Assembly (NCBI GenBank): GCA_001899635.1
Contig: MKVQ01000049.1
Coordinates: forward strand, 151,017-215,016
Length of the DNA stretch: 64,000 nt
Reading direction: 5' to 3'
Source: Myxococcales bacterium 68-20
GTDB taxonomy: Bacteria; Myxococcota_A; Polyangia; Polyangiales; Polyangiaceae
Shown here piece after piece: positions 1-64,000 of the stretch. Numbering within the stretch: the stretch's first letter is position 1; each line of letters opens with the position of its first letter. The translations under genes and the position numbers were made by a program. The notes below the pieces were generated by a model that was not told the origin of the DNA, ran no database searches, and saw only the letters and a program-made list of their open reading frames with translations.

Positions 1-806
1 GTGGATTCGCCTGCGCCGTCGGGCGCCTCGGAGAAGGCGACATCGAGGGCGACGGTGGAGGTCTCTCCTGCTGGGGAGCCAACGACGCGCTGCAACTCGG
101 GCGCGGTCACCTTCCGACCGCTTGGGGAACGGCAGGCGCCGCGGACCTTCGGTTCCGAAAGGTCCTGAGCGCCGCCGGAACGTCACGCGTCGGCTTCGCC
201 GTCCGGGACACGGGCCAGCTCCTTTCTTGGGGCGGCAATGAGTGGCAGAATCAGTCCTTCCCAGGCGTCGTCAACCTTCGTGATGCCCTCGGGCGCGAGA
301 GCTCGTTCTCGCCCGATCCGGTTCCGTACGAGCTCCCCGTGATCGGCGACGTCACGGATCTCGCAGCGTCGACCAAACACGCCTGCATCGTGGCCGGCGG
401 CGCCGTGCACTGCTGGGGTGTGAACGATACGGGAGCCGTGGGCAACAGCTCACGCGTCGACGACCGCTGGCCCTTCGCGGTCACGGTCCAGGGCGCTCGA
501 CCGATCCGCAACCTGTCCGTCAGCGACAAAACGACGTGCGCCGCCAGCATCGACGGCAAAGCCTACTGCTGGGGCGACAACACCAAGGGACAGCTCGGAC
601 CCGGCAACGCCGACTTCTCCTTCGAGCCGATGTCCGTGAGCGGCCTCGGCGGGCGCGTCGTGCGGCTTGCGACGATGGACGAGACGACGTGTGCGCTCAT
701 CGAAGATGGCACCGTCGAGTGCTGGGGCTCGAACGCGCGAGGTCAGCTCGGCATCGGGACGCGTGACGACGACGAGCACCTCCAGCCGACGAAGGTGGTC
801 TTTTGA
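1..806 (+). CDS. RCC1-like repeat protein, 5' end outside window
   Basis: The reading frame is open from base 3 to the TGA at 804-806, so the N-terminus lies upstream of the window. The visible part carries repeated blade signatures of the form C-W-G-x-N (for example around 74-90, 400-425, 565-590 and 715-735), each ending in a G-Q-L-G or related turn. These are the hallmarks of bacterial RCC1-like seven-bladed propellers, which mostly mediate protein binding and here are probably extracellular because every blade contains Cys. It overlaps the next gene by the four bases TTGA. It is a paralogue of the RCC1-like gene at 53189-54541; both contain an LGRESS...PDP segment. The biological partner is unknown. 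Confidence 0.85.
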   Translation, partial: GFACAVGRLGEGDIEGDGGGLSCWGANDALQLGRGHLPTAWGTAGAADLRFRKVLSAAGTSRVGFAVRDTGQLLSWGGNEWQNQSFPGVVNLRDALGRESSFSPDPVPYELPVIGDVTDLAASTKHACIVAGGAVHCWGVNDTGAVGNSSRVDDRWPFAVTVQGARPIRNLSVSDKTTCAASIDGKAYCWGDNTKGQLGPGNADFSFEPMSVSGLGGRVVRLATMDETTCALIEDGTVECWGSNARGQLGIGTRDDDEHLQPTKVVF

Positions 807-2689
807 GCGTCGGTCCCGCCAAGCGCGCCACGTCTTGGGCGAAGGTCGGCGCACTCACGACCACGACGGTGGCCTTCGCCGTCGTGGTCGCCTGCGGCTC
901 CGATCGTCACGGGTTCGAGCGCGTTCCCGCGGTCGATGATGCCGGCGTGTTCGCGACGGCAGACGACGGCGGAACGACGTGCGGCGTCGTCTGCTCGCGG
1001 GACCTTCACTCGGTCCGAGACGGCTGCGACGGCACCCTCGTCGAAGAGTGCCGATCGGACCTGGGCTGCGCCGATGGGACCTGCGTATCGGCATGCAGAA
1101 GCGCCGAACGCAATCAGGGGACCGTCGGATGCTCGTTCTGGACGATCCCATCCGTCGCCATCGGGGGCGGTGCGCCTTCGGAGGCTCCCCTGCAAGACTA
1201 TCGCAACTCCTGCTTTGCGGCGTTCGTCGCGAATACATGGAGCGAACCGGTCAACATCCACGTCGAATACGAGGGGAAACCCCTCGACGTCTCGAAGAGC
1301 ACTGCCATCCCTCGAATGAAAAATGGCGAGCTCGGTCACGAGGTGCTCGAGGGGCCGCTGCCGCCTGGCGAGGTCGCGATCATCTTCCTCCACGATGGGG
1401 AGAAGCCGCCGATGGAGAAGTTCGGGTTACACGTGCGCTGTCCGATCACCCCGGCCATCGTCTCGGAGGAATTCCGCGTCCCCATGTTCTCGGGGACCAC
1501 GGAGGCGTTTCATATCTCGACGGACTTCCCTGTCAGCGCATACTCGATTTACCCCTACGGCGGCGCACTGAGCTATCTCCCGTCGGCAACGGTGCTCCTG
1601 CCCACGTCATCGTGGGACAAATCGTATCTCGTGGTCAATGCGTGGCCGGCCATCGACAATCGCTACACGGGCATGAAGCCTACGCTTCAGATCGTGGCCA
1701 ACGAGGACGACACGGAGGTGCGCATCCGCCCGAACAACGATCAGGTCATTTTGCCGGATGCGACGCCCTCTTCGGACGGAAAATCGGGGATCTACAACCT
1801 GTCCAAAGGACAGACCCTCCAGATCACGGTGGCGAAGGAGTTCGTGGGAAGTCCCATCGAAGCTACGAAGCCGGTCGGAGTCTTCGGCGGAGCAACGTGC
1901 CTGAAGTTCCCGACGGAACCTTTTGCGGGGGCCTGCGACGTGGCTCAGCAACAGATCCCCCCCCTGCGTGCGTGGGGCACCGAGTACATCGCCGCGAGTC
2001 ACGAGAGCCGATGGGTTCTCCGCGGCGGCGAACAGGCAAACCCCGCGCGCCGCGAGGAAAGGGTGCCCTGGCGGTTGATTGGTGCTGCGGACGGCACCCA
2101 GCTCTCCTACGTGCCGAAGCGCCCGGATGGAGCTCCGCAGTCACTCCAGATGGGAGAGTCCGCCGTCTTCTGGACCAGGGATTCGTTCGTCGTGCGAAGT
2201 CAGGATAGCGAGCATCCATTCTATCTCGCCGCCTACATGTCGAGCGCCAGCTTCGGGGAAGTGCACGGTCCGGACTACATGAAGGACATCGGGGATCCGG
2301 AGTTCGTCAATGTCGTCCCCGTGCAGCAGTACCTGGACTCGTACGTGTTCTTCACCGACATGACCTACGGGTACACGACGCTCGTCGTCACGCGGCACGA
2401 CAGTGGAAACGGCTTCAAGGACGTGGATCTCGACTGCTCGGGACCGATCACCGAGTGGAAGAACATCGATGAAGCGGGGCGCTATCAGTACGCCCGCGTG
2501 ACCCTCGTGCGTGAGTTCAAGCCCCAATCGTTTCCGCGTGGCACGTGTGAAAACGGTCGACACGAAATTCGAAGCGACGAGCCCTTCGCGCTCACCGTGT
2601 GGGGGCTCGATTCCTATGCAAGCTATGGCTACCCCGGCGGCGCGGGTCTCCGTGAGATCACCTCTGCCGCCGTCTCCGTTCCGCGATAG
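803..2689 (+). CDS. IgGFc-binding-like surface lipoprotein
   Basis: A 628-residue protein starting at a TTG that overlaps the preceding stop (TTGA), indicating coupled translation. The N-terminus has a basic stretch, a hydrophobic segment and a lipobox-like VVVAC at about residue 31, so a lipoprotein is likely. A Cys-rich linker (about 50-105) precedes a long beta-rich domain with motifs such as SIYPYGGALSYLPSA and GDPEFVNVVP that are typical of the bacterial IgGFc-binding N-terminal domain family. That family is named after mucin-like FCGBP; its role in myxobacteria is not established, adhesion being the usual guess. It closely resembles the product of 54538-56334 along its whole length. Confidence 0.85.
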   Translation: MSVGPAKRATSWAKVGALTTTTVAFAVVVACGSDRHGFERVPAVDDAGVFATADDGGTTCGVVCSRDLHSVRDGCDGTLVEECRSDLGCADGTCVSACRSAERNQGTVGCSFWTIPSVAIGGGAPSEAPLQDYRNSCFAAFVANTWSEPVNIHVEYEGKPLDVSKSTAIPRMKNGELGHEVLEGPLPPGEVAIIFLHDGEKPPMEKFGLHVRCPITPAIVSEEFRVPMFSGTTEAFHISTDFPVSAYSIYPYGGALSYLPSATVLLPTSSWDKSYLVVNAWPAIDNRYTGMKPTLQIVANEDDTEVRIRPNNDQVILPDATPSSDGKSGIYNLSKGQTLQITVAKEFVGSPIEATKPVGVFGGATCLKFPTEPFAGACDVAQQQIPPLRAWGTEYIAASHESRWVLRGGEQANPARREERVPWRLIGAADGTQLSYVPKRPDGAPQSLQMGESAVFWTRDSFVVRSQDSEHPFYLAAYMSSASFGEVHGPDYMKDIGDPEFVNVVPVQQYLDSYVFFTDMTYGYTTLVVTRHDSGNGFKDVDLDCSGPITEWKNIDEAGRYQYARVTLVREFKPQSFPRGTCENGRHEIRSDEPFALTVWGLDSYASYGYPGGAGLREITSAAVSVPR

Positions 2690-2717
2690 ACGAACGACAT
2701 TCCAGCGAGCGTGATGC

Positions 2718-3980
2718 ATGAACATGTCGAAGTTGAAGGTCCTCTCCGTCTCATGCGCTTTCGTCCGGCTGCTCGCACTCGCAGGTTGCGCCGACGAGAC
2801 GGGTGCAGTCGAGGTGCCGGACACGTCGGCGGACGCTGGCGCGTCGACCGATGGGGACGGTGGTTCGCCCCCCTTCGAGACGGAGCAGGACGGTGGTGCT
2901 TCGGACGCTGACGCCGCTCCCGACCGGCGGATCTCGTGGGACAGTGGGGCGGATGAGCGACAGCCGATCGTCCAGGATGCGTGGACGCGAAGCGGCGTCT
3001 ATTGCGCGCGCGTGCAGCGAGGGCAGGACGTCACGACGAAATGCTGGGGCAGCAATCGCAATGGTGAGCTCGGCCGGGGGGTCGTGTCGACGTTCGGCAC
3101 GACCTACGCTCCGCAGCCCATTCAATCGCCGGATGCCCCGCACTTCACGATGGTGAAGCCCGATATCTCGTTGAAGGGCGTGGTTTGCGGCGTCCTCGAC
3201 ACGAACGACCTCAAGTGCTGGGGCGTGGGCTATGCCACGGGCTCCCCCGCCGTGCCGAGCGTCCCGGCGACGCCTTTCCTGCAGGACGTGAGGGCCGTGG
3301 ACGTCGGCGCGAACCACGCATGCGCGATCAAGACCGACGGCAAGCTTCTGTGCTGGGGCGGAAATAGGGACGGACAGCTCGGAATCGGCAAACAGGACAG
3401 CGTCACCTATCCGACTCCCGAAGAGGTCCCCGGCATCACCGTGGATCAGGTCGTGACGGGCCCAAGGGCAACGTGTGCCGTGTCGAACGGCGAGGTGTGG
3501 TGCTGGGGATACAAGCCGCTCACGGGAACGGGATCCGGGGGCGGGTTCGTCACATCGCCGACGCGGGCGGGAACACTCACGAACATCAAGAAGGTTCACG
3601 TAAACCAGAGCTACGCCTACGCGATCGGCAACGACGGCAGCGTTTGGTTCTGGGGAGTCCTCGGCTCGAAGGTCTCGTATACGCCCGCCCCTTTCAGTGA
3701 CCCGACGCCGGAGGACCCGGCGCGTTCGATGACGGGCGTGGTCGACGGCATCGACGACTGCTTCCTGTTCGAGAGCGGCAAAGTTCGGTGCGTCGAGACG
3801 ACCGGCGGATACCGTCTGACCGAGGTCTTGCGCGTCGACCGCGCCAAGAAGCTCACCGGAAAGTGCGTCGTCTCGAAGGACGACGAGCTTCTCTGCTGGG
3901 GGAACAACACCGCTGGTGTCCTGGCCGAGTCTCCGACGCTGCTCGGATCCGCAAGCGGGGCGATCAAAATCGACCTCTGA
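2718..3980 (+). CDS. RCC1-like repeat lipoprotein
   Basis: This 420-residue protein has a signal sequence ending in the lipobox LALAGC (Cys at about 24), followed by an Asp/Gly/Ala-rich spacer of roughly 50 residues. Six or so RCC1-type blades follow, marked by K-C-W-G-S-N, L-L-C-W-G-G-N and related motifs, spaced about 50 residues apart. It sits 28 bases downstream of the IgGFc-like gene and probably belongs to the same transcript. The start could also be the second ATG at 2724. It is predicted to be anchored in the outer membrane with the propeller exposed; partner unknown. Confidence 0.85.
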   Translation: MNMSKLKVLSVSCAFVRLLALAGCADETGAVEVPDTSADAGASTDGDGGSPPFETEQDGGASDADAAPDRRISWDSGADERQPIVQDAWTRSGVYCARVQRGQDVTTKCWGSNRNGELGRGVVSTFGTTYAPQPIQSPDAPHFTMVKPDISLKGVVCGVLDTNDLKCWGVGYATGSPAVPSVPATPFLQDVRAVDVGANHACAIKTDGKLLCWGGNRDGQLGIGKQDSVTYPTPEEVPGITVDQVVTGPRATCAVSNGEVWCWGYKPLTGTGSGGGFVTSPTRAGTLTNIKKVHVNQSYAYAIGNDGSVWFWGVLGSKVSYTPAPFSDPTPEDPARSMTGVVDGIDDCFLFESGKVRCVETTGGYRLTEVLRVDRAKKLTGKCVVSKDDELLCWGNNTAGVLAESPTLLGSASGAIKIDL

Positions 3981-3997
3981 TTCTCCCTTCCGCATGG

Positions 3998-4027
3998 CGA
4001 GCGCATCGCACCCCAACGGTGCGCTCG
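3998..4027. terminator. Possible bidirectional terminator hairpin
   Basis: An 8-bp inverted repeat (CGAGCGCA / TGCGCTCG) with a 14-base loop lies in the 69-base gap between two convergent genes. There is no clear T-tract on either side, so this is a weak call based on position and symmetry. Confidence 0.35.
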
Positions 4028-4049
4028 ACTGTCTAGGAGCCGACGGCCG

Positions 4050-4457
4050 TCAGTCGACGTGCTCGACCTTCGGGACGAGCTTCGCCGGAGGGGCCGCGTT
4101 TCCCTCCGGACCGTCGTGTGCGATCCACCACGCCGTGAGGAAGACGAGGAGCGCGGCGGTGATGAGGAAGAGCTTCTTCGACGTCGGGTCCGGCTCGATG
4201 CGCTCGCGGAGGATGCGCGCCGCGTGCTTGACCTCGTCGTCATCGGTCTCGGCCGCGAGCTTCGGAGCTCCTTCACGGACCGTCGCGTAGTCGCCGCGAG
4301 TGAACGCGGCGACGAGGGCGTCGAGCTCGGGGTGATGCGGGAAGTCCTTCGCGAAGCGCGGGAAACCCCAGGACGCGCGGACGTCGTCGGCGCTCGGCTT
4401 CACGGCGCTCTCGTCCTTCGTCTTCGTTCCCGCGGGTGTCGTTTCTGTTTCGGTCAC
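4050..4457 (-). CDS. Small single-pass membrane protein
   Basis: A 135-residue protein. The GTG start at 4457 overlaps the stop of the upstream metallo-hydrolase gene by four bases (GTGA). The N-terminal ~85 residues are charged and soluble, with a short helical repeat-like region (ELDALVAAFTRGDYATVREG, reminiscent of one TPR unit). One transmembrane segment follows at about 98-115 (LFLITAALLVFLTAWWIA) with a short Pro-rich tail. I do not recognise a named family. The overlap suggests it is made in step with the hydrolase. Confidence 0.7.
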   Translation of the reverse strand: MTETETTPAGTKTKDESAVKPSADDVRASWGFPRFAKDFPHHPELDALVAAFTRGDYATVREGAPKLAAETDDDEVKHAARILRERIEPDPTSKKLFLITAALLVFLTAWWIAHDGPEGNAAPPAKLVPKVEHVD

Positions 4458-5557
4458 GCGATGGCCTGCACGCTTTCGGCCGGCGACCTTCCGGTGCGGG
4501 CTGCTGGACGAGCGATCTCGCCGTGCGTGATCGCGTGATGGAGGATCGTCGGAGACAGACCGGGCGCGAGGAGGCTCGGGGTCACCTCGCTCGAGGAGAA
4601 CATCTGGACGAAGGCCGGAGCGCGACGCACGCGATCGACGATCGTGCGCTCGAGGACCATCGACGTGTATTGCACGGCGCCGAGCTCGGGCGTGTTGGCG
4701 TTGAGGACGATGTCGAGGTCCTGCTTCTTGCACATGGATGCGAGCCCGCGGATGCGGCTCTCCAGCGGCGACCAGTTGTCGGCGCAGGTGCCGTTCTCGC
4801 TGATACCCCAGATGCCGGACTCGGTGGCGAGGAACAGCGTCTGGTTGCCGGACGTGTGGCCGGGCGTCCGGAGGAGCATCACGCCGTCTCCGAGCGCGAG
4901 GTCGCCTTCGGTGAGGATGATGTTCTCCGTGTGCACGCCGAGCTTGCCGTCGCGGACGAACCACGCGCGCTGGAGAGGATGAAGATCGTCCCAGTCCTCC
5001 CATTCGTTCTTCGGCGCGAGGAGCTTCGCGTTCGGGAATCGAGCCGGCCGTGAGCCACCGGCCGTTCCGAGGAGCCCGCGAAGGTCCTGCGTGTGGAAGT
5101 GATCGAACGCGACGTAGTCGATGTCCTCCGGCTTGATGCCATGGCGCGCGAGCTGGGCCTCGAGCGGCTCGAAGCGCGTGGCCACGAGGTCGCTCAAGCG
5201 TTGGCCGAGCTGCTCGATCATCCGCGCGAAGAAGGGCGTGGCGCGGGCGCCGTCGATGTCGGTCGGGTTGAAGAGGAGGTTCTTGAGCTCTCCCTTCTGG
5301 AAGAACTGCACGAGCACGCACCGGTGCGTCAGCATCACGAACGGCGCCGGCGTGAACGCGGCCGTCCAGAACGCGTAACGTGTCGGGTAGGCGAGCGTCG
5401 TCAGCGGCAGGGTCCGCACGGCGATGCAGCGAGGCCCTTGCGCGAGCCGCTCGCGGACCTGCTCGGCCGCGCGCCGGACGGCCCGCAGCTGAGCGCCGCG
5501 GTGCGTCTCCGCCCACGCCTTGTCGAGATCGACGATGCGCTCGGCTCCCGGGATCAT
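4454..5557 (-). CDS. Metallo-beta-lactamase-fold hydrolase
   Basis: A 367-residue protein. The MBL-fold signature appears as HFHTQD at residues 153-158, followed by TPGH at 231-234 and a late segment with Asp/Asn residues (about 260 and 275). In the classical HxHxDH motif the fifth and sixth positions are Asp and His; here they are Gln and Asp, so the first metal site is altered. A ~140-residue N-terminal extension precedes the fold. The ATG at 5557 was chosen because the frame upstream lacks a convincing start near a ribosome site. The substrate is not predictable. It is coupled to the small membrane protein downstream. Confidence 0.8.
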   Translation of the reverse strand: MIPGAERIVDLDKAWAETHRGAQLRAVRRAAEQVRERLAQGPRCIAVRTLPLTTLAYPTRYAFWTAAFTPAPFVMLTHRCVLVQFFQKGELKNLLFNPTDIDGARATPFFARMIEQLGQRLSDLVATRFEPLEAQLARHGIKPEDIDYVAFDHFHTQDLRGLLGTAGGSRPARFPNAKLLAPKNEWEDWDDLHPLQRAWFVRDGKLGVHTENIILTEGDLALGDGVMLLRTPGHTSGNQTLFLATESGIWGISENGTCADNWSPLESRIRGLASMCKKQDLDIVLNANTPELGAVQYTSMVLERTIVDRVRRAPAFVQMFSSSEVTPSLLAPGLSPTILHHAITHGEIARPAARTGRSPAESVQAIA

Positions 5558-5649
5558 GGTGGAGCGAAGGGTAGACCAACGCCGCCGATTGTCGAACGCC
5601 CGATGCTCGCGTCGGTGCGGCTCGGGTGCTCCGCGACGCGGCGGGCTGC

Positions 5650-6561
5650 CTACTGGCAGTGCCCGAGCTTGGTGCCGCCCTGCATCGGGGCGTCCGCGCC
5701 GTAGACGTCCACGCACCGTTCGAGCAGGCCGCAGTCGCTGTTCGTGCCGACGCGGCACCAGCGCTCGCATTCGTAGCCCCAGAGCGGGTTGTACGCGCAA
5801 GCCAGGCCCGGCTTGCAGTCGTTGTACTTCGTGCACGTGTCGTAGAGCGCCTTCGTGCCGGCCGCGTCGCAGTCGGTGGCCTTCACGCTGCCGTCCCAGA
5901 TGCACGTGTTCGATCCGCAGGCGGCGCTCGGGTTGCGGAGGTCGCAGGTGATCGTGCAGACCTTCGCGTTCGGGACGGCGGTGCCGGGCGGGTCGTAGTA
6001 CTGGCCGCAGATGCCGAGGCCGGCGCCGGTGCAGGCGCTGTTCTCCGTCTCGCAATGCGGGCGGCACGCGCCGTAGGCGCAGGTGAGGCCGACCGCGCAC
6101 TGCGAGCTCGTGGTGCAGAGCGATCCCTGAGGACCGCCGCCCGCGAGGATGCAGCTGACCGCGCCGTTCGTCTTGTCGGTGACGTCGCAGGTCTGATTGG
6201 ACGCGCATCCACACTGAGGAGCGAGCCCGCAGACGTTGCTCGGCGGGACCTTGGCGCACGATCCGGCGTCCGGGGTACCGCTCGAGCCGCTGCTGCTCGA
6301 TCCGCCATCGGGCTTGCCGCTCGATCCGCCGTCGGGCTTGCTGTTCGACCCGCCGCTGCTGCTCGTGTCGTCGTCGTCGGTCGAGTCGCCGTCGTCCCCC
6401 GGCGGGAGCGTCACGCTCTCGTCTGCCGGCTCGGTCGGCTCCTTCGACTGCTTCGGCTCGACGAGGTCCGTCGCAGTGGACGTCGAGCCCTCCGCGCACG
6501 CACCGGCGGCCGCGAGGGTCCCGAGGAGGAAGAGCGAAACGAACGACTGCGAGGGCTTCAT
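5650..6561 (-). CDS. Cys-rich lipoprotein with Ser/Gly/Asp linker
   Basis: A 303-residue predicted lipoprotein. A signal peptide ends in TLAAAGAC with Cys at about 22. A 60-residue acidic and Ser/Gly-rich low-complexity linker containing repeated KPDGGSS units follows, then a ~190-residue domain with about 20 cysteines, including a C-G-L-A-P-Q-C-G-C cluster. This matches the many secreted Cys-rich proteins of myxobacteria, but I cannot name a family. The disulfide-rich domain implies a location outside the cytoplasm. It is a stand-alone minus-strand gene, 92 bases upstream of the hydrolase operon. Confidence 0.75.
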   Translation of the reverse strand: MKPSQSFVSLFLLGTLAAAGACAEGSTSTATDLVEPKQSKEPTEPADESVTLPPGDDGDSTDDDDTSSSGGSNSKPDGGSSGKPDGGSSSSGSSGTPDAGSCAKVPPSNVCGLAPQCGCASNQTCDVTDKTNGAVSCILAGGGPQGSLCTTSSQCAVGLTCAYGACRPHCETENSACTGAGLGICGQYYDPPGTAVPNAKVCTITCDLRNPSAACGSNTCIWDGSVKATDCDAAGTKALYDTCTKYNDCKPGLACAYNPLWGYECERWCRVGTNSDCGLLERCVDVYGADAPMQGGTKLGHCQ

Positions 6562-6899
6562 GACGACGCCATGCTTCTAACATCGCGCACGAAGGCCGCG
6601 ATGACGGCGCAAACGCGTAGACGCACCCGAGACGCGCGCCCGAGCGGTGGCCGTTCATCGGCGAGGTCCCGGCCTACCTGGTGCGATAGCGCGTCGCCGC
6701 TTGGTGGGCAGTGCCGTTCGGCCAAGCAGAGACGGCTTAAGAACAGGGGGACGACAGGGAAGCGGGAACAAGCTGGATTTCGCCGTTTTCGTTCAAGCTT
6801 CCCGGCTTCGGCCTCCGGCATGCGTTCGCGCCTATCCCGAATGGTGTTGCATCCGGAGGGGCGGGCCCGTTTGTCGCCCGGCGGCGATGGAGCTCAGCA
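6562..6899. other. Intergenic region between divergent genes
   Basis: This 338-base gap separates the minus-strand lipoprotein gene from the plus-strand methylase gene and must hold both promoters. Apart from a ribosome-site-like GGAG at 6889-6892, seven bases before the methylase ATG, I see no clear promoter, repeat or small gene. Confidence 0.5.
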
Positions 6900-8048
6900 A
6901 TGATCTCCGCGGAGAGAGCGGTTGCGCTTTTTCTCGCGTCATTTCGGGGCGTGTCGCGTAGGTTCCCGTCGATGCCGAAGCGGCACCGGCCTGGCGTGAG
7001 CGCAGCGAGCGTCCTCCGTCATGTCGAGGAGGTCGTCATCGCGACGAGCGGTGAGGATGCCTTCGAGATCGTCTTCGCCGTCGCCGCCGCGCGGATCGCC
7101 GTCGAGGCAGGCCTTCCGCTTCGTCGCGCGATCGACGAGGCCGTACGCCGGCATCCCATGCTCGAGGTGGATCCGGTGAGCGAGGCGAGCGATGCGCTTC
7201 TCATGCAGGTCGACGAGCTCCTCGCGCGGGCGCTGCCGGACGAGGGCACCCTCGATGCCGTCTTCGAGTCGCTCGTCCCTCGCGTCTCGAAGTCGGACAA
7301 GGGGCAGTTCTTCACGCCGCGTCACGTCGTCGATTTCGTCGTGAGGATGCTCGCGCCCTCGGAGCACGAGGTCGTCGTCGATCCCGCGTGCGGATCGGGA
7401 GCGTTCCTCTCGCATGCGCGCGCAGCAGGCGCGCAGGCGCACGGAAGTGACGTGGACGTCCGCGCCGTCCGGGTTGCGCGGCTGCTCGCGCTCGCGGCCT
7501 CCGCCGATCCGCGGACGGTTCAACGAGCCGACGGGTTGCGCGGGGCCGAGCTTCCCGTTGCCGACGTCGTAGCGACGAACCCGCCGTTCGCCGGCCGGGC
7601 GGCGTCGGACGGCTTCGAGGTCGCGGGCTTCGTGAGGAATCCCGAGCGTGACGTGCTCTTCCTCGAGCGCGCGCTCGCGCTGCTGCGTCCGGGCGGGAGG
7701 CTCGGCATCGTGCTTCCGTACAACAAGGCGAGCGGTGCGGCGTTCGCGTCGCTCCGCCGCTGGCTCGTCGAGCGCGCGCGCGTCCTCGCGATCGTCGGTC
7801 TGCCGCGCGAGACGTTCCTCCCGCACACGTCGCAGCGGACGTTCGTCCTCTTCGCGCAGAAGCGGCCACACGTCGAGAGGCCCGTCGCGCCGAGCCCTGA
7901 CGAGCTGACGATGTTCGTCATCAGCGAGCGCGCGGGGAAGGACACCGGGGGCGAGCCGATCCTCCGGAGCGACGGCGAGCTCGATCACGATCTCGACGAC
8001 GTTGCGTCGACGCTCCGTCCGTTCCTGGAAGGGGAGGGGTTCGCGTGA
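6900..8048 (+). CDS. N6-adenine DNA methylase, type I M-subunit-like
   Basis: A 382-residue protein. A helical N-terminal domain is followed by GQFFTPRHVV (typical of HsdM proteins), the AdoMet-binding motif DPACGSGAF near residue 161 and the catalytic NPPF near residue 227, which marks N6-adenine (gamma-class) methylation. It is shorter than usual HsdM subunits (about 500 residues). The start at 6900 is supported by GGAG seven bases upstream; an in-frame ATG at 6972 is an alternative. It overlaps the specificity gene by GTGA. No restriction subunit is present nearby, so it probably acts as an orphan modification enzyme or part of a non-classical defence system. Confidence 0.85.
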   Translation: MISAERAVALFLASFRGVSRRFPSMPKRHRPGVSAASVLRHVEEVVIATSGEDAFEIVFAVAAARIAVEAGLPLRRAIDEAVRRHPMLEVDPVSEASDALLMQVDELLARALPDEGTLDAVFESLVPRVSKSDKGQFFTPRHVVDFVVRMLAPSEHEVVVDPACGSGAFLSHARAAGAQAHGSDVDVRAVRVARLLALAASADPRTVQRADGLRGAELPVADVVATNPPFAGRAASDGFEVAGFVRNPERDVLFLERALALLRPGGRLGIVLPYNKASGAAFASLRRWLVERARVLAIVGLPRETFLPHTSQRTFVLFAQKRPHVERPVAPSPDELTMFVISERAGKDTGGEPILRSDGELDHDLDDVASTLRPFLEGEGFA

Positions 8049-8668
8049 AGCTCACGGTGCGTGCTCTCTCCGAGCTCGGCGATGACGTCGTCCTCGCGCC
8101 CGAGCGATGGGTCGCAGCCGCCGACGTCGGCGAAGGAGTCCCGCTCGGCGAGCTGGTCGTCGAGCGGCGCGAGCGGGCGGAGGCGATCGAGCGCGCGGTC
8201 ATCCTCGACACGACCCACGCTCGCGACGGTCTGCTCGACATCCCGACGGCGCTCCGCGCGGCGCCCTCGGCGAAGAGCGCGAAGAAGAGCGTGTCTGCGG
8301 GGGACCTCGTCGTGTCGCGTCTGCGCCCGTACCTGAGGCAGGTCGCGCTCGTTCATCCCCGGGCGCTCGAGGCCGCGGCGGGACGGCCGCTCGCGCTCTC
8401 GACCGAGTTCTACGTCCTCGCGCCGCGCCGTCCGAACGACGACCTCGCGTTCCTCCTGCCGTTTCTTCTCGGCGAACAAGCGCAGTCCGTGCTCGCTGCC
8501 GCGCAGGAAGGAGGCCATCACCCCCGCGTGCCGCGATCGTCGCTCTTCGCGCTGCGTGTCCCCGAAGCGATCGTGGAGGCGCGCGTTCGGCTCTCCCGCG
8601 AGGTGAACGCGTCGCTCGACGCGCTCTACGAAGCCACCGCGCGGTATCACGCGCTGCTCGGCAAATAG
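8045..8668 (+). CDS. Half-size type I specificity (HsdS-like) subunit
   Basis: A 207-residue protein starting at a GTG that overlaps the methylase stop. It contains a single target-recognition-domain-like unit (about 80-180; LVVSRLRPYLRQVAL, then LSTEFYVL, both common in HsdS TRDs) followed by a helical tail at about 180-207 (VRLSREVNASLDALYEA) resembling a conserved-region helix. Classical HsdS has two TRDs and about 400 residues; half-S proteins can dimerise to recognise palindromic bipartite sites. It should direct the adjacent methylase to its DNA target. It ends four bases from the convergent rhomboid gene. Confidence 0.75.
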   Translation: MKLTVRALSELGDDVVLAPERWVAAADVGEGVPLGELVVERRERAEAIERAVILDTTHARDGLLDIPTALRAAPSAKSAKKSVSAGDLVVSRLRPYLRQVALVHPRALEAAAGRPLALSTEFYVLAPRRPNDDLAFLLPFLLGEQAQSVLAAAQEGGHHPRVPRSSLFALRVPEAIVEARVRLSREVNASLDALYEATARYHALLGK

Positions 8669-8672
8669 CCGT

Positions 8673-9656
8673 TCAGGTGTGGGGCGGCCGGGCAGGCGCG
8701 CCCGGAGCGAGGCACTCCCGGTTGATCTCCTGCGCGCGATCATGGAGGCGCTCGTTGCCGGGATCGAGCTGCTGCGCGCGCTTCATCGCGCGGTCGGCCT
8801 CCTCGCATTGTCCGGCGCGCGCGGCGCGGCTCGCAGCGTTGAGCCGCTCGTCGACGTTCATGAAGAGGTACGGATCGGTCCGGTTCCGCACGTAGACGGT
8901 GAGCCCCGCGGTGATCATCACCGCGATGCATACGCCGACGATGATCCGCTGCATCCGCTCCGTGTAGGTCACCCCACGACGCCAGGTGGCGGCGATGATC
9001 ACGCCGCCGAACGCACCGCCGATGTGTGCCGCGTTGTCGACCTGCACCATCCCGCCTTGCAGGTTCTTCGCGAGACCGAGGACGAAGAGGAACGCGAGCC
9101 ATCCGGCCATCTGTCGCGCGAGAGGTCCGCGCCAGCCTTGCGTTCGCGCGCCGAGGACGAGCATCGCCCCGATGAGCCCGCAGATCGCGCCCGATGCGCC
9201 GATGCTCAGCGAGGCACCGAAGAGACGGCCCGCGATCGCGCTGAACGCGCTGCCGATGATCCCCGCGCCGAGGTAGAGCGGCAGGAAGCGTGCGCGACCG
9301 ATCGCGCGCTCGAGGAACGGGCCGACCTGCCAGAGGACGAGGAGGTTGAAGCCGAGATGGAGGATCGACCCGTGGAGGAAGCACGAGGTCACGAGCGTCT
9401 CGAGGCGCGTGTCGGCGATCGTGAAGGTCGAGTCGTTGCCGCCGAGCCAGCGGAGCACGGCGTTCCACAGCGTGTGATCGCGCTGATCGGCGCCGCCGAG
9501 CGCGAAGCGCAGGTTCCCTGCGAGCGAGACCTGCGCAGCGAAGACGCCGGCGTTCGCGGCGAGGAGCGCCCCGGTGATCGGCGCGCCGCGCAGCACCCCG
9601 GTCTCCTCCACGGCTGCGTCGCCGGGCCTGGCCTCGCGTTGCGTCGCCTCGGTCAC
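8673..9656 (-). CDS. Rhomboid-family intramembrane serine protease
   Basis: A 327-residue polytopic membrane protein. It has the conserved loop helix LHGSILHLGFNLLVL (His and Asn of the HxxxN motif), the nucleophile motif GASGAICG at about residue 165, and the catalytic His in DNAAHIGGAFGG at about 235. Both dyad residues are therefore present and it should be an active serine protease cleaving transmembrane substrates. A soluble C-terminal tail of about 60 residues resembles a single TPR-like unit. The start is the GTG at 9656. Its substrate is unknown. Confidence 0.9.
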   Translation of the reverse strand: MTEATQREARPGDAAVEETGVLRGAPITGALLAANAGVFAAQVSLAGNLRFALGGADQRDHTLWNAVLRWLGGNDSTFTIADTRLETLVTSCFLHGSILHLGFNLLVLWQVGPFLERAIGRARFLPLYLGAGIIGSAFSAIAGRLFGASLSIGASGAICGLIGAMLVLGARTQGWRGPLARQMAGWLAFLFVLGLAKNLQGGMVQVDNAAHIGGAFGGVIIAATWRRGVTYTERMQRIIVGVCIAVMITAGLTVYVRNRTDPYLFMNVDERLNAASRAARAGQCEEADRAMKRAQQLDPGNERLHDRAQEINRECLAPGAPARPPHT

Positions 9657-9871
9657 CAGGGAGTTCTACGCATGTCGCGACGGCGATGCACGCTCTCCGG
9701 CGTGGCCCGGAACGAAAATTTCCACGCGGGCCGTTGGGAGGGGCGGCTCGGTCGGGCTGTCAAACAAGTTGCCGAGTTCGCCGTTCCTTTGGCCCCGCCA
9801 TTCGCGCCCTGATACCGACGACGAGGCTCGTGCAGTTCGCACGCGGTACCTCGCCCCGAAGGTTCGGATAA

Positions 9872-12016
9872 GTGGACTCGCTCGTTCGTGCGACGCTCCT
9901 CGTTCGCCGCCTCGCCCGCTCCGGCTATGGGCTCATTGCGACCTGCGTGCTGGCGGGATGGGTGGTCGCGGGAGGCCCCACCGCTCCGCTCGGACCGGTT
10001 CCCGTCCTCGCGGCCGTCGTCTGGACCTTCCTCCTCGGCAAGCGGCTGAGGTCGAAGCTCCGCCTCACGGGTGATGCGCCCTTCCTCCTCGATTTCGAGC
10101 TCGGCGCGCTCCTCGCGGTCGGGCTCGACGCCGTACTCTTGCGGTTCGACGGCACGCTCGCCGGACGCTTCTCCCCGGCGACGTACGTGCTCGTGGCGCT
10201 CGTTGCCTCGTTCGGGCGGCCGGTGGCCGGCCTCGCCGTCGTCGGCTGGGTCGTCATCCTCGATGCGCTCATCCGCTACAAGACGCTCGGCGAGGCGAGC
10301 CTCGAGGCCCTGGCGACCCAGGCGGGCTTCGCGTCCGCGTTCGCTCTCCTGAACCTGCTGCTGCTCCGGGCCGAGGTCGCGCGCATTCGTGTGACCGCCC
10401 GCTCGCGTGTCGAGCGCGAGCTCGAACGTCTCCGCGAGGATGCGCGCAGCTATCGGCTCCTCGGCGCAGGGGAGGCGGCTGCCAATTCCAAGAAGGAGGA
10501 TGCGGAAGAGCGACTGGCGCGCTCGAGCGTCGAGGAGATCCACCAGTCGGTCCACTACGCGCTCGAGCTGCTCCGTCGCTCGCTCGACCTCCACACCGCC
10601 GTCCTCCTCTGGCGCACCGACTCGGGCACCCATCTCCGGATCAGCGAGCTGTCGACGGCGTCGGACGAGATCCACGACGCGCCGTTCTCGATCGGCGACG
10701 GCGTCTGCGCGGCGGTCATCGCGAAGAAGGAGGCGGTGCTGCTCGAGAACCTCCGGCCGTCCTACAAGATCCCGTACTACGCGGGGCCGTGCCCGATCCG
10801 CGCGCTCGCGGCGATCCCCGTCATCGAGGACGGCGTCGTCCGCGGCGTGCTCGCGCTCGACCGCGTCGAGAGCAAGGCTTTCACCCCGCACGAGCACGAC
10901 CTCGCCGCGCAGGCCGCGCGTTACTGTCTCCGCGCGATCCAGAACGAGCGGGTCTTCGTGCAGCTCGAGCGCGCGAAGGTGGAACAGGGCAAGCTCTACC
11001 GCGCGGCGCAAGCGCTCGGCGGGGCGCTCAGCGAGCGCGACGTCGTCGAGGCGGGGGTGCGCGCCGCCCGCGAGATCGCGAGCTTCGACCTCGCCGCCGT
11101 CACCGTCTGGGACGAGACCTCGCGCATGCACGAGGTCTGTGCGGCGACGAGCAACGGCGGTGAGATCGACAACCTCGTCGGGCAGCGCTTCAAGCACAAC
11201 ACCGGCCTCGTCTCGATGGTCGTCACGAACCGCTTCCCGCTCCCGTACAAGGGCGAATACGACGCGGCTCACCAGATCGTCCTGACGAAGCGCCTCTCCT
11301 GGCCGTCCGTCCCCTCGCTCCTCGTCCTGCCGCTCCTGCACCACAATCGCGTCCTCGGGACGCTGATCCTCGGAGCGCGCCGCCGCCACGCGTTCGGCGA
11401 CACCGTGCGTCCGACGCTCGAGGTCCTCGCGAGCCACCTCGCCGTCAGCCTCTCCAACGCGCGCATGGTCCACAAGCTGGAGACCATGGCGACGACCGAC
11501 GGCATGACCGGTCTCCTCAACAAGCGGGCGATGCTCGATGCCGCCGCGCAGAAGGTCGCCTCCGCGCATCGCTTCAGCCGCAAGCTCAGCGTGCTCGTCA
11601 CCGACATCGACTGGTTCAAGAAGGTCAACGACACCTACGGTCACGACGTCGGCGACATCGTCATCAAGGGCCTCGGCGAGATCCTCAAGCGCGTGAAGCG
11701 GACGACGGACATCGTTGCTCGCTTCGGCGGTGAGGAGTTCGTCGTCCTCTGCGAGCAGACGGACGAGCAGGGCGCGCTCCTCCTCGGAGAGCGTATCCGC
11801 GAGGAGCTGGCGAAGACCGTGTTCCACACGCCGAACGGCCCGCTCTCGGTGACGTGCTCCGTCGGCGCGGCCACGTTCCCGGCCGCCGGCGAGAAATGGG
11901 ACGATCTCTTCAAGGCCGCCGACGAGGCGCTCTACGCCAGCAAGCGCGGCGGACGCGATCGCGTCACGCTCCACGTGCCATCGCCCGCCTCGAGCGCCCG
12001 CGTGCGGAGCGCCTGA
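9872..12016 (+). CDS. Membrane GAF-GAF-GGDEF diguanylate cyclase
   Basis: A 714-residue protein starting at GTG. Five or six hydrophobic segments occupy residues 15-165, followed by a short coiled coil and two GAF-type sensor domains (about 205-360 and 370-535). The C-terminal GGDEF domain has an intact active site GGEEF at 619-623 and an RxxD inhibitory site (RTTD, 610-613) placed exactly five residues before it. It should make cyclic di-GMP from two GTP and be feedback-inhibited by its product. Input ligands are unknown. It is divergent from the rhomboid gene across 215 bases with no obvious regulatory repeat. Confidence 0.9.
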   Translation: MDSLVRATLLVRRLARSGYGLIATCVLAGWVVAGGPTAPLGPVPVLAAVVWTFLLGKRLRSKLRLTGDAPFLLDFELGALLAVGLDAVLLRFDGTLAGRFSPATYVLVALVASFGRPVAGLAVVGWVVILDALIRYKTLGEASLEALATQAGFASAFALLNLLLLRAEVARIRVTARSRVERELERLREDARSYRLLGAGEAAANSKKEDAEERLARSSVEEIHQSVHYALELLRRSLDLHTAVLLWRTDSGTHLRISELSTASDEIHDAPFSIGDGVCAAVIAKKEAVLLENLRPSYKIPYYAGPCPIRALAAIPVIEDGVVRGVLALDRVESKAFTPHEHDLAAQAARYCLRAIQNERVFVQLERAKVEQGKLYRAAQALGGALSERDVVEAGVRAAREIASFDLAAVTVWDETSRMHEVCAATSNGGEIDNLVGQRFKHNTGLVSMVVTNRFPLPYKGEYDAAHQIVLTKRLSWPSVPSLLVLPLLHHNRVLGTLILGARRRHAFGDTVRPTLEVLASHLAVSLSNARMVHKLETMATTDGMTGLLNKRAMLDAAAQKVASAHRFSRKLSVLVTDIDWFKKVNDTYGHDVGDIVIKGLGEILKRVKRTTDIVARFGGEEFVVLCEQTDEQGALLLGERIREELAKTVFHTPNGPLSVTCSVGAATFPAAGEKWDDLFKAADEALYASKRGGRDRVTLHVPSPASSARVRSA

Positions 12017-12126
12017 CCTGAACCGGGCGGCCCTCCGCGCCGGCCGTTCGCCGGGGCGCGCCGCCGGCGGCACGGTGGAGCTAGCGAGGGTGGACAGAGT
12101 GCCCGCGGGTGGCCATCATCGGGCAG

Positions 12127-12483
12127 ATGAGCGACGACAAGCCGAAGCCGGTGGACGATCTGAAGGAAGGGCTGGGGCTGCTCTTCCGCGCCGCGAAGGG
12201 CGCGGTCGAGAGGCTCCCCACCGACAAGCTCGAAGACGTCGCGAAGGACGCGGTCAAGGAGGTCGGCCGCGCGTTCGAGTCGATCGGCACCGAGATCGAG
12301 AAGGTGGTCGGCAAGGTCTCGGGCTCGCCCCAGCCGCCGCCGCCCGCGCCGCCCCCCGGCTACGCGCCGCCGCCCGCGGAGGGAGCGGAGGCGAAGAAGG
12401 ACGAAGCGCCGCCGCCCGCGGAGCCGCCGAAGTACGACGACGGCTACGCGCCGGAGCCGCCGAAGGGCCCCCGCGTCGGCTGA
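12127..12483 (+). CDS. Small helical protein with Pro-rich tail
   Basis: A 118-residue protein if the ATG at 12127 (MSDDKPKP) is used; an in-frame GTG at 12109 would add six residues. The first ~65 residues are amphipathic helix-forming (LKEGLGLLFRAAKGAVERLP, then a second helix ending in VVGKVSG). The rest is Pro/Ala/Lys rich with PPPAPPPGYAPPPAE-like runs. There is no signal peptide or transmembrane segment. Family unknown; codon usage fits the surrounding genes. Confidence 0.65.
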   Translation: MSDDKPKPVDDLKEGLGLLFRAAKGAVERLPTDKLEDVAKDAVKEVGRAFESIGTEIEKVVGKVSGSPQPPPPAPPPGYAPPPAEGAEAKKDEAPPPAEPPKYDDGYAPEPPKGPRVG

Positions 12484-12496
12484 GCCACCCGCCCCG

Positions 12497-12519
12497 CGCT
12501 CGCGCATCGACCGCGAGCG
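12497..12519 (+). terminator. Hairpin after the small helical gene
   Basis: A perfect 8-bp stem (CGCTCGCG / CGCGAGCG) with a 7-base loop starts 14 bases after the stop codon. No T-tract follows, so it may be a Rho-assisted or processing hairpin rather than a classical terminator. Confidence 0.35.
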
Positions 12520-12585
12520 AGTGCGCTCGCGCGAAGACATACGTGTCGGCTTTCGCAGGGACATCAAAACACGCTAAACAGAAGC

Positions 12586-13860
12586 GTGGACGGTCAATTT
12601 CCCCGGTACCGACGCTTTCGTGTTTTGGGTCTGGGCTTGGGTCTGTGGGTCAGCCTCGCTGCTCCCATCCTTACCTTCTTGGCCTGCACGGGAGAGGATC
12701 CCCCCTTCTTTCCGGAGACGCCCGACGCGAATGCGATCGACGCCGCGCCGACTCCGGACGGAGGGACGTCGTCGGACGCGGCCTCCGGTCCGACGTGCGA
12801 CGGCGGAGCGGTCGACCTCGAAAGCGACGGTGTGAACTGCGGCGCGTGCGGTCGCACCTGCGTGGGGGGGGCGTGCGTTGACGGTCGATGCGAGCCGGTG
12901 ACGATTGCCGATCGTCTGGCGCATCCGTACGGGGTGACCGTTGGTGGCGCGAGCGTGATCTGGGTCCGTGCCGAAGGTGACGCCGGTGCGGTCGAGAACT
13001 GTCCGCTCGCGGGCTGCAGCGACGCCGGACCGACCGTCATCACGAACAAGGTGATCGCGCCGTACGCGGAGGCCGTCCCGCTCGGAGGCGCGGCGATCGT
13101 GAGCGATGGGCTCACGGTCGAATGGATCGCTCGCCGTTCCGACGAGTCGGCGGCGCGCTACGATCGCACCTTCAGCTGCAACATCACGCTCTGCAGCTCC
13201 CCGCGGGAACAGGCCCCGGCCTTTCCCACCACCACGGTCGGTCAACTCGCTCTGGCAGGCTCGAACGCCTTCTATCGGCTCGCCAACGGTCACGTGTACG
13301 GCGCTCAGCTGGGGAAGAGCCAGGGCCCGAACGACACGAGCATCATCGGGGCCGCCGCGATGAGCCGTGGCCTCGCGCTCACGAACGATCGGGCGTTTTA
13401 CGGCACGATCTTCGGCAACCCGCCCAACGTCGTCTTCTCCTGCGTGCGGAGCGGCCTCGAGAGCTGCACGAACCACCAGCCCATGTTCAACACGGGGGAC
13501 GACCGGGTCTCGTTCATTGGCGTTGCCGGCGCGAACGTCTACACGGTGGCCGGCAGCCACCTCTACCGCTGCGGAGTGGGCGGTTGCTCGAACCTGCCCG
13601 CCACCCTCGTCTCCGACCTCCCGCCGGTGGCGGCATTCGCGCTCGACGAACAGAATGCCTTCTTCGCCATTGCCGGTGACCCGGCCGGGGCGACCGGAGA
13701 GATCCGCGCCTGCGCGTTGCCCGACTGCGCCGGCGGCCCGCGTCTCGTGGTGACGGGCCTCGCCTCTCCCACGTCGATGGCAGTCGCCGACGGCGTACTC
13801 TACTGGGCGAATGCCGGAAGCACGAGCGGCTCCGGCTCGGTGCAGAAGATCCGTCCCTGA
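12586..13860 (+). CDS. Cys-motif lipoprotein with propeller-like C-terminus
   Basis: A 424-residue protein from a GTG start preceded by AGAAG. A basic N-terminus and hydrophobic stretch end in the lipobox-like LTFLAC (Cys about 34), followed by a Pro/Asp/Ala spacer. A short Cys cluster (VNCGACGRTC...) belongs to the D-x-x-N-C-G-A-C-G motif class repeated in the lipoprotein at 49098-50270. The rest is beta-rich, with blade-like segments such as LYWANAG near the end that recall six-bladed NHL/LDLR-type propellers. Likely outer-membrane surface protein; function unknown. Confidence 0.75.
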   Translation: MDGQFPRYRRFRVLGLGLGLWVSLAAPILTFLACTGEDPPFFPETPDANAIDAAPTPDGGTSSDAASGPTCDGGAVDLESDGVNCGACGRTCVGGACVDGRCEPVTIADRLAHPYGVTVGGASVIWVRAEGDAGAVENCPLAGCSDAGPTVITNKVIAPYAEAVPLGGAAIVSDGLTVEWIARRSDESAARYDRTFSCNITLCSSPREQAPAFPTTTVGQLALAGSNAFYRLANGHVYGAQLGKSQGPNDTSIIGAAAMSRGLALTNDRAFYGTIFGNPPNVVFSCVRSGLESCTNHQPMFNTGDDRVSFIGVAGANVYTVAGSHLYRCGVGGCSNLPATLVSDLPPVAAFALDEQNAFFAIAGDPAGATGEIRACALPDCAGGPRLVVTGLASPTSMAVADGVLYWANAGSTSGSGSVQKIRP

Positions 13861-13926
13861 GCCTGAGCGCCATCCTCGCTGCTCGTCAACCGCGAGGCGA
13901 GCCTGGCAATCCAGCGATGACGAACA

Positions 13927-13953
13927 GTCCGGCCCGACGCCGCTCCGCCGGAC
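13927..13953 (+). terminator. Possible terminator hairpin
   Basis: A 7-bp inverted repeat (GTCCGGC / GCCGGAC) with a 13-base loop lies 66 bases after the lipoprotein stop and before the transporter gene. There is no T-tract; weak call. Confidence 0.25.
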
Positions 13954-14088
13954 GACGAGCCACGACTGGGAGGGGAACCGCCGAGCCATTGAGCTCATGT
14001 GTTCGTCCGGGAAGGACGGCGGACGCGGACGGAAAGGATGCGCACGGATGCACCTTTTCGGCCGGGCGCGCGGTATTGGTTTTGGGCG

Positions 14089-16080
14089 ATGGCGATCCCG
14101 ACCCTGGACGACGAACAGGTCCGAACTTGGACGCGGAGGCAGAAAGACCTCTGGTGGCTGGAGAACGTGTACCGCGGGAGCATGCCCCAGCTCACGCTCC
14201 GCTCGGCGCTCACTGGGTTCGTGCTCGGCGGCCTGCTCACGGCGACCAACCTTTACGTTGGCGCCAAGACGGGCTGGACGCTCGGCGTCGGTCTGACCTC
14301 GGTGATCCTCGCGTTCTCGATGTTCAAGGTCATGACGCGCTTCGGCGTCAAGGACATGACCATCCTCGAGAACAACGCGATGCAGTCGATCGCCACCGCC
14401 GCCGGCTACATGACGAGCCCGCTGGTCGCGGGCTTCACCGCGTACATGTGGATCGAGAACAGGCCCGTGCCGTGGCTCCACATGACGGCGTTCCTCGTGG
14501 TGCTCTCGGTGCTCGGCGTGCTCGTCGCCTTCCCCATGAAGCGGCGCTTCATCAACGATGAGCAGCAGCCGTTCCCAGAGGGACGCGCGTGCGGCGTCGT
14601 GCTCGACACGCTCTACAGTTCGCAAGCCGCAGTTGGCCTGTTCAAGGCCAAAGCGCTCGCGGTCGCCGCGGCGGTCGGCGGCGGCCTCACGTTCATCTCG
14701 GGCGAAGCATCGATGCAGCTCATTCAGGAGCGCCTCCTTCGACTGAAGAAGGCGTGGCATCTGCCGCACAATCTCGACGCTTGGTACTACTGGCTGGTCG
14801 AGAAGGGGTGGGCGCCGATCCCGCGCCTCGGCGGCGTCGACGTACGGCAGCTCGGCTTGAGCCCGAGCCTCGACCTGGCCATGATCGGCGCTGGCGGCCT
14901 GATGGGGATTCGCACGGCCACGAGCATGCTGATCGGCATGCTCGTCAACTTCGTGGTCGTCGTGCCCGTCATGATCTCCATGGGCGAGATCGCACCGCGC
15001 TCCGGTTCATTGGCGGACGGCACCGCCATCTTCGGGCGCGCGTACATCCTCAACACGTGGGCTTTGTGGTGGGGGATCTCCATCATGGTGGTCGCGTCGT
15101 TGGTCTCGCTCTTCTCGAAGCCGCAGGTGTTCATCGACGCCTTCAGCGGCCTCTTCCGCAAGAAGCAGGACCAAGACGAGGACGTCCTCCGCCACATCGA
15201 GCTTCCCCTGTGGATCTCGTGGGTGGGCGTTCCGGTGGTCGGCGCCATCGGCGTGTGGATGGCGCACGAGTGGTTCGGCGTAAGCTGGGCGTTCGGCGCG
15301 ATGGCGCTGCCGCTCATCTTGGTGCTCACGCTCATCGCCGCGAGCAGCACCGCGCTCACCGGCATCACCCCCACCGGCTCACTCTCGAAGATCCCGCAGT
15401 TTCTCTTCGGCGCGCTCGACCCGAAGCACCCGCCGACCAACCTGATGACTGGCGTGATGTGCGTCGAGGTCGCGGGCAACGCCTCCAACCTGCTGATGGA
15501 CATCAAGCCGGGCTACATGCTCGGCGGCAAGCCGCGGCACCAGGCGATCGGCCACATCATCGGCATCATCGCCGGCGCCCTCGCCGCGACGCCGCTCTTC
15601 TACGTGCTCTTCCTGTCGGGCTACAAGCCGGGCGAAAACATGCAGGCGGCGATGGCGCCCGACGGAGGCGCATTCACCTTCCCCGGCGCCATGCAGTGGA
15701 AGGGCGTGTCCGACCTGGTCACGTCGATCTTCGGGGAGGGGACGGGCACGCTCCTCACGAAGTCGATCGTCGTATCGATGATCCTTGCGGCCATCGCCGG
15801 CATGGCGATGGAGCTTGCGCGCATCTTCACGAAGAACCGCTTTCCGCTGAGCCCGCTCGCCATCGGTCTCGGCGTCGTCGTCCCGCCGGACTCGACGCTC
15901 GCGATGTTCGCCGGCGCGCTCTTCTTTTGGCTCATGCAGCGTCGCTACGGGAAGGCGACCGAGTCGCGCGGCTTCAAGCTGTGGGTGGACACGCAAGAGC
16001 CGATCTGCGCCGGTCTCATCGCCGGCGCAGCGCTCATCGGCATCACCGACATCCTCATCAAGGTGTTCGTCCTGAGCTGA
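14089..16080 (+). CDS. OPT-family oligopeptide transporter
   Basis: About 663 residues from the ATG at 14089 (an in-frame ATG lies upstream at 13999, but it would add 30 residues of Arg-rich sequence unlikely to be native). It has some 14-16 hydrophobic segments. The first region, LRSALTGFVLGGLLTATNLY followed by a Trp-containing turn, is typical of OPT transporters, as are the late PTGSLSKIPQ and NASNLLMDIKPGY segments. The family moves small peptides or metal chelates using the proton gradient across the inner membrane. It is convergent with the DUF979 gene. I infer peptide uptake, a sensible trait for a predatory or saprophytic myxobacterium. Confidence 0.9.
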   Translation: MAIPTLDDEQVRTWTRRQKDLWWLENVYRGSMPQLTLRSALTGFVLGGLLTATNLYVGAKTGWTLGVGLTSVILAFSMFKVMTRFGVKDMTILENNAMQSIATAAGYMTSPLVAGFTAYMWIENRPVPWLHMTAFLVVLSVLGVLVAFPMKRRFINDEQQPFPEGRACGVVLDTLYSSQAAVGLFKAKALAVAAAVGGGLTFISGEASMQLIQERLLRLKKAWHLPHNLDAWYYWLVEKGWAPIPRLGGVDVRQLGLSPSLDLAMIGAGGLMGIRTATSMLIGMLVNFVVVVPVMISMGEIAPRSGSLADGTAIFGRAYILNTWALWWGISIMVVASLVSLFSKPQVFIDAFSGLFRKKQDQDEDVLRHIELPLWISWVGVPVVGAIGVWMAHEWFGVSWAFGAMALPLILVLTLIAASSTALTGITPTGSLSKIPQFLFGALDPKHPPTNLMTGVMCVEVAGNASNLLMDIKPGYMLGGKPRHQAIGHIIGIIAGALAATPLFYVLFLSGYKPGENMQAAMAPDGGAFTFPGAMQWKGVSDLVTSIFGEGTGTLLTKSIVVSMILAAIAGMAMELARIFTKNRFPLSPLAIGLGVVVPPDSTLAMFAGALFFWLMQRRYGKATESRGFKLWVDTQEPICAGLIAGAALIGITDILIKVFVLS

Positions 16081-16161
16081 CGGTGCAGATCTGCTGACGC
16101 GCAGGAGGCAACGCGGCGCGCGTTCCCGCCGCGAGCGACGAACTGAGCTCGTTCGAGAGGC

Positions 16162-17118
16162 TCAGCGGCGGAACACGAGCAGATACATGAGGACGGTGTT
16201 GCCGAGCAGCAGGAGGAGCGCGGTCGGTGCTTGCGCCCGGATGACACCGTTCTTGTCCGGCAGCTCGAGCAGCGCCGCGGGGACGATGTTGAAGTTCGCG
16301 GCCATCGGCGTGAGCAGCGTCCCGCAGAAGCCGGAGAGCATCCCGATGGCGGCCATCACCGCCGGATCGCCACCGAGCCGGTGCACGATGATCGGGAGCC
16401 CGACGGCGGCAGTCATCACCGGGAACGCCGCGAAGGCGTTGCCCATCACAATCGTGAACAGCGCCATGCCGATCGTGTAAGCGGCGACGACCGCAAGCCG
16501 GTTGTCCCACGGGACGACGTGGCCGAGGAGCTCCGCGATGCGGTCGCCGACGCCCGCGGCGGCGAACAGCGCGCCGAGCGCGGCGAGCATCTGCGGGAGC
16601 ACGGCGGCCCAGCCGACGAGATCCATCAGGCGGCGACACTCGCGCGGCGGCGCGCCGAGCGGCTGCCGCAGCATGACCATCGCGACGGCGAGCGCGAGCA
16701 TGGCCGAGAACGCGAGCGCGACGAGCGAGACGTTCTTTGGATCGACGAGCGGCGCTTCGCCGACGTGGACGTGCTTGAGAATGAGCGTCGCGGCGAGCGT
16801 GCAGCTGGGGACGAGCAACGCCGGCACGAAGAGGCGGTTCCCCCAGCGGAGGGCGCTCTCGGCGCGTTCCTCGTGCGTGGTCGTCTTCGGCTCACCGCGT
16901 CCGAGGCCGCCGATCCCGGCGACGAGCACGATCACGATCACGAGACAGCCGTTGACGAAGTCCGGCAGATACGAACCGAAGAGCAACGACAGCGCGTAGG
17001 CGCCCCAGAAGATGGCGTTCCGCCATCGCTTCGGGTTCGTCGGATCGCGCAGGTTCAGGAGCGCGACGATCGCGACGACGACGCCCGCGAGGCGGTAGAC
17101 GACCTCGAGGCCGATCAT
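16162..17118 (-). CDS. DUF979 membrane protein, transporter subunit
   Basis: A 318-residue polytopic protein with about nine hydrophobic segments, matching the DUF979 family (N-terminal VYRLAGVVVAIVALLNLRDP, later GMALFTIVMGNAFAAFPVMT and SGFCGTLLTPMAANFN). Its ATG overlaps the stop of the DUF969 gene (ATGA at 17115-17118), so the two are co-translated. DUF969 and DUF979 always travel together and form a two-part transporter; I recall genetic links to 5-oxoproline (pyroglutamate) uptake but this is not shown by the sequence here. Confidence 0.85.
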   Translation of the reverse strand: MIGLEVVYRLAGVVVAIVALLNLRDPTNPKRWRNAIFWGAYALSLLFGSYLPDFVNGCLVIVIVLVAGIGGLGRGEPKTTTHEERAESALRWGNRLFVPALLVPSCTLAATLILKHVHVGEAPLVDPKNVSLVALAFSAMLALAVAMVMLRQPLGAPPRECRRLMDLVGWAAVLPQMLAALGALFAAAGVGDRIAELLGHVVPWDNRLAVVAAYTIGMALFTIVMGNAFAAFPVMTAAVGLPIIVHRLGGDPAVMAAIGMLSGFCGTLLTPMAANFNIVPAALLELPDKNGVIRAQAPTALLLLLGNTVLMYLLVFRR

Positions 17119-17798
17119 CGACGGCCTTCCTCTGACGAGAGCGTCGCGAGCTTTTGGTCGAGGCGGAAGAGCCGCGCGCCGTGGACGAGGAGCGCAAGGA
17201 CGGCCGTCGGTATCGCCCACACCGCGAACGCGAGCGGCTCGATGTCGAAGCCGTTCTGCGCGAGGAAGCCCTTCATGAGGAGGATCGATCCGATCGCGAT
17301 GAAGATGTCCTCGCCGAAGAACAGGCCGATGTTGTCGGCCGCGGCGGCGTGCGCGCGGAGCCAGAAGCGCAGGCTGGGCGGCAGCGGCTGGTCGAGCTGC
17401 CGCTCGGCCGCGGCTTCGGCCATGGGGGCGACGAGCGGACGGACCATCTGCGGGTGACCGCCGAGCGAGGTCATGCCGAGCGCGGCGGCGATCTGGCGGA
17501 TGGCGAAGTAGGCGAGGAGGACCCGTCCCGCGGTCGCGACGCGGATCGAGCGGACGAGCTGCTCGGCGCGCTCCCGGAGCCCGGCGCGCTCGAGGACTCC
17601 GATGACGGGAAGGACGAGCCATCCGACCGCCATGTAGCGGTTCGACGTGAACGCCTTGCCGATCGCGGCGACGACCCCGACGACGTCCATCCCGCTCGCG
17701 ATACCGGTGACGAGGCCAGCCGTCAGGACCACGAGCAGCGGATTCAGTCGGAGGGCGAAGCCGACCACGACGACCAGCACGCCGAGCAGGGTGAGCAT
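17115..17798 (-). CDS. DUF969 membrane protein, transporter subunit
   Basis: A 227-residue polytopic protein with the DUF969 hallmarks: LNPLLVVLTAGLVTGIASGM near the N-terminus, FTSNRYMAVGWLVLPVIGVLERAG, and RAHAAAADNIGLFFGEDIFIA. It is the first gene of the pair and precedes DUF979. Together they probably import a small organic acid; the convergent OPT transporter makes peptide or pyroglutamate scavenging a reasonable inference. Confidence 0.85.
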   Translation of the reverse strand: MLTLLGVLVVVVGFALRLNPLLVVLTAGLVTGIASGMDVVGVVAAIGKAFTSNRYMAVGWLVLPVIGVLERAGLRERAEQLVRSIRVATAGRVLLAYFAIRQIAAALGMTSLGGHPQMVRPLVAPMAEAAAERQLDQPLPPSLRFWLRAHAAAADNIGLFFGEDIFIAIGSILLMKGFLAQNGFDIEPLAFAVWAIPTAVLALLVHGARLFRLDQKLATLSSEEGRR

Positions 17799-17890
17799 GG
17801 CGTGCCACCCTAGCGCTCGCGCGTGACGAACACACTCGCGAGGTGGTCACTCGCCGTGCGCGCGCCCGAGCACGACGGAACGAGCCGGGT

Positions 17891-18526
17891 CTAGAACGTC
17901 CGCCCGGGGTTGCAGAGGTTCTCCGGGCCCTTCGCGTAGTTGTCGCGGACGAAGGCCTCGAGCGTCGGCATGTCCACGCACGCGGCCTGATAGGTCTTGC
18001 CCCAGGCAGCGGCGGCGACCTTCGTCGTGATCGTCGCGCTCGGCGCGATGATGATGCGCTTGCCTCCGTTCACGCAGAGCGGGTCGGCCGCGGCGTTGTC
18101 GCGGACCTTCACGAGCTGCTCGACGATCTCCGGGCATCCCGGCGGAGCGCACTTGTAGAGGAGGACCACCGCGCCGTGCTCCATGCTGTGGACGAGGTAC
18201 GGCCATTCGACCGGCGCGGAGTACTCCTGGTACGCGGCCCACACGGGATAGTGGTTGCCGCTCGAGGGCGGGTTCGAGCAGTAGGCGATCGCCGTTCCTT
18301 CGGGCACGTGCGTCGCGCCGCTGATCGGCGGGGACTCGATCGTCACATCGCAGGACGCGGCCGGCTTCTCCGGCGCAGGCGTCGTTGCACACACCGGAGC
18401 CGCCGCTTCGCCGCCACCACCGCCGCCGTCGGCCGAGCTGACGGCAGACGAGTCGTCATCGCCGCAGGCGACCGACAGGAGTGTGAGGGCGGCGAGGGAA
18501 GCACTGAAGAAGACGCGAGCGTTCAC
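17891..18526 (-). CDS. DUF3105 lipoprotein
   Basis: A 211-residue protein if the GTG at 18526 is used, which places a short signal peptide and the lipobox LLSVAC (Cys about 18) at the N-terminus; longer in-frame starts exist but would bury the signal. After a Ser/Gly spacer comes the DUF3105 domain with SGNHYPVW and VHSMEHGAVVLLY, the conserved His/Glu signature of that family. Cysteines in CNPP, CAPPGC and CNPG segments suggest disulfides. The function of DUF3105 is not established. It is divergent from the BrkB-family gene. Confidence 0.8.
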   Translation of the reverse strand: MNARVFFSASLAALTLLSVACGDDDSSAVSSADGGGGGGEAAAPVCATTPAPEKPAASCDVTIESPPISGATHVPEGTAIAYCSNPPSSGNHYPVWAAYQEYSAPVEWPYLVHSMEHGAVVLLYKCAPPGCPEIVEQLVKVRDNAAADPLCVNGGKRIIIAPSATITTKVAAAAWGKTYQAACVDMPTLEAFVRDNYAKGPENLCNPGRTF

Positions 18527-18680
18527 GACGACACCATAGCCGGGAACCGCTCCGGGGAAAGCCAGCTTCTCGTCCTTGCCGGCGCGAGAGGCCACGACGA
18601 GCGCGAGCGCGCGACGAAGTATGCGGGAGAATGCAGGGATCGTGTCCGTTTGACGCCGTTCGAGAAACACTTTCTTCTCT

Positions 18681-19868
18681 GTGGGCGTGACGCAGACCGA
18701 GGGCACCTCGAGAGCAGATGGCGTCGGGCCGCTCGATCGATCGAGCGGCCCGACCGACGATGCGACGGAGCCGATGCGGCCCTCGCAGCTCGTTCTGCCC
18801 GACGATGCGACGGAGCCGATGCGGCCCTCGCACCTCGTTCCGCTCACCGGTGACGTGCTGCATCCGCGCGGGCGAATCCGCCCGCGGCTCTCCTCGAAGG
18901 CTCCACCCGAGCGCCGCCTGCTGCGTACGCTCGTTCGGCTCGGCCAGGGCCTGGACTATCACGGCGCCTTTCGCGCGGCGCCGGCGATGGCGTTTCACTT
19001 CTTCCTCAGCCTGCTGCCGCTCCTCGCCTTCATCGGCTACGTGCTCGGTCTCGTCGCGCGACGCCGGGGTGTCAGCAGCGTCCTCGGTCTCCTGCTCGAC
19101 AACCTCCCGTCGACGACCGAGGCGGTGCTCAAGAACGAGGTGACTCACCTCGCGAGCGCCGATCGTCTCGGCCCGATCGCGGCCGTGGGCTTTCTCTGGG
19201 TCGCCTCCGGCGGATTGCACGGCCTGATGGACGCCGTCGAGGCGGTGGTGGGCGCGCCGCGGCGCACTTGGTGGAAGAAGCGTCTCTATGCGATCGGCTG
19301 GGTGCTCGCGACGCTTGCGGCGTTCGGCGTCGCGGCGTTCGGGATCATCGAGTGGGACAACGTCGTTCACGCCGGTCCCACCGTCACCGCTCCTGCAGAG
19401 CGCATCTCGGGGATCGCCAGGGACGAACCGGCACAGGCGCGTCACACGAGCTCAGGTGCGGAAGCCAGTTCGCCATCGCAGACCGGAGGAACGCTGACGC
19501 CCAAGCGTGCGCGCAAGATCCTTCGGAGCGGAGGCGAGCGTGTCGTGACGCTCGCGTTCTCGCTCGCGGTGGCGGTCGGCGGCTTGTGTGCCTTCTATCG
19601 GTTCGCCGTCTCCCACGCGCGTCGGGTGCGCCGTCGGGTGCTCCCGGGCGCGGTCGTCGCGGTCGCGCTCTGGATCGTCGTCTCGTGGTGCTTCGGTGTC
19701 TACCTGCGCACGCTCGCGAGCTACACGGTCTACTACGGCAGTCTTGCGGCGGTCGCCGTCCTCCTCATCTGGCTCTGGTTGATGAGCCTCGCGATCCTCG
19801 TCGGCGCCGAGCTCAACGCGCAGCTCGAAGGGCTACGCGACGAGCTGGAGCCGGATCCGAGCGTGTGA
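18681..19868 (+). CDS. YihY/BrkB-family inner membrane protein
   Basis: Up to 395 residues. The conserved core begins at FRAAPAMAFHFFLSLLPLL and has six transmembrane segments, ending in a helix with LLIWLWLMSLAILVGAELNA, the diagnostic YihY/BrkB C-terminus. A ~45-residue hydrophilic insertion (about 235-280) interrupts the segments. The start is uncertain: GTG 18681 is the longest, but ATGs at 18774 and 18819 and a GTG at 18855 also fit, and the first 58 codons cover a palindrome and a tandem repeat. GC-rich third positions there permit coding. Family members are not RNases despite old annotation; their role, possibly lipid or ion transport, is unresolved. Confidence 0.8.
   Translation: MGVTQTEGTSRADGVGPLDRSSGPTDDATEPMRPSQLVLPDDATEPMRPSHLVPLTGDVLHPRGRIRPRLSSKAPPERRLLRTLVRLGQGLDYHGAFRAAPAMAFHFFLSLLPLLAFIGYVLGLVARRRGVSSVLGLLLDNLPSTTEAVLKNEVTHLASADRLGPIAAVGFLWVASGGLHGLMDAVEAVVGAPRRTWWKKRLYAIGWVLATLAAFGVAAFGIIEWDNVVHAGPTVTAPAERISGIARDEPAQARHTSSGAEASSPSQTGGTLTPKRARKILRSGGERVVTLAFSLAVAVGGLCAFYRFAVSHARRVRRRVLPGAVVAVALWIVVSWCFGVYLRTLASYTVYYGSLAAVAVLLIWLWLMSLAILVGAELNAQLEGLRDELEPDPSV
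18723..18754. repeat. Perfect 32-bp palindrome
   Basis: The two 16-base halves (left half GTCGGGCCGCTCGATC) are exact reverse complements with no spacer. It lies between the divergent DUF3105 and BrkB genes or within the first codons of the latter, directly next to a 45-bp tandem repeat. It could be an operator, a cruciform or an RNA hairpin. Confidence 0.9.
18755..18844. repeat. Two-copy 45-bp tandem repeat
   Basis: Copies at 18755-18799 and 18800-18844 share the same first 32 bases and differ at only a few later positions. The period equals 15 codons, so if translated it repeats DDATEPMRPS. It abuts the 32-bp palindrome without a gap. Confidence 0.9.
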
Positions 19869-20094
19869 CTCGCGACACGCTCGCGCTCACCGCGCGCGCG
19901 TATGCCGACGTGTTCGTCCCGGCGACGCGGGTGCGCGTGCGGCAGAGCAGAGACGAGCAAGAACGACCTCGAGCGGGGCACTCTGCAACCATGCGCGAAG
20001 GTGTGGAGTCGCACACCGTGTAGGCCTGTTTTTGCGAACTATTTTGTGCGTCTCAGGCTCGCGAAGAACGAGGCGATCGTGCAAGCTGAGTGAT

Positions 20095-20142
20095 GGGTGT
20101 GAGGCAGTCTTGAACGTGACTCAGCCTCTTGCCGTTTCACCC
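20095..20142 (+). promoter_or_regulatory. Possible structured leader before the protease gene
   Basis: Just upstream of the ATG at 20150, GGGTG (20095-20099) can pair with CACCC (20138-20142) and, inside it, GAGGC-AGTC (20101-20109) with GACT-CA-GCCTC (20118-20128) apart from a 2-base bulge. The fold would end eight bases before the start codon. The 281-base gap upstream has AT-richer stretches near 20028-20050 that may hold the promoter. Confidence 0.35.
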
Positions 20143-20149
20143 CTCAGAC

Positions 20150-21070
20150 ATGACGCACGTACTCGGTCGCGCCCTCGGTTCTAGGTCGACAACGCTCGCC
20201 TCGGTGCTGCTCGTGCTCCTCGGAGCAGGGTGCGTTCGTCGCCAGCAACAGCCGGACGATCGGATGTTGCGCGCGGTCGAACAGGAAGCATCGTCCGGCG
20301 TTGTCGCGATCGCGACGACGATGACCGACGCCGCTTCGCACATCACGTTGTGCAGCGGAGCGCTCGTCGCGCCGAACCTGGTCCTCACGGCTCGCCACTG
20401 CGTCTCGCGCGCCGTGACGGCGACGCCGTCGTGCGATGCGCGTGGGCGTTCGCACAACGGCGATCACCTCGCCGAAGACGTCGACCCGGCGGCGATTGCA
20501 ATCTACACGGGTACGCATGTCCGTCCCGACGTCGATGCTCCGGTCGCGCGCGCCGTGCGCACGCTCCACCCGACGGGACAGATCCTGTGCGACGCCGACG
20601 TCGCGTTCCTCGTGCTCGATCGTCCGGTCCTCAACTCGACCATCCTCTCGATGCGCCTGCATGCACCGGTGGAGACGGGTGACATCGTCGTCCCGGTCGG
20701 GTTTGGCGGCGGACCGCTCAACATCGTCGGCCACAAGGTCGCGCGCTCGAAGAGCACCGTCCTCGCGACGGGGCCGAGCGCGAACGCGGCGACGGGCGCG
20801 GTGCTCGGACCGCGCGAGTTCGAGGTCGACCGCGCGACTTGCCGTGGTGACTCCGGCGGTCCGGCGATCGACGTGAGCTCCGGCGAGATCGTCGGCGTCG
20901 TCTCGCGCGGCGGGAGCTGCTCGGCGCACGGCAATCACGTCTACACCCGCGTCGACGCGTACAACCGTCTCGCGACGGCGGCATTCGCCGCGGCGGACCG
21001 TGAGGCGAAGTTCGCAGCGCGTGAGGTGCCCGCGGTTCCGGATCGCGAGCGCGAGCGTACCGAGCGCTGA
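20150..21070 (+). CDS. Trypsin-like serine protease lipoprotein
   Basis: A 306-residue protein from ATG 20150 (a TTG at 20129 is in frame). A signal peptide with lipobox LLGAGC (Cys about 28) is followed by a chymotrypsin-fold S1 domain. The catalytic triad is complete: His83 in TARHC, Asp150 in DADVAFLVL and Ser235 in CRGDSGGP. Cysteines flanking His and Ser fit the usual disulfides. It should be an active endopeptidase tethered to the cell envelope, probably on the outer membrane because of Arg-Arg rather than Asp after the Cys. It ends one base from the convergent glycosylase gene. Confidence 0.9.
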   Translation: MTHVLGRALGSRSTTLASVLLVLLGAGCVRRQQQPDDRMLRAVEQEASSGVVAIATTMTDAASHITLCSGALVAPNLVLTARHCVSRAVTATPSCDARGRSHNGDHLAEDVDPAAIAIYTGTHVRPDVDAPVARAVRTLHPTGQILCDADVAFLVLDRPVLNSTILSMRLHAPVETGDIVVPVGFGGGPLNIVGHKVARSKSTVLATGPSANAATGAVLGPREFEVDRATCRGDSGGPAIDVSSGEIVGVVSRGGSCSAHGNHVYTRVDAYNRLATAAFAAADREAKFAAREVPAVPDRERERTER

Positions 21071-21071
21071 T

Positions 21072-22040
21072 TCAGCGCGCGGGCTTCGAGAGCCCGAGCT
21101 CCTTCATCACCGCCTGCAGGTCCTCCCACGCCTGGCGCTTGGCCTCGGACTGCTGCGGGCTCGGGCGGAGCAGGTACGACGGATGGTACGTCGGCATCAC
21201 GGGGATCTTGCCGCGATACAGCTTCCACGTACCGCGTACCCGCGTGATCCCGACCGTGGTCCCGAGCAGCGTGCCGACGGACGTGTTGCCGAGCGCGACG
21301 ATGACCTTCGGATCGACCTGCGCGATCTGTTCGTGCAGGTACGGGATGCACATCGCGACCTCGTCGGGCTCGGGCCGGCGGTTGTTCGGTGGACGGCACT
21401 TGATGATGTTGCAGACGTAGACGTCCTTCTCGGGGTCGAGGCCCATCGCCTTGATCATCTTGTCGAGGAGCTGACCGGCGCGGCCGACGAAGGGGAGCCC
21501 CTGCGCGTCCTCGTCTGCTCCCGGTGCTTCGCCGACGAAGCAGAGCTTCGCCTCGGGGTTGCCGCGCGAGAAGACCGTGTTCGTCCGCGTCTCGTGGAGG
21601 CCGCACTTCGTGCACGACGAGACCTCGGAGAGGAGCACGGGCAGGGGACGCGGCGGCGCGACCGCTGTCTGCACCGGCGGCGGCGCCGCGGGCTTGGCCC
21701 GCACGGCCGGTGCCGGCATGGTGCTCTCGGCGAGCATGATCGGCGGGAGTGTGCCCGGCGTGAACGAGTCCGGGACGTCGCTCGGCGGAGCCGGGGAACG
21801 GACGTTCGAGGATGGTGAAGCCAACGGCGGCGCGGGCGGATCGTCCTTCTCCGCGATCGTCGGCTCGGGCGCTGAAGTGACTACGCCAGGGGTCGTCGGC
21901 TGGACGGCGACGGCCGCCGCGCGCGCCTCGCGGGGACGCCGCGGGATCCCCGAGCTCCCGCAGTCGACTTGCCACTCGAGGTACGCGCGAAGCGAAGCAG
22001 CGATGCTGGCCAGCTCTTCACGCGGCTCGAGGATCGACAT
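21072..22040 (-). CDS. Family 4 uracil-DNA glycosylase
   Basis: A 322-residue protein. The first ~125 residues are Pro/Ala-rich and disordered. The catalytic domain begins near residue 135 and has C-x2-C (CTKCGLHE), the uracil-pocket motif [34 protein letters not shown], and a final TYHPSYLLR. The four cysteines expected to hold a 4Fe-4S cluster are present (two in CTKC and two further along at CNIIKC / AMC). The enzyme removes uracil from DNA in base-excision repair. Start ATG at 22040. It follows tonB by about 120 bases but is probably separately expressed. Confidence 0.9.
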
Positions 22041-22159
22041 CCACTTTCACATAGCCAGAACGATTCACCGCCGCAACGCTCGCGGGGGAGAGCGCGACGG
22101 CAGCATCCGAACCGGGCGCGCGCGGAAGGGGTTGGCTTCTCCCTCGAAGCCGCTCGTCG

Positions 22160-23110
22160 TCAGCGTTCGAATCTGACGCGGAAGGGCTTCGTCGTTCCGC
22201 CGATCGCGTTGCCGTCGGGATCGAGGCCGTTCGTGTACTTCTTCCGCATGGCGCACTTGCGTGCTTCGCGTCCGAAGCCGTGCCCGGGATCCTGGACGAC
22301 GGTCACGTTCTCGGGCGAGCCGTCCGGCTTCACCTTGACCTGGATCGTGACGAGGGCCGTATCGATCTGCTCCGCATCGGCTTCGCCGGGGAAGGGGCAG
22401 TCGGTCCAGTCGGTCGAGCCGTGGAGACCGGGGGCGCGCGACTTGTCCTCTTTGCGGACCGTCACGGGGGGCGCGGGCGCGGTACCGGTGCCACCCGGAA
22501 CGCCGGTCGGCGCAGCAGCGGGGTTGTAGACCGCCGTCTTGCTCGTCCCGTCGGATGACGTGGTCCCGCCCGCATAGGTGCTGCCCGAGCCGGTCACGAA
22601 CGTGTTCGTGAGGTCGACGGGGCCCTCGTTCGGAGTGGGATCGGAGGTGAGCACCTTCGCGGCCTCGGCGGGCTGGGGAGGTGGCGCCGGCGCCGCCTCC
22701 TTCACCGGCTTCGCTTCTTGGACGACCGGCTCCGGCGGCGCCTCGGGCTCCGGCTCCGGCTGGGGCTCCGGCTCGGGCTCCGGGGGCGGCGCCTCCTTGA
22801 TGATCTCCACCTCGTACTGCGAGAGGCGAAAGCTGACGACGTCGCGGACGTTGCGGTGGAACGTGAAGATCTCGTCGAACAGCGCCGCCGCGTTGGCGGC
22901 GCCGGCCATGCCGACGTGGAGGAGGATCGCGGCGGCGATCGTCACCGAGGCGGGGAGCCGGGGGCCGGTCGCTAGGACCTTCGACATCGGGTCCGTCGCC
23001 GGCGTCCCGAGGACGCGCGGCCGCTTCATCGTTCCCGCCACGGCGGGAGCAGACGCACGCGAGGTGGTCTGTTTGCGGGCCCCCGCCGATGCTCCGTTCA
23101 ACTTACCCAT
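22160..23110 (-). CDS. tonB: TonB energy transducer
   Basis: A 316-residue protein: a basic N-terminus, one transmembrane segment (about 55-75, [20 protein letters not shown]), a long Pro-Glu-Pro periplasmic spacer ([19 protein letters not shown] at about 110-128), a Gly/Thr-rich linker and a TonB C-terminal domain (about 245-316). It would couple the inner-membrane proton gradient to outer-membrane receptors. It is the third gene of an exbB-exbD-tonB operon. Two cysteines in the C-terminal domain are unusual for TonB but common in myxobacterial relatives. Confidence 0.85.
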
Positions 23111-23138
23111 CGATCGCTTGCCCCAGCAAAGAGTCTGC

Positions 23139-23588
23139 CTACTGCGTCGGCGCCGGTGCGGGCGTGCCCGGAGCCACGCCGGGCGCTCCGGGTTGCACTC
23201 CGAAGGCGATCTTGGAGACCTGCGCCTGCTTCAGCAGATCGAGCACGTGGATCACGCGGCCGTGCGGGACCGTCGTGTCGGCCTTGATGACGGCCCGGAG
23301 GTCCGCGTTCTTCTCGTGCGCCGCCTTGGCCAGCGAGAGGATGCTGTCGTCGCTCGGCACCGTCTTGCTGTCGACCTGGGTCGTGCCGTCGGCCGCGAGG
23401 ACGACGCTGAAGACGGTCTGGATGTCCGATCCGGTCGCCGCCTTGGGAAGGTCGAGCGGGACCGACTGCGAGACGATGAGCTTTGCCGTCACCATGAAGA
23501 TGATGAGGAGAACGAGGACGATGTCGACGAGGGGGGTGATGTTAATCCCCGTGATCGCCTCGTCGCTCTCTTGAGCGCCGCCGCCCAT
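23139..23588 (-). CDS. exbD: ExbD/TolR-family biopolymer transporter
   Basis: A 149-residue protein with an N-terminal cytoplasmic tail, one transmembrane helix containing the conserved Asp (ITPLVDIVLVLLIIFMV, Asp at about 23) and a periplasmic ExbD domain. This Asp carries the proton in the stator complex. It is 28 bases upstream of tonB and six bases downstream of exbB. A Pro/Ala tail (GVAPGTPAPAPTQ) is an added feature. Confidence 0.9.
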   Translation of the reverse strand: MGGGAQESDEAITGINITPLVDIVLVLLIIFMVTAKLIVSQSVPLDLPKAATGSDIQTVFSVVLAADGTTQVDSKTVPSDDSILSLAKAAHEKNADLRAVIKADTTVPHGRVIHVLDLLKQAQVSKIAFGVQPGAPGVAPGTPAPAPTQ

Positions 23589-23594
23589 GGTGCG

Positions 23595-24341
23595 TTACTC
23601 CGCTTCCTTGGCAGAGGAACGACCGCCGCTCTTGCTGGGACGGTCCGCGCTGCGAGCCGCGGTCTCGATGGCGTCCTCGACCGAGGTGCCCGTGTCCCCC
23701 GTCGCCTTCAGGTGCGCGAGCAGGACGTGGCTGAGGGCCTCGGTGTTGGAGAGCGTCGTGCGGACGACGCGCTGGAACATGTTGAACGCAGCGACCGCCG
23801 GGATCGCGACGAGGAGACCGACCGCCGTGGCGACGAGCGCCTCGGCGATGTTGCTCATCACGGCCTCGGGCGCGACCTGCGCGGCGCCGCCCAGCGTGGA
23901 GGTCTTCACCTTTCCGAGCTCGTCGAAGGCGCCGACGATGCCGATGACGGTCCCGAGCAGACCGATGAATGGTGCGTTGTTTCCCACTGTGCCGAGGAAC
24001 GTGAGGCGCTTCTCGAGCTTCAGTTTCTGGAGGGCGCTCGCGCCTGCCATGGCCTCCTCGGCCGCCTCGTGCCCCATCTTCGCCTCGACGATGCCCGCGA
24101 TCACGACGGCGGCCTCCGCGCTGGGAGACGTCTCGAGGCGGCGACGCGCGCCTTCGAGATCGCCGCCGCGGAGGAGGCGCCCCAGATCGCGCATCAGCGC
24201 GGCCGCATCGTCACGCAGGGACCAGTAGAGCCACGCACGTTCGAGCATGATGGCGAGCGAGACGACGCTCAATACCACCATGAGCAGGAGGACCCAGGTG
24301 GCCCCCAAACCGACCATCGCGCTCTTTACTCGCTCGATCAT
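23595..24341 (-). CDS. exbB: ExbB/TolQ/MotA proton-channel protein
   Basis: A 248-residue protein with three transmembrane helices and the family core FLGTVGNNAPFIGLLGTVIGIVG followed by ALVATAVGLLVAIPAVAAFN. It forms the inner-membrane channel with ExbD that powers TonB. Its ATG overlaps the truD stop (ATGA), an odd coupling of a tRNA-modification gene to an energy-transduction operon. Confidence 0.9.
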   Translation of the reverse strand: MIERVKSAMVGLGATWVLLLMVVLSVVSLAIMLERAWLYWSLRDDAAALMRDLGRLLRGGDLEGARRRLETSPSAEAAVVIAGIVEAKMGHEAAEEAMAGASALQKLKLEKRLTFLGTVGNNAPFIGLLGTVIGIVGAFDELGKVKTSTLGGAAQVAPEAVMSNIAEALVATAVGLLVAIPAVAAFNMFQRVVRTTLSNTEALSHVLLAHLKATGDTGTSVEDAIETAARSADRPSKSGGRSSAKEAE

Positions 24342-25474
24342 TCTTCCTCGGTAAGTGTTGCGAGCTGTCGCTCTTCTCGTTCGTATGGCCGCTCACTCGA
24401 GCCGCTGGGTCGACCGGCGTCCAAGACCGCGAACGCATTCGAGAGAACCGTCGTCGCGTAGGCACCTTTGGGTAGCACGAATCGCACCGTCATGGCGCAT
24501 ACACCTGGGGACCCGGAAACGTCCGGCGACGAGCCCGCTTCATGAAGTGACGAATCGACGAGCGTATGCGACAGCTCCGCAACACGAAGCCGTAGCGGTC
24601 GTCGAGTGCCCTCTCCTAGAGAGCGCGCGCGGCGGAGGTCGATTCCTTCGATGAGCGGCAAGGTGATCCGTTGCTCGAGATCGAACGCTTCAGCTTCGGG
24701 CTGCCTCATGCGATCCCCCACGATGGGTCCGGTTGGACACACCTCCCCCCTCTTCGCGCGTTCACGATCGAGCTGAACGTCCGTGCAGACGAAGAGCCCT
24801 CCCGTGTCCTCCTTCTTCAGGAGGTCGCCCAGGATCGGGACGTTCCAGGTCCCGTCCTCGACGCGGTGGTCGAGGACGGCGTTGAAGATGGCCGACTGCA
24901 GAGCGGAGAAGTGGAACCGGCGGAGGCGCGGGTCGCCCGGCGCGCGCTCCTTTCCGGTGAGCCATGCGCGGGCGCGCTCGTGGGTGTCGCCGTCATAGCC
25001 GAAGCGCTGGGAGCCGAACGCGTTGGGGACACCCTCGGTTCCGATGCGCTCGAGGGCGGTCACGACCTCGCCGGCGCGAGCCTGGTCGATGTCGCGGACG
25101 ACGATCGTGAAGCGGTTGCCGTCGAGGTGCCCAGTCTTGAGCTTGTTCCGGTGGCGCCGCTGCTCGAGGAGCTCGACGCCGTCGAGCGCGAGCGTGGCGA
25201 CCCGCTCGTCGAGCGTCGTGTCCTCGGCGAGGATGCTGATCCATTGCGTCGTGACACCGACCTTGTCCTTGAGGCCGGCGACGCCGATGTCCCGACGGTC
25301 GACGCGGAGCGCGCGCGCGAACGCCTTCACGACCTCGTCCGTCGTCAGGTTCGTCTTCTTGAACCGAACGTAAAGATGTGGGCCCTCTCCGCTCGGCTCG
25401 TACGCGGGGATCTCGTCCACGACGAAGTCCTCGGGTCTCAGCTTGATCGTTCCCTGCGGGAGTCCTCGGCTCAC
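24338..25474 (-). CDS. truD: tRNA pseudouridine synthase D
   Basis: A 378-residue protein from a GTG start. It has the catalytic loop GLKDKVGVTTQ with nucleophile Asp70, HRNKLKTGHLDGNRF, and EGVPNAFGSQRFG, all typical of TruD, which converts uridine 13 of tRNA-Glu to pseudouridine. A C-terminal segment (MTVRFVLPKGAYATTVLSN) ends the catalytic domain. Slightly longer than E. coli TruD (349). Stop overlaps the exbB start. Confidence 0.92.
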   Translation of the reverse strand: MSRGLPQGTIKLRPEDFVVDEIPAYEPSGEGPHLYVRFKKTNLTTDEVVKAFARALRVDRRDIGVAGLKDKVGVTTQWISILAEDTTLDERVATLALDGVELLEQRRHRNKLKTGHLDGNRFTIVVRDIDQARAGEVVTALERIGTEGVPNAFGSQRFGYDGDTHERARAWLTGKERAPGDPRLRRFHFSALQSAIFNAVLDHRVEDGTWNVPILGDLLKKEDTGGLFVCTDVQLDRERAKRGEVCPTGPIVGDRMRQPEAEAFDLEQRITLPLIEGIDLRRARSLGEGTRRPLRLRVAELSHTLVDSSLHEAGSSPDVSGSPGVCAMTVRFVLPKGAYATTVLSNAFAVLDAGRPSGSSERPYEREERQLATLTEEE

Positions 25475-25636
25475 CCGAGCGGCTTACGTCGGGGGCGCGG
25501 TCGCGTCTACATCCCGATCTCCCGAGGCGGCATGCACCGTCCGGCAATGTCCGACGGTGACGCCGGTCTCGTCCGGGCGGCGAGCCCCGAGCCGGCATGC
25601 GTGGTGCAGCCGCTTTCGCCCGATCGGAGGCGAACC

Positions 25637-26491
25637 ATGAGAGCCAGCGGCATGTGTTTGCTCGCGCTCGCGCTCGCAGGAGCGACCGCGTGCGAGCGGA
25701 AGGAACCGACGGTAACGGAGGAGCAGAAGGCGGCCGAAGAGCAGAAGACCGTCGAGCGGCAGCAGCAAGAACAGGCGCAACAGCAGGCGCAGCAGCCCCG
25801 CGAGACGGCGAAGACCGAGGGCGAGAAGGCAACCGAGCGCGGCAAGAAGGAGCTCGAGGCCGCGAAGGAAAAGCTCGAACCCAAGATGACGCCGGCCGAG
25901 AAGAAGGTGAAGGCGGCGGAGGAGAAGGGCGAGCAGCTGAAGAAGGAAGCCAACGCGAAGGCCGAGCAGCTGATGAAGCAGGCCGACACGCAAGGCGACC
26001 ATCTGAAGAAGGAAGCCGATGCGAGGGCCGAGCATCTGAAGAAGGAAGCCGACACGAAGGCCGAGCATCTGAAGAAGACGGCCGCGACGGAAGGTGAACG
26101 GCTGAAGAAGGCGGCCGCGACCCGGGCCGACCAGCTCAAGAAGGCGGCCGAGAAGGGCGCGCCCGGCGCGGCAAAGGAGACGCCCAGCCACCGTGGGAAG
26201 CTGGCGAAGACCGCCGAGGAGACGAAAGAGAAGAAGGAGGGGGAGAAGAAGGAAGCCAAGAAGGCCGAGCCCGTCGGAAGAACGACGATCACGGCCGTCG
26301 AGGTCGAGGTCACTCCGCCCGCACCCCCCGAGGGGGCTGCGCCGAGCGGTGAGGGCTACGTCAACCACTCGACGGTGTTCGGTGACGGCACGTCGGGCAC
26401 GTACACCGATGGTCAAGGGACCTACGGCGGACGTGCGACGTGGGGAACAGGCAGCGGCGCCCCGCCGTATCCGCCGTCCACGCGCCCGTGA
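25637..26491 (+). CDS. Coiled-coil lipoprotein with 11-residue repeats
   Basis: A 284-residue protein whose ATG at 25637 is preceded by GGAGG at about 25626-25630. The lipobox is ALAGATAC (Cys about 20). Residues 30-90 are Gln/Glu/Lys rich. About 97-175 consists of seven near-perfect 11-residue units of the type AEHLKKEADTK, a hendecad pattern that gives right-handed or straight coiled coils and apolipoprotein-like helices. A Lys/Glu region and a Gly/Thr/Tyr-rich tail follow. A periplasmic tether or rod is likely; function unknown. Confidence 0.8.
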   Translation: MRASGMCLLALALAGATACERKEPTVTEEQKAAEEQKTVERQQQEQAQQQAQQPRETAKTEGEKATERGKKELEAAKEKLEPKMTPAEKKVKAAEEKGEQLKKEANAKAEQLMKQADTQGDHLKKEADARAEHLKKEADTKAEHLKKTAATEGERLKKAAATRADQLKKAAEKGAPGAAKETPSHRGKLAKTAEETKEKKEGEKKEAKKAEPVGRTTITAVEVEVTPPAPPEGAAPSGEGYVNHSTVFGDGTSGTYTDGQGTYGGRATWGTGSGAPPYPPSTRP

Positions 26492-26506
26492 CGACCGATG
26501 GCGCTG

Positions 26507-28051
26507 CTAGACGCCGATCTCGTGAGCCATCACGTCACGAGGTGATCGGAATGCCTGCTGCGGCGAGTACGAGAGGAAGTTCGATACGCGCGAGGTGTAG
26601 AGGCAGGCGTAGTCGTCGACCTGCTTGCCGAAGCTCGATTGCTCCGCGCCCTCTTTGAGGAGCGAGCCCCAGTACGGATGGAAGCGGAGATCGCTCCGGC
26701 GTTCGAGCGCGGCGATCTCGGCCTCGATCTGCCGGAGCTTGCCGCGGATGCGCTCCACGGCACGCTTGAATCGCATCCGATCGGCCTCGAGCGCGGCGGC
26801 GCTGACGCCGTGCGAGCCGCCGTTCGCGGCCTCGCGCGCGCCGCGGTGATCGAGCTGGCGCGTGAGCTCCTTGATGCGCGCCTGGTAGTAGCGGAGGTCG
26901 TCCTCGAGGCCTTCGCGCTGCTCGTCGAGCGTCTCGATCGTCGCGAAGTCGTCGCGGCACGACTCGTAGGCGCCGATCTCCGTCTCGAGCTCCTGCATGA
27001 TCATCGCGGTGCGCCAGGCGCTGTCCTTCTTCGACCGCAGGATGTCGCCGTAGATGTGATCGCCGACGTAGAGGACCTCGTCCCCGGTGACCCCGAGGGC
27101 GCGCTCGAGGTCCTGGAGGTTGCCGCCCTCGTAGATCTTGCCGCGCTCGAGCGGCGGGACCGCAGGCCGAACCGTCTCGCCGTCGCGTTCGAGGAGCGGA
27201 CGCTTCTCGGTGAAGAAGATGGGCTTCGTCGCCGCGACGATGACGACGTCGAAGAAGTTCCTCCACGTCGGGTACTCGCTCATCGCGCCCCCGAGCAGGT
27301 AGGTCATCATCTTCTCGGTGTAGGCCCAGCGCGAGTTGGTGAGGAGGAAGAGCTTCTTCCCCGCGCTGCGAAGCTTGTGGAGGGTGGGCGCGAGGTTCGG
27401 ATCGCGATGGACGAAGTGGGGGAGGTTCGCCGCGACCTCGTCGAGGATCGTCCCGTCGCGGTGCGCCTCGTCGATGCACTCGCGGATATCGGTGAAGAGT
27501 CGCGCGTAGTCGACCGCGTAACCCTTCTTCTCCATCGCGTCGACGAGCGCCGCGTAGGTCGCCACCTCGGAGAGGGCGTAGAGCGTGTCGATCCAGTGGT
27601 AGCGCGGCGTGGCCGGGCGGATCTTCTTCGAGTGGTAGAGCGCGCGCAGCTCCTCTTTCGTGAGCTCGCGGAAGCCGTGGTAGCCCTTGTGGACGTGCTT
27701 GTAGCGGTCCATCTTCAGCACGTGGCCGAAGCGCTTGTCGATGAGCAGCCCGCGCACCGGGAACTGCGTCGATACGGGCACCGTCTCGATGAAGTCGGGG
27801 TAGCCGCGCTTGATCAGCTTGCTGATCGTGGCGCGGATCGAGAGGTCGTCCATCGCCGGCTGGTCGTAGATCGCCAGCGTGTAGTCCATGTCGAAGCCGA
27901 CCCAGCTGATGCCGGACATCTTCAGGTTGCGATTGCAGAAGACGCGATTCGGCCTGGGAATGCCGGGCCCGCGCGCGTCGCGTGACGCGAAATCATCGAG
28001 CGGCAAGTTGAGCTGCTGAGTGTCCGGAGGCGCTTCGCTCTGCGACGTCAC
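26507..28051 (-). CDS. HAD-superfamily 5'-nucleotidase (cN-II-like)
   Basis: A 514-residue protein from a GTG start. HAD motif I is DMDYTL (nucleophile Asp54, acid Asp56), motif II LLTNS at about 240, and motif III/IV VGDHIYGDIL at about 338. These match the HAD-IG cytosolic purine 5'-nucleotidase family, which dephosphorylates IMP/GMP. A helical coiled-coil-like insert (about 365-450) is present, as in the larger members. It is soluble and stand-alone; 14 bases separate it from the convergent lipoprotein gene. Confidence 0.85.
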   Translation of the reverse strand: MTSQSEAPPDTQQLNLPLDDFASRDARGPGIPRPNRVFCNRNLKMSGISWVGFDMDYTLAIYDQPAMDDLSIRATISKLIKRGYPDFIETVPVSTQFPVRGLLIDKRFGHVLKMDRYKHVHKGYHGFRELTKEELRALYHSKKIRPATPRYHWIDTLYALSEVATYAALVDAMEKKGYAVDYARLFTDIRECIDEAHRDGTILDEVAANLPHFVHRDPNLAPTLHKLRSAGKKLFLLTNSRWAYTEKMMTYLLGGAMSEYPTWRNFFDVVIVAATKPIFFTEKRPLLERDGETVRPAVPPLERGKIYEGGNLQDLERALGVTGDEVLYVGDHIYGDILRSKKDSAWRTAMIMQELETEIGAYESCRDDFATIETLDEQREGLEDDLRYYQARIKELTRQLDHRGAREAANGGSHGVSAAALEADRMRFKRAVERIRGKLRQIEAEIAALERRSDLRFHPYWGSLLKEGAEQSSFGKQVDDYACLYTSRVSNFLSYSPQQAFRSPRDVMAHEIGV

Positions 28052-28361
28052 GAGATCAAAAGTCTTTCACGCCCAAGTGGGATGTCGCAACCAGTCTGTA
28101 ACTTGGGGGCCGCGCCCCAACCACCGCAATGGTCGAGGCCGCAGTCTCCTCCAGCGTCGGTTGGAAAAGGGGCCGACCTGGGTTCGATGCCGCATGGCAT
28201 TGGGGAGCGTCTCTCGGAGCGAGCGGTCGCGGCCGGCGCAGCGAGCGCTACCTGGCGGCCATGGTCTCCGCCAGCCCTGCGGGCGCCGCGCGGACGGGGG
28301 CGTCCGGGCGGCGGCGGCGCGGCATCGAGCGCGAGCGTCGGGGGGGGACGCGCGCGCCGCG
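28052..28361. other. Intergenic region, no gene seen
   Basis: This 310-base gap lies between two minus-strand genes. It holds a small 6-bp inverted repeat (TTGGGG...CCCCAA, about 28103-28120) that could be part of the promoter region for the nucleotidase gene. Short open frames in it have no ribosome sites or recognisable products. Confidence 0.45.
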
Positions 28362-29312
28362 TCACTTCACGCCGGGGAATCCCTTGCACGCATCGGTGAA
28401 CGTCTTCAGCGCCGCCTGGAGGCCTTGGGTGAGATCTCCGTCGCAGATCGAGTGGAAGACGCCATTCTTGCCGGTCGTCGTGATGAACTGCTTCAGGCGC
28501 ACGGCGTCGGCCGCCTTGCCGAGCGGCGACTCGCATCCACGATCGCCGGCGATGACGGCGGCGGCCCAGCGGCCGCGGAACATCTTCACCTTGTCGAAGT
28601 CGCTGGCGTAGAGCGCGGCTTCCTTGAGCGGCGCGGGTGTGACCTCGCCGCCGTTGGCGCTCCCCTCGTCCTCGTCGGTGAGGATGACGAATGCGAGGAG
28701 CGCGTCCTCGCGGATGAACGACGTCGTGCCGCCGAGCATGTTCGAGCCGTCGTCGATGCGCGCGGTCACCGAGAGCTTCGCCGCCTCGAGCGGTCGCTCC
28801 GTGTTCGAGCCGAGCGTGCCCACCTGCGCGCGGCAGGAGAAGAAGCTCGAGATCTCGGCGTCGCTGCGCTCGAGCCACGGATTGTTGTTCGGCCCCGGGT
28901 TGCATGTCTGGTCCGCGCCCTGGCCGCGGCCCTTGCGGAACTTGCCCTTGTCGGCGCCGTCGTCGGTCGTCGTGATCGCGACGCGGTAGTCGAGCGAGTC
29001 TCCCGCCTCGGTCTTGTAGTCGTTGATGACCTTGATGAAGTCCGGGAAGTTCTTCGCGAGGTTCTCCTGCTCTTCCTTCATCGACTGCGAGTTGTCGACG
29101 ACGAAGACGATATCCATCTTCTTGCACTCGACCGCAGGAGGCGGCGGGCCGGCGTCGGTGTCGCCCAACGATCCGGACGAGCTCGCGCCGCCGTTGCTGC
29201 TGCTGTTGCTGCCGCTCGCACCGCTCGAGGTTCCGAACTCGCTCGAGGGCTCCGAGCCACACGCGACGACGACGAGGACTCCGACGAGACCGACCGCGAG
29301 ATTTCGGAGCAT
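28362..29312 (-). CDS. von Willebrand A-domain lipoprotein
   Basis: A 316-residue protein from ATG 29312 (ATG 29327 would add five residues). Lipobox VLVVVAC (Cys about 18), then a Ser/Gly spacer, then a vWA domain starting MDIVFVVDNSQSM at about 66. The DxSxS metal-ion site is intact; a later ILTDEDEG supplies another acidic element. Cysteines at CNPG, SCRAQ, GCES and ICDG suggest disulfides. It may bind other envelope or extracellular proteins through the metal site. No operon partner. Confidence 0.85.
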   Translation of the reverse strand: MLRNLAVGLVGVLVVVACGSEPSSEFGTSSGASGSNSSSNGGASSSGSLGDTDAGPPPPAVECKKMDIVFVVDNSQSMKEEQENLAKNFPDFIKVINDYKTEAGDSLDYRVAITTTDDGADKGKFRKGRGQGADQTCNPGPNNNPWLERSDAEISSFFSCRAQVGTLGSNTERPLEAAKLSVTARIDDGSNMLGGTTSFIREDALLAFVILTDEDEGSANGGEVTPAPLKEAALYASDFDKVKMFRGRWAAAVIAGDRGCESPLGKAADAVRLKQFITTTGKNGVFHSICDGDLTQGLQAALKTFTDACKGFPGVK

Positions 29313-29456
29313 GCTCGAATCTAGCATGCGAGCGCGACCGTACGACCGTACCGATCGGCGCACGGGGCAGCAGCATTCGCGTGCGTGCTAGCCGTCTCAT
29401 GGAACCTCGATGATCCACTCGGTCCGAGGGTGCGGCATGGTGTAGAACTCACTCTC

Positions 29457-30182
29457 GTGAAGCTTCTCGTCCTCCGCGCGGGTGACGCCGCAGCGCCGGT
29501 CGCAGCTCGCCGTGGCGAGTTCTTTTCGTGGATCCGTCGCGAGGCGGAGCAGGTGTGGGGTGGCGCGTGGGAGGAGCACGACGTCCGCAACATGGACGTT
29601 GCGCTGCCACGGCCCGGCGACGCCGACGGCTTCGTCATCACCGGATCCAGCAGCAGCGTGACCGAGCGCGCCGATTGGATGCTCCGCGCCGAGGCGTTGA
29701 TCCGCGAGGTCCACGGCGCGAAGGTGCCGCTCTTCGGGATCTGCTTCGGGCACCAGCTGATCGGCCAGGCCCTCGGCGGCATGGTCGCGAAGAACTCGAA
29801 GGGCCGCGAGATCGGCACCGTCGAGGTGCGCGTGCGCGAAGGCGGGCACCACGATCCGATTCTCGACGGTCTACCGAAGACGTTCGACGCCAACGCGACC
29901 CATGTCGACAGCGTCGTCACGTTGCCGCCGGGCGCGACGCTGCTCGCCGAGACCGATCTCGAGGCACATGCGATCTTCGCCGTGGGCGAGACGACCAAGT
30001 GCGTCCAGTTCCATCCCGAGATCGACGGTGATGCGATGCGCGGGTACGTCGACGCGCGCGCGCATCTCGTCTCCGCGGAGGGCCTCGACGCGCAGGCGAT
30101 CCGCGAGCGATCCATCGACGCCCCTCACGGCGCGGAGACGCTCCGGAACTTCGTCCGCTTCGTCCGCCGGTTCCGACGATGA
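29457..30182 (+). CDS. Class I glutamine amidotransferase
   Basis: A 241-residue protein from the GTG at 29457. It carries the nucleophile elbow GICFGHQLIGQALGG (Cys about 98) and QFHPE (His about 185), so the Cys-His-Glu triad of class I amidotransferases is present. It resembles stand-alone GMP-synthase-type amidotransferase domains, which often act on amino acids or as detoxifying gamma-glutamyl hydrolases. No synthase domain is fused, and the neighbouring GH31 gene gives no functional clue. Substrate unknown. Confidence 0.85.
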   Translation: MKLLVLRAGDAAAPVAARRGEFFSWIRREAEQVWGGAWEEHDVRNMDVALPRPGDADGFVITGSSSSVTERADWMLRAEALIREVHGAKVPLFGICFGHQLIGQALGGMVAKNSKGREIGTVEVRVREGGHHDPILDGLPKTFDANATHVDSVVTLPPGATLLAETDLEAHAIFAVGETTKCVQFHPEIDGDAMRGYVDARAHLVSAEGLDAQAIRERSIDAPHGAETLRNFVRFVRRFRR

Positions 30183-30219
30183 CGGCACAGTCGTGCGTGG
30201 TGCGTGAGGTGCGCGCGGA

Positions 30220-32757
30220 ATGAGCTGGCTCGGGGGGGCGAGGGGAATCGTCGCGCTCTTGTCGTTCGGCTGCGCGCTTGCGCCCGCGAGTGGCTGCTCC
30301 GATGCCAGCCTCCATCTCGAGCCGGAGCCGTTCGCGATCGGCGAGGGGCGCTTCCGCCTCGAGGTCGCGGGGAGCGGCAGCGAGATCCGGCTCACGCGCG
30401 ATGGCCTCACCCTGCTCACGCTCGATCGAAGCGCGTTCCAGCTCGGCGTCGTCGAGGAGCTCCTCCCCGATCGAAGCTGGGATCCGTGGGAGATCGAGCG
30501 CCGCGGCGACGAGGACTCGGGGGTGAGCTACCGCGCGCCGCGGGCCTGGTCGGCGACGCCCGGCTCGGTCGAGCGCGAGACGGAGCTCGATCTCGACTAC
30601 GGCAACGGCATCTCGGCGAAGGTGAAGATCGGCGTCGCGGGCGTCTCTCGCTTCACGTTCACGTTCATCCCGGCGGAGACGCCGCCCGGCCGGCCTGCGG
30701 TCGCGCTCGCGCGGGTCCGCCTCCGCACGAGCGGCGATCCACGCGAGGGCTTCTACGGGCTCGGCGAGCAGGTCGACACCGTCGACAACCGCGGCAAGCT
30801 CCGGGCGATGCAGATGGAGGCCGACGGGGAGGTCGAGAGCGTGAGCAACGAAGCGCACGTCCCCGTTCCCATGCTCGTCGGGACGCGCGGCTGGGGCGTG
30901 TTCGTACCGACGATGCGAGTCGGCACGTTCGACGTCGCGCGCAAGGACGGCGCGATCGTCGAGGCGACGTTCGCGGTCGCGGCGCTCGATGCGAGCACGC
31001 GTGCCGAGCGGCTCCGTTTCGATCTCTTCGCCGGCGATGCGCCGCTCGATCTCTATCGCGAGTACTTCGCCGCGTCCGGGCCGCCCCGTCTTCCGCCGTC
31101 GTGGGCGCTCGGTCCGTGGATCTGGCGGAACGAGAGCCGCGATCAAGCCGAGGTCGAAGACGACATCGCGAAGATCCGCGAGCTCGATCTCGCCACGTCC
31201 GGGATCTGGATCGATCGACCGTATGCGAGTGCGGTCAACACGTTCGACTTCGAGCCTGCGCGCTTCCCCGAGCCGCGAAAGATGATCGATCGCGCGCACG
31301 CGGCGGGGCTGCGGGTCGCGCTCTGGAGCACGCCCTACCTCGAGCGCGCGGCCGAGCCGATGGCGACGGAGGCCGCGGCGCGCGGCTTCTATCCGCTCGA
31401 GTCGTGGATCCCGCTGAACCAGTGGGGCTTGCCGGTCGACTTCACGGGCCCCGACGCGGCGAAGTTCTGGTCCTCGCTCGTCGAGCGCTACGTCGAGATC
31501 GGGATCGACGGCTTCAAGCTCGACTACGGAGAAGATTTCGTCCCGTCGCTCGGCGGCAGGCGCAACGTGTGGAAGCTCGCCGACGGCTCGGACGAGCGGA
31601 CGATGCACCATCGCTATTCGGGGCTCTACCATCGCGTCTACGCCGAGCCGTTCGAGACGGAGCCGCCGTTCCTCCTCGTGCGCGCGGCGCACTGGGGCGA
31701 GCAGAGCCTCGGCGTCGTCGTGTGGCCGGGCGACATGGACGCGACGTTCACGCAGCACAAGGAGAAGCTCGTCACGCGGAGCGGCGAGGAGGTCGTCGGC
31801 GTCGGCGGACTTCCGGCGACCGTCGTGATGGGGCTCTCGCTCTCCGCGTCCGGGTTTCCGTTCTTCGCTGCGGACACGGGCGGCTACCGTCACAGCCCGC
31901 CGGACAAGGAGCTCTTCGTCCGTTGGGTCGAGCAGACGGCGCTGTCGACGGTGATGGAGGTCGGCGACGCGTCGAGCCAACCGCCGTGGCTCTCGACGCC
32001 CGAGAACGGTCGCGATGCGGAGTCGCTCGACATCTACCGGACGTACGCACGCCTCCATGCGCGACTCTTCCCCTACGAGTGGACGTTCGCCGTGCGGATG
32101 CTCGCCGACGGGCGGCCGATCCAGCGCCCGCTCGGGCTCGCGTACCCGGAGCTCGGCGTGCATCCGAGTGACGCGTACATGTTCGGCGACGAGCTGCTCG
32201 TCGCGCCGATCCTCGCGCGCGGGCAGACGCGCCGGCGCGTCGTCGTTCCGCCCGGGACGTGGATCGACTTCTGGGACGGCACGCCGATGCTGCCGGACGC
32301 GCGCGGCGAGATCGAGGTGGACGCACCGCTCGCGAAGTTGCCGCTGCTTCTCCGCGAGGGAGCGATCGTGCCGATGCTCCGTCCGTCGATCGACACGCTC
32401 GCGCATGCGTCGGACGTTGCGGTCGACTCGTTCGCGCGGGACGCCGGGCCGCTCTGGGCCCTCATCGCGCCGGGACCGCCGCGGGCCTTCGACCTCTGGG
32501 ACGGGGCTCGCGTCGCGCGTCTGAACGACGGAAGGCTCGAGGTGAAGAGCGGCGCCACGTTCGATCGCGGCTTCGTCCTCGAGCTGATCGTCGCGCGTGA
32601 GCCCGCGCGGGTCGTCCGTGAGGACGGGATCGTCCCCCACGTCGCGTCGCCCGAGCTCCTCGAGAGCGTGGAGCAGGGCTGGACGTGGACGCCCGCGCGG
32701 CGCGGCACGCTCCTCATCAAGCTCCCGAACGGGGACGCGCACGTCACCGTCCTCTGA
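30220..32757 (+). CDS. GH31 alpha-glycosidase, predicted lipoprotein
   Basis: An 845-residue protein. The N-terminus has a hydrophobic stretch ending in LAPASGC (Cys about 26), so export and lipidation are likely. The GH31 (beta/alpha)8 barrel follows with the nucleophile in GFKLDYGED (Asp about 435), an acid/base candidate Asp at about 505 in WPGDMDATF, and FFAADTGGY. Typical substrates are alpha-glucosides, alpha-xylosides or sulfoquinovosides; none can be assigned here. The C-terminal beta-domain (about 690-845) completes the family architecture. It lies 37 bases after the amidotransferase gene. Confidence 0.88.
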   Translation: MSWLGGARGIVALLSFGCALAPASGCSDASLHLEPEPFAIGEGRFRLEVAGSGSEIRLTRDGLTLLTLDRSAFQLGVVEELLPDRSWDPWEIERRGDEDSGVSYRAPRAWSATPGSVERETELDLDYGNGISAKVKIGVAGVSRFTFTFIPAETPPGRPAVALARVRLRTSGDPREGFYGLGEQVDTVDNRGKLRAMQMEADGEVESVSNEAHVPVPMLVGTRGWGVFVPTMRVGTFDVARKDGAIVEATFAVAALDASTRAERLRFDLFAGDAPLDLYREYFAASGPPRLPPSWALGPWIWRNESRDQAEVEDDIAKIRELDLATSGIWIDRPYASAVNTFDFEPARFPEPRKMIDRAHAAGLRVALWSTPYLERAAEPMATEAAARGFYPLESWIPLNQWGLPVDFTGPDAAKFWSSLVERYVEIGIDGFKLDYGEDFVPSLGGRRNVWKLADGSDERTMHHRYSGLYHRVYAEPFETEPPFLLVRAAHWGEQSLGVVVWPGDMDATFTQHKEKLVTRSGEEVVGVGGLPATVVMGLSLSASGFPFFAADTGGYRHSPPDKELFVRWVEQTALSTVMEVGDASSQPPWLSTPENGRDAESLDIYRTYARLHARLFPYEWTFAVRMLADGRPIQRPLGLAYPELGVHPSDAYMFGDELLVAPILARGQTRRRVVVPPGTWIDFWDGTPMLPDARGEIEVDAPLAKLPLLLREGAIVPMLRPSIDTLAHASDVAVDSFARDAGPLWALIAPGPPRAFDLWDGARVARLNDGRLEVKSGATFDRGFVLELIVAREPARVVREDGIVPHVASPELLESVEQGWTWTPARRGTLLIKLPNGDAHVTVL

Positions 32758-32765
32758 TGATCGGC

Positions 32766-32780
32766 GCGCGGTGGCCGCGC
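32766..32780. terminator. Small hairpin between convergent genes
   Basis: GCGCGG and CCGCGC form a 6-bp stem around TGG just after the GH31 stop; the TetR gene ends 15 bases further on. No T-tract; weak. Confidence 0.25.
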
Positions 32781-32794
32781 TCTGACGAGGAACG

Positions 32795-33385
32795 CTACTG
32801 CGCGCTTCGGAGGTAGCCGCGGCAGAGGAAGCCGTAGATCTCGTCGACGATGCGATCCTCGGGGTAGTCGAGCCCGCGCATCGTGACCTGGTACATGATC
32901 TCCTTCAGCGCGCCGAGCGTCATGAGCGCGAACATGCGCGTGTCGCCCGGCGCGACGATGCCGCGCTCCTGACCGTCCGCGAGCGACGACTCGAGGAGCT
33001 TGCCGGTCTCCTCGTAGAAGGAGATGAGCTTCCGATCGAAGGCGGGATCGAGCCCGACCGCATCGGAGAGGAGGATCTTCGTCGTTGCCGGATCCTCGAG
33101 CAGCGCGTGGACGATCGCGCGGATGTTGTCGCGGATCTGATCGCCGACGGTACGGTTCGGGTGTTCGGTGTCGACGCGAACGATCGACATCCCGAGGCGT
33201 GCGAACGTGCGGTCGACGATCTCTTCGAAGATGGCGCGCTTGTCCTCGAAGTACAGGTAGAAGGTGCCCCGGGCGACACCGGCGGCCGCGACGATGTCGT
33301 CGATCTTCGCCGCGTGATAGCCATGCTTCGCAAAGACATCGCGAGCATTGAGCAGGATTTGCTGGCGGCGTTCGGCTTTGTCCAC
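32795..33385 (-). CDS. TetR-family transcriptional regulator
   Basis: A 196-residue protein from GTG 33385 (a GGGGG run lies a few bases upstream of it). The N-terminal helix-turn-helix is classic TetR (ILLNARDVFAKHGYHAAKID then GVARGTFYLYFEDK). The C-terminal ligand-binding half is helical and resembles the FadR/AcrR-type regulators of fatty-acid metabolism, though the ligand cannot be read. A longer start at ATG 33454 would run through a palindrome and is unlikely. It is divergent from the Pro-rich protein gene and probably autoregulates through that palindrome. Confidence 0.88.
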   Translation of the reverse strand: MDKAERRQQILLNARDVFAKHGYHAAKIDDIVAAAGVARGTFYLYFEDKRAIFEEIVDRTFARLGMSIVRVDTEHPNRTVGDQIRDNIRAIVHALLEDPATTKILLSDAVGLDPAFDRKLISFYEETGKLLESSLADGQERGIVAPGDTRMFALMTLGALKEIMYQVTMRGLDYPEDRIVDEIYGFLCRGYLRSAQ

Positions 33386-33443
33386 GACGCCCCCGAGTAT
33401 CACACAGCGCCCACCGCGGGCTCCAGCCTGGGCAATGGAAGAG

Positions 33444-33473
33444 CCGATCCTCATGGATCGGACCGTATCCATG
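33444..33473. promoter_or_regulatory. Overlapping inverted repeats upstream of the TetR gene
   Basis: CCGATCC-TCAT-GGATCGG (33444-33461) overlaps CATGGAT-cggaccgt-ATCCATG (33452-33473). The second is nearly a 22-base palindrome, the usual size of a TetR operator. It lies about 60 bases ahead of the TetR start and about 120 ahead of the divergent gene. Confidence 0.5.
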
Positions 33474-33595
33474 GACGCCGGCCGAGCGCTGCCCGTCGGG
33501 TGAGCCGGGTCCGGGCAGGAGCGAGCTCGGGTGCCTGAAATCACGGTCGAGCCCCGGCCTCCCGAAGCGGATGCACGTCCAGAGCGACAGGACGG

Positions 33596-35083
33596 ATGGG
33601 AACGCGTATGCTCGACCCGTCGGGCAGGACACTGGCGTGTTTTGTGCTGACTGTAATTTTCGTGATGGCGATGGCGGAGCCGGGAACGCCGAAGTCAGCT
33701 CGTCAGGATTCAATCCCCCCGAGGGAGGGAGCGGGGAGACTCGTCTCGCCTCCCGCCGGAGCTCGCGCCATTCCCGCTCGCAATCCGAAGGCCCCGCTTC
33801 CACCCCGTGTCTCGCTGCCCGATGCGCGCGAGGCCGCGGGCGGCGTGATCGAACCCATCCGCCCGATCGTGATCGAGGCCGAGCCGCCGAGGTCGACGAC
33901 CGCCGCTCCTTCGCGGAGCTCGGGCAGCGTACCGCCGCGCCCGCCGGCATTCGGTCGCTCGGATGCGAAGCCGTCCGCCCCGCCGCCGCCGCTGCCACCG
34001 GCGGCGGTCGATCCCGCGCTGGCGCTCGCCCAGCTGCAGCGGCAGCGCGAGAACGGCGCGCCCGCGCCGCCTGCCCCTGCGAGCCGGCCCGCGCTCGGGG
34101 GCGCGCCCGAGACGCAGCGGTTTGGTGGGGATGCGCGCTTCCCGAACATGCCGCCTGGCATGATGAACGCGCCGTCGGTGGAGGCCCTTCCGCCCCCGCC
34201 GATCCAGCCCTTCGCTCCCGCGCCGAACACTCCGCCGGTCGGCGTGCTCAACCTCAAGCCCGGGACGGCGTCGCTCGCGGCAGGGCGCACGCCGGCGCCG
34301 AACGCGATCGTCGGAGGCTCGTCGCTCCGGATCAACGCTGGCCCCGAGAGGCCGATGCCGAGCCGGCCGTCCACGCACGACGGGTTCGTTCCACCGGCCC
34401 TCGCGACCGGGGCGTATCCGGCGCCGCCGCCGACCATGCAGGGCGTCGCACCGGCGGCGGTCCCGCCGGTCGCGTCTTCGAGCCGCCCGAGCACGGCGGC
34501 GAAGCCCTTCTCCCCACCGGTGGGCGGCCCGCCAGCCGCGGGTGGTCCGCCGGCGTCGTACGAGCGCGCGTTCCGCCAGTGGTCCTCTCCCTCGATCACG
34601 ACGGCGGAGGATTCGGCGGGCGGCCCGGTCACGTTCCAGGTTTACACCGCGCGGGACATCAGCACCGGCCGCGGCCCGATGCGCAGCATTCCGCCGCCCG
34701 CGCCCGCGCCGAAGAAGGCGAGCCTCGGCCTTCGCATCGCGATGGCCGTCGGTGGCGGCCTCGTCGTCCTCCTCACCGCCGCGGCCGTGATCGCGGTGTC
34801 GACCGAAGAGCCGAAGCGGCCGATGCCGAGCGCGAACGCGGAGCCGACGGTCGAAGTCGCGCCCGTGGCCACGAGCGAACCCGCGCCGGTGCCCTCGACG
34901 ATCTCGATCGGCGACCCGCTCGACGACGACGCTCCGACCACGCCGGTGACGACTCCGGCTCCCGCTCCCGTCGTCGCGAAAGCGAAGCCGAAGGTGACGG
35001 CGACCGCGACCGCGACGACCACGTCTGCCCCCTCGGGGCTGAAGGCGATCGCGCCGCCACCGAACCCGTACGGGAACAAGTAG
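33596..35083 (+). CDS. Pro/Ala-rich protein with one C-terminal TM segment
   Basis: Up to 495 residues. Most of it (about 40-360) is low-complexity Pro/Ala/Ser/Gly sequence with PPPPLPP runs. One transmembrane helix lies at about 380-402 (IAMAVGGGLVVLLTAAAVIAV) and a Thr/Pro/Ala tail follows. Two N-termini are possible: ATG 33596, which would give a signal-peptide-like LACFVLTVIFVMAMA, or ATG 33665/33671 (MAMAEPGTPKS), with the AT-richer bases before it being promoter. Third-position GC falls there, which slightly favours the later start. Family not recognised. Confidence 0.7.
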   Translation: MGTRMLDPSGRTLACFVLTVIFVMAMAEPGTPKSARQDSIPPREGAGRLVSPPAGARAIPARNPKAPLPPRVSLPDAREAAGGVIEPIRPIVIEAEPPRSTTAAPSRSSGSVPPRPPAFGRSDAKPSAPPPPLPPAAVDPALALAQLQRQRENGAPAPPAPASRPALGGAPETQRFGGDARFPNMPPGMMNAPSVEALPPPPIQPFAPAPNTPPVGVLNLKPGTASLAAGRTPAPNAIVGGSSLRINAGPERPMPSRPSTHDGFVPPALATGAYPAPPPTMQGVAPAAVPPVASSSRPSTAAKPFSPPVGGPPAAGGPPASYERAFRQWSSPSITTAEDSAGGPVTFQVYTARDISTGRGPMRSIPPPAPAPKKASLGLRIAMAVGGGLVVLLTAAAVIAVSTEEPKRPMPSANAEPTVEVAPVATSEPAPVPSTISIGDPLDDDAPTTPVTTPAPAPVVAKAKPKVTATATATTTSAPSGLKAIAPPPNPYGNK

Positions 35084-35091
35084 CGCGCTCC

Positions 35092-36309
35092 TCACGGCGC
35101 GACGTCGATCAGCGGCACCTCGAGCCGCTTGCCGATCCGCGCGCGTCGCGAGGTCGCGGGGACGACGAGGATGTCTCCCTCCGCCGTGTGGTGGGTCCAC
35201 AGCGGGATGGCGCTTGCCTCCTCGACGCGAACGACACCGTCTTCGCCTCGCGCCACGGCCACGCGAAGGACGGCGGCGTCGCGGGTGTCGCCGTCGGCCT
35301 CCCGTCCGACGCTCGGATCGAACGCGAAGGCTTGGTTGGAGAGGAGGTTCCCGAGCGAGTATGCGATCAGCGCTTCGCGTCCGTCGCGCGCACGCATCCG
35401 CTCCACGCGTTGCAGGACATGGGGGTGATGGCCGATCACGAGATCGGCGCCGGCCTCGACGATCCGATGTGCCGCTTCGATCTGGTCGCGACGCGGTGCG
35501 CGTTCGTACTCGTTGCCCCAGTGGAGCGAGGCGATCACGAGGTCGGCGCCATCGCGGCGTGCGGCGCGGACGTGCTGCTTCAGCGGCCCCTCGGCGAGCA
35601 TACAGACCGCGGGCTTCCCCGCATCCGCGGGCTCGGGGAAGTTCATGACCAGCGTCCGCGCGAGGAAGGCGACCTTGATCCCACGGCGCTCGACGAAGCG
35701 CGGCTCGCACGCGGCGCGCATCGTCGCTCCGGCGCCCACCGCGACGAGGCCATGCCGCTCCACTGCGCTGAGCGTGTCGGTGAGGCCGACGCGTCCTTGA
35801 TCGAACGCGTGGTTGTTCGCGAGTGACAGCACGTGGAAGCCCGCGCCGGCGATCGCCGCGAGGAGCGGCTCTTCGCCCTGGAAGATCATCCCGCCCCGAC
35901 GCCGCCGGTGCGGGGTGACCGGCGACTCGAGGTTCGCGAACGCGATGTCGACGCCTCGCACCGCAGCCTCCACCGCGCCGACGAGCGCACCGTAGCCGGA
36001 CGCGTTGAGCGACGTCCCGTCGGCGTCCCGCCGATCGGCGCGCGCCGCCGCGCCGCGCAGCGCTTCGTGCGCGATGACGTCGCCGCCGAACGCGAGCACG
36101 AGGCCGGCAGGAGCCGCGGGCGGAGGCGAGGGCGCAGGGGCGTCGACGCCTTCGTGCGCGTGAGCGGCGTGCATCTCGCGCGGCGACGGTGCGCTCGGCG
36201 CCGTCGCGCGTTCGCTCGCGCACCCGGCGGCGAGCGCACCCGCGAGGACGCAGAGCGCCAGCCCGGCGCGCGATGCACGCGCGTGAAAACGGAGAGCAGC
36301 GTCGATCAA
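35092..36309 (-). CDS. CapA-family metallophosphatase-fold lipoprotein
   Basis: About 405 residues from a TTG at 36309; a TTG at 36345 would add twelve. Signal peptide with lipobox GALAAGC. The CapA/PGA_cap domain begins at AGLVLAFGGDVIAH and includes FANLESPVTP, SLANNHAFDQG, SLHWGNEYERAP and IGHHPHVLQ, all conserved in the family, which has a calcineurin-like fold and binds metal through these His/Asp/Asn residues. CapA members participate in poly-gamma-glutamate export or capsule-type steps, but no capsule genes are nearby. It is the last gene of a three-gene operon. Confidence 0.85.
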   Translation of the reverse strand: MIDAALRFHARASRAGLALCVLAGALAAGCASERATAPSAPSPREMHAAHAHEGVDAPAPSPPPAAPAGLVLAFGGDVIAHEALRGAAARADRRDADGTSLNASGYGALVGAVEAAVRGVDIAFANLESPVTPHRRRRGGMIFQGEEPLLAAIAGAGFHVLSLANNHAFDQGRVGLTDTLSAVERHGLVAVGAGATMRAACEPRFVERRGIKVAFLARTLVMNFPEPADAGKPAVCMLAEGPLKQHVRAARRDGADLVIASLHWGNEYERAPRRDQIEAAHRIVEAGADLVIGHHPHVLQRVERMRARDGREALIAYSLGNLLSNQAFAFDPSVGREADGDTRDAAVLRVAVARGEDGVVRVEEASAIPLWTHHTAEGDILVVPATSRRARIGKRLEVPLIDVAP

Positions 36310-36351
36310 CGCTTCAGCGTTGCACGGGCACGCGAGCGCGCGCAACGACCG

Positions 36352-37035
36352 TCACTTCAGGGAAGCGCGAGAGCCGCCGCCGATGTCGAAGTCGACGCCG
36401 CCGCCGAGCGCGGGGCCCCAGAAGGTGGAGCCGCCGTAGACCTCGTAGCCGCCGTCGATCGCGGCGCGCGCGAACAGCGTGAAGCCTTCGGCCTGGATGA
36501 CGTCGACGCGCGCGCTCGCCGACAGGGCGGGGCCCCAGCTCAGGATCGTCTCTTCGCGCACCGCACGGCTGACGCCGACGACGAAGAGGTGGAGTCCACC
36601 GCCGATGCGGAAGCGATCGAAGACGGCCTCGACCTCTCCGCCGACACGGAACGAAAAGACACTGAGGCCGTTCTCGGTGCTGCCGAGAAAGAGGCGGGTC
36701 GACCCCCAGAACGCCGCGTGACGGTAAGGCTGCGCGCCCGCGGCGAGCCCCATGTCGGCGCCGACGACGGGAAGGGAGAGGAGCTCGCGTCGGGAGTATC
36801 CGCCGTCGAGACGGACGCCGATCACGGGCGCGGGCTTCGGCGCCGGCGCGGTCGCGGCCGCGAGACCGGGCGCTTCCGCGGCGCTCGCTTGCGGCTGCGT
36901 CGCCGGGCTCGGCTGCATGGCAGGGGGCGCCGTCGCTTCGCCATCGCCCGAGGAGCCGAAGGGACCGTCTGCGTATGCAACGCGCGAGAGCGCGAGCGAC
37001 GCGAGCACGAAGAGAGAGGCGAGGTGGCGGCTCAT
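36352..37035 (-). CDS. Exported beta-barrel-like protein
   Basis: A 227-residue protein with a clear signal peptide (MSRHLASLFVLASLALSRVA then Tyr-Ala, cleavage after AYA). After a Pro/Ala/Gln linker, residues 75-227 alternate polar and hydrophobic in strand-like stretches (for example GGLHLFVVGVSRAVREETI) as in small outer-membrane barrels. There is no named family I can assign. Its ATG overlaps the stop of the upstream lipoprotein gene (ATGA). Confidence 0.7.
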   Translation of the reverse strand: MSRHLASLFVLASLALSRVAYADGPFGSSGDGEATAPPAMQPSPATQPQASAAEAPGLAAATAPAPKPAPVIGVRLDGGYSRRELLSLPVVGADMGLAAGAQPYRHAAFWGSTRLFLGSTENGLSVFSFRVGGEVEAVFDRFRIGGGLHLFVVGVSRAVREETILSWGPALSASARVDVIQAEGFTLFARAAIDGGYEVYGGSTFWGPALGGGVDFDIGGGSRASLK

Positions 37036-37544
37036 GGGCACACCAGTCCGCGTGGCGGCGTCGACGTCGACCCGCTGGTCCCCGAGCTGCTCGAGGTCGT
37101 CCCTCCAACCACGCCACTGCTCGATGACGAGCTCGACGACAGATCCCTGCTCGTCTGGGACGAGCGCGCGGCGCCGTTCTGCTCGGCGCGCGTGCACACG
37201 CCTCCTGCGACGAGGGCATCGCACGAGGTGTCGTGGATGCAGCGGCTCTCGTCCTTCGTGAAGGCGGGATCGATTCGAGTCGTCGTCGCCGTCTGGCAGC
37301 CCTCGTTGTACGAGTAGTAGAAGCGGCACTCGACCTTCATCGCGTCGAAGCCGGGGCAACATCGCTCGAGGCGCGCGACCGCCTCCTCGCACCAGATCAC
37401 GTCTTCGCGGAACTGGTTGTCGTCCTCCTCGTCGTTCCCGTTGTTGCAAGCGAGGACGAGCGCGACGCCGAGCGCGAAGAAGACCCCGGCGGCGGGCAGG
37501 CTCGCCGTCCGCCGCGGGCTGCGAAGAAGAGAAGCCTCGAGCAC
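37032..37544 (-). CDS. Small Cys-containing lipoprotein
   Basis: A 170-residue protein with a basic N-terminus and lipobox ALVLAC (Cys about 33), followed by a ~75-residue domain containing eight Cys (including a CC pair) and then a Ser/Gly/Thr-rich tail (SSSSSSSSG, GTTSSSSG). First gene of the operon with the barrel-like protein and the CapA-like protein. Family unknown. Confidence 0.75.
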   Translation of the reverse strand: MLEASLLRSPRRTASLPAAGVFFALGVALVLACNNGNDEEDDNQFREDVIWCEEAVARLERCCPGFDAMKVECRFYYSYNEGCQTATTTRIDPAFTKDESRCIHDTSCDALVAGGVCTRAEQNGAARSSQTSRDLSSSSSSSSGVVGGTTSSSSGTSGSTSTPPRGLVCP

Positions 37545-37863
37545 GCGAGCTGCCTGAGCAGGACGCGTGCCGGGAGGTCAGCCGTTACGAGGGACGGGGT
37601 TCCTCGGGCGATCTCATCCCGGTCGATCGGGCGAGGTCGCCTCCACGTCTGGCAGCGCTGTCGGTCTCTGTTGCGCTCAATCACAGGCCGCCGTGGGGGC
37701 GCGCGCGCGCATCTCTTGCGTCAGCGTCGGGCGGGGACAATCGGCGTCTCACCCCGGTGTCGCGGCTGTGCTTCGGGTTCAAGTCTCCGAAAATATTGTT
37801 GTTTGTCGGCTGCGTTTCGCTCAGGAAATGCTTTTCCTCGCTGCAAGAAGTTCGATAACCTCC

Positions 37864-37885
37864 CTGAACTGACGTGTCAGTTCAG
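37864..37885. promoter_or_regulatory. TetR-type operator palindrome
   Basis: CTGAACTGAC and GTCAGTTCAG are exact inverted repeats of ten bases around a central GT, 95 bases before the activase ATG. The length, lack of spacer and TGAC/GTCA core are typical of TetR-family operators. Which regulator binds is not known; the TetR gene 4.5 kb upstream has a different palindrome. Confidence 0.65.
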
Positions 37886-37916
37886 TCCGTGCCGGCCTCT
37901 GCCGGTGCTCCCTGAT

Positions 37917-37946
37917 CCTTCGTGGACGTCGTCTCGTCGACGAAGG
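37917..37946 (+). promoter_or_regulatory. 5'-leader hairpin of the activase gene
   Basis: CCTTCGT pairs with ACGAAGG, and after a single G-G mismatch GACG pairs with CGTC around a 6-base loop. It sits 34 bases before the ATG and may affect mRNA stability or translation. Confidence 0.45.
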
Positions 37947-37980
37947 GTCACTCGCGCTTCTGTTTGCTGGAGACCTTCAG

Positions 37981-40900
37981 ATGTCCAACGCCACGGCGAA
38001 GCCTTTTCTCGCGATCGGAATGGATGTCGGCTCGACCACGGTGAAGGCCACGGTCGTCGACCCCGAGAGCAAGGCGATCCTCTGGAGCGACTACCAGCGC
38101 CACCACACGAAGCAGCCGGAGAAGGTGCTCGAGCTCCTCGAGACGATCCTCGCGGCGTTCCCGAACCATCCGAAGGACGGCTGGCGCATCTTCCTCACGG
38201 GCTCCGGCTCGGCGCCGCTCGCCGACTCGACCGGTGGCAAGTTCGTCCAGGAAGTGAACGCGGTCACGCTCGCCGTCGAGCACCTGCACCCCGATGTCCT
38301 CTCGGTCATCGAGCTCGGTGGGCAGGACGCCAAGATCATCATGTTCAAGGCGGACGAGAAGACCGGCGACAAGACGGCGATGGCGTCGATGAACGACAAG
38401 TGCGCTTCGGGCACGGGCGCCACCATCGATAAGTGCTTCCTCAAGGTGAACGCGCCGCCGGAGCTCGTCACGACGATGCGCTTCGACGACTCGAAGCTCC
38501 ATCACGTCGCCGCGAAGTGTGGCGTGTTCGCCGAGACGGACATCGTCAACCTGATCAAGAGCGGCATCCCTTCGACCGAGGTCCTCTGCTCGCTCGCCGA
38601 CGCGATCGTCATGCAGAACCTGTCGGTCCTCACGCGTGGCAACACGCTGAAGGCGCGCGTGCTCCTCCTCGGCGGACCGAACACGTACCTTCCGTTCCTC
38701 CAGGACTGCTGGCGTCTTCGCATCCCGCAGATCTGGGAGGAGCGCGGCTACGACTACCCGAAGGACATCCCGATCGAGGAGCTCGTCTTCGTCCCGGAGA
38801 ACGCGCAGTACTACGCCGCGTTCGGCGCGGTGCTCTACGGCCTCCACGAGCCGTCTCACGTCGGCTGGATGAAGGGCACCGCCGACCTGGTCGAGTTCAT
38901 CACGACGGGTCGCAAGGCGCGCCTCGGCGAGACCGCCGGTCCGCCGCTCTCGAAGGACGAGCAGGAGCTCGTCGACTTCCGTGAGCTGTACAAGATTCCG
39001 AAGTTCGCTCCCGCGACGTTCACGCCGGGGCAGAAGGTGAAGGCCGTCATCGGCCTCGACGGCGGGTCGACTTCGAGCAAGGCCGTCATCGTCGACTACG
39101 AGGACGGCAAGATCCTCGGTAAGGCCTACCAGCTCTCGAAGGGCAACCCGATCCAGGACACCAAGGAGCTCCTCGCGCAGCTCAAGGGCTTCGTCACCGG
39201 ACAGGGCGCCGAGCTCGAGGTGATGGGCTTCGGCGCGACCGGCTACGCGGCCGACGTGCTCGAAGAGTGCGTGAAGAGCGACGTGAACATCGTCGAGACC
39301 GTGGCGCACATGCTCTCGTCGGTTCACTTCTTCGGTGACGTCGACGTCATCTGCGACATCGGCGGGCAGGACATCAAGGTCCTGTTCATGAAGAACGGGG
39401 ACATCGCGAACTTCCGTCTGTCGAACTCCTGCTCGGCCGGCAACGGCACGCTGCTCCAGGCGACGGCCGACTCCTTCGGCGTCGCGGTCACGGACTTCGC
39501 CGACGTCGCGTTCAAGGCCGACCTCGCGCCGAAGTTCTCGTACGGGTGCGCCGTCTTCCTCGAGACCGATCGCGTGAACTTCCAGAAGGAGGGCTTCTCG
39601 AAGGAAGAGATGCTCGCCGGTCTGGCGCAGGTCCTCCCGAAGAACGTCTGGCAGTACGTCGTCCAGATCCCGCGCCTCGCGTCGCTCGGGCGCAAGTTCG
39701 TCCTCCAGGGCGGAACGCAATACAACCTCGCGGCCGTGAAGGCGCAGGTCGACTACATCAAGGAGCGCGTCCCGAACGCCGAGGTCTTCGTCCACCCGCA
39801 CACGGGCGAGGCCGGCGCGATCGGCGCGGCGATGGAGACCCTGCGCGTCGTCAAGCGCAAGGGCGGCTCGAGCTTCATCGGGCTCGATCAGGCGATCGCG
39901 CTCGAGTACACGACGAAGAACGACGAGGAGACCGTCTGTCACTTCTGTCCGAACGAGTGCAAGCGCACGTTCATCGACACGAAGACGGAGGACGGGCGCA
40001 CGAGTCGCTACATCGCGGGCTTCTCCTGCGAGAAGGGGACCGTCGAGAGCAAGGAAGCGATGCTCGCTCTCGTCGCCGATCGGAAGAAGACGGCGCAGCA
40101 GTTCCCCAACATGGTCGACTACGAGGCCAAGCGCTGCTTCATGCATTTCTACAATGCAGCGCCGCAGCCCGAAGAGGGCTCGCCGATCAAGGACATCGAG
40201 CTAAGGAAGGGCGTCTTCGGTCAACGCCGCGTCGAGATCACGCGTCCCTTCAAGCGCTCTTCGAAGGAGTCGCAAGAGAAGCGTCGTCGCACGCGGATCG
40301 GCATCCCGCGCGTGCTGAACCTCTACTCGACCGCGCCGTTCTTCCGGACCTACTTCGAGGCGCTCGGTATCCCGAAGCAGAACGTCGTCTTCTCCGACGA
40401 GACGACCGAGGAGATGTGGGTCGAGGGCGGCAAGTACGGCTCGATCGACCCGTGCTACCCGTCGAAGGTCGCGCAGGCGCACATCCACAATCTGATCTTC
40501 AACCAGCACACCGAGAAGAAGCCGCTCAAGTACCTCTTCTTCCCGATCCTCACGCACGTGACGAACTTCGTCGCGGACACGATGGACAACGCCTGCTGTC
40601 CGATCGTCGCCGGTGCGCCGGAGGTCATGAAGGCCGCGTTCACGAAGGAGGTCGACTTCTTCGCCCAGCGCGGGATCGAGTACGTCGATCCCGCGGTGTC
40701 GTTCGTCGAGCCGAACCTGATGGCGAAGCGCCTCTTCGAGGTCTGGGGCCCTCGCCTCGGCATCACCGAGGACGAGAACGACCACGCCTGCCGTGAGGGC
40801 TGGAAGGCGCTCACGATCTTCGAGAACGACGTCCAGGAGAAGGGCCGGGCGATCCTCGAGACCGTCGAGGCCGAGGACCGCGTCGCGATCCTCCTCCTCG

Positions 40901-41637
40901 GTCGCCCGTACCACTCCGACCCGGGGCTCAACCACGGCATCCCGGAGGAGTTCCAGGTCCGGGGGTACCCGATCCTCTCGCTCCGCTCGATCCCGAAGTC
41001 GCGCGAGTACCTCGATCGCTACTTCAAGGAGGAGCTCGAGAGCGGGCAGTTCAAGTCGCCGCTCGAGCTGAACCACGTGTGGCCGGAGAACTACTCGGTC
41101 AACAGCGCGCAGAAGGTCTGGGGCGCCGTCTTCGCCGCGCATCACCCGAACGTCGTCGTGCTCGACCTCTCGTCGTTCAAGTGCGGTCACGACGCGCCGG
41201 TCTACGGCTTGATCGACTCGATCATCGAGAAGTCGAAGACGCCGTACGCGGCGCTCCACGACATCGACGCGAACAAGCCCGCAGGCTCGATCAAGATCCG
41301 CGTCAAGACGTACACCCACGCGCTCAAGCTTCACGAGGAGCGCCTCGAGGACGCGAGCAAGCGTCGTCACGAGCTGGAGCACGCGATCGACAACAAGCGC
41401 CTCGAGCTCCTCGAGCTCAAGGCCAAGCAGATGGCCGAGCGCCGCGTGCAGGACGCCGGGCTCGTCGCCCAGATCGAGGAGCTCCGCGCGAAGCTCCAGG
41501 CCTACGTGCCCCACGCGGGGCGCCCGATGGAGCCCGAGGTCCAGAAGGGGATCGTGAAGCTCGGGAAAAAGACCAAGGACGGGAAGATCGTTCCCGCCCG
41601 CAATGCTGCAAACGACGCGACCAACGCCGCTGAGTGA
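37981..41637 (+). CDS. 2-hydroxyacyl-CoA dehydratase activase fusion (two BadF/HgdC ATPase domains plus DUF2229)
   Basis: A 1218-residue protein. Two ASKHA-type ATPase domains lie in tandem, opening with GMDVGSTTVKATVVD (about 12) and IGLDGGSTSSKAVIVD (about 358), each with a later CASGTGA / CSAGNGT adenosine-Cys motif that can ligate a 4Fe-4S cluster. A Cys segment (VCHFCPNEC, about 653-661) precedes a DUF2229-type domain (about 770-1000) and an ~80-residue helical C-terminus. Related activases use ATP to donate a low-potential electron to dehydratases. It is co-translated with, or immediately before, its partner. Confidence 0.88.
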   Translation: MSNATAKPFLAIGMDVGSTTVKATVVDPESKAILWSDYQRHHTKQPEKVLELLETILAAFPNHPKDGWRIFLTGSGSAPLADSTGGKFVQEVNAVTLAVEHLHPDVLSVIELGGQDAKIIMFKADEKTGDKTAMASMNDKCASGTGATIDKCFLKVNAPPELVTTMRFDDSKLHHVAAKCGVFAETDIVNLIKSGIPSTEVLCSLADAIVMQNLSVLTRGNTLKARVLLLGGPNTYLPFLQDCWRLRIPQIWEERGYDYPKDIPIEELVFVPENAQYYAAFGAVLYGLHEPSHVGWMKGTADLVEFITTGRKARLGETAGPPLSKDEQELVDFRELYKIPKFAPATFTPGQKVKAVIGLDGGSTSSKAVIVDYEDGKILGKAYQLSKGNPIQDTKELLAQLKGFVTGQGAELEVMGFGATGYAADVLEECVKSDVNIVETVAHMLSSVHFFGDVDVICDIGGQDIKVLFMKNGDIANFRLSNSCSAGNGTLLQATADSFGVAVTDFADVAFKADLAPKFSYGCAVFLETDRVNFQKEGFSKEEMLAGLAQVLPKNVWQYVVQIPRLASLGRKFVLQGGTQYNLAAVKAQVDYIKERVPNAEVFVHPHTGEAGAIGAAMETLRVVKRKGGSSFIGLDQAIALEYTTKNDEETVCHFCPNECKRTFIDTKTEDGRTSRYIAGFSCEKGTVESKEAMLALVADRKKTAQQFPNMVDYEAKRCFMHFYNAAPQPEEGSPIKDIELRKGVFGQRRVEITRPFKRSSKESQEKRRRTRIGIPRVLNLYSTAPFFRTYFEALGIPKQNVVFSDETTEEMWVEGGKYGSIDPCYPSKVAQAHIHNLIFNQHTEKKPLKYLFFPILTHVTNFVADTMDNACCPIVAGAPEVMKAAFTKEVDFFAQRGIEYVDPAVSFVEPNLMAKRLFEVWGPRLGITEDENDHACREGWKALTIFENDVQEKGRAILETVEAEDRVAILLLGRPYHSDPGLNHGIPEEFQVRGYPILSLRSIPKSREYLDRYFKEELESGQFKSPLELNHVWPENYSVNSAQKVWGAVFAAHHPNVVVLDLSSFKCGHDAPVYGLIDSIIEKSKTPYAALHDIDANKPAGSIKIRVKTYTHALKLHEERLEDASKRRHELEHAIDNKRLELLELKAKQMAERRVQDAGLVAQIEELRAKLQAYVPHAGRPMEPEVQKGIVKLGKKTKDGKIVPARNAANDATNAAE

Positions 41638-41657
41638 AGGAAGAGACGGAGAACACC

Positions 41658-43532
41658 ATGAGCAACCAGACCAGCACCGTCACCACCGCAGCGAAAAAGA
41701 AGCTCCCAATCGCCGGGCAGCTGCTCGACATCGACGCCGAGCTCAAGAAGTTCGAGGAAGAGGAGCGCAAGCGCCTCGGCCTCGACGGCAAGGTCGACCA
41801 GTGGGTCGAGGACATGGTGGGCCTCGGCTTCAAGAAGTCGGAGCGCGCGAAGGTCACGCTCCTCATCGGTGGTCTCACCGTCGCGCAGGACTACCTGATC
41901 GAAGGCGGTCTCAAGGGCATCGGCTACCAGGTCCAGATGCTCGACTGCCCGACGACGGAGGGTTTCCAGACCGGCAAGGAGTTCGGCAACCGCGGTCAGT
42001 GCAACCCGACGTACTTCACGGTCGGAAACCTCGTTCAGTACCTCATCACGCTGCGCGACAAGCACGGGATGACGTCGGAGGAGATCGTCGACAAGTTCGT
42101 CTTCCTCACCGCGGGTGCCTGCGGTCCCTGCCGCTTCGGCATGTACGTCACCGAGTACCGGAAGGCGCTCCGTGACGCCGGCTTCGACGGCTTCCGCGTC
42201 ATGCTCTTCCAGCAGACAGGCGGCCTCAAGCAGGCGACCGGCGACGACGTCGGTCTCGAGCTGAACCCGACGTTCTTCTGGTCGATCGTGAAGGGCATGT
42301 TCGCCGGCGACGTGCTCAACGCCATCGGCTACCGCCTCCGCCCCTACGAGAAGGTGCCTGGCGCGACGAACGAGGCCCTCGATAAGGCGAAGAAGCTCGT
42401 CTACGAAGCGCTCGAGACCAAGAGCAACATCATGGCGGCACTCTGGAAGTGCAAGCCGATCTTCGCGGCGGTCGAGGTCGACAAGACGCGCGTGAAGCCG
42501 AAGGTCAGCATCATCGGCGAGTTCTGGGCGATGACGACCGAGGGCGACGGCAACTACCAGCTCCAGCAGTTCCTCGAGCAGGAAGGCGCCGAGTGCGACA
42601 TCCAGCTTCTCGCGGCGTGGCTCCTCTACACGCTCTGGGAAGTGAAGAACGACACGAAGGAGCGCGCCGACCTTCGCGAGTGGGACACCGCGAAGTACGG
42701 CCTCGGCGGCGGCGGCCCGATGGCCGTCTTCCAGAAGCTCGCCATCGGCTACGCCGGTGACTTCGGCGTCCGCCTCCTCTTCCAGTCGTTCGCGCACGCG
42801 GCCGGCCTCTACGGCTTCAAGCTCCCGGACATGGAGAAGATCGCCGAGGTCAGCCACGGCTACTACAACAACGATCTCCGTGGCGGCGAAGGCCACATGG
42901 AAGTCGGCAAGCTGATCATGAACGTCGTGCACCAGAAGGCGCACATGACCCTCAGCGTGAAGCCCTTCGGCTGCATGCCGAGCGCGGGTGTGTCGGACGG
43001 CGTGCAGTCGGCGATCACCGAGAAGTTCCCCGGCACGATCTTCTGCCCGGTCGAGACCAGCGGCGACGGCCGCGTGAACTTCTACTCGCGCGTCCAGATG
43101 TACCTCTTCAAGGCGAAGCAGGCGGCGCAGGCCGAGTACGATCGCGCGCTCGAAGAGAACGGCGTCACGCGCGAGCAGGTCGCCGCCTACCTCGACGCGA
43201 ACCCGAAGTTCCGGAGCCCGCTCTACAAGGCCGCGCACGTGTATTGCGGCAACAACGCGGACGTCGTGGCCGCCGTCGCGCCGTACATCACGAAGACGCG
43301 GGCTCAGCGCTGGAGGGACCGCCTCACCGCGTTCGCGACCGGCGGCAAGAAGGCGATCCAGAACACGCCGCATCTCGCCGTCAGCCTCGTTCAGGCGGTG
43401 AAGGAAGCTCCGAAGGTTGCCGAGCGCGTGAAGGAAGACATCACGATCCTTCGCGAGATCCGCGCCCTCAAGAAGAAGGCGGCCAACGGTGCACGCGCCG
43501 AGTCGATGCTCGACGCGGCCGCCGAGGAGTGA
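41658..43532 (+). CDS. 2-hydroxyacyl-CoA dehydratase-like partner protein
   Basis: A 624-residue protein from ATG 41658 (a GTG at 41634 overlaps the previous stop by GTGA, but the ATG has a GA-rich ribosome site). It has FLTAGACGPCRFGMY at about 150, a QQTGGLKQ segment and a late FGCMPSAGVSDGVQ, so Cys residues for an iron-sulfur cluster are present. This matches the dehydratase-like protein always paired with the large activase in many delta-type bacteria and in enterobacterial YjiM/YjiL-like systems. The reaction in an aerobe is unclear. A strong terminator follows. Confidence 0.82.
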   Translation: MSNQTSTVTTAAKKKLPIAGQLLDIDAELKKFEEEERKRLGLDGKVDQWVEDMVGLGFKKSERAKVTLLIGGLTVAQDYLIEGGLKGIGYQVQMLDCPTTEGFQTGKEFGNRGQCNPTYFTVGNLVQYLITLRDKHGMTSEEIVDKFVFLTAGACGPCRFGMYVTEYRKALRDAGFDGFRVMLFQQTGGLKQATGDDVGLELNPTFFWSIVKGMFAGDVLNAIGYRLRPYEKVPGATNEALDKAKKLVYEALETKSNIMAALWKCKPIFAAVEVDKTRVKPKVSIIGEFWAMTTEGDGNYQLQQFLEQEGAECDIQLLAAWLLYTLWEVKNDTKERADLREWDTAKYGLGGGGPMAVFQKLAIGYAGDFGVRLLFQSFAHAAGLYGFKLPDMEKIAEVSHGYYNNDLRGGEGHMEVGKLIMNVVHQKAHMTLSVKPFGCMPSAGVSDGVQSAITEKFPGTIFCPVETSGDGRVNFYSRVQMYLFKAKQAAQAEYDRALEENGVTREQVAAYLDANPKFRSPLYKAAHVYCGNNADVVAAVAPYITKTRAQRWRDRLTAFATGGKKAIQNTPHLAVSLVQAVKEAPKVAERVKEDITILREIRALKKKAANGARAESMLDAAAEE

Positions 43533-43564
43533 CGTCGCGAGGGTGACCGTCAGGTCACGACGAC

Positions 43565-43595
43565 GCGGCGCTGGAGGTACGACCTTCAGCGCCGC
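43565..43595 (+). terminator. Strong hairpin terminator of the activase operon
   Basis: A continuous 14-pair stem (GCGGCGCTG-G-AGGT over ACCT-T-CAGCGCCGC, one G-U) with an ACG loop, followed by TCGTCATTTTG. A smaller hairpin GTGACC-gtca-GGTCAC precedes it at 43543-43558. Confidence 0.8.
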
Positions 43596-43668
43596 TCGTC
43601 ATTTTGTCCTCGGGCATCGTCTCGCGATGGCGAGCGGCTCGCCGTCAGTTAGCATTGTTGGAATACTC

Positions 43669-45489
43669 ATGCGCATTCGGTCCGCGCGTTCGGTCCTGCT
43701 GCTCGCCCTCGTCGTTGCCGTCGGATGTGGAGCATCCGACGACGACCTTCCTCCCGGCGCCGCGTCGAGCGACGTCGATGGTGGCTCGAACGGCGGAGGA
43801 GGCGGAGGGGAGGGCGGGACATCGCCCGCGGAGCCGGAACGATGCGCGGCGCCGCCCTGCGCGGACGGGGAGCGATGCAAGGACCGCGTCGACTGCGCGT
43901 CGGGGGTCTGTGTAGACCGCACCTGTTTTCCGCCCGGCGCCGGCGACGGCATCAAGAACGGCGGCGAGACGGATGTCGACTGCGGTGGCCCTCCAGCGGG
44001 TGCGCCTCGCTGCGCGGACGGCAAGACCTGCCTGGTGGGCAGCGACTGCACGAGCCTCTCGTGCGAAGGCGGCGTCTGCCAGCCGCCGACGAAGACGGAC
44101 GGGATCAAGAACGGCACCGAGACGGACGTCGACTGCGGAGGTGGCGCACCGACGAACGCTCCGCGTTGTGAGACTGGCAAGAGCTGCGTCGAGACCGGCG
44201 ACTGCGACGCCGTCCTGTGCACGGGTGGCGTCTGCCAGTCGCCGACGAAGACGGACGGGATCAAGAACGGTACCGAGACGGACGTCGACTGCGGAGGCGG
44301 CGCCCCGACGAACGCTCCCAAGTGCGAGACCGGCAAGAGCTGCGTCGAGACCGGCGACTGCAACAACGTCGCGTGCAGCGGGAGCGTCTGCCAGCCGCCG
44401 ACGAAGACGGACGGTATCAAGAACGGCAGCGAGACGGACGTCGACTGCGGAGGCGGCGCGCCGACGAACGCCCCGCGCTGCGCGGTCGACAAGACGTGCA
44501 CCGATCATGGCGACTGCGCCTCGAGCGCGTGCGCGATGAGCGGCCCGAAGGCGGGGCGATGCGTGCCGTTCAAGAGCTGCGTGCAGAACAACGGCGGCTT
44601 CACCTGCGGTCGGAACGACTCGGACTTCGGAGATAACGTCGCTGCGCTCGAGAGTTGCTGCGAGACGGCCGCGCTCGCGGGGACGCCCACGAAGCTGAAT
44701 CGCTTCGCCATCACCGCGGGACGCATGCGTGCCTTCATCGAGCGGCTCAACGGGAACGTGCGCGGCTGGGTGCAGGCGCCCGCGACCAAGCCCGCGGGCT
44801 GGAGCTCGGCCTGGGACGTCCTCGTTCCGAGCACCGTCACCGAGGCGGAGATGATGCTCGGGCAGTACTGGAACAACGCGCCGAACGATCCGAACACGAC
44901 CACCGAGAGGCCGCACTCGAAGCGCTCCTGCGGCAACGATAGCTCCAACGGTCACACTTACTTCGTGAACGGAGAGGCGGGGCAGGTCTACTCGCAAGCG
45001 CAGCTCGATCCGAAGGTCCTCAACTGCGTCGGGTGGCATCTCGTCACCGCGTTCTGCGCCTGGGACGGCGGGCGCCTCGCGACCCAGGCCGAGCTGCGGA
45101 ACGCATTCTCGAACGGCGGGACCACCACCTGGCCGTGGGGGTATCCGGGGAGCCCCTACAACGGCGCGTACAACAAGGACGTCCAGGACGCCCGGCTCAA
45201 TCACAAGTACAACTACGGCTTTCCTGGGGGGACGCCCGCCACCAACCGCATCACCTGGTGGCTGTCGCCGCCGGGCCGCTTCTGGCGCGGCTGGAACGCG
45301 AACAAGATCGAGATTGCGGGCAACGTCCTCGAGTGGACGAGCGACCAGCAGTACAACTTCGCCTGGAACATGTCCTTCGAGAACCACGAAGGAACGATGA
45401 ACAACGGGGGCGATTGGCGGACGCCGAACGATCGAAGCGACGTTCCGAACGGCTACTACGCGCTCGGCGCACGCTGCGCCTATCCGTGA
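43669..45489 (+). CDS. Lipoprotein with 52-residue Cys repeats and SUMF1-type domain
   Basis: A 606-residue protein from ATG 43669. Lipobox VVAVGC (Cys about 19), then an Asp/Gly spacer, then four repeats of 52 residues (about 88-295), each of the form DGIKNGTETDVDCGG with six or so Cys. A formylglycine-generating-enzyme-like (SUMF1) fold occupies about 330-606 (WHLVTAFCAWDGGRLATQAE, then AGNVLEWTSD, then NNGGDWRTP near the end). The catalytic Cys pair of true FGE enzymes is absent, so a binding or structural role is likely. Predicted outer-membrane anchored. Confidence 0.85.
   Translation: MRIRSARSVLLLALVVAVGCGASDDDLPPGAASSDVDGGSNGGGGGGEGGTSPAEPERCAAPPCADGERCKDRVDCASGVCVDRTCFPPGAGDGIKNGGETDVDCGGPPAGAPRCADGKTCLVGSDCTSLSCEGGVCQPPTKTDGIKNGTETDVDCGGGAPTNAPRCETGKSCVETGDCDAVLCTGGVCQSPTKTDGIKNGTETDVDCGGGAPTNAPKCETGKSCVETGDCNNVACSGSVCQPPTKTDGIKNGSETDVDCGGGAPTNAPRCAVDKTCTDHGDCASSACAMSGPKAGRCVPFKSCVQNNGGFTCGRNDSDFGDNVAALESCCETAALAGTPTKLNRFAITAGRMRAFIERLNGNVRGWVQAPATKPAGWSSAWDVLVPSTVTEAEMMLGQYWNNAPNDPNTTTERPHSKRSCGNDSSNGHTYFVNGEAGQVYSQAQLDPKVLNCVGWHLVTAFCAWDGGRLATQAELRNAFSNGGTTTWPWGYPGSPYNGAYNKDVQDARLNHKYNYGFPGGTPATNRITWWLSPPGRFWRGWNANKIEIAGNVLEWTSDQQYNFAWNMSFENHEGTMNNGGDWRTPNDRSDVPNGYYALGARCAYP
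43930..44553 (+). repeat. 156-bp coding repeat, four copies
   Basis: Units start at about 43930 (diverged), 44086, 44242 and 44398; the last three are nearly identical at the DNA level. Period 156 bases equals 52 codons. They encode the Cys repeats of the preceding lipoprotein. Confidence 0.88.
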
Positions 45490-45498
45490 GCTCGCCGC

Positions 45499-45524
45499 GG
45501 CGGTGAAGCTTCGGCTTCGCCGCC
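45499..45524 (+). terminator. Hairpin with UUCG tetraloop after the repeat lipoprotein
   Basis: GGCGG-T-GAAGC over GCTTC-G-CCGCC (one U-G pair) closes the extra-stable C(UUCG)G loop, ten bases after the stop. No T-tract follows; it may end the transcript with Rho or protect its 3' end. Confidence 0.6.
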
Positions 45525-45719
45525 ACTCGAGCCCGGTAGGTCAGTGCCCGAGGTCGACCCCGGGAGCCGTCCGACGATGACGATGCTCATCGTCGCGTCG
45601 CGTGGTTCGTCGGGCAGCGATGAGGCCTCGGCGGTAGCGCCGGTCGCCTTCTCGGGCATCGGCCTTCGTACTGCTCGCGCGGCGGCTCGGTTCGCGTGTC
45701 GATCTGCTAGCGTCGCGGC

Positions 45720-46316
45720 GTGACGCCCGACCAGTACATCGCCAAAACTCCGGAGCCGAAGCGCTCCGAGCTCGCGCAGCTGCACGCGCTCATCCGCCGC
45801 GCCGTCCCGTCGTTCGAGCCGTACGTGGCCGGCAGCATGATTGGGTACGGTAAGTACCACTACCGCTACGAGAGCGGTCGCGAGGGTACCTCGTGTCGCG
45901 TTGGGCTCGCCGGAAACAAGACCGGCATCAGCGTCTACGTCACGTGCGTGGACGCGGGCGGCTGGCTCGCCGAACAGTGGAGGGACCGCCTCGGAAAAGC
46001 CGCTGTCGGCAAGTCGTGCATCCGCTTCAAGCGCCTCTCGGACATCGACCTCGGCGCTCTGACGAAGATTCTCGCGATCGCGAAGAAGCTCCCTGCGCCG
46101 GGCGAGGTCGGAGCGGCCGCGAAACAGGCGCGCACGAAGAAGGCTGCGTCGAAGACCGGCGGCGCGAAGAACGCCACGACGAAAGCCGTGGCGCGCAACG
46201 CTGGCGGATCGAAGTTGAAGGAGGCGGCCTCGTCGAAGAAGGCCTCGTCGAAGAAGGCTTCCTCGAAGAAGGCCTCCTCGAAGAAGGCCTCCTCGAAGAA
46301 GCGATCGGCTCGCTGA
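45720..46316 (+). CDS. DUF1801-like protein with histone-H1-like Lys tail
   Basis: A 198-residue protein from a GTG at 45720. The first ~125 residues look like the DUF1801 / YdhG family (an iron-chaperone-like or frataxin-like fold; SMIGYGKYHYRYESG, GISVYVTCVD). The last ~60 residues are Lys/Ala/Ser and end in five tandem KASSK-like units (15-bp DNA repeat, 46227-46301) and KRSAR. Such tails bind DNA in other bacteria. It may be nucleoid associated or just a low-complexity tail; function unknown. Confidence 0.75.
   Translation: MTPDQYIAKTPEPKRSELAQLHALIRRAVPSFEPYVAGSMIGYGKYHYRYESGREGTSCRVGLAGNKTGISVYVTCVDAGGWLAEQWRDRLGKAAVGKSCIRFKRLSDIDLGALTKILAIAKKLPAPGEVGAAAKQARTKKAASKTGGAKNATTKAVARNAGGSKLKEAASSKKASSKKASSKKASSKKASSKKRSAR
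46227..46301 (+). repeat. 15-bp tandem repeat, five copies
   Basis: Five consecutive GCCTCGTCGAAGAAG-type units (with GCT or TCC variants) encode the repeated Lys-Ala-Ser-Ser-Lys tail. Confidence 0.9.
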
Positions 46317-46656
46317 GCTCCTCGCGAGTGGCAGGTCGGTGCCTTCGCCTGCGGCGATTGCCGCCTCGAGCACGGCTGCAGATCGCCGGTATCGCCTCCG
46401 AGTCTCCGTGATCGCCGTCATCCAACGGCCCCGGCGCCGCCTCGCCGCTGGCGGGCGGCGCGCCGTCGGGGCGGGCAGACACCTGTCCTGAGGAGCATCT
46501 CGTTGCGCCGCCGCCGGTGAGTTGTAGCCGTACTCGCGCGGCTACGAACGTTAGGTCTTGCAGTCCGGTCGGAGGCGGCTATCTGGGGAAGACTCGAGTA
46601 TCGCGAGCCATCACTTGGTCGCGAACCGAGGCTCCGTGGGCGCCGGGAAGGCAAGC
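46317..46656. other. Intergenic region ahead of the ECF operon
   Basis: This 340-base gap probably contains the operon promoter. It has a 7-bp inverted repeat GTAGCCG-tactcgcg-CGGCTAC (46524-46545), followed directly by GAACGTTAGG, which could be part of an ECF-type -35 element. A ribosome-site-like GGGAAGG precedes the GTG at 46657. I see no other gene. Confidence 0.5.
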
Positions 46657-47712
46657 GTGTCGAAGCGAACTCAGGTCGCGCGTGGACTTTGCGGTCTCGT
46701 ACTGGTCTCGTGCGGCCTGCTCTGCTCCGACGCCAGCGCCGACGAGCCGGAGCCCCCGTCGTACCGCCTGCTCTGGATCCGAGAAGACGACGCCGGCTCG
46801 TGTCCGGGCCCGTCCTCGATCGCTCGCGGGGTACGAGAGAGGCTGGACTACGACCCATTTCGCGACGATGCGCGAGCGACCGTCGAGGCCCGTATCGACC
46901 GTTCCGGGGGTGTCTGGACGGTGTCGCTTCGATTCTCCGACGGCACGAGGGAAGCGACGAAGCGGTTCCAGAGTCCTTCCGCCGACTGCACAGCGGTCGC
47001 GCAAGCTGCAGAGCTTGCGATCAGCCTTGCCATTCAAGGGAACGAGCTTGCCCGAGCGGAGCGGGCGGACGGTCCTGCCGTACCCGAGCCGGAGGCTGGC
47101 CGAGCACCCAGTGGCCTCCCGAGCACCGGAGGCGATGCCGCGCGCACGAGCCCACCGCGCGCCGATGCGAAGCCCGGTCCGCTTCCGGCTCCGAAGCCTT
47201 CGCCGCCACCCTTTGCAGGGATGTTGGCCATCTCCGGCGTGGGAACGGTCGGGCTCTTGCCTCGCCCAGCGGTCGGTCTCGACGTTCACGGCTTGGTCCG
47301 GGTCCGGAGGGGGGTGTCCCTGTCGCTCGGCATGGCGCACGTCCCGGAGGTGCGCGCCGATGACCCGCTTTTCCGCCTGGGGTCGACCCTCGGGCGCGTC
47401 GGCGCCTGCGTCGACCCGACGGGCTCTGCGCGGCCTCGCCTCGTCGGATGCGTCCACGTCGAGCTCGGCAGTACAGTGGTCGTGGTGCGGGACCTCACGC
47501 CGCTCGCCCCGGGCTCGAAGGTCTTTGGCGGCTTCTCCGCCGGGCTCCTGTTCGTCCAGCCCTGGGAGCCGTTCGCCCTGCTGGTGGAAGCGGCAGCGAT
47601 GGTGCCTGTGCCCGCCTACGACTTCTCGGTCTCGGGCACGGGGCGCACCATCTACTCGTCCCCGTTGGTCAACGGCGTTCTCCGCGTCGGCGTGGGGTTT
47701 GGAGCCTTCTGA
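46657..47712 (+). CDS. Exported barrel-like protein heading the ECF operon
   Basis: A 351-residue protein from GTG 46657. Signal peptide ending near DASA-DEPEP. An N-terminal soluble domain (about 30-130) with YRLLWIREDDAGSC and two Cys is followed by a Pro/Ala linker and a C-terminal ~150 residues of alternating strands (GVSLSLGMAHVPEV; LFVQPWEPFALLVEAAAMV) typical of outer-membrane barrels. The first gene of the eight-gene operon. I recognise the architecture from myxobacterial proteins next to ECF sigma factors but no named family. Confidence 0.75.
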   Translation: MSKRTQVARGLCGLVLVSCGLLCSDASADEPEPPSYRLLWIREDDAGSCPGPSSIARGVRERLDYDPFRDDARATVEARIDRSGGVWTVSLRFSDGTREATKRFQSPSADCTAVAQAAELAISLAIQGNELARAERADGPAVPEPEAGRAPSGLPSTGGDAARTSPPRADAKPGPLPAPKPSPPPFAGMLAISGVGTVGLLPRPAVGLDVHGLVRVRRGVSLSLGMAHVPEVRADDPLFRLGSTLGRVGACVDPTGSARPRLVGCVHVELGSTVVVVRDLTPLAPGSKVFGGFSAGLLFVQPWEPFALLVEAAAMVPVPAYDFSVSGTGRTIYSSPLVNGVLRVGVGFGAF

Positions 47713-47713
47713 C

Positions 47714-47736
47714 GGAACGCGAAAGATTTTTTCGTC
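47714..47736 (+). promoter_or_regulatory. Possible ECF-type promoter ahead of the sigma gene
   Basis: GGAAC (47714-47718) and CGTC (47733-47736) resemble ECF -35 and -10 elements in the 82-base gap before the sigma gene, but the 14-base spacer is shorter than usual. Autoregulation is a guess. Confidence 0.3.
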
Positions 47737-47794
47737 GCCGGAGCGACATCCCGACACCCAGCAGGATGTGAGCGAGCTCGGCGACGCCTTGGCC

Positions 47795-48346
47795 ATGGAG
47801 CAATTCCCGCCGCGGGCGCAGGAGCTGGACGTCACCGTGATCTACAAGGAGCACGGGGCCTTCGTCTGGGCTTCGCTGTCGCGCCTCAGCGTGCGCGATG
47901 CCGACCTCGAAGACATGCTCCAGGAGGTCTTCGTCATCGCTCACGCGAAGCTCGCGTCCTTTCGCGGCGACGCTCACGTTCGGACGTGGCTGTTCGAGAT
48001 CTGCAGGCGCGTGGCGCGCAACTATCGCCGGAAGGCAAGTCATCGCCGCGAGACACAGTCGAGCGACGCCGTCGAGGTGGAGTCGCTCGAGAGGAACCCG
48101 GAGCAAGCGTTCGTACAGAGAGAAGAGCAGCGGCGTGTCGAAGAGATCCTCTGGAACATGGATGTCGACAAGCGGGCCATCTTCGTCATGTTCGAGGCGG
48201 AGCACCTGCGGGCCGAGGAGATCGCCGAGATGCTCGGCGTCCCGCCCAGCACGGTGAGATCGCGCATCGCCGCTGCGCGGAAGGAATTCGGAAAAGAGGC
48301 GCGCAGGCTGCACCTCCTCAACGAGAGTCGAGAGAAGAGAACGTGA
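47795..48346 (+). CDS. ECF-family RNA polymerase sigma factor
   Basis: A 183-residue protein from ATG 47795 (an in-frame GTG at 47768 adds nine residues). Sigma region 2 contains DLEDMLQEVFVIAHAKLASF and the -10-reading helix RTWLFEICRRVARNYRR; region 4 contains RAEEIAEMLGVPPSTVRSRI, the -35-reading helix-turn-helix. Size fits an ECF (group 4) factor. It is flanked by the barrel-like gene and a one-TM protein gene with which it is coupled by GTGA, and is likely to control this operon. Confidence 0.9.
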   Translation: MEQFPPRAQELDVTVIYKEHGAFVWASLSRLSVRDADLEDMLQEVFVIAHAKLASFRGDAHVRTWLFEICRRVARNYRRKASHRRETQSSDAVEVESLERNPEQAFVQREEQRRVEEILWNMDVDKRAIFVMFEAEHLRAEEIAEMLGVPPSTVRSRIAAARKEFGKEARRLHLLNESREKRT

Positions 48347-49095
48347 GCAGACTTCGTCCCTACACGACGAGCGACCCTTCGAGCGAGGAGGCCCGCCTCG
48401 TACGCCTCATCCCGTCCCCGCCTCCGATGTCGTCCGCGCAGGCGGCGCGGTGCAAAGAGCGTGTGTCGGACCTCGCGCGAGCGCCTCGGGTCACGCCGAA
48501 GCCGTGGCCTGCGTTCACGGCTATCGGCGCTGTCGTCGCGGTGGCGATTGCCGGCGGTAGCCTCGTCGTGAACCGAACGACCGCCTCGACCGCCCCGTCC
48601 GAGGCTGCAGAGGTGCAGACGCTTCCGCCGCCCGTGGCCGAGCCCCGCGCGCCGGAGCAGAGCGAAGCGGTTCACTCCGTGAGCATCGAATCGCTGCCGA
48701 GCGTCGGTCTGCCTGCCGCTCGCGTACCAAAGCGCGAAGCCGTACCCGCCGCTCCCCTGGCGGTGACTCCCTCACGAGCGGAGGCTCCCGAGAGCGAGGG
48801 CGGCGCCGATGCGCTCACGCGAGAGCTCCGCCTCGTCGACGGAGCGCGCGTCGAGCTCGCGGTTCGCCCGAGCCACGCCTACGATCTGTTGGTCCGTCAC
48901 GCCGCCGAGTTCCCGGGGGGACAGCTCGCGTCCGAGCGAGAAGTGCTTCTCGTCGACGCGCTCATCCGAACGGGCCGCCGTGCCGAGGCAGAGGCTCGTG
49001 CACGTGCGCTCGGCGCGCGTGAACCGGGGTCTCCTTACGCGCAGCGCGTCGACGCGCTCCTTTCATCGGCCGCTTCGAAGTCCGAGAGGAAATAG
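48343..49095 (+). CDS. One-TM protein, candidate partner of the sigma factor
   Basis: A 250-residue protein whose GTG overlaps the sigma stop. A ~55-residue cytoplasmic N-terminus with one Cys is followed by one transmembrane helix (about 57-75, FTAIGAVVAVAIAGGSLVV) and a Pro/Ala/Glu periplasmic region ending in a helical TPR-like domain (about 165-245; REVLLVDALIRTGRRAEAEA). Position and topology suggest an anti-sigma factor or sensor, but no zinc-binding HxxxCxxC anti-sigma motif is visible, so this is inference. Confidence 0.7.
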   Translation: MSRLRPYTTSDPSSEEARLVRLIPSPPPMSSAQAARCKERVSDLARAPRVTPKPWPAFTAIGAVVAVAIAGGSLVVNRTTASTAPSEAAEVQTLPPPVAEPRAPEQSEAVHSVSIESLPSVGLPAARVPKREAVPAAPLAVTPSRAEAPESEGGADALTRELRLVDGARVELAVRPSHAYDLLVRHAAEFPGGQLASEREVLLVDALIRTGRRAEAEARARALGAREPGSPYAQRVDALLSSAASKSERK

Positions 49096-49097
49096 TC

Positions 49098-50270
49098 ATG
49101 GGACGGTCCACTAGCCCGATCGTCGTGTCGGGTCTCCTCGGCATGCTGCTGCTTCAATGCCGGGTCGACGAGCGCATCGCGTACGAGCCGCCGGAGAGCC
49201 AGCCGGAGCTCGTCAACCCATCGGCGGTCGGGGATGCGGGCCTCGTCGGGTATTGCCCCTCGGACAAGTGCCCCGAGGCCTTCACGAGCTGTCCTGGCTC
49301 GCGATTCCTTTGCGACGTGAACCTGAAGACGGATCCGAACAATTGCGGCGCCTGCGGAGTGCAGTGCCCGAAGACCGAGCGCCCGGCGAACGGGATCTTC
49401 ACCGATCCCCACGATTTCGCGCGCTCGTGGAGCTGCGTCGACGGTCGCTGCGTTCTCGCGTGCAACGGCACGACCGCGATGGACTGCGACGGCTTCGTCG
49501 ACAACGGCTGCGAGACACTGCCGTCCAAGAATGACAGCTGCGGGGCCTGCGGAAACGTTTGTGCGGATCCCGCGAAGCCGTGTCTCAGCCAGCCTTCGGG
49601 CGAGTACGCCTGCGGTTGTCCACCAGGATGGGACTCATGTGGTCTCCCGCTCTGCCTACCGTTGCTCGACGACGATCTCCACTGCGGGGCGTGCTCCAAC
49701 CGCTGCAATCCGAACGGCGACGCCGGCGCTCCTCCCGCCAATGCCTATTACGGCTGTGCGGGAGGGGAGTGCGGACACCTCAAGTGCGTCGCGGGAATGG
49801 GCAATTGCGACGACGACTCAGCGAACGGATGCGAGACGCCGCTCACGACGAACCAGAATTGCGGCGCGTGCGACAATGCCTGTGCTGCCGGCCAGACGTG
49901 CCTCTTCGACAAGGTCGCCAACGGGTACAGATGCCTCTGCCCGCCCGGCTTGACGTACTGCGACCGGCAATGCGTCGACCTCTCGTCGGATGACAGCAAC
50001 TGCGGAACGTGCGGCAACATCTGCGGTGTCCCCGGCTCGAAGGTGCATGTTGGCCTCTGCTCCTACGGGACGTGCGCCTTCTCGTGCTCGACGGGCTGGG
50101 CGGACTGCAACGGCAACCCGCGAGACGGCTGCGAGGTCAACACGATGAGCGACCCGCAGAACTGCGGCGGCTGCGGCGTCATTTGCGACGGCATCGCCGG
50201 TCAGGCCTGCGCCGGCGGGCGTTGTGTGGTCGAGCCCTGCGATCAGGACGGAGGCGTGACCGCTCGATGA
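49098..50270 (+). CDS. Cys-rich lipoprotein with repeated N-C-G-x-C-G motifs
   Basis: A 390-residue protein three bases after the previous stop. Signal sequence with lipobox-like LLLQC (Cys about 21). About 45 cysteines follow, grouped in five or more ~60-residue modules each containing N-C-G-x-C-G-x-x-C (for example NNCGACGVQC, DSCGACGNVC, SNCGTCGNIC), a motif typical of myxobacterial surface proteins and similar to EGF/keratin-like spacing. All modules imply disulfides outside the cytoplasm. It ends in ATGA overlapping the next gene. Confidence 0.85.
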   Translation: MGRSTSPIVVSGLLGMLLLQCRVDERIAYEPPESQPELVNPSAVGDAGLVGYCPSDKCPEAFTSCPGSRFLCDVNLKTDPNNCGACGVQCPKTERPANGIFTDPHDFARSWSCVDGRCVLACNGTTAMDCDGFVDNGCETLPSKNDSCGACGNVCADPAKPCLSQPSGEYACGCPPGWDSCGLPLCLPLLDDDLHCGACSNRCNPNGDAGAPPANAYYGCAGGECGHLKCVAGMGNCDDDSANGCETPLTTNQNCGACDNACAAGQTCLFDKVANGYRCLCPPGLTYCDRQCVDLSSDDSNCGTCGNICGVPGSKVHVGLCSYGTCAFSCSTGWADCNGNPRDGCEVNTMSDPQNCGGCGVICDGIAGQACAGGRCVVEPCDQDGGVTAR

Positions 50271-51493
50271 GCACAAGAACCTTGGCACTTGTTTCCTTCG
50301 CTTGCCTGTCTGGATTGGCGGTGCTCGCCGCGTGCGCGACCGACGGAAGCGCCCCTGTCGCCTCCGCCGGCGACGAGGAGAGCAAGGTCCCGTCCGCCGA
50401 CGCCGCGATCGACGTGCTCTCGGATGCCGGCGACGCGGGCACCTGCGAGGATTGCGAGTACTTCCCGGCGACGTGCTCCGCGGACGTCCTCTGTCCGAAT
50501 GAGCTCTTCGCCGCGAGCGGCAGCTTCGATCCCCGGAGCGCGGTGAACGTCATCCGAGGGCGTTCCGAGAACGATGTCTGGCTTGGAGCATCGGTCGGTG
50601 CAGTTGCCCACTTCGACGGAGCCGGGTGGACGCGCGCGGACGTCGAACGGGAATCGATCCGCGCGTTCTGGCTCCGTGAAGACGGGGAGATATCGTTCGC
50701 GACGCTCGAACGGCTGTTCAGCCGTGTCCTCGACGACGGAGACGGCGGCGCTCCCTCGACGGATTGGGCTCCTCGCGCGACGGCGAGCTCGGCGACCGAG
50801 TACGGCTGGTGGCGGAGGTTGCTCAACGCGACATGGGCGAACCCCGGCTCGGAGTGGAGCTGGGCCGCGACGGAGGTGCTCTCGTGCGCGAACTTCTCAT
50901 GTCAGGTCAACCCTGACCTTCGGACGAGCGGGCTCTGGCGCCTCCGGCGGTCGCCTTCCGGTGCGTTCGAGATCACGAGGGTCATCTCCCCCGAGGTGTG
51001 TCAGGCGACCTCCTGCGAGGGCATGACGGGCCTTCACGCCTCCTCGGCGAACGATCTCTGGGCGGTCGGTCACACGGGCGCTGCGATTCGAATTACCGAT
51101 CCCGACAGCGACACGCCCGCGCTCCGTCGGTTCAACACGCAGACCTGGCTCTCGCTCTACGGAGTGTGGGCGGCCTCCGAGACGGACGCCTGGGCTGTCG
51201 GAGCGCACGGAGTCGTTCGCCACTACACGGGGCACTCCGTGATCTGGGACATCGTCTCGGATGTCCCGACCACGCAGGATCTCAATGCGGTTTGGGGATC
51301 GTCACCGTCCGACGTCTGGGCCGTCGGCGATGCCGGGACCGTCCTCCACTACGACGGGAAGGCATGGTCGCGCGTGAAGATCGCGGGCCTCGGCGCGCGC
51401 CGGCCGAAGCTCACCACCGTGTGGCTCGGTTCGCCGGGGCACGTCTGGATCGGCGGTCAGGGCGTCGTTCTCTCTCTCGGAGGTAAGCCGTGA
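50267..51493 (+). CDS. SDVWAVG-type propeller lipoprotein
   Basis: A 408-residue protein. Lipobox AVLAAC (Cys about 23). From residue ~95 the sequence is a propeller with repeated blades such as SENDVWLGA, ANDLWAVGHTG, ETDAWAVGAHG and SDVWAVGDAG, each followed by a hydrophobic strand. These blades resemble bacterial 'DVWAVG' repeats in adhesion-like proteins. Starts ATGA, ends GTGA, so translation is continuous with both neighbours. Confidence 0.85.
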   Translation: MSTRTLALVSFACLSGLAVLAACATDGSAPVASAGDEESKVPSADAAIDVLSDAGDAGTCEDCEYFPATCSADVLCPNELFAASGSFDPRSAVNVIRGRSENDVWLGASVGAVAHFDGAGWTRADVERESIRAFWLREDGEISFATLERLFSRVLDDGDGGAPSTDWAPRATASSATEYGWWRRLLNATWANPGSEWSWAATEVLSCANFSCQVNPDLRTSGLWRLRRSPSGAFEITRVISPEVCQATSCEGMTGLHASSANDLWAVGHTGAAIRITDPDSDTPALRRFNTQTWLSLYGVWAASETDAWAVGAHGVVRHYTGHSVIWDIVSDVPTTQDLNAVWGSSPSDVWAVGDAGTVLHYDGKAWSRVKIAGLGARRPKLTTVWLGSPGHVWIGGQGVVLSLGGKP

Positions 51494-53214
51494 AGCGCAA
51501 GCTCGTTTTCACCTGCGGTGCGTTCCTGCTCGTGGCGGGGGCGGCGTGCGCCGTGTCCGAAGAAGATCGTGCCGCGTCCGCGTCCGATTCCGGCACCCCC
51601 CTCGGCGACGGGGCGTCGCCGGACGAGACCGTCGACGACGCGGCGGTCCTCGGACCGGATGGCTGCAGTGCGGCCGGATGGTGCGTCACGCAGCTCCCGG
51701 ACGCGGACCTGACGCTGAAGGACGTCTGGCCGCTCCCCGGCCACGCGTTCGCCATCGCAGAGAGCCCGACGCGCGGAGTGAAGGTCCTCGAGTGGACCGA
51801 GCTCGACGCGAAATGGGTCTATATCGACGACAATTCGCAGAACCGATCGACGACTGAGCTGTATGCAGGCAGGGTCTGGGCGCCGAGTGCCGATGAAGTG
51901 TATTTCACGGTAGCGCCGCGGGCGATCTATCACGGCAAGAGGCAGAATCGACCCGGCTCCAGCTGGACTTGGGCTCATCAGCAGCTCGAAGACCGCACGC
52001 CGCCGTACGCGACGTCGTACGGTGATCACTACCGCGGCCGACCGACGTTCGCCGCGACGAAGACGACGTACACCTCACTCGGAGTCTTTGGGACCGGCGT
52101 CGACGATGTGTATGCGTGGTACGCGAATGCCATCTACCGGGCGACGAAAGACCGAGACGGAAACGAGTCATGGGCGGTCGAATACGTCGCTGACGATCGC
52201 GATGACGACAATGAACAGCTGTTCTTCGTCGGCGCGAGCGCGACGAGCAAGGACGACGTCTGGTTTGCTGGGGGCAGGGGGGGGCCTCCTGGGCAGAACG
52301 GGTGTCCCGTGCTCGTGCACAAGACCGCCGCGGGCTATCGGCGCGTCGCCGACGGTGCCCTGGGATCAGGAAGCGCGCCCGACGGTGGCGGCATCGGGTT
52401 CCCGCCGCCCGATGGCGGCATCGTGTTGCCGCCGCCCGATGGCGGCATCGGGTTCCCGCCGCCCGACGGGGGCATCGGGTTCCCGCCGCCCGATGGCGGC
52501 ATCGTGTTGCCGCCGCCCGACGGGGGCATCGGGTTCCCGCCGCCCGATGGCGGCATCGTGTTGCCGCCGCCCGATGGGGGCATCGGGTTCCCGCCGCCCG
52601 ATGGGGGCATCGGGTTCCCGCCGCCAGGCGACGGTGGCATCGGGATCCCGCCGCTGATCGACGGCGGCATCGGCTTGCCGAACGACGGTGGGCTCGGCTT
52701 GCCAATCGACGGCGGTTTCATTCCTCTCGATGGGGGCCTCTTCATCGACGGTGGCATCACCCTTGATGGAGGCGGCGGGATCGGCGTCGGCGGCTCCTCG
52801 ATGTGCAAAGCCAGAGCCGGGCGCCTTCTGCTCGGGGCCGCGATGGGATGGCTCGGCAGCGTCGAAGCGATCGCGCCGCAGCGGGTCGTCCTGTTGAAGG
52901 GAGGCCGCGAGGTCGTGAAGGTCGCGGCGAGCGGCGACGACTACACGGCCGAGGTGGCGGAGCTCCCGTACAAGCCTTCCAACAGGAACTTCGTCTCGCT
53001 CTGGACGGCGCCGAACGACTCCATCTGGCTCGGCGGACCCAACATCATCCTGCGAGGGAACCAGGACCTCACCGACGGCGGCACGTACGACGTCTCGACG
53101 ATCGCCCTCAAGGGTGCGTGGCTCGAGACGCCCATCTACCAGATTCGAGGCTCTTCCCATGTCGATCGCTGGGCGGTCGGAGCGCGCTATGCACTTCACA
53201 AGACGACTCCTTGA
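51490..53214 (+). CDS. Lipoprotein with GGIGFPPPD tandem repeats
   Basis: A 574-residue protein from a GTG overlapping the previous stop. Lipobox VAGAAC (Cys about 20). An N-terminal propeller-like half (about 60-290; DDVYAWYANAIYRA, DDVWFAGG) is followed by nine tandem DGGI[GV][FL]PPP units (about 298-379), which then degrade into IDGGIGLP-like units to about 435. A C-terminal propeller-like region (about 440-574) follows, so the repeat looks inserted into the propeller. The collagen-like Gly/Pro pattern suggests a flexible rod or stalk. Confidence 0.85.
   Translation: MKRKLVFTCGAFLLVAGAACAVSEEDRAASASDSGTPLGDGASPDETVDDAAVLGPDGCSAAGWCVTQLPDADLTLKDVWPLPGHAFAIAESPTRGVKVLEWTELDAKWVYIDDNSQNRSTTELYAGRVWAPSADEVYFTVAPRAIYHGKRQNRPGSSWTWAHQQLEDRTPPYATSYGDHYRGRPTFAATKTTYTSLGVFGTGVDDVYAWYANAIYRATKDRDGNESWAVEYVADDRDDDNEQLFFVGASATSKDDVWFAGGRGGPPGQNGCPVLVHKTAAGYRRVADGALGSGSAPDGGGIGFPPPDGGIVLPPPDGGIGFPPPDGGIGFPPPDGGIVLPPPDGGIGFPPPDGGIVLPPPDGGIGFPPPDGGIGFPPPGDGGIGIPPLIDGGIGLPNDGGLGLPIDGGFIPLDGGLFIDGGITLDGGGGIGVGGSSMCKARAGRLLLGAAMGWLGSVEAIAPQRVVLLKGGREVVKVAASGDDYTAEVAELPYKPSNRNFVSLWTAPNDSIWLGGPNIILRGNQDLTDGGTYDVSTIALKGAWLETPIYQIRGSSHVDRWAVGARYALHKTTP
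52381..52626 (+). repeat. 27-bp coding minisatellite, about nine copies
   Basis: A 30-base first unit is followed by eight 27-base units from 52411 to 52626 encoding DGGIGFPPP or DGGIVLPPP; degenerate units continue to about 52795. The units differ mainly at third codon positions, implying recent expansion. Confidence 0.95.
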
Positions 53215-54541
53215 GCGACGCACGCAGGCGGCGTTCATCATCCTCGTGTGCGTGGCCGGTCTGGCTGGAGCAGCGAGCTGCTCGAGCACCGAAGCGGACC
53301 CCGAACGAGACGGCATCGCCGTGGACGGTGGGCCCGACAGCTCGGGCTCGACCGGCGACGCCGCCCCGAACGTGCCGGTGCGTGACGCTGCTCCGTTCGA
53401 CGGCGGCCCGCTCCCCGTCGTCTGCGAGTCGGCTCCCTGTGCCACTGCGCTCGTGACGACGCGAGGCGGGCGCGCCTCGGACCGCGGCGAGGGGTTCTGC
53501 GCGCTCCTGCAAGACGGCACCGTCGCCTGCTGGGGTGCGGGCGGCGCTGGCCAGCTCGGTCGCGGCGACGATGCAGGTACGACCGACAGCGCAACGCCAG
53601 CGCGTGTCGTCGGCCTCCACGACATCGTCTCGCTCGATCATACCTGCGCCGTCGACGCCACCGGCGCCGCCTACTGCTGGGGCACCGGTCCGTTCCTCCG
53701 CGACCCGCTCGCAGCCACGACGACGGAGCGCACGCCGGTCAAGCTCGCCATCGCGCCGGCGACGAAGGTGGCTGTGGGCGCGAGCGTCGGCTGTGCGCTC
53801 GTCGAGAACGGCGTCGTCTGCTGGGGAGCGAACCAGCGCGGGCAGGTCGCCCCGTTCGAGACGGCTTCGTTCTCCGCCGTCCTCGCGGCGCGACGGATCG
53901 ACGTCCCTTCGGGAGCTCCGTTCCGGGATCTCGTCGTCGGCGACGCGACGTTCGCCATTCGTACCGACGGGACCGTGGTGAGCTGGGGAGCGAATCCTCC
54001 GCTCGGTCGCGAGTCGTCGCTCTTCCCCGATCCCTATCCAATGCCCGCCGCGGTCCACGACATCACGACGCTCGACGTCGCCGAGAACAATGCGTGCGCC
54101 ACCAGCGGCGGGGTGGCGTACTGCTGGGGGACCGTCATCCAAGATCCCAATCAGCTGGTGTACAAGGTGCCGCCCCTCTCGCGCGCCCGTCCCACTCCAG
54201 TCGCCACGCCGGAGCCGGTCGTCCAGATCGCGACCACGCCCGCGATCGAGTTTGCGAAGCCACAGCGCTGGTGCGCATGCGCGGCGAGCGGCAGCGTGTA
54301 CTGCTGGGGCGATAACCAAGGCGGGCAGGCCGGCGACGGCACGAAGGAGTACGCCACCGCTCCGGTCAAGGTGAAGGGGCTCCCCGGGCCGGCCGCAGCG
54401 GTGCGGACGACGACCGAGGCCACGTGCGCGCTGCTCACGAGCGGCAAGGTCTACTGCTGGGGGACGAACTTCTACGGACAGCTCGGTAGCGGCAACATCC
54501 GCGAGCCGAGCCTCACACCACAGGAAGTGGTGCTGCCATGA
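53189..54541 (+). CDS. RCC1-like repeat lipoprotein (paralogue of the first gene)
   Basis: A 450-residue protein from ATG 53189, overlapping the end of the previous gene by 26 bases; GGAG lies eight bases before it. Lipobox AGAASC (Cys about 31). Seven or so RCC1-type blades follow with C-W-G-x-N motifs (CWGAGGAGQLG, CWGANQRGQV, CWGDNQGGQAG, CWGTNFYGQLG). It is the closest relative in the window of the partial protein at 1-806, sharing the LGRESS...PDP segment. Its stop overlaps the next start as ATGA. Confidence 0.88.
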   Translation: MHFTRRLLERRTQAAFIILVCVAGLAGAASCSSTEADPERDGIAVDGGPDSSGSTGDAAPNVPVRDAAPFDGGPLPVVCESAPCATALVTTRGGRASDRGEGFCALLQDGTVACWGAGGAGQLGRGDDAGTTDSATPARVVGLHDIVSLDHTCAVDATGAAYCWGTGPFLRDPLAATTTERTPVKLAIAPATKVAVGASVGCALVENGVVCWGANQRGQVAPFETASFSAVLAARRIDVPSGAPFRDLVVGDATFAIRTDGTVVSWGANPPLGRESSLFPDPYPMPAAVHDITTLDVAENNACATSGGVAYCWGTVIQDPNQLVYKVPPLSRARPTPVATPEPVVQIATTPAIEFAKPQRWCACAASGSVYCWGDNQGGQAGDGTKEYATAPVKVKGLPGPAAAVRTTTEATCALLTSGKVYCWGTNFYGQLGSGNIREPSLTPQEVVLP

Positions 54542-56334
54542 GCTCTCGTCGATGGGTTTGGATTGCGGGCGTCACCGGGAGCGTCGCCGCCCTGGGCAGC
54601 GGCGCCTGCGCGAGCAAGAGGGACTCCTTCGAGTCCGACCGCAACTTCGTGCTCGAGGCCGGAGCGGACGCGCCCGCCTGCGAGTATCAGTGCTCGATCG
54701 ACGGGCGCGCCATCGTCTCGACGTGCACCGGTGAAGTCGTCGAGACGTGCGCCCCCGAGCAAGCCTGCGGCGCTGCGCGTTGCCAGGAGCCGTGCGCAGC
54801 CGCCGCTGCGGGCGAGCGCTCCGACGGGTGCGAGTTCTTCTTCCAGACGCCGCGCTACCGGAAAGACCTCCCCCAGTCTTGCTTCGCCGTGTACGTCGTC
54901 AACACGTCGAACGGTCCCGTCGATCTCGGCCTCGAGCTCGAGGGAACGCGCCTCGACATCTCGAACGCGGTCTACCGAACGAATGCGGGCGACGCGACGC
55001 TCGTCCCGCATACGGGCTCGCTCGCCCCTGGAGACAGCGCCATCGTCTTCGTCTCGGATCGCGCGCCGGACGCTCCGATTCCGCAAGGCACTGGAACGAT
55101 CCTCGCGCCGTGCCCGGACGGTGTCGTGCCCGCCTCCGTCGCCGATCCGTTGCCGAACGGAAACGGGTTCGGCTCGGCGTTCCACCTGAAATCGACCGCG
55201 CCCGTCGCGGCGACGTCGATCTACCCGTTCGGTGGAGCCAGGAGCTATTTGCCGTCTGCGACCCTGCTTCTTCCCGTCTCGACCTGGTCGAAGGAGCACA
55301 TGATCGTCAACGGCTGGGAGCACGGGCCGAGCGGAGTGCCCGGCGCGCAGATCATTGCTTCGGAGGACGACACCGAGGTTACGCTCATCCCGAAGCGCGA
55401 CATCCAGGATGGTCGCACGATGGTCGGTTCGGCTGCGAACATCCCCGTCACCTATCGGCTCGCGAGAGGACAGATCCTCCAGCTCGCGCAGAACGAGGAG
55501 CTCTCCGGAAGCGTCGTCACCTCGACGAAGCCGACGACGACCTTCGGCGGACATTCCTGCGCGTTCGTCCCGAGCAGCGGAGCCTATTGCGATACGTTGA
55601 ACCAGCAGATCCCCGGTTTCGAGCGCTGGGGCGCCAAATACGTCGGCGTCGGGTATCGCCCGCGACTCGACAACGAGAACGAGCTCGTTGCCTATCGGAT
55701 CGTCGCCGCGCGCGACGGGACGGTCCTCGACTACGACCCTGCGCCTCCCGTCGGCGCGCCTCTGACGATGTCCGCCGGCGAAGTGGCGCTGTTCGTCCAG
55801 CCGATCCGCGATCCATTCGTCGTCCGAACGCAGGACGTCGACCATCCGGTCTACCTCGCCGCGTACATGAGCGGCGCGCAGCTTGGCTTCGAGGCGCTGC
55901 GAGCGACGACCGGCCCCTCGTTCGGATCGCAAGGCGATCCCGAGTTCGTGAACGTCGTACCCGCGGACCAGTACCTGAACGCCTACAGCTTCTACGCCGA
56001 TCCCTCTTACGGGAATACGTCGCTCGTCATCGTGAGGGCCAAGACCGGCGACGCGTTCAAGGACGTCTGGCTCGAGTGTGCGGGCTACCTCACCGGCTTC
56101 CGCCCCGTCGGGACGAGTGGCGAATACGAGTACGTCCGCGTCGATCTCGCGCGCGATGGCAAGCCAGGGGCGACGTTCGACGGCGGGGCCTGCGGTAACG
56201 GCCTCCATCGATTGCGGAGCGACGGCCCGTTCACCGCGACCTTGTGGGGCTGGGACAAGCATGCGAGCTACGCGTATCCGGGAGGGCTGGCCCAGCGGAA
56301 GCTCGTGACCACTCCGCTCGTCGACGTCAAATGA
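54538..56334 (+). CDS. IgGFc-binding-like surface lipoprotein (paralogue of 803-2689)
   Basis: A 598-residue protein. Lipobox ALGSGAC (Cys about 24). A Cys-rich linker (about 45-95) and the IgGFc-binding-like domain follow, with SIYPFGGARSYLPSA, ASEDDTEVTLIP and GDPEFVNVVPADQY, which match the paralogue at 803-2689 block for block. Last gene of the eight-gene operon. The conserved pairing with an RCC1-like gene suggests the two proteins act together, for example as an adhesin and its partner. Confidence 0.87.
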   Translation: MSSRRWVWIAGVTGSVAALGSGACASKRDSFESDRNFVLEAGADAPACEYQCSIDGRAIVSTCTGEVVETCAPEQACGAARCQEPCAAAAAGERSDGCEFFFQTPRYRKDLPQSCFAVYVVNTSNGPVDLGLELEGTRLDISNAVYRTNAGDATLVPHTGSLAPGDSAIVFVSDRAPDAPIPQGTGTILAPCPDGVVPASVADPLPNGNGFGSAFHLKSTAPVAATSIYPFGGARSYLPSATLLLPVSTWSKEHMIVNGWEHGPSGVPGAQIIASEDDTEVTLIPKRDIQDGRTMVGSAANIPVTYRLARGQILQLAQNEELSGSVVTSTKPTTTFGGHSCAFVPSSGAYCDTLNQQIPGFERWGAKYVGVGYRPRLDNENELVAYRIVAARDGTVLDYDPAPPVGAPLTMSAGEVALFVQPIRDPFVVRTQDVDHPVYLAAYMSGAQLGFEALRATTGPSFGSQGDPEFVNVVPADQYLNAYSFYADPSYGNTSLVIVRAKTGDAFKDVWLECAGYLTGFRPVGTSGEYEYVRVDLARDGKPGATFDGGACGNGLHRLRSDGPFTATLWGWDKHASYAYPGGLAQRKLVTTPLVDVK

Positions 56335-56336
56335 GC

Positions 56337-56388
56337 GCGAGCGTTGCGCCGGGGCGCGCTCGCTACCCGACAGCGCCGTGATGGCGCT
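56337..56388. terminator. Two hairpins between the operon end and the kinase gene
   Basis: GCGAGCG/CGCTCGC (56337-56363) and AGCGCC-gtgat-GGCGCT (56372-56388) lie in the 60-base gap between convergent genes and can serve both. No T-tract; moderate to low confidence. Confidence 0.45.
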
Positions 56389-56394
56389 CCTCGA

Positions 56395-58203
56395 TCAGCC
56401 GGGGGATTTCGCGCATCGGAAGCCGCCTTCGGCGAAGCGGTAGTGCGGATCGAAACCCACGCGGGCATACGTGCGGAGCGCGCGGACGTCGTACATGAAG
56501 GAGCCGCCACGCATCACGTGTCCGCTCTTGTTCTTCGGTGAGCTCGCGAGCTTCGGATTCATGCTCGGGCCGTTCTCGTAGAAGTCCTCTTCGTACGCGT
56601 CCTCGCACCACTCCCAGACGTTTCCGGCGAGATCGAGGAGGCCGTACGGCGACGCGCCGTCGGGAAACGCGCCCACGGTCGTCGTCCCGTCTCGGCTCCG
56701 TCCGAAATTGGCGTGGGAGGGCTTCGGCTCGACGCGTCCCCATGGGTAGCGGCGGCCGTCGGTTCCGCGCGCCGCCTTCTCCCACTCCGCCTCGGTCGGG
56801 AGGCGCTGACCGGCCCAGGTCGCGTAGGCGCGGGCGTCGAACCACGACACGAAGGCGACGGGGTGTTTCTCCTCACCGCGGTTCGGCTTGCCGTTCCGCC
56901 AATGGGCGAGGAAGCGCTTCGCGCCCGCGTCGGCGGGCTTGTACTGCGTCGCATCGAGGAACACGGCGAACTGTGCGTTCGTCACGGGGAGGCGATCCAT
57001 GTAGAACGCATCGAGGTGCACCTCGCGACGCGTGGAGCCCATCGCGAAGGTCCCGCCGGGGATGAGCACCATCTCGTGGCCGCTCGTGTCGCGGATCGTC
57101 GGCGGGAGCGGGACCGACGAGACTTGCGAGGTCTCGAGTTGCTCGTGGCTCGGGGGGATCGCATCGAGGAGCCGCTCGCGGAAGACGGCGCACGAGGGAG
57201 GCCTCTTGTCAGGCGTCTTCGCGAGCGCATCGAGGATCAGTCGCTCGAGCGCCGGCGGCACGTCGGGCCGGAGCTTCGAGGGCGCTCGCGGCGCGTTGGT
57301 CACGTGCGCCATCATCACGCTGAAGTGACTGCCGTCGAACGGAGGGCGTCCGGTCACCAGCTCGTAGAGCGTGATCCCGAGCGAGTAGATGTCCGACCGG
57401 TGATCGGCCAGGCTCGGCGTCTTCACTTGCTCCGGCGACATGTACCGGCAGGTGCCGAGCAGCGCGCCACTCACCGTGTAGGTCGTGCCCTCGAGCACCT
57501 TGGCGATGCCGAAATCGGCGACCTTCGGGCGAAGGCGGCCGCCGTCGTTCCGGACGAGGACGTTGTCGGGCTTGAGGTCGCGATGGACGACCCCGTTCGC
57601 GTGGGCGTCATCCATCGCGAGGAGGATGTCGCCGATGACGGTCCGGATCTGGTCGAACGGCATCTTCCCGCGCCAGCGAGCGAGGTGCTGCGCGAGGTTC
57701 TCGCCCTCGACGAGCTCCATCACGATCGCGAGCACGTGCTCGTGCTCGATGAAGTCGTGGATCCCGACCGCGCCCGGATGGCTCCACGTGCGAAGGACCC
57801 GCGCCTCGCGGACGAAGCGCCCCCGCACCTCGGGGTCGCTGGCGAGGTTCATGTGGAGGCACTTGAGGGCGACGTCGCGGCCGAGCGCCATGTCCCGCGC
57901 ACGGTAGACGACGCCCATACCCCCTTCTCCGATCACGGACTCGATGCGGTAGACGGAGAGCGTCGTCCCCGCGGGGAGGCGCATCGGCGGGAGGCCGCCG
58001 GCGATCCGAGCGCCGGGCACGGGCGCTTCGGCGAGCTCGGTGGAGGCGAGCTCGGTGTCCGGGCGTGCGTCGACCTCTTCGGCGGCGGAGGCGTGGGATG
58101 CCGGCAGCGCCTGCCCGCACGAATGACAGAAGCGCGCTCCCGTCGCGAGCGGCGTCCTGCAGGACGGGCACATGCTCTCCGAGGCCTCCGCCATCGGGCG
58201 CAT
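56395..58203 (-). CDS. Zinc-ribbon / Ser-Thr kinase / SUMF1-domain protein
   Basis: A 602-residue protein. C-x2-C...C-x2-C zinc ribbon at residues 12-29 (CPSCRTPLATGARFCHSCG), a linker, then a Hanks-type kinase (about 83-345) with GEGGMG, catalytic HRDLKPDN and DFG, so it is predicted active. The C-terminal third is a formylglycine-enzyme-like domain (about 375-600; AYATWAGQRLPTEAEWEKAA, GNVWEWCEDAYEE) without the catalytic Cys pair. No transmembrane segment, so it is cytoplasmic. The target protein is unknown. ATG 58194 (MAEAS) is an alternative start. Confidence 0.9.
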   Translation of the reverse strand: MRPMAEASESMCPSCRTPLATGARFCHSCGQALPASHASAAEEVDARPDTELASTELAEAPVPGARIAGGLPPMRLPAGTTLSVYRIESVIGEGGMGVVYRARDMALGRDVALKCLHMNLASDPEVRGRFVREARVLRTWSHPGAVGIHDFIEHEHVLAIVMELVEGENLAQHLARWRGKMPFDQIRTVIGDILLAMDDAHANGVVHRDLKPDNVLVRNDGGRLRPKVADFGIAKVLEGTTYTVSGALLGTCRYMSPEQVKTPSLADHRSDIYSLGITLYELVTGRPPFDGSHFSVMMAHVTNAPRAPSKLRPDVPPALERLILDALAKTPDKRPPSCAVFRERLLDAIPPSHEQLETSQVSSVPLPPTIRDTSGHEMVLIPGGTFAMGSTRREVHLDAFYMDRLPVTNAQFAVFLDATQYKPADAGAKRFLAHWRNGKPNRGEEKHPVAFVSWFDARAYATWAGQRLPTEAEWEKAARGTDGRRYPWGRVEPKPSHANFGRSRDGTTTVGAFPDGASPYGLLDLAGNVWEWCEDAYEEDFYENGPSMNPKLASSPKNKSGHVMRGGSFMYDVRALRTYARVGFDPHYRFAEGGFRCAKSPG

Positions 58204-58288
58204 TCTACTCCGGCGGCGCCTCGGTGGTGGAGCACGAGGGGCTCATCGTCACGCGTGCGCATGACGAGGGCCGGTTCGCTCGAGCTCG

Positions 58289-59329
58289 TCAGTCGATCCG
58301 GAGGAGGCGTGCCGCGTTCCCCCAGAGGATCTTGTGGCGGATCTCGGGCCGGTCCTCGGTCGCGATCAGCACCTTCGCGACGCTGATCGCCGGGTGGTAG
58401 AAGGGCCAGTCCGAGCCGTGGACGATGCGATTGGGGTCGGCCTCGAGCACCATCCGGCGCACGTTCGAGAGCGACTGCGAGGAGGTCTCCAGCCACACGT
58501 TCGGGTAAGCCCGCTGGAGCAGGAGCGCCTCTTCGAACTGCCGCGCGCCGGAGTGGCCGAGGATGAACGTCGTCTTCGGGTTCTCGCGGATCGGCGCCTC
58601 GTAGAACTTCACCTGGTTCAGGTACTGGCCGAGCTTCGGCTCGATGCCCGCCGGTCCGCAGTGCCAGAACACGAACATGTCGCGGTCGCCGCACATCTTG
58701 TAGAGCGATCGCGCGCGCCTCGCGTCGGGTCGTACGAGCTGCACCGACGGGTGCATCTTCACGCCGCGCGCGCCCTTCGCCAGCTGCGCGTCGAGGCGGC
58801 TCTCCGGATCGCGCGCGTACGGGTGCACTGAACCGGCCGAGAGGAGCTTCGACGTCGACTTCGCCGCGGTGAGCGCGACGCTCGCGTTGTCAGAGAGGAC
58901 GGGGAAGTCGATCGGGAGGAGCACCGAGGCGCGGACCCCGGTCTCGTCCATCTCGCGGGTGAGGTTCGGGATCGTGTGCGTCGCGCGCATCCCCCGCGGG
59001 CCGAGGCTTCGCCACGTGAGATCGCGCGTGAGCTCCTTCACGATCTCCGGCGACATGTTCTTGTTCACGTAGACGTCGAGGTCGAGCGCGCAGCACGAAG
59101 GCAGATAGTGCTGGGTCTCCGGATGGAGCGCGCCGTAGTCGACGCTCGGCGGACGCACGTAGGCGAGCGCGAGGTGGGTGTGGAAGTCGGCGATCGGTCC
59201 GACGCTCTTGTCGGTCATCACGAGCCGCGGCTTCTGTCCGGAGGCGGGATCCTCCGTCAGCGAGAACCACGGGAGCCGCGCGAGATCGAGGAGCGACGTG
59301 AAGCGGCGGGGATGGACGTTCGTCATCAT
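58289..59329 (-). CDS. Amidohydrolase-2-family metal-dependent hydrolase
   Basis: A 346-residue protein. Metal-site motif DFHTHLA at about 47-53, HPYAR at about 170, and VHGSDWPFYHP near the end, typical of the amidohydrolase_2 (TIM-barrel) superfamily. ATG 59329 overlaps the stop of the upstream PLP-enzyme gene (ATGA), so the two are co-translated. The family decarboxylates or hydrolyses small organic acids; substrate unknown. Confidence 0.85.
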   Translation of the reverse strand: MMTNVHPRRFTSLLDLARLPWFSLTEDPASGQKPRLVMTDKSVGPIADFHTHLALAYVRPPSVDYGALHPETQHYLPSCCALDLDVYVNKNMSPEIVKELTRDLTWRSLGPRGMRATHTIPNLTREMDETGVRASVLLPIDFPVLSDNASVALTAAKSTSKLLSAGSVHPYARDPESRLDAQLAKGARGVKMHPSVQLVRPDARRARSLYKMCGDRDMFVFWHCGPAGIEPKLGQYLNQVKFYEAPIRENPKTTFILGHSGARQFEEALLLQRAYPNVWLETSSQSLSNVRRMVLEADPNRIVHGSDWPFYHPAISVAKVLIATEDRPEIRHKILWGNAARLLRID

Positions 59330-60663
59330 GTGCTCGGCGCGTCGAAGCTGTCCATCAGCTCGAGGAGAGCATCGCGGACGATGGCGCGATCGGGCAGCGA
59401 GCCGAGCATCCCGTAGAGCGCGGCCTTGCCTTGCGGCTGCTCCTTCGACGCGCGGGTCTCTTCGACGCATGCGTGGAGGTCGGCGAGGAACTCGCTCGCG
59501 ATCGCCTCGTGCGCGGGGCTGACGGTGAGGTGGAGGCTCGGCGGGGCCTGGCCGCGGTCGAAGAACCATCCGCGTGCCTGCATCAGGTCGCCGATGACGT
59601 AGATGTCGAGCGGCCGCTCGTCGCCGCTCGCGCGCGTGCCGATCGCGATCGCGCTCATCACGGGCTCGCCGAGGATCTCGAGCCCGGGGATCGCCCGCAC
59701 GCCGCTCGCGATCGTCTGGGTGGCGTTCATCGCGCGCTTCGCCAGATCGAGGTAGCCCTCCTCGCCGAGGTAGTTGAGGACGGCCCACGCCGCCGCGATC
59801 GCGCCGCCCGGTCGCGTGCCGAGGACGCTCGGGCTGACGAAGAGGCCGCCGGGCCAGTCGGCGTGGACGTAGAACTGATGACGACGGAGCGCGCGGGTCC
59901 GGTAGAGGACCGTCGAGGCGCCCTTGGCGGCGTAGCCGTACTTGTGGAGGTCGGCGGAGATCGACGTGACGCCCGGCACGCGGAAGTCGAACGGCGGCAC
60001 CGGATGGCCGAGCTTCTCGACCCACGGAAGCATGAAGCCGCCGAAGCACGCGTCGACGTGGCAGAGGATGCCGCGTTCCTTCGCGATCGCGGCGAGCTCC
60101 TCGATCGGATCGACGATGCCGTGCGGGTACTGGGGCGCCGAGCCGACGATCAGGATCGTGTCGTCGGTGACGAGGCTTCGCGCGGCCGCCGCGTCTGCGC
60201 CGAGCCCGGGCGTCGTCGGTACGACGACCACGCGGAGGTCGAGCAGGTGCGCCGCCTTGAAGAGCGCGGGGTGCGCGGTGACGGGGAGGAGTACCTCCGG
60301 CCGCGTGACGTTGGGGCGCTCGGCGCGTGCCCAGTCGCGGGCCGTCTTCAGGGCGAGCAGGAGGCTCTCGCTTCCGCCGCTCGTCATCGATCCCGCCGCG
60401 CCCTCGGGCGCGTTCAAGAGCGAGAGCGTCATCGCGATGACCTCGGTCTCCATCCGGCGGAGGCTCGGGAACGCCATCGGGTTCAGCGCGTTCTCGGAGA
60501 AGAACGACGTGAAGGCCTCCTTCGCGACCTCGAGCACGTCCGGTCGCGTTGCATAGACGAGGCTGAAGAGCCGCGCGCGCGCCGCGTCGGCGTCCGTATC
60601 GCGGTAGGCGCGCATCGCCTTGGTGATCTCGTCCCGTGCGGTACCCTTCTGGGGAATTTTCAT
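59326..60663 (-). CDS. PLP-dependent group II decarboxylase / S1P-lyase-like enzyme
   Basis: A 445-residue protein. PLP-binding Lys in SADLHKYGYAAKG (about 239), with TSGGSESLLLALKTAR and HVDACFGGFMLPW supplying phosphate and ring contacts. It resembles sphingosine-1-phosphate lyase and tyrosine/glutamate decarboxylases of bacteria. Coupled to the amidohydrolase downstream, implying sequential steps on one small molecule. Divergent from the EamA exporter across 87 bases. Confidence 0.85.
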   Translation of the reverse strand: MKIPQKGTARDEITKAMRAYRDTDADAARARLFSLVYATRPDVLEVAKEAFTSFFSENALNPMAFPSLRRMETEVIAMTLSLLNAPEGAAGSMTSGGSESLLLALKTARDWARAERPNVTRPEVLLPVTAHPALFKAAHLLDLRVVVVPTTPGLGADAAAARSLVTDDTILIVGSAPQYPHGIVDPIEELAAIAKERGILCHVDACFGGFMLPWVEKLGHPVPPFDFRVPGVTSISADLHKYGYAAKGASTVLYRTRALRRHQFYVHADWPGGLFVSPSVLGTRPGGAIAAAWAVLNYLGEEGYLDLAKRAMNATQTIASGVRAIPGLEILGEPVMSAIAIGTRASGDERPLDIYVIGDLMQARGWFFDRGQAPPSLHLTVSPAHEAIASEFLADLHACVEETRASKEQPQGKAALYGMLGSLPDRAIVRDALLELMDSFDAPST

Positions 60664-60693
60664 GGCGACTTCTCCGTTACGGCCTCATGCTGC

Positions 60694-60713
60694 GCGCCTC
60701 GAGATGGAGGCGC
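60694..60713. promoter_or_regulatory. Inverted repeat between divergent genes
   Basis: GCGCCTC-gagatg-GAGGCGC is a perfect 7-bp inverted repeat in the 87-base gap between the decarboxylase and exporter genes, a possible shared operator. CGGCC-TT-GGCCG lies downstream. Confidence 0.4.
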
Positions 60714-60750
60714 GGGTGTCGATGTTTGCGGCCTTGGCCGTGGCTCCGAG

Positions 60751-61695
60751 ATGAGCAGGCGAGGGAGCGAGGCACGCGAGGCGATGGGGAGCTCCGAGCA
60801 GGAGGCCTCGCGAGAGAGGCGCACGGGCGCCCTGCTCGTGGTGGCGGCCGCCGCGCTGTGGAGCACCGGCGGCGTCGGTGTGAAAGTCGCCGATGCCGAG
60901 CCGCTCGTCATCGCCGGGCTTCGCAGCGCCTTCGCGCTCGCATTCATGCTGGTCGTGATCGCGGTGCAGCTCCGCGGGAACCTCGCCGTGGTCGGGCGCT
61001 TGCTGAAGCGTCCGCTCGTGTGGGGCGCGGCCGCGAGCTACGCGCTCATGGTCGTCACCTTCGTGCTCGCCGCGCGCCGGACGACGGCGGCGAACGCGAT
61101 CTTCATCCAGTACACGGCTCCGATCTACGTCGCGCTCCTGTCCGGCCCGCTCCTCGGCGAGAAGCCGGCCCGGAGCGACCTGTTCGCGACCGCGGGATGC
61201 GTGGTCGGGATGGCGCTCACGTTCGGCGGTGAGATCGGTGGCGGGCGCGCGGCCGGAAACCTGCTCGCGATCCTCTCGAGCTTCGGATTCGCGGGGCTTC
61301 CGCTTCTTCTCCGCGTCGATCAGAAGCGGCTCGATCCGGCGCTCGCCGCGCGCGCACCGCTCGTTGCGATGTCGCTCGGGAACGCGATCGCCGCGGCCGT
61401 GGCTCTGCCGGCGATCATCCAGCACCCACCGAGCGGCCCGGCGCAGGCGCGCACGCTCGTGGTCCTCTTCCTGCTCGGGACCTTGCAGATCGGTCTGCCG
61501 TACGTCTTCTACGGCGTCGCGGTACGGCGGCTCCGTGCGCTCGAGAGCTCGCTCCTCGCCACGATCGAGCCGGTCCTCAGTCCGATCTGGGTCCTCCTCG
61601 CGACCGGCGAGCAGCCGAGCGTGATGGCTGCCGCCGGCTGCGCGGTGATCGTGGCGGCGGTCGTCTTCCAGACGGCCGGTCGCCGCCGGAGCTGA
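60751..61695 (+). CDS. EamA-family (DMT) transporter
   Basis: A 314-residue protein from ATG 60751 (ATG 60784 also possible). Ten hydrophobic segments in two EamA repeats, with the characteristic N-terminal WSTGGVGVKVAD, AIFIQYTAPIYVALLSG, and the second-half ALESSLLATIEPVLSPIWVLL. Members export amino acids or related metabolites. It is divergent from the decarboxylase pair; perhaps it moves the product. Confidence 0.88.
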   Translation: MSRRGSEAREAMGSSEQEASRERRTGALLVVAAAALWSTGGVGVKVADAEPLVIAGLRSAFALAFMLVVIAVQLRGNLAVVGRLLKRPLVWGAAASYALMVVTFVLAARRTTAANAIFIQYTAPIYVALLSGPLLGEKPARSDLFATAGCVVGMALTFGGEIGGGRAAGNLLAILSSFGFAGLPLLLRVDQKRLDPALAARAPLVAMSLGNAIAAAVALPAIIQHPPSGPAQARTLVVLFLLGTLQIGLPYVFYGVAVRRLRALESSLLATIEPVLSPIWVLLATGEQPSVMAAAGCAVIVAAVVFQTAGRRRS

Positions 61696-61696
61696 C

Positions 61697-62782
61697 TCAG
61701 GGACCGGCATCGGCACCTCGCCGCTCGGGCGGCCGGGGGACGTTCGGCGGCACGCGGTCGTCGGGGAGCCGCACCGCAGATATCGATCCCTTGCCGGCGC
61801 CGAGTGGATTGGTCCCGAGCCGGACGACGTCGGCTGTGAGGCTGCCGGTCGCGCGCACGAGCCCGTCCGCTCCAGGTGCGAAGCTGGCGGTCATCGTGAG
61901 GCCTTCGACCGTCACCGCCGGGCTCTGGACGACCATCGTCGCGGGAGCGGTGAGGATACCGCTCGCCGTCTCGTCGTCGACGGCACATCCCTGGACGACG
62001 AACGAGTAGCCGGTCGGAGGCGGCGCGTTCGGGACGAAGTCGGGCCACTCGTCGACCGTGCCTGCGCGTGTCGACGGAGCGACGCACTCCGGAGCGGGGA
62101 GGAGCCGGCAGACGTCGGTCGACGGACAAGCCGTCGGGCACTTCTGCTCGGGGTTGCGATCCGCGTTCGTGAACTGGCCGACGAGCCCGCCGGTCTTCGG
62201 ATCGACGTCGATGTACGCGAGGAGCTGGATCTGCGTCCCGAGCGGTTGCTCGACGTCGAGGAGGACGAAGTAGGTGCCGCTTGCGAACGACGACGCCCCT
62301 TCGGCGCACTTCACGACGTACGAGAACGGGATCTTCACGCGGTGGCGCGAGACGGTGCCGGTCGGGGAGCGGAGGTTGCCCTCCACGATGAGCACGAGCT
62401 TCGGGCCGACGGGGAGTGCGGAGTCGAGCACGAGGGTCAAGCGGCCGCCGGCGGCGTCGATGTCCGCCTGCGCGCCGAGATCGCCCTCGTTCAGATCGCG
62501 CCGCACGAGCACGCGGAGCTCCGTCTCCGGATCGTCGTCCTCGTCGGCCAGGTTGCCTTCGACGTCTTGATCGAGGAGCGCGATCTTGACGAAGAGCGTA
62601 TTGGGATCGATCGACGTGCCGAAGTCGATCACGATCGGCGCCCGCGGGTTGTCGAGGACGCCGGACACGAGGCCCTGGATCGTCGGACGCGGCGGCGCCT
62701 CGTAACGCTCGCAGGAGGCCGCGGTCGCGATCATGATCGCGGTGGCGAACATCGGGGCGACGACGTGTTTGAGCGCTTTCAT
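61697..62782 (-). CDS. Lipoprotein with beta-rich domain
   Basis: A 361-residue protein from ATG 62782. Signal peptide with lipobox TAASC (Cys about 24). A beta-rich N-terminal domain (IVIDFGTSIDPNTLFVKIAL) is like an Ig-type 'bacterial Ig-like' start, followed by a Cys-containing section (KCPTACPSTDVCRLLPAPEC) and another beta-rich region. Family not recognised. Eight bases downstream of the barrel gene, so same operon. Confidence 0.75.
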   Translation of the reverse strand: MKALKHVVAPMFATAIMIATAASCERYEAPPRPTIQGLVSGVLDNPRAPIVIDFGTSIDPNTLFVKIALLDQDVEGNLADEDDDPETELRVLVRRDLNEGDLGAQADIDAAGGRLTLVLDSALPVGPKLVLIVEGNLRSPTGTVSRHRVKIPFSYVVKCAEGASSFASGTYFVLLDVEQPLGTQIQLLAYIDVDPKTGGLVGQFTNADRNPEQKCPTACPSTDVCRLLPAPECVAPSTRAGTVDEWPDFVPNAPPPTGYSFVVQGCAVDDETASGILTAPATMVVQSPAVTVEGLTMTASFAPGADGLVRATGSLTADVVRLGTNPLGAGKGSISAVRLPDDRVPPNVPRPPERRGADAGP

Positions 62783-62790
62783 CGGGAGCC

Positions 62791-64000
62791 TCAGAAGAAG
62801 AACGTTCCGCGGGCCTGCCCGAGCCAGCTTCGGACGGCGTCGCCGTTTGCGTCCTGGAGCGCGTCGCCGGGGAAGAGGACGGCGCCTTCGAGGTCCGCGA
62901 TGAAGTGATCGTACATGCGGTACTGCACCCGCATGTCGATCTCGGTGCCGTAGTAGCGGCCTGGCCGGCCGCCGACGAAGTTGACGAGGTCGTCATCGAG
63001 GCGGTTGCCGTCCCGCCGCTGGAGCGACGCGATCGGATCGATGACCCTCGCCGGGGCCCACGCCATGAGGAGGCCGCCGCGGACGAGGAAGTTGTCGAAC
63101 GGGCGCACGTCGACCTGCGGGAAGATCGCTGCTGCGTTGGTGAACGCGCCGCGCGTCGCGACCTGCTCGAGCGGGTAGGAGGGCGCGCCGAGGTCGCGGA
63201 GGACGGAGACGCCTGCCGCGGCGGCGCGTGCGCTCTGATACGCGACGACGTGCTTGAAGAGGAGGAGGCCGACGTTCGTGTCGTCGGCGAAGCGGAACTG
63301 CGTGAGCGGCGTGCGCGTCTGCGGGTCGGAGTCGCCGGACGCGTAGTCGCCCTCGAGGTAGAGCGAGTAGTAGCGCTGGTCCCACTTGATCGTCGCGCGT
63401 GCGCCGAGCTGGCGGATGTCCTGCACGACGGAGGGATCGTTCGAGATGACGCGGACGGCGTCGCCGACCTCGCGCGTCGCTCCGGTGATGTACGACCCTT
63501 CGATGCCGGCGTGGAAGTCGTTGCCGAGCTTCGACATCAAGCGGCCGCCGAACGCGGAGACGCCGGTGTCGTTGTCCTTGCTCCAGCGGTAGGCGTGGAA
63601 GACGCGCGCCTCGAAGTCACCGCCGAGGCGATGGGTCGGCTCGAGCCAGCGAACGGCCGTGATCCAGCCGTGGAGATCGTCGGCGAAGCGCTGCACGTTG
63701 TCGGTGACGAGGCGGTCGTACGCGAGGATGAGGAAGGTGCCGCGCGTCTCGGACTTGTCGCGTTCGGCCTTCGGCTTGAAGGCCTCGAGCGGCTTCGTTG
63801 CGAAGAGGATGCGGTCGGCGCTGTTGCCCTGACGAGCGAAGCCGAAGCGGTTGCGCCGGCCGTCGCCGTCGTTGACGGAGACCGACGCGCCCTCGGTGAA
63901 GGCCTGTCGTCCGATGCGGAAGAGGCCGACCGGCGTGACGAGGTCGCCGTAGAGGCGGCGGACGGTGAGCGGGCTGGCCGAGCAGAGGCCGTAGTGGTAG
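62791..64000 (-). CDS. Outer-membrane beta-barrel protein, 5' end outside window
   Basis: The frame is open from the stop at 62791 to the window edge, at least 403 residues, so the start lies beyond 64000. The sequence consists of alternating amphipathic strands with aromatic girdles (RYYSLYLEGDYASG, GRYYGTEIDMRVQYRMYDHF) and ends in FFF, a typical barrel C-terminal Phe. I think it belongs to the myxobacterial TIGR04551-type barrel family, but am not sure. It likely anchors or exports material together with the adjacent lipoprotein. Confidence 0.8.
   Translation of the reverse strand, partial: YHYGLCSASPLTVRRLYGDLVTPVGLFRIGRQAFTEGASVSVNDGDGRRNRFGFARQGNSADRILFATKPLEAFKPKAERDKSETRGTFLILAYDRLVTDNVQRFADDLHGWITAVRWLEPTHRLGGDFEARVFHAYRWSKDNDTGVSAFGGRLMSKLGNDFHAGIEGSYITGATREVGDAVRVISNDPSVVQDIRQLGARATIKWDQRYYSLYLEGDYASGDSDPQTRTPLTQFRFADDTNVGLLLFKHVVAYQSARAAAAGVSVLRDLGAPSYPLEQVATRGAFTNAAAIFPQVDVRPFDNFLVRGGLLMAWAPARVIDPIASLQRRDGNRLDDDLVNFVGGRPGRYYGTEIDMRVQYRMYDHFIADLEGAVLFPGDALQDANGDAVRSWLGQARGTFFF

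Follow-up and report, generated by a model that had tools for sequence, protein, structure and literature searches.

In FecI-FecR-FecA cassettes, an ECF sigma factor, a membrane partner with one transmembrane (TM) segment and an exported envelope protein are encoded side by side. The ECF/anti-sigma polysaccharide utilisation loci of Bacteroidota are present in many copies per genome, with dedicated sigma factors and with surface lipoproteins as products. For class I anti-sigma factors, which are defined by a four-helix ASDI domain, co-encoding and co-inheritance of sigma factor and partner are described (PMC7406223), and polymorphic toxin systems are presented as exchangeable cassettes with modular exchange by recombination (PMC3482391).

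The gene cluster analyzed here is located in a 64,000-nucleotide stretch of DNA from Myxococcales bacterium 68-20 (the window) and encodes an exported protein (g1), an ECF sigma factor (g2), a one-TM protein (g3) and five predicted lipoproteins (g4 to g8). The initial annotation had likened its first three genes to a cell-surface signalling cassette. The ECF sigma factor and the membrane partner support this resemblance, but by the features tested the system is not of the FecIRA type, as Pfam searches at E<=0.1 gave no match to a FecR domain in 17 members of the g3 family and none to a TonB-dependent receptor or STN domain in 24 members of the g1 family.

Results

Gene content of the window copy

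All eight open reading frames of the initial annotation exist at their positions (Table 1), and its description of the junctions after the sigma gene agrees with the sequence: a gap of 2 nt separates g3 and g4, g6 and g7 overlap by 26 nt, and the pairs g2/g3, g4/g5, g5/g6 and g7/g8 each overlap by 4 nt. Profile searches confirmed the assignment of g2 as ECF sigma factor (TIGR02937, E=1e-24), of g7 as RCC1-like (RCC1_2, 1.9e-28) and of g8 as IgGFc-binding-like (PF17517, 1.9e-99; 333.1 bits compared with a gathering score of 25.6). The g4 protein matched NF041328, the MXAN_6577-like Cys-rich family, at E=1.4e-27 with 96.3 bits, which is below the cut-off of 100, and in addition Stig1 at 1e-8. 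No family was matched by g1, g5 and g6 of the window in the profile searches, and the matches of g3 to TPR profiles were weak. The GGIGFPPPD repeat is confined to the g6 protein of the window (1 of 126 g6 paralogues).

Table 1. Features of the gene cluster and of a second, partial copy, in window positions
Feature	Coordinates	Strand	Remarks
g1	46657..47712	+	in place at 113/132 loci; sigma module
g1-g2 gap	47713..47767	+	55 nt; site of promoter-like bipartite motif in many paralogues
g2, ECF sigma factor	47768 (GTG) or 47795 (ATG)..48346	+	profile match; 124/132 loci; sigma module
g3, one-TM protein, putative anti-sigma	48343..49095	+	123/132 loci; sigma module
g4, Cys-rich lipoprotein (MXAN_6577-like/Stig1)	49098..50270	+	module boundary in first ~50 codons
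g5, DVWAVG-repeat lipoprotein	50267..51493	+	sequence and profile search
g6, lipoprotein, GGIGFPPPD repeat	51490..53214	+	profile searches cross-match g5
g7, RCC1-repeat lipoprotein	53189..54541	+	RCC1 profile match
g8, IgGFc_binding (PF17517) lipoprotein	54538..56334	+	profile match; closes block
Lipoprotein block, exchanged unit	49251..56334	+	~codon 52 of g4 (YCPS) to g8 stop; borders transferred from paralogue comparisons
Second copy, 3' end of same operon	339..2689	+	g7 tail 339-806, g8 803-2689

The prediction of five lipoproteins holds for g5 to g8 of the window, in which the signals are visible, and is weaker for g4 (LLLQC). A simple lipobox pattern, applied to paralogues whose starts are uncertain, was found in 84 of 132 g4, 86 of 129 g5, 63 of 126 g6, 84 of 126 g7 and 115 of 129 g8 proteins, and in 7 of 113 g1 proteins. 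The exported g1 protein is composed of an N-terminal domain with two invariant cysteines, a proline-rich linker and a C-terminal domain that we infer to be of the barrel type; phenylalanine is the last residue in 35 of 113 paralogues. The g3 protein contains a short N-terminal part, one TM segment (91 of 123 family members pass a simple hydropathy test), a conserved LPS-like motif, a proline-rich linker and a TPR/BamD-like tail, which matched BamD among the PDB sequences (E=5e-5). Anti-sigma families of Pfam were searched in g3 and none matched. PDB sequence searches with g1, g8 and g5 yielded nothing under E=0.6, and the predicted structures are poor (pLDDT 45.6 for g8, three sequences; 37.5 for g1, two sequences).

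A family of similar operons in one genome

The assembly holding the window comprises 11.9 Mb in 52 contigs and contains 141 matches to PF17517, three of which are short fragments and were left out before neighbourhoods were taken. The g3 family has at least 108 matches at E<=0.01, with 150 of 353 candidates scored, and 91 of these 108 are followed within 14 kb on the same strand by g8, nearly all at a distance of 5.6-6.1 kb. We analyzed 134 of the 138 neighbourhoods, the remaining four being covered or nearly so by neighbours or the window, together with six of the 17 g3 places without g8; the merged DNA of the analyzed loci includes 140 non-ACGT letters. Profiles of the eight families were made by iteration, and an operon locus was defined as a g4 match accompanied on its strand by three or more others; isolated matches were not counted.

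By this definition 132 loci carry at least four families, and 102 of them carry all eight in order; in two of the 102, the g5 and g6 matches fall on one open reading frame. Strict parsing by order had given 57 eight-gene loci before genes lost to the overlap filter, among them at least 20 g3 and at least 16 g6 genes, were restored by position. The window cluster thus belongs to a family of about 130 paralogous operons, all within the same genome. The conserved order of the eight families, which had been proposed as a check of the cluster, recurs at more than 100 loci in this genome and is therefore beyond chance. The matched genes amount to 1.17 Mb or ~9.8% of the genome, values that are slightly over-counted since some sigma matches extend too far upstream, and they are distributed over 37 of the 52 contigs and both strands. 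In some copies, including that of the window, the sigma match takes in out-of-frame upstream sequence, which adds noise to the distances and to the genome share. The g1 gene is absent from its place at 19 of 132 loci and in some of them lies divergent or downstream. Start codons of the paralogues were picked by nearness to the preceding stop, and some are plainly wrong; as this choice biases 4-nt overlaps upward, their frequency among the paralogues was not used as proof.

Occurrence in related genomes

A first look for PF17517 candidates in 144 genomes of the order gave 144 in this genome and at most 22 elsewhere, and the 11 other genomes of the genus (12 in the set) contain 0-46 PF17517 matches. 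The g3 search was run on nine congeners, where assembly fragmentation conceals some g3-g8 pairs, and the g1-g3-g8 spacing recurs in four of them. For congener G145, which has 46 PF17517 matches, g1 is found upstream within 1.4 kb in 41 of 46 g3 matches, with room for a sigma gene between, and g8 4.7-6.1 kb downstream in 25 of 46. For G125 the corresponding numbers are 14 and 9 of 21 g3 matches, with g8 at 5.6-7.5 kb, while one of 14 g3 matches in G144 and one of 12 in G147 have g8 at operon spacing (by eye). None of the 16 g3 matches in G055, G141, G100 and G119 has g8 at this spacing, and the g3 search gave no match in G026. Outside the genus but within the family, four genomes (G136, G057, G084 and G130) yielded 31 g3 matches. 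A weak partial match in G057 is followed by g8 at 6.3 kb, and for two further matches g8 lies 0.9 and 3.0 kb downstream (by eye). Going by these counts, the arrangement is characteristic mainly of some members of the genus.

The Labilithrix sp. MAG L069 has all eight families together, but with g1-g2-g3 divergent from g4-g8, and a few copies in the genome studied here are split in the same way. A one-to-one orthologue of the L069 operon was sought among these copies and not found. The g8 proteins of G125 (L210) and two g8 proteins of L069 nest within the diversity of this genome and two from other genera lie outside, which points to an expansion that was under way before these species separated.

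A promoter-like motif in front of the sigma gene

Dyad counting for promoters was swamped by the high G+C content, and an EM search with a held-out test was used instead, in which the motif was trained on half of the operons in five random splits, both ways. A bipartite motif of approximately ACGATTTTCGTGATC and CGGCATTC, with 14-15 nt in between, is over-represented in the 130 nt preceding the sigma gene. Scores above 8 bits were reached by 37.7% of the held-out sigma upstream regions compared with 7.1% of Markov sequences, by 1.4% of the regions upstream of g1 and by 3.5-7.5% of those upstream of g3, g4, g5, g7 and g8. Above 12 bits the held-out values are 20.2% versus 1.0%, so that a strong form of the motif is carried by a minority of the copies. 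Upstream of g2 the log-likelihood is 99-260 versus 39-118 for shuffled sequences, and upstream of g1 the motif is weak (54-156 versus 35-110). The window copy has a partial likeness to the motif, GATTTTTTCGTC, at 47725-47736, as judged by eye. Additional strong hits fall inside the intervals called g2, where the start was perhaps called too early. The motif is common to the sigma clades and does not by itself show orthogonality. Nine lipoprotein blocks are not preceded by g3, and one of them has a motif hit within 400 nt of g4.

The position of the motif between g1 and g2, in combination with the copies that have g1 elsewhere, favours g2-g8 as the likely transcription unit. The initial annotation had combined all eight genes in one unit; this seems to be correct for g2 to g8, and g1 is probably rather a linked partner.

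Conflicting histories of the sigma module and the lipoprotein block

To compare g1-g3 (the sigma module) with g5-g8, trees were built with FastTree from the 102 loci that carry all eight families. Only one of 53 supported splits of the sigma module is present in the g5-g8 tree and 52 are contradicted; this single shared split, which is one pair of operons, is no more than expected by chance (label permutation: mean.22, maximum 2). Within modules, 35 of 42 splits of g1+g2 were found in the g3 tree with none contradicted, and 42 of 48 splits of g5+g6 in the g7+g8 tree with three contradicted. The outcome was the same when the comparison was repeated with stricter alignment columns and with single genes. 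Of 33 supported g1 splits, 24 were found in the g2 tree (three contradicted) and 25 in the g3 tree (none contradicted), and 22 of 24 g2 splits were found in the g3 tree with one contradicted. Such a nearly conflict-free history of g2 and g3 would be expected for a sigma factor and the protein that binds it, and on the evidence of the trees both, g1 included, are one co-inherited unit. The paralogue distances point in the same direction, with correlations of.35-.40 and.63-.80 within modules and.00-.07 between them (g2 versus g8: Mantel r=.024, p=.23).

Single pairs of loci illustrate the conflict in both directions. Two loci are 83-90% identical in g5-g8 and 21-30% identical in g1-g3, and in a reverse pair the sigma factors are 68% identical and the g8 proteins 38%. 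Among the 38 pairs with a g5-g8 identity of at least.7, g2 identity is.40 or lower in 34, and among the 60 pairs with a g2 identity of at least.6, g5-g8 identity is.45 or lower in 22. Differences in evolutionary rate cannot explain both kinds of crossed pairs. For these 60 pairs the g5-g8 identity is.48 at the median versus.34 overall, and the reassortment of modules, which is nearly complete across the family, is therefore not total at short distances. Identity between nearest paralogues does not exceed 90% (g7), so that no very recent exchange was caught. Misjoining of short reads is unlikely as a cause of the conflict, since all genes of a locus share a contig and even the most similar lipoproteins differ in about 10% of their residues.

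Borders and movement of the block

In sliding windows the last 40 columns of g3 track the sigma module (rho.57), columns 0-60 of g4 track neither module, and from columns 40-80 on g4 tracks the block (rho.63-.72 at first and.26-.66 in later windows). Judged by these alignments and the trees, the cluster is made up of two modules: the first is g1-g3, and the second, the block, starts near codon 50 of g4 and runs to the stop of g8. At the DNA level 48 g8-similar pairs, which are not independent, were compared, and similarity begins 110-315 nt past the g3 stop in 45 of them. In 46 its other end lies no more than 40 nt from the g8 stop. An internal mosaic with g6 out of step was detected in two of 180 similar pairs, both involving the same operon, a count that depends on our own thresholds; the blocks thus moved mostly as intact units of ~6.8 kb. 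The median dN/dS of g2-g8 is.24-.53, which gives no sign of overall positive selection; single pairs reach.73, and the values for g2 and g3 come from six pairs only.

Neighbouring operons (<20 kb) show an excess likeness in g5, g7 and g8 (p<=.002, 1000 permutations), and their sigma modules showed none in g1, g2 and g3 (p.16-.98). We read this as copying of blocks between loci that may keep their sigma modules; the adjacency effect is the one line of evidence for a moving block and a sigma module that stays. The exchange could also have come about by crossovers between dispersed operons, as in inversions or translocations, which we regard as rather unlikely. A single crossover in g4 yields the same 5' boundary, and a downstream flank protein is common to 5 of 35 block-similar pairs versus 1 of 600 random pairs, which keeps crossovers under consideration. 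On the other hand, 30 of the 35 pairs are without a common downstream protein, the similarity ends sharply at the g8 stop as described above, and the adjacency effect is seen for blocks only. An upstream flank is shared in 2 of 35 block-similar pairs, and noncoding flanks may have decayed. A conserved recombination site after the g8 stop was sought and none was found, and the profile for a 5' site was anchored near the g4 start, off the exact 5' border.

Discussion

We propose, with a probability of roughly 0.6, that the about 130 operons form a family in which a signalling-type module, acting as a self-activating switch, is combined with a reassorted output of five lipoproteins and in which blocks spread by copying. 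According to this model, the putative anti-sigma factor g3 would tether the sigma factor to the inner membrane, until an envelope signal, perhaps passed via g1, frees it. The freed sigma factor would transcribe its own operon from the promoter between g1 and g2 in a positive loop, and the five lipoproteins would reach the outer membrane or the surface. Homologous recombination within the conserved part of the block would copy lipoprotein blocks between loci, with the sigma modules staying in place. The genome might in this way come to possess a repertoire of lipoprotein sets that respond to different triggers, with the evolution of the trigger uncoupled from that of the product.

The initial annotation had considered the lipoproteins as output or ligand of the signalling module. 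As they have no common history with the sensor module, an interchangeable output fits better than dedicated ligands. A dedicated recognition, in which the lipoproteins of each operon are specific ligands or sensors for their own g1 or g3, would be in line with the tight linkage and an order kept at so many loci, but fitting partners should share their history as g2 and g3 do, and the lipoproteins do not. We consider it improbable in this specific form, while sensing of parts common to all lipoproteins could still take place. Similarly small chances are given to nutrient capture under ECF control in the manner of polysaccharide utilisation, with one substrate per copy. The combination of ECF sigma factor, membrane partner and lipoproteins is indeed present; however, the eight genes gave no match to a TonB-dependent transporter, to SusD or to any enzyme family, and a substrate-specific system should keep its sensor with its binding proteins, which was not seen. 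Very improbable is a duplication of whole operons with co-evolved halves, in which the sigma half evolved too fast to keep its history: the median identity of g1-g3 is low (.22-.32) compared with g4 (.42) and g8 (.41), but that of g5-g7 is likewise low (.25-.34), the sigma-module genes retain a common history, the block tree contradicts their splits instead of leaving them unresolved, and the crossed pairs run in both directions.

Seen as switches with a reassorted output, more than 100 copies of an eight-gene operon whose regulator and product halves have unrelated histories are a natural experiment in operon modularity. With them it can be tested by what means some 130 paralogous sigma/partner pairs are kept separate in a bacterium, whether there is cross-talk through a shared promoter consensus and what large lipoprotein repertoires do, and they provide a common physiological setting for the IgGFc_binding, RCC1 and Stig1-like domains, whose roles are unclear in bacteria. 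More tentatively, and with the odds rather against it, one may think of a combinatorial surface repertoire, in which each of about 130 self-activating switches stands before an interchangeable coat of five lipoproteins and is re-paired via the border in g4. If this were true, about a tenth of the genome would be devoted to the repertoire, with different coats under different triggers, and the system would be the bacterial equivalent of an antigen or receptor repertoire; encounters with prey, kin, phage or predators are guesses in this respect.

Comparison with known systems

Searches of open-licence literature, which leaves out most subscription journals, gave no description of this operon, its copy number or its module exchange. 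The earlier statement that no described system has such a composition is in accordance with this search, which is weak evidence of absence. As in FecI-FecR-FecA cassettes, an ECF sigma factor, a one-TM partner and an exported protein adjoin in the operon, but here five lipoproteins take the place of the transporter and about 130 copies are present. With the polysaccharide utilisation loci the system has in common the many copies, the dedicated sigma factors and the lipoprotein products. It differs from them in that all copies are built from the same families and that sensor and output have separate histories, and profile searches with g1-g8 of the window found neither a SusC/SusD pair nor glycan enzymes.

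The agreement of the g2 and g3 trees (22/24 splits) resembles the class I ECF pairs (PMC7406223), whereas g3 is without a match to an anti-sigma family of Pfam. In profile searches, none of the eight genes matched a toxin family. With the polymorphic toxin systems (PMC3482391) the operons share modular exchange by recombination, but the exchanged unit is here a block of five lipoprotein genes behind a regulatory module.

Variation among operon copies and neighbouring genes

The GGIGFPPPD-type repeat was found in only one of the 126 copies of the lipoprotein gene g6, namely the window copy. Two adjacent operon copies on contig C12 of the source genome (about 179 and 189 kb) share just 33% identity in g6 and 76, 71 and 83% in g5, g7 and g8, respectively; the copy at about 189 kb is also a partner in the other internal-mosaic pair.

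At the window start, the RCC1-repeat gene downstream of the second copy's g8 (2718-3980) has a lipoprotein-like N-terminal start, and g7-type matches likewise lie downstream of g8 in several other copies. The kinase/FGE-sulfatase gene is convergent with the eight-gene operon, and its product has a weak zinc-ribbon match at the N-terminus.

Features in the window
Feature	Position	Strand
g6 with inserted GGIGFPPPD-type repeat	51490-53214	
Second operon copy, 3' end (g7 tail, g8), then further RCC1-repeat gene	339-3980	
Protein kinase fused to formylglycine-generating-enzyme-like (FGE-sulfatase) domain	56395-58203	-

Operon families in relatives

The congener G145 carries a second large set, with 46 matches to PF17517 and at least 46 each to g3 (150 of 365 candidates scored) and g1 (150 of 333); some g3 matches occur there without g8 on the same contig. 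In the Labilithrix MAG, a g8 fragment (L069:13752-14561), 86% identical to one source-genome copy across 153 residues, is perhaps the remnant of another operon.
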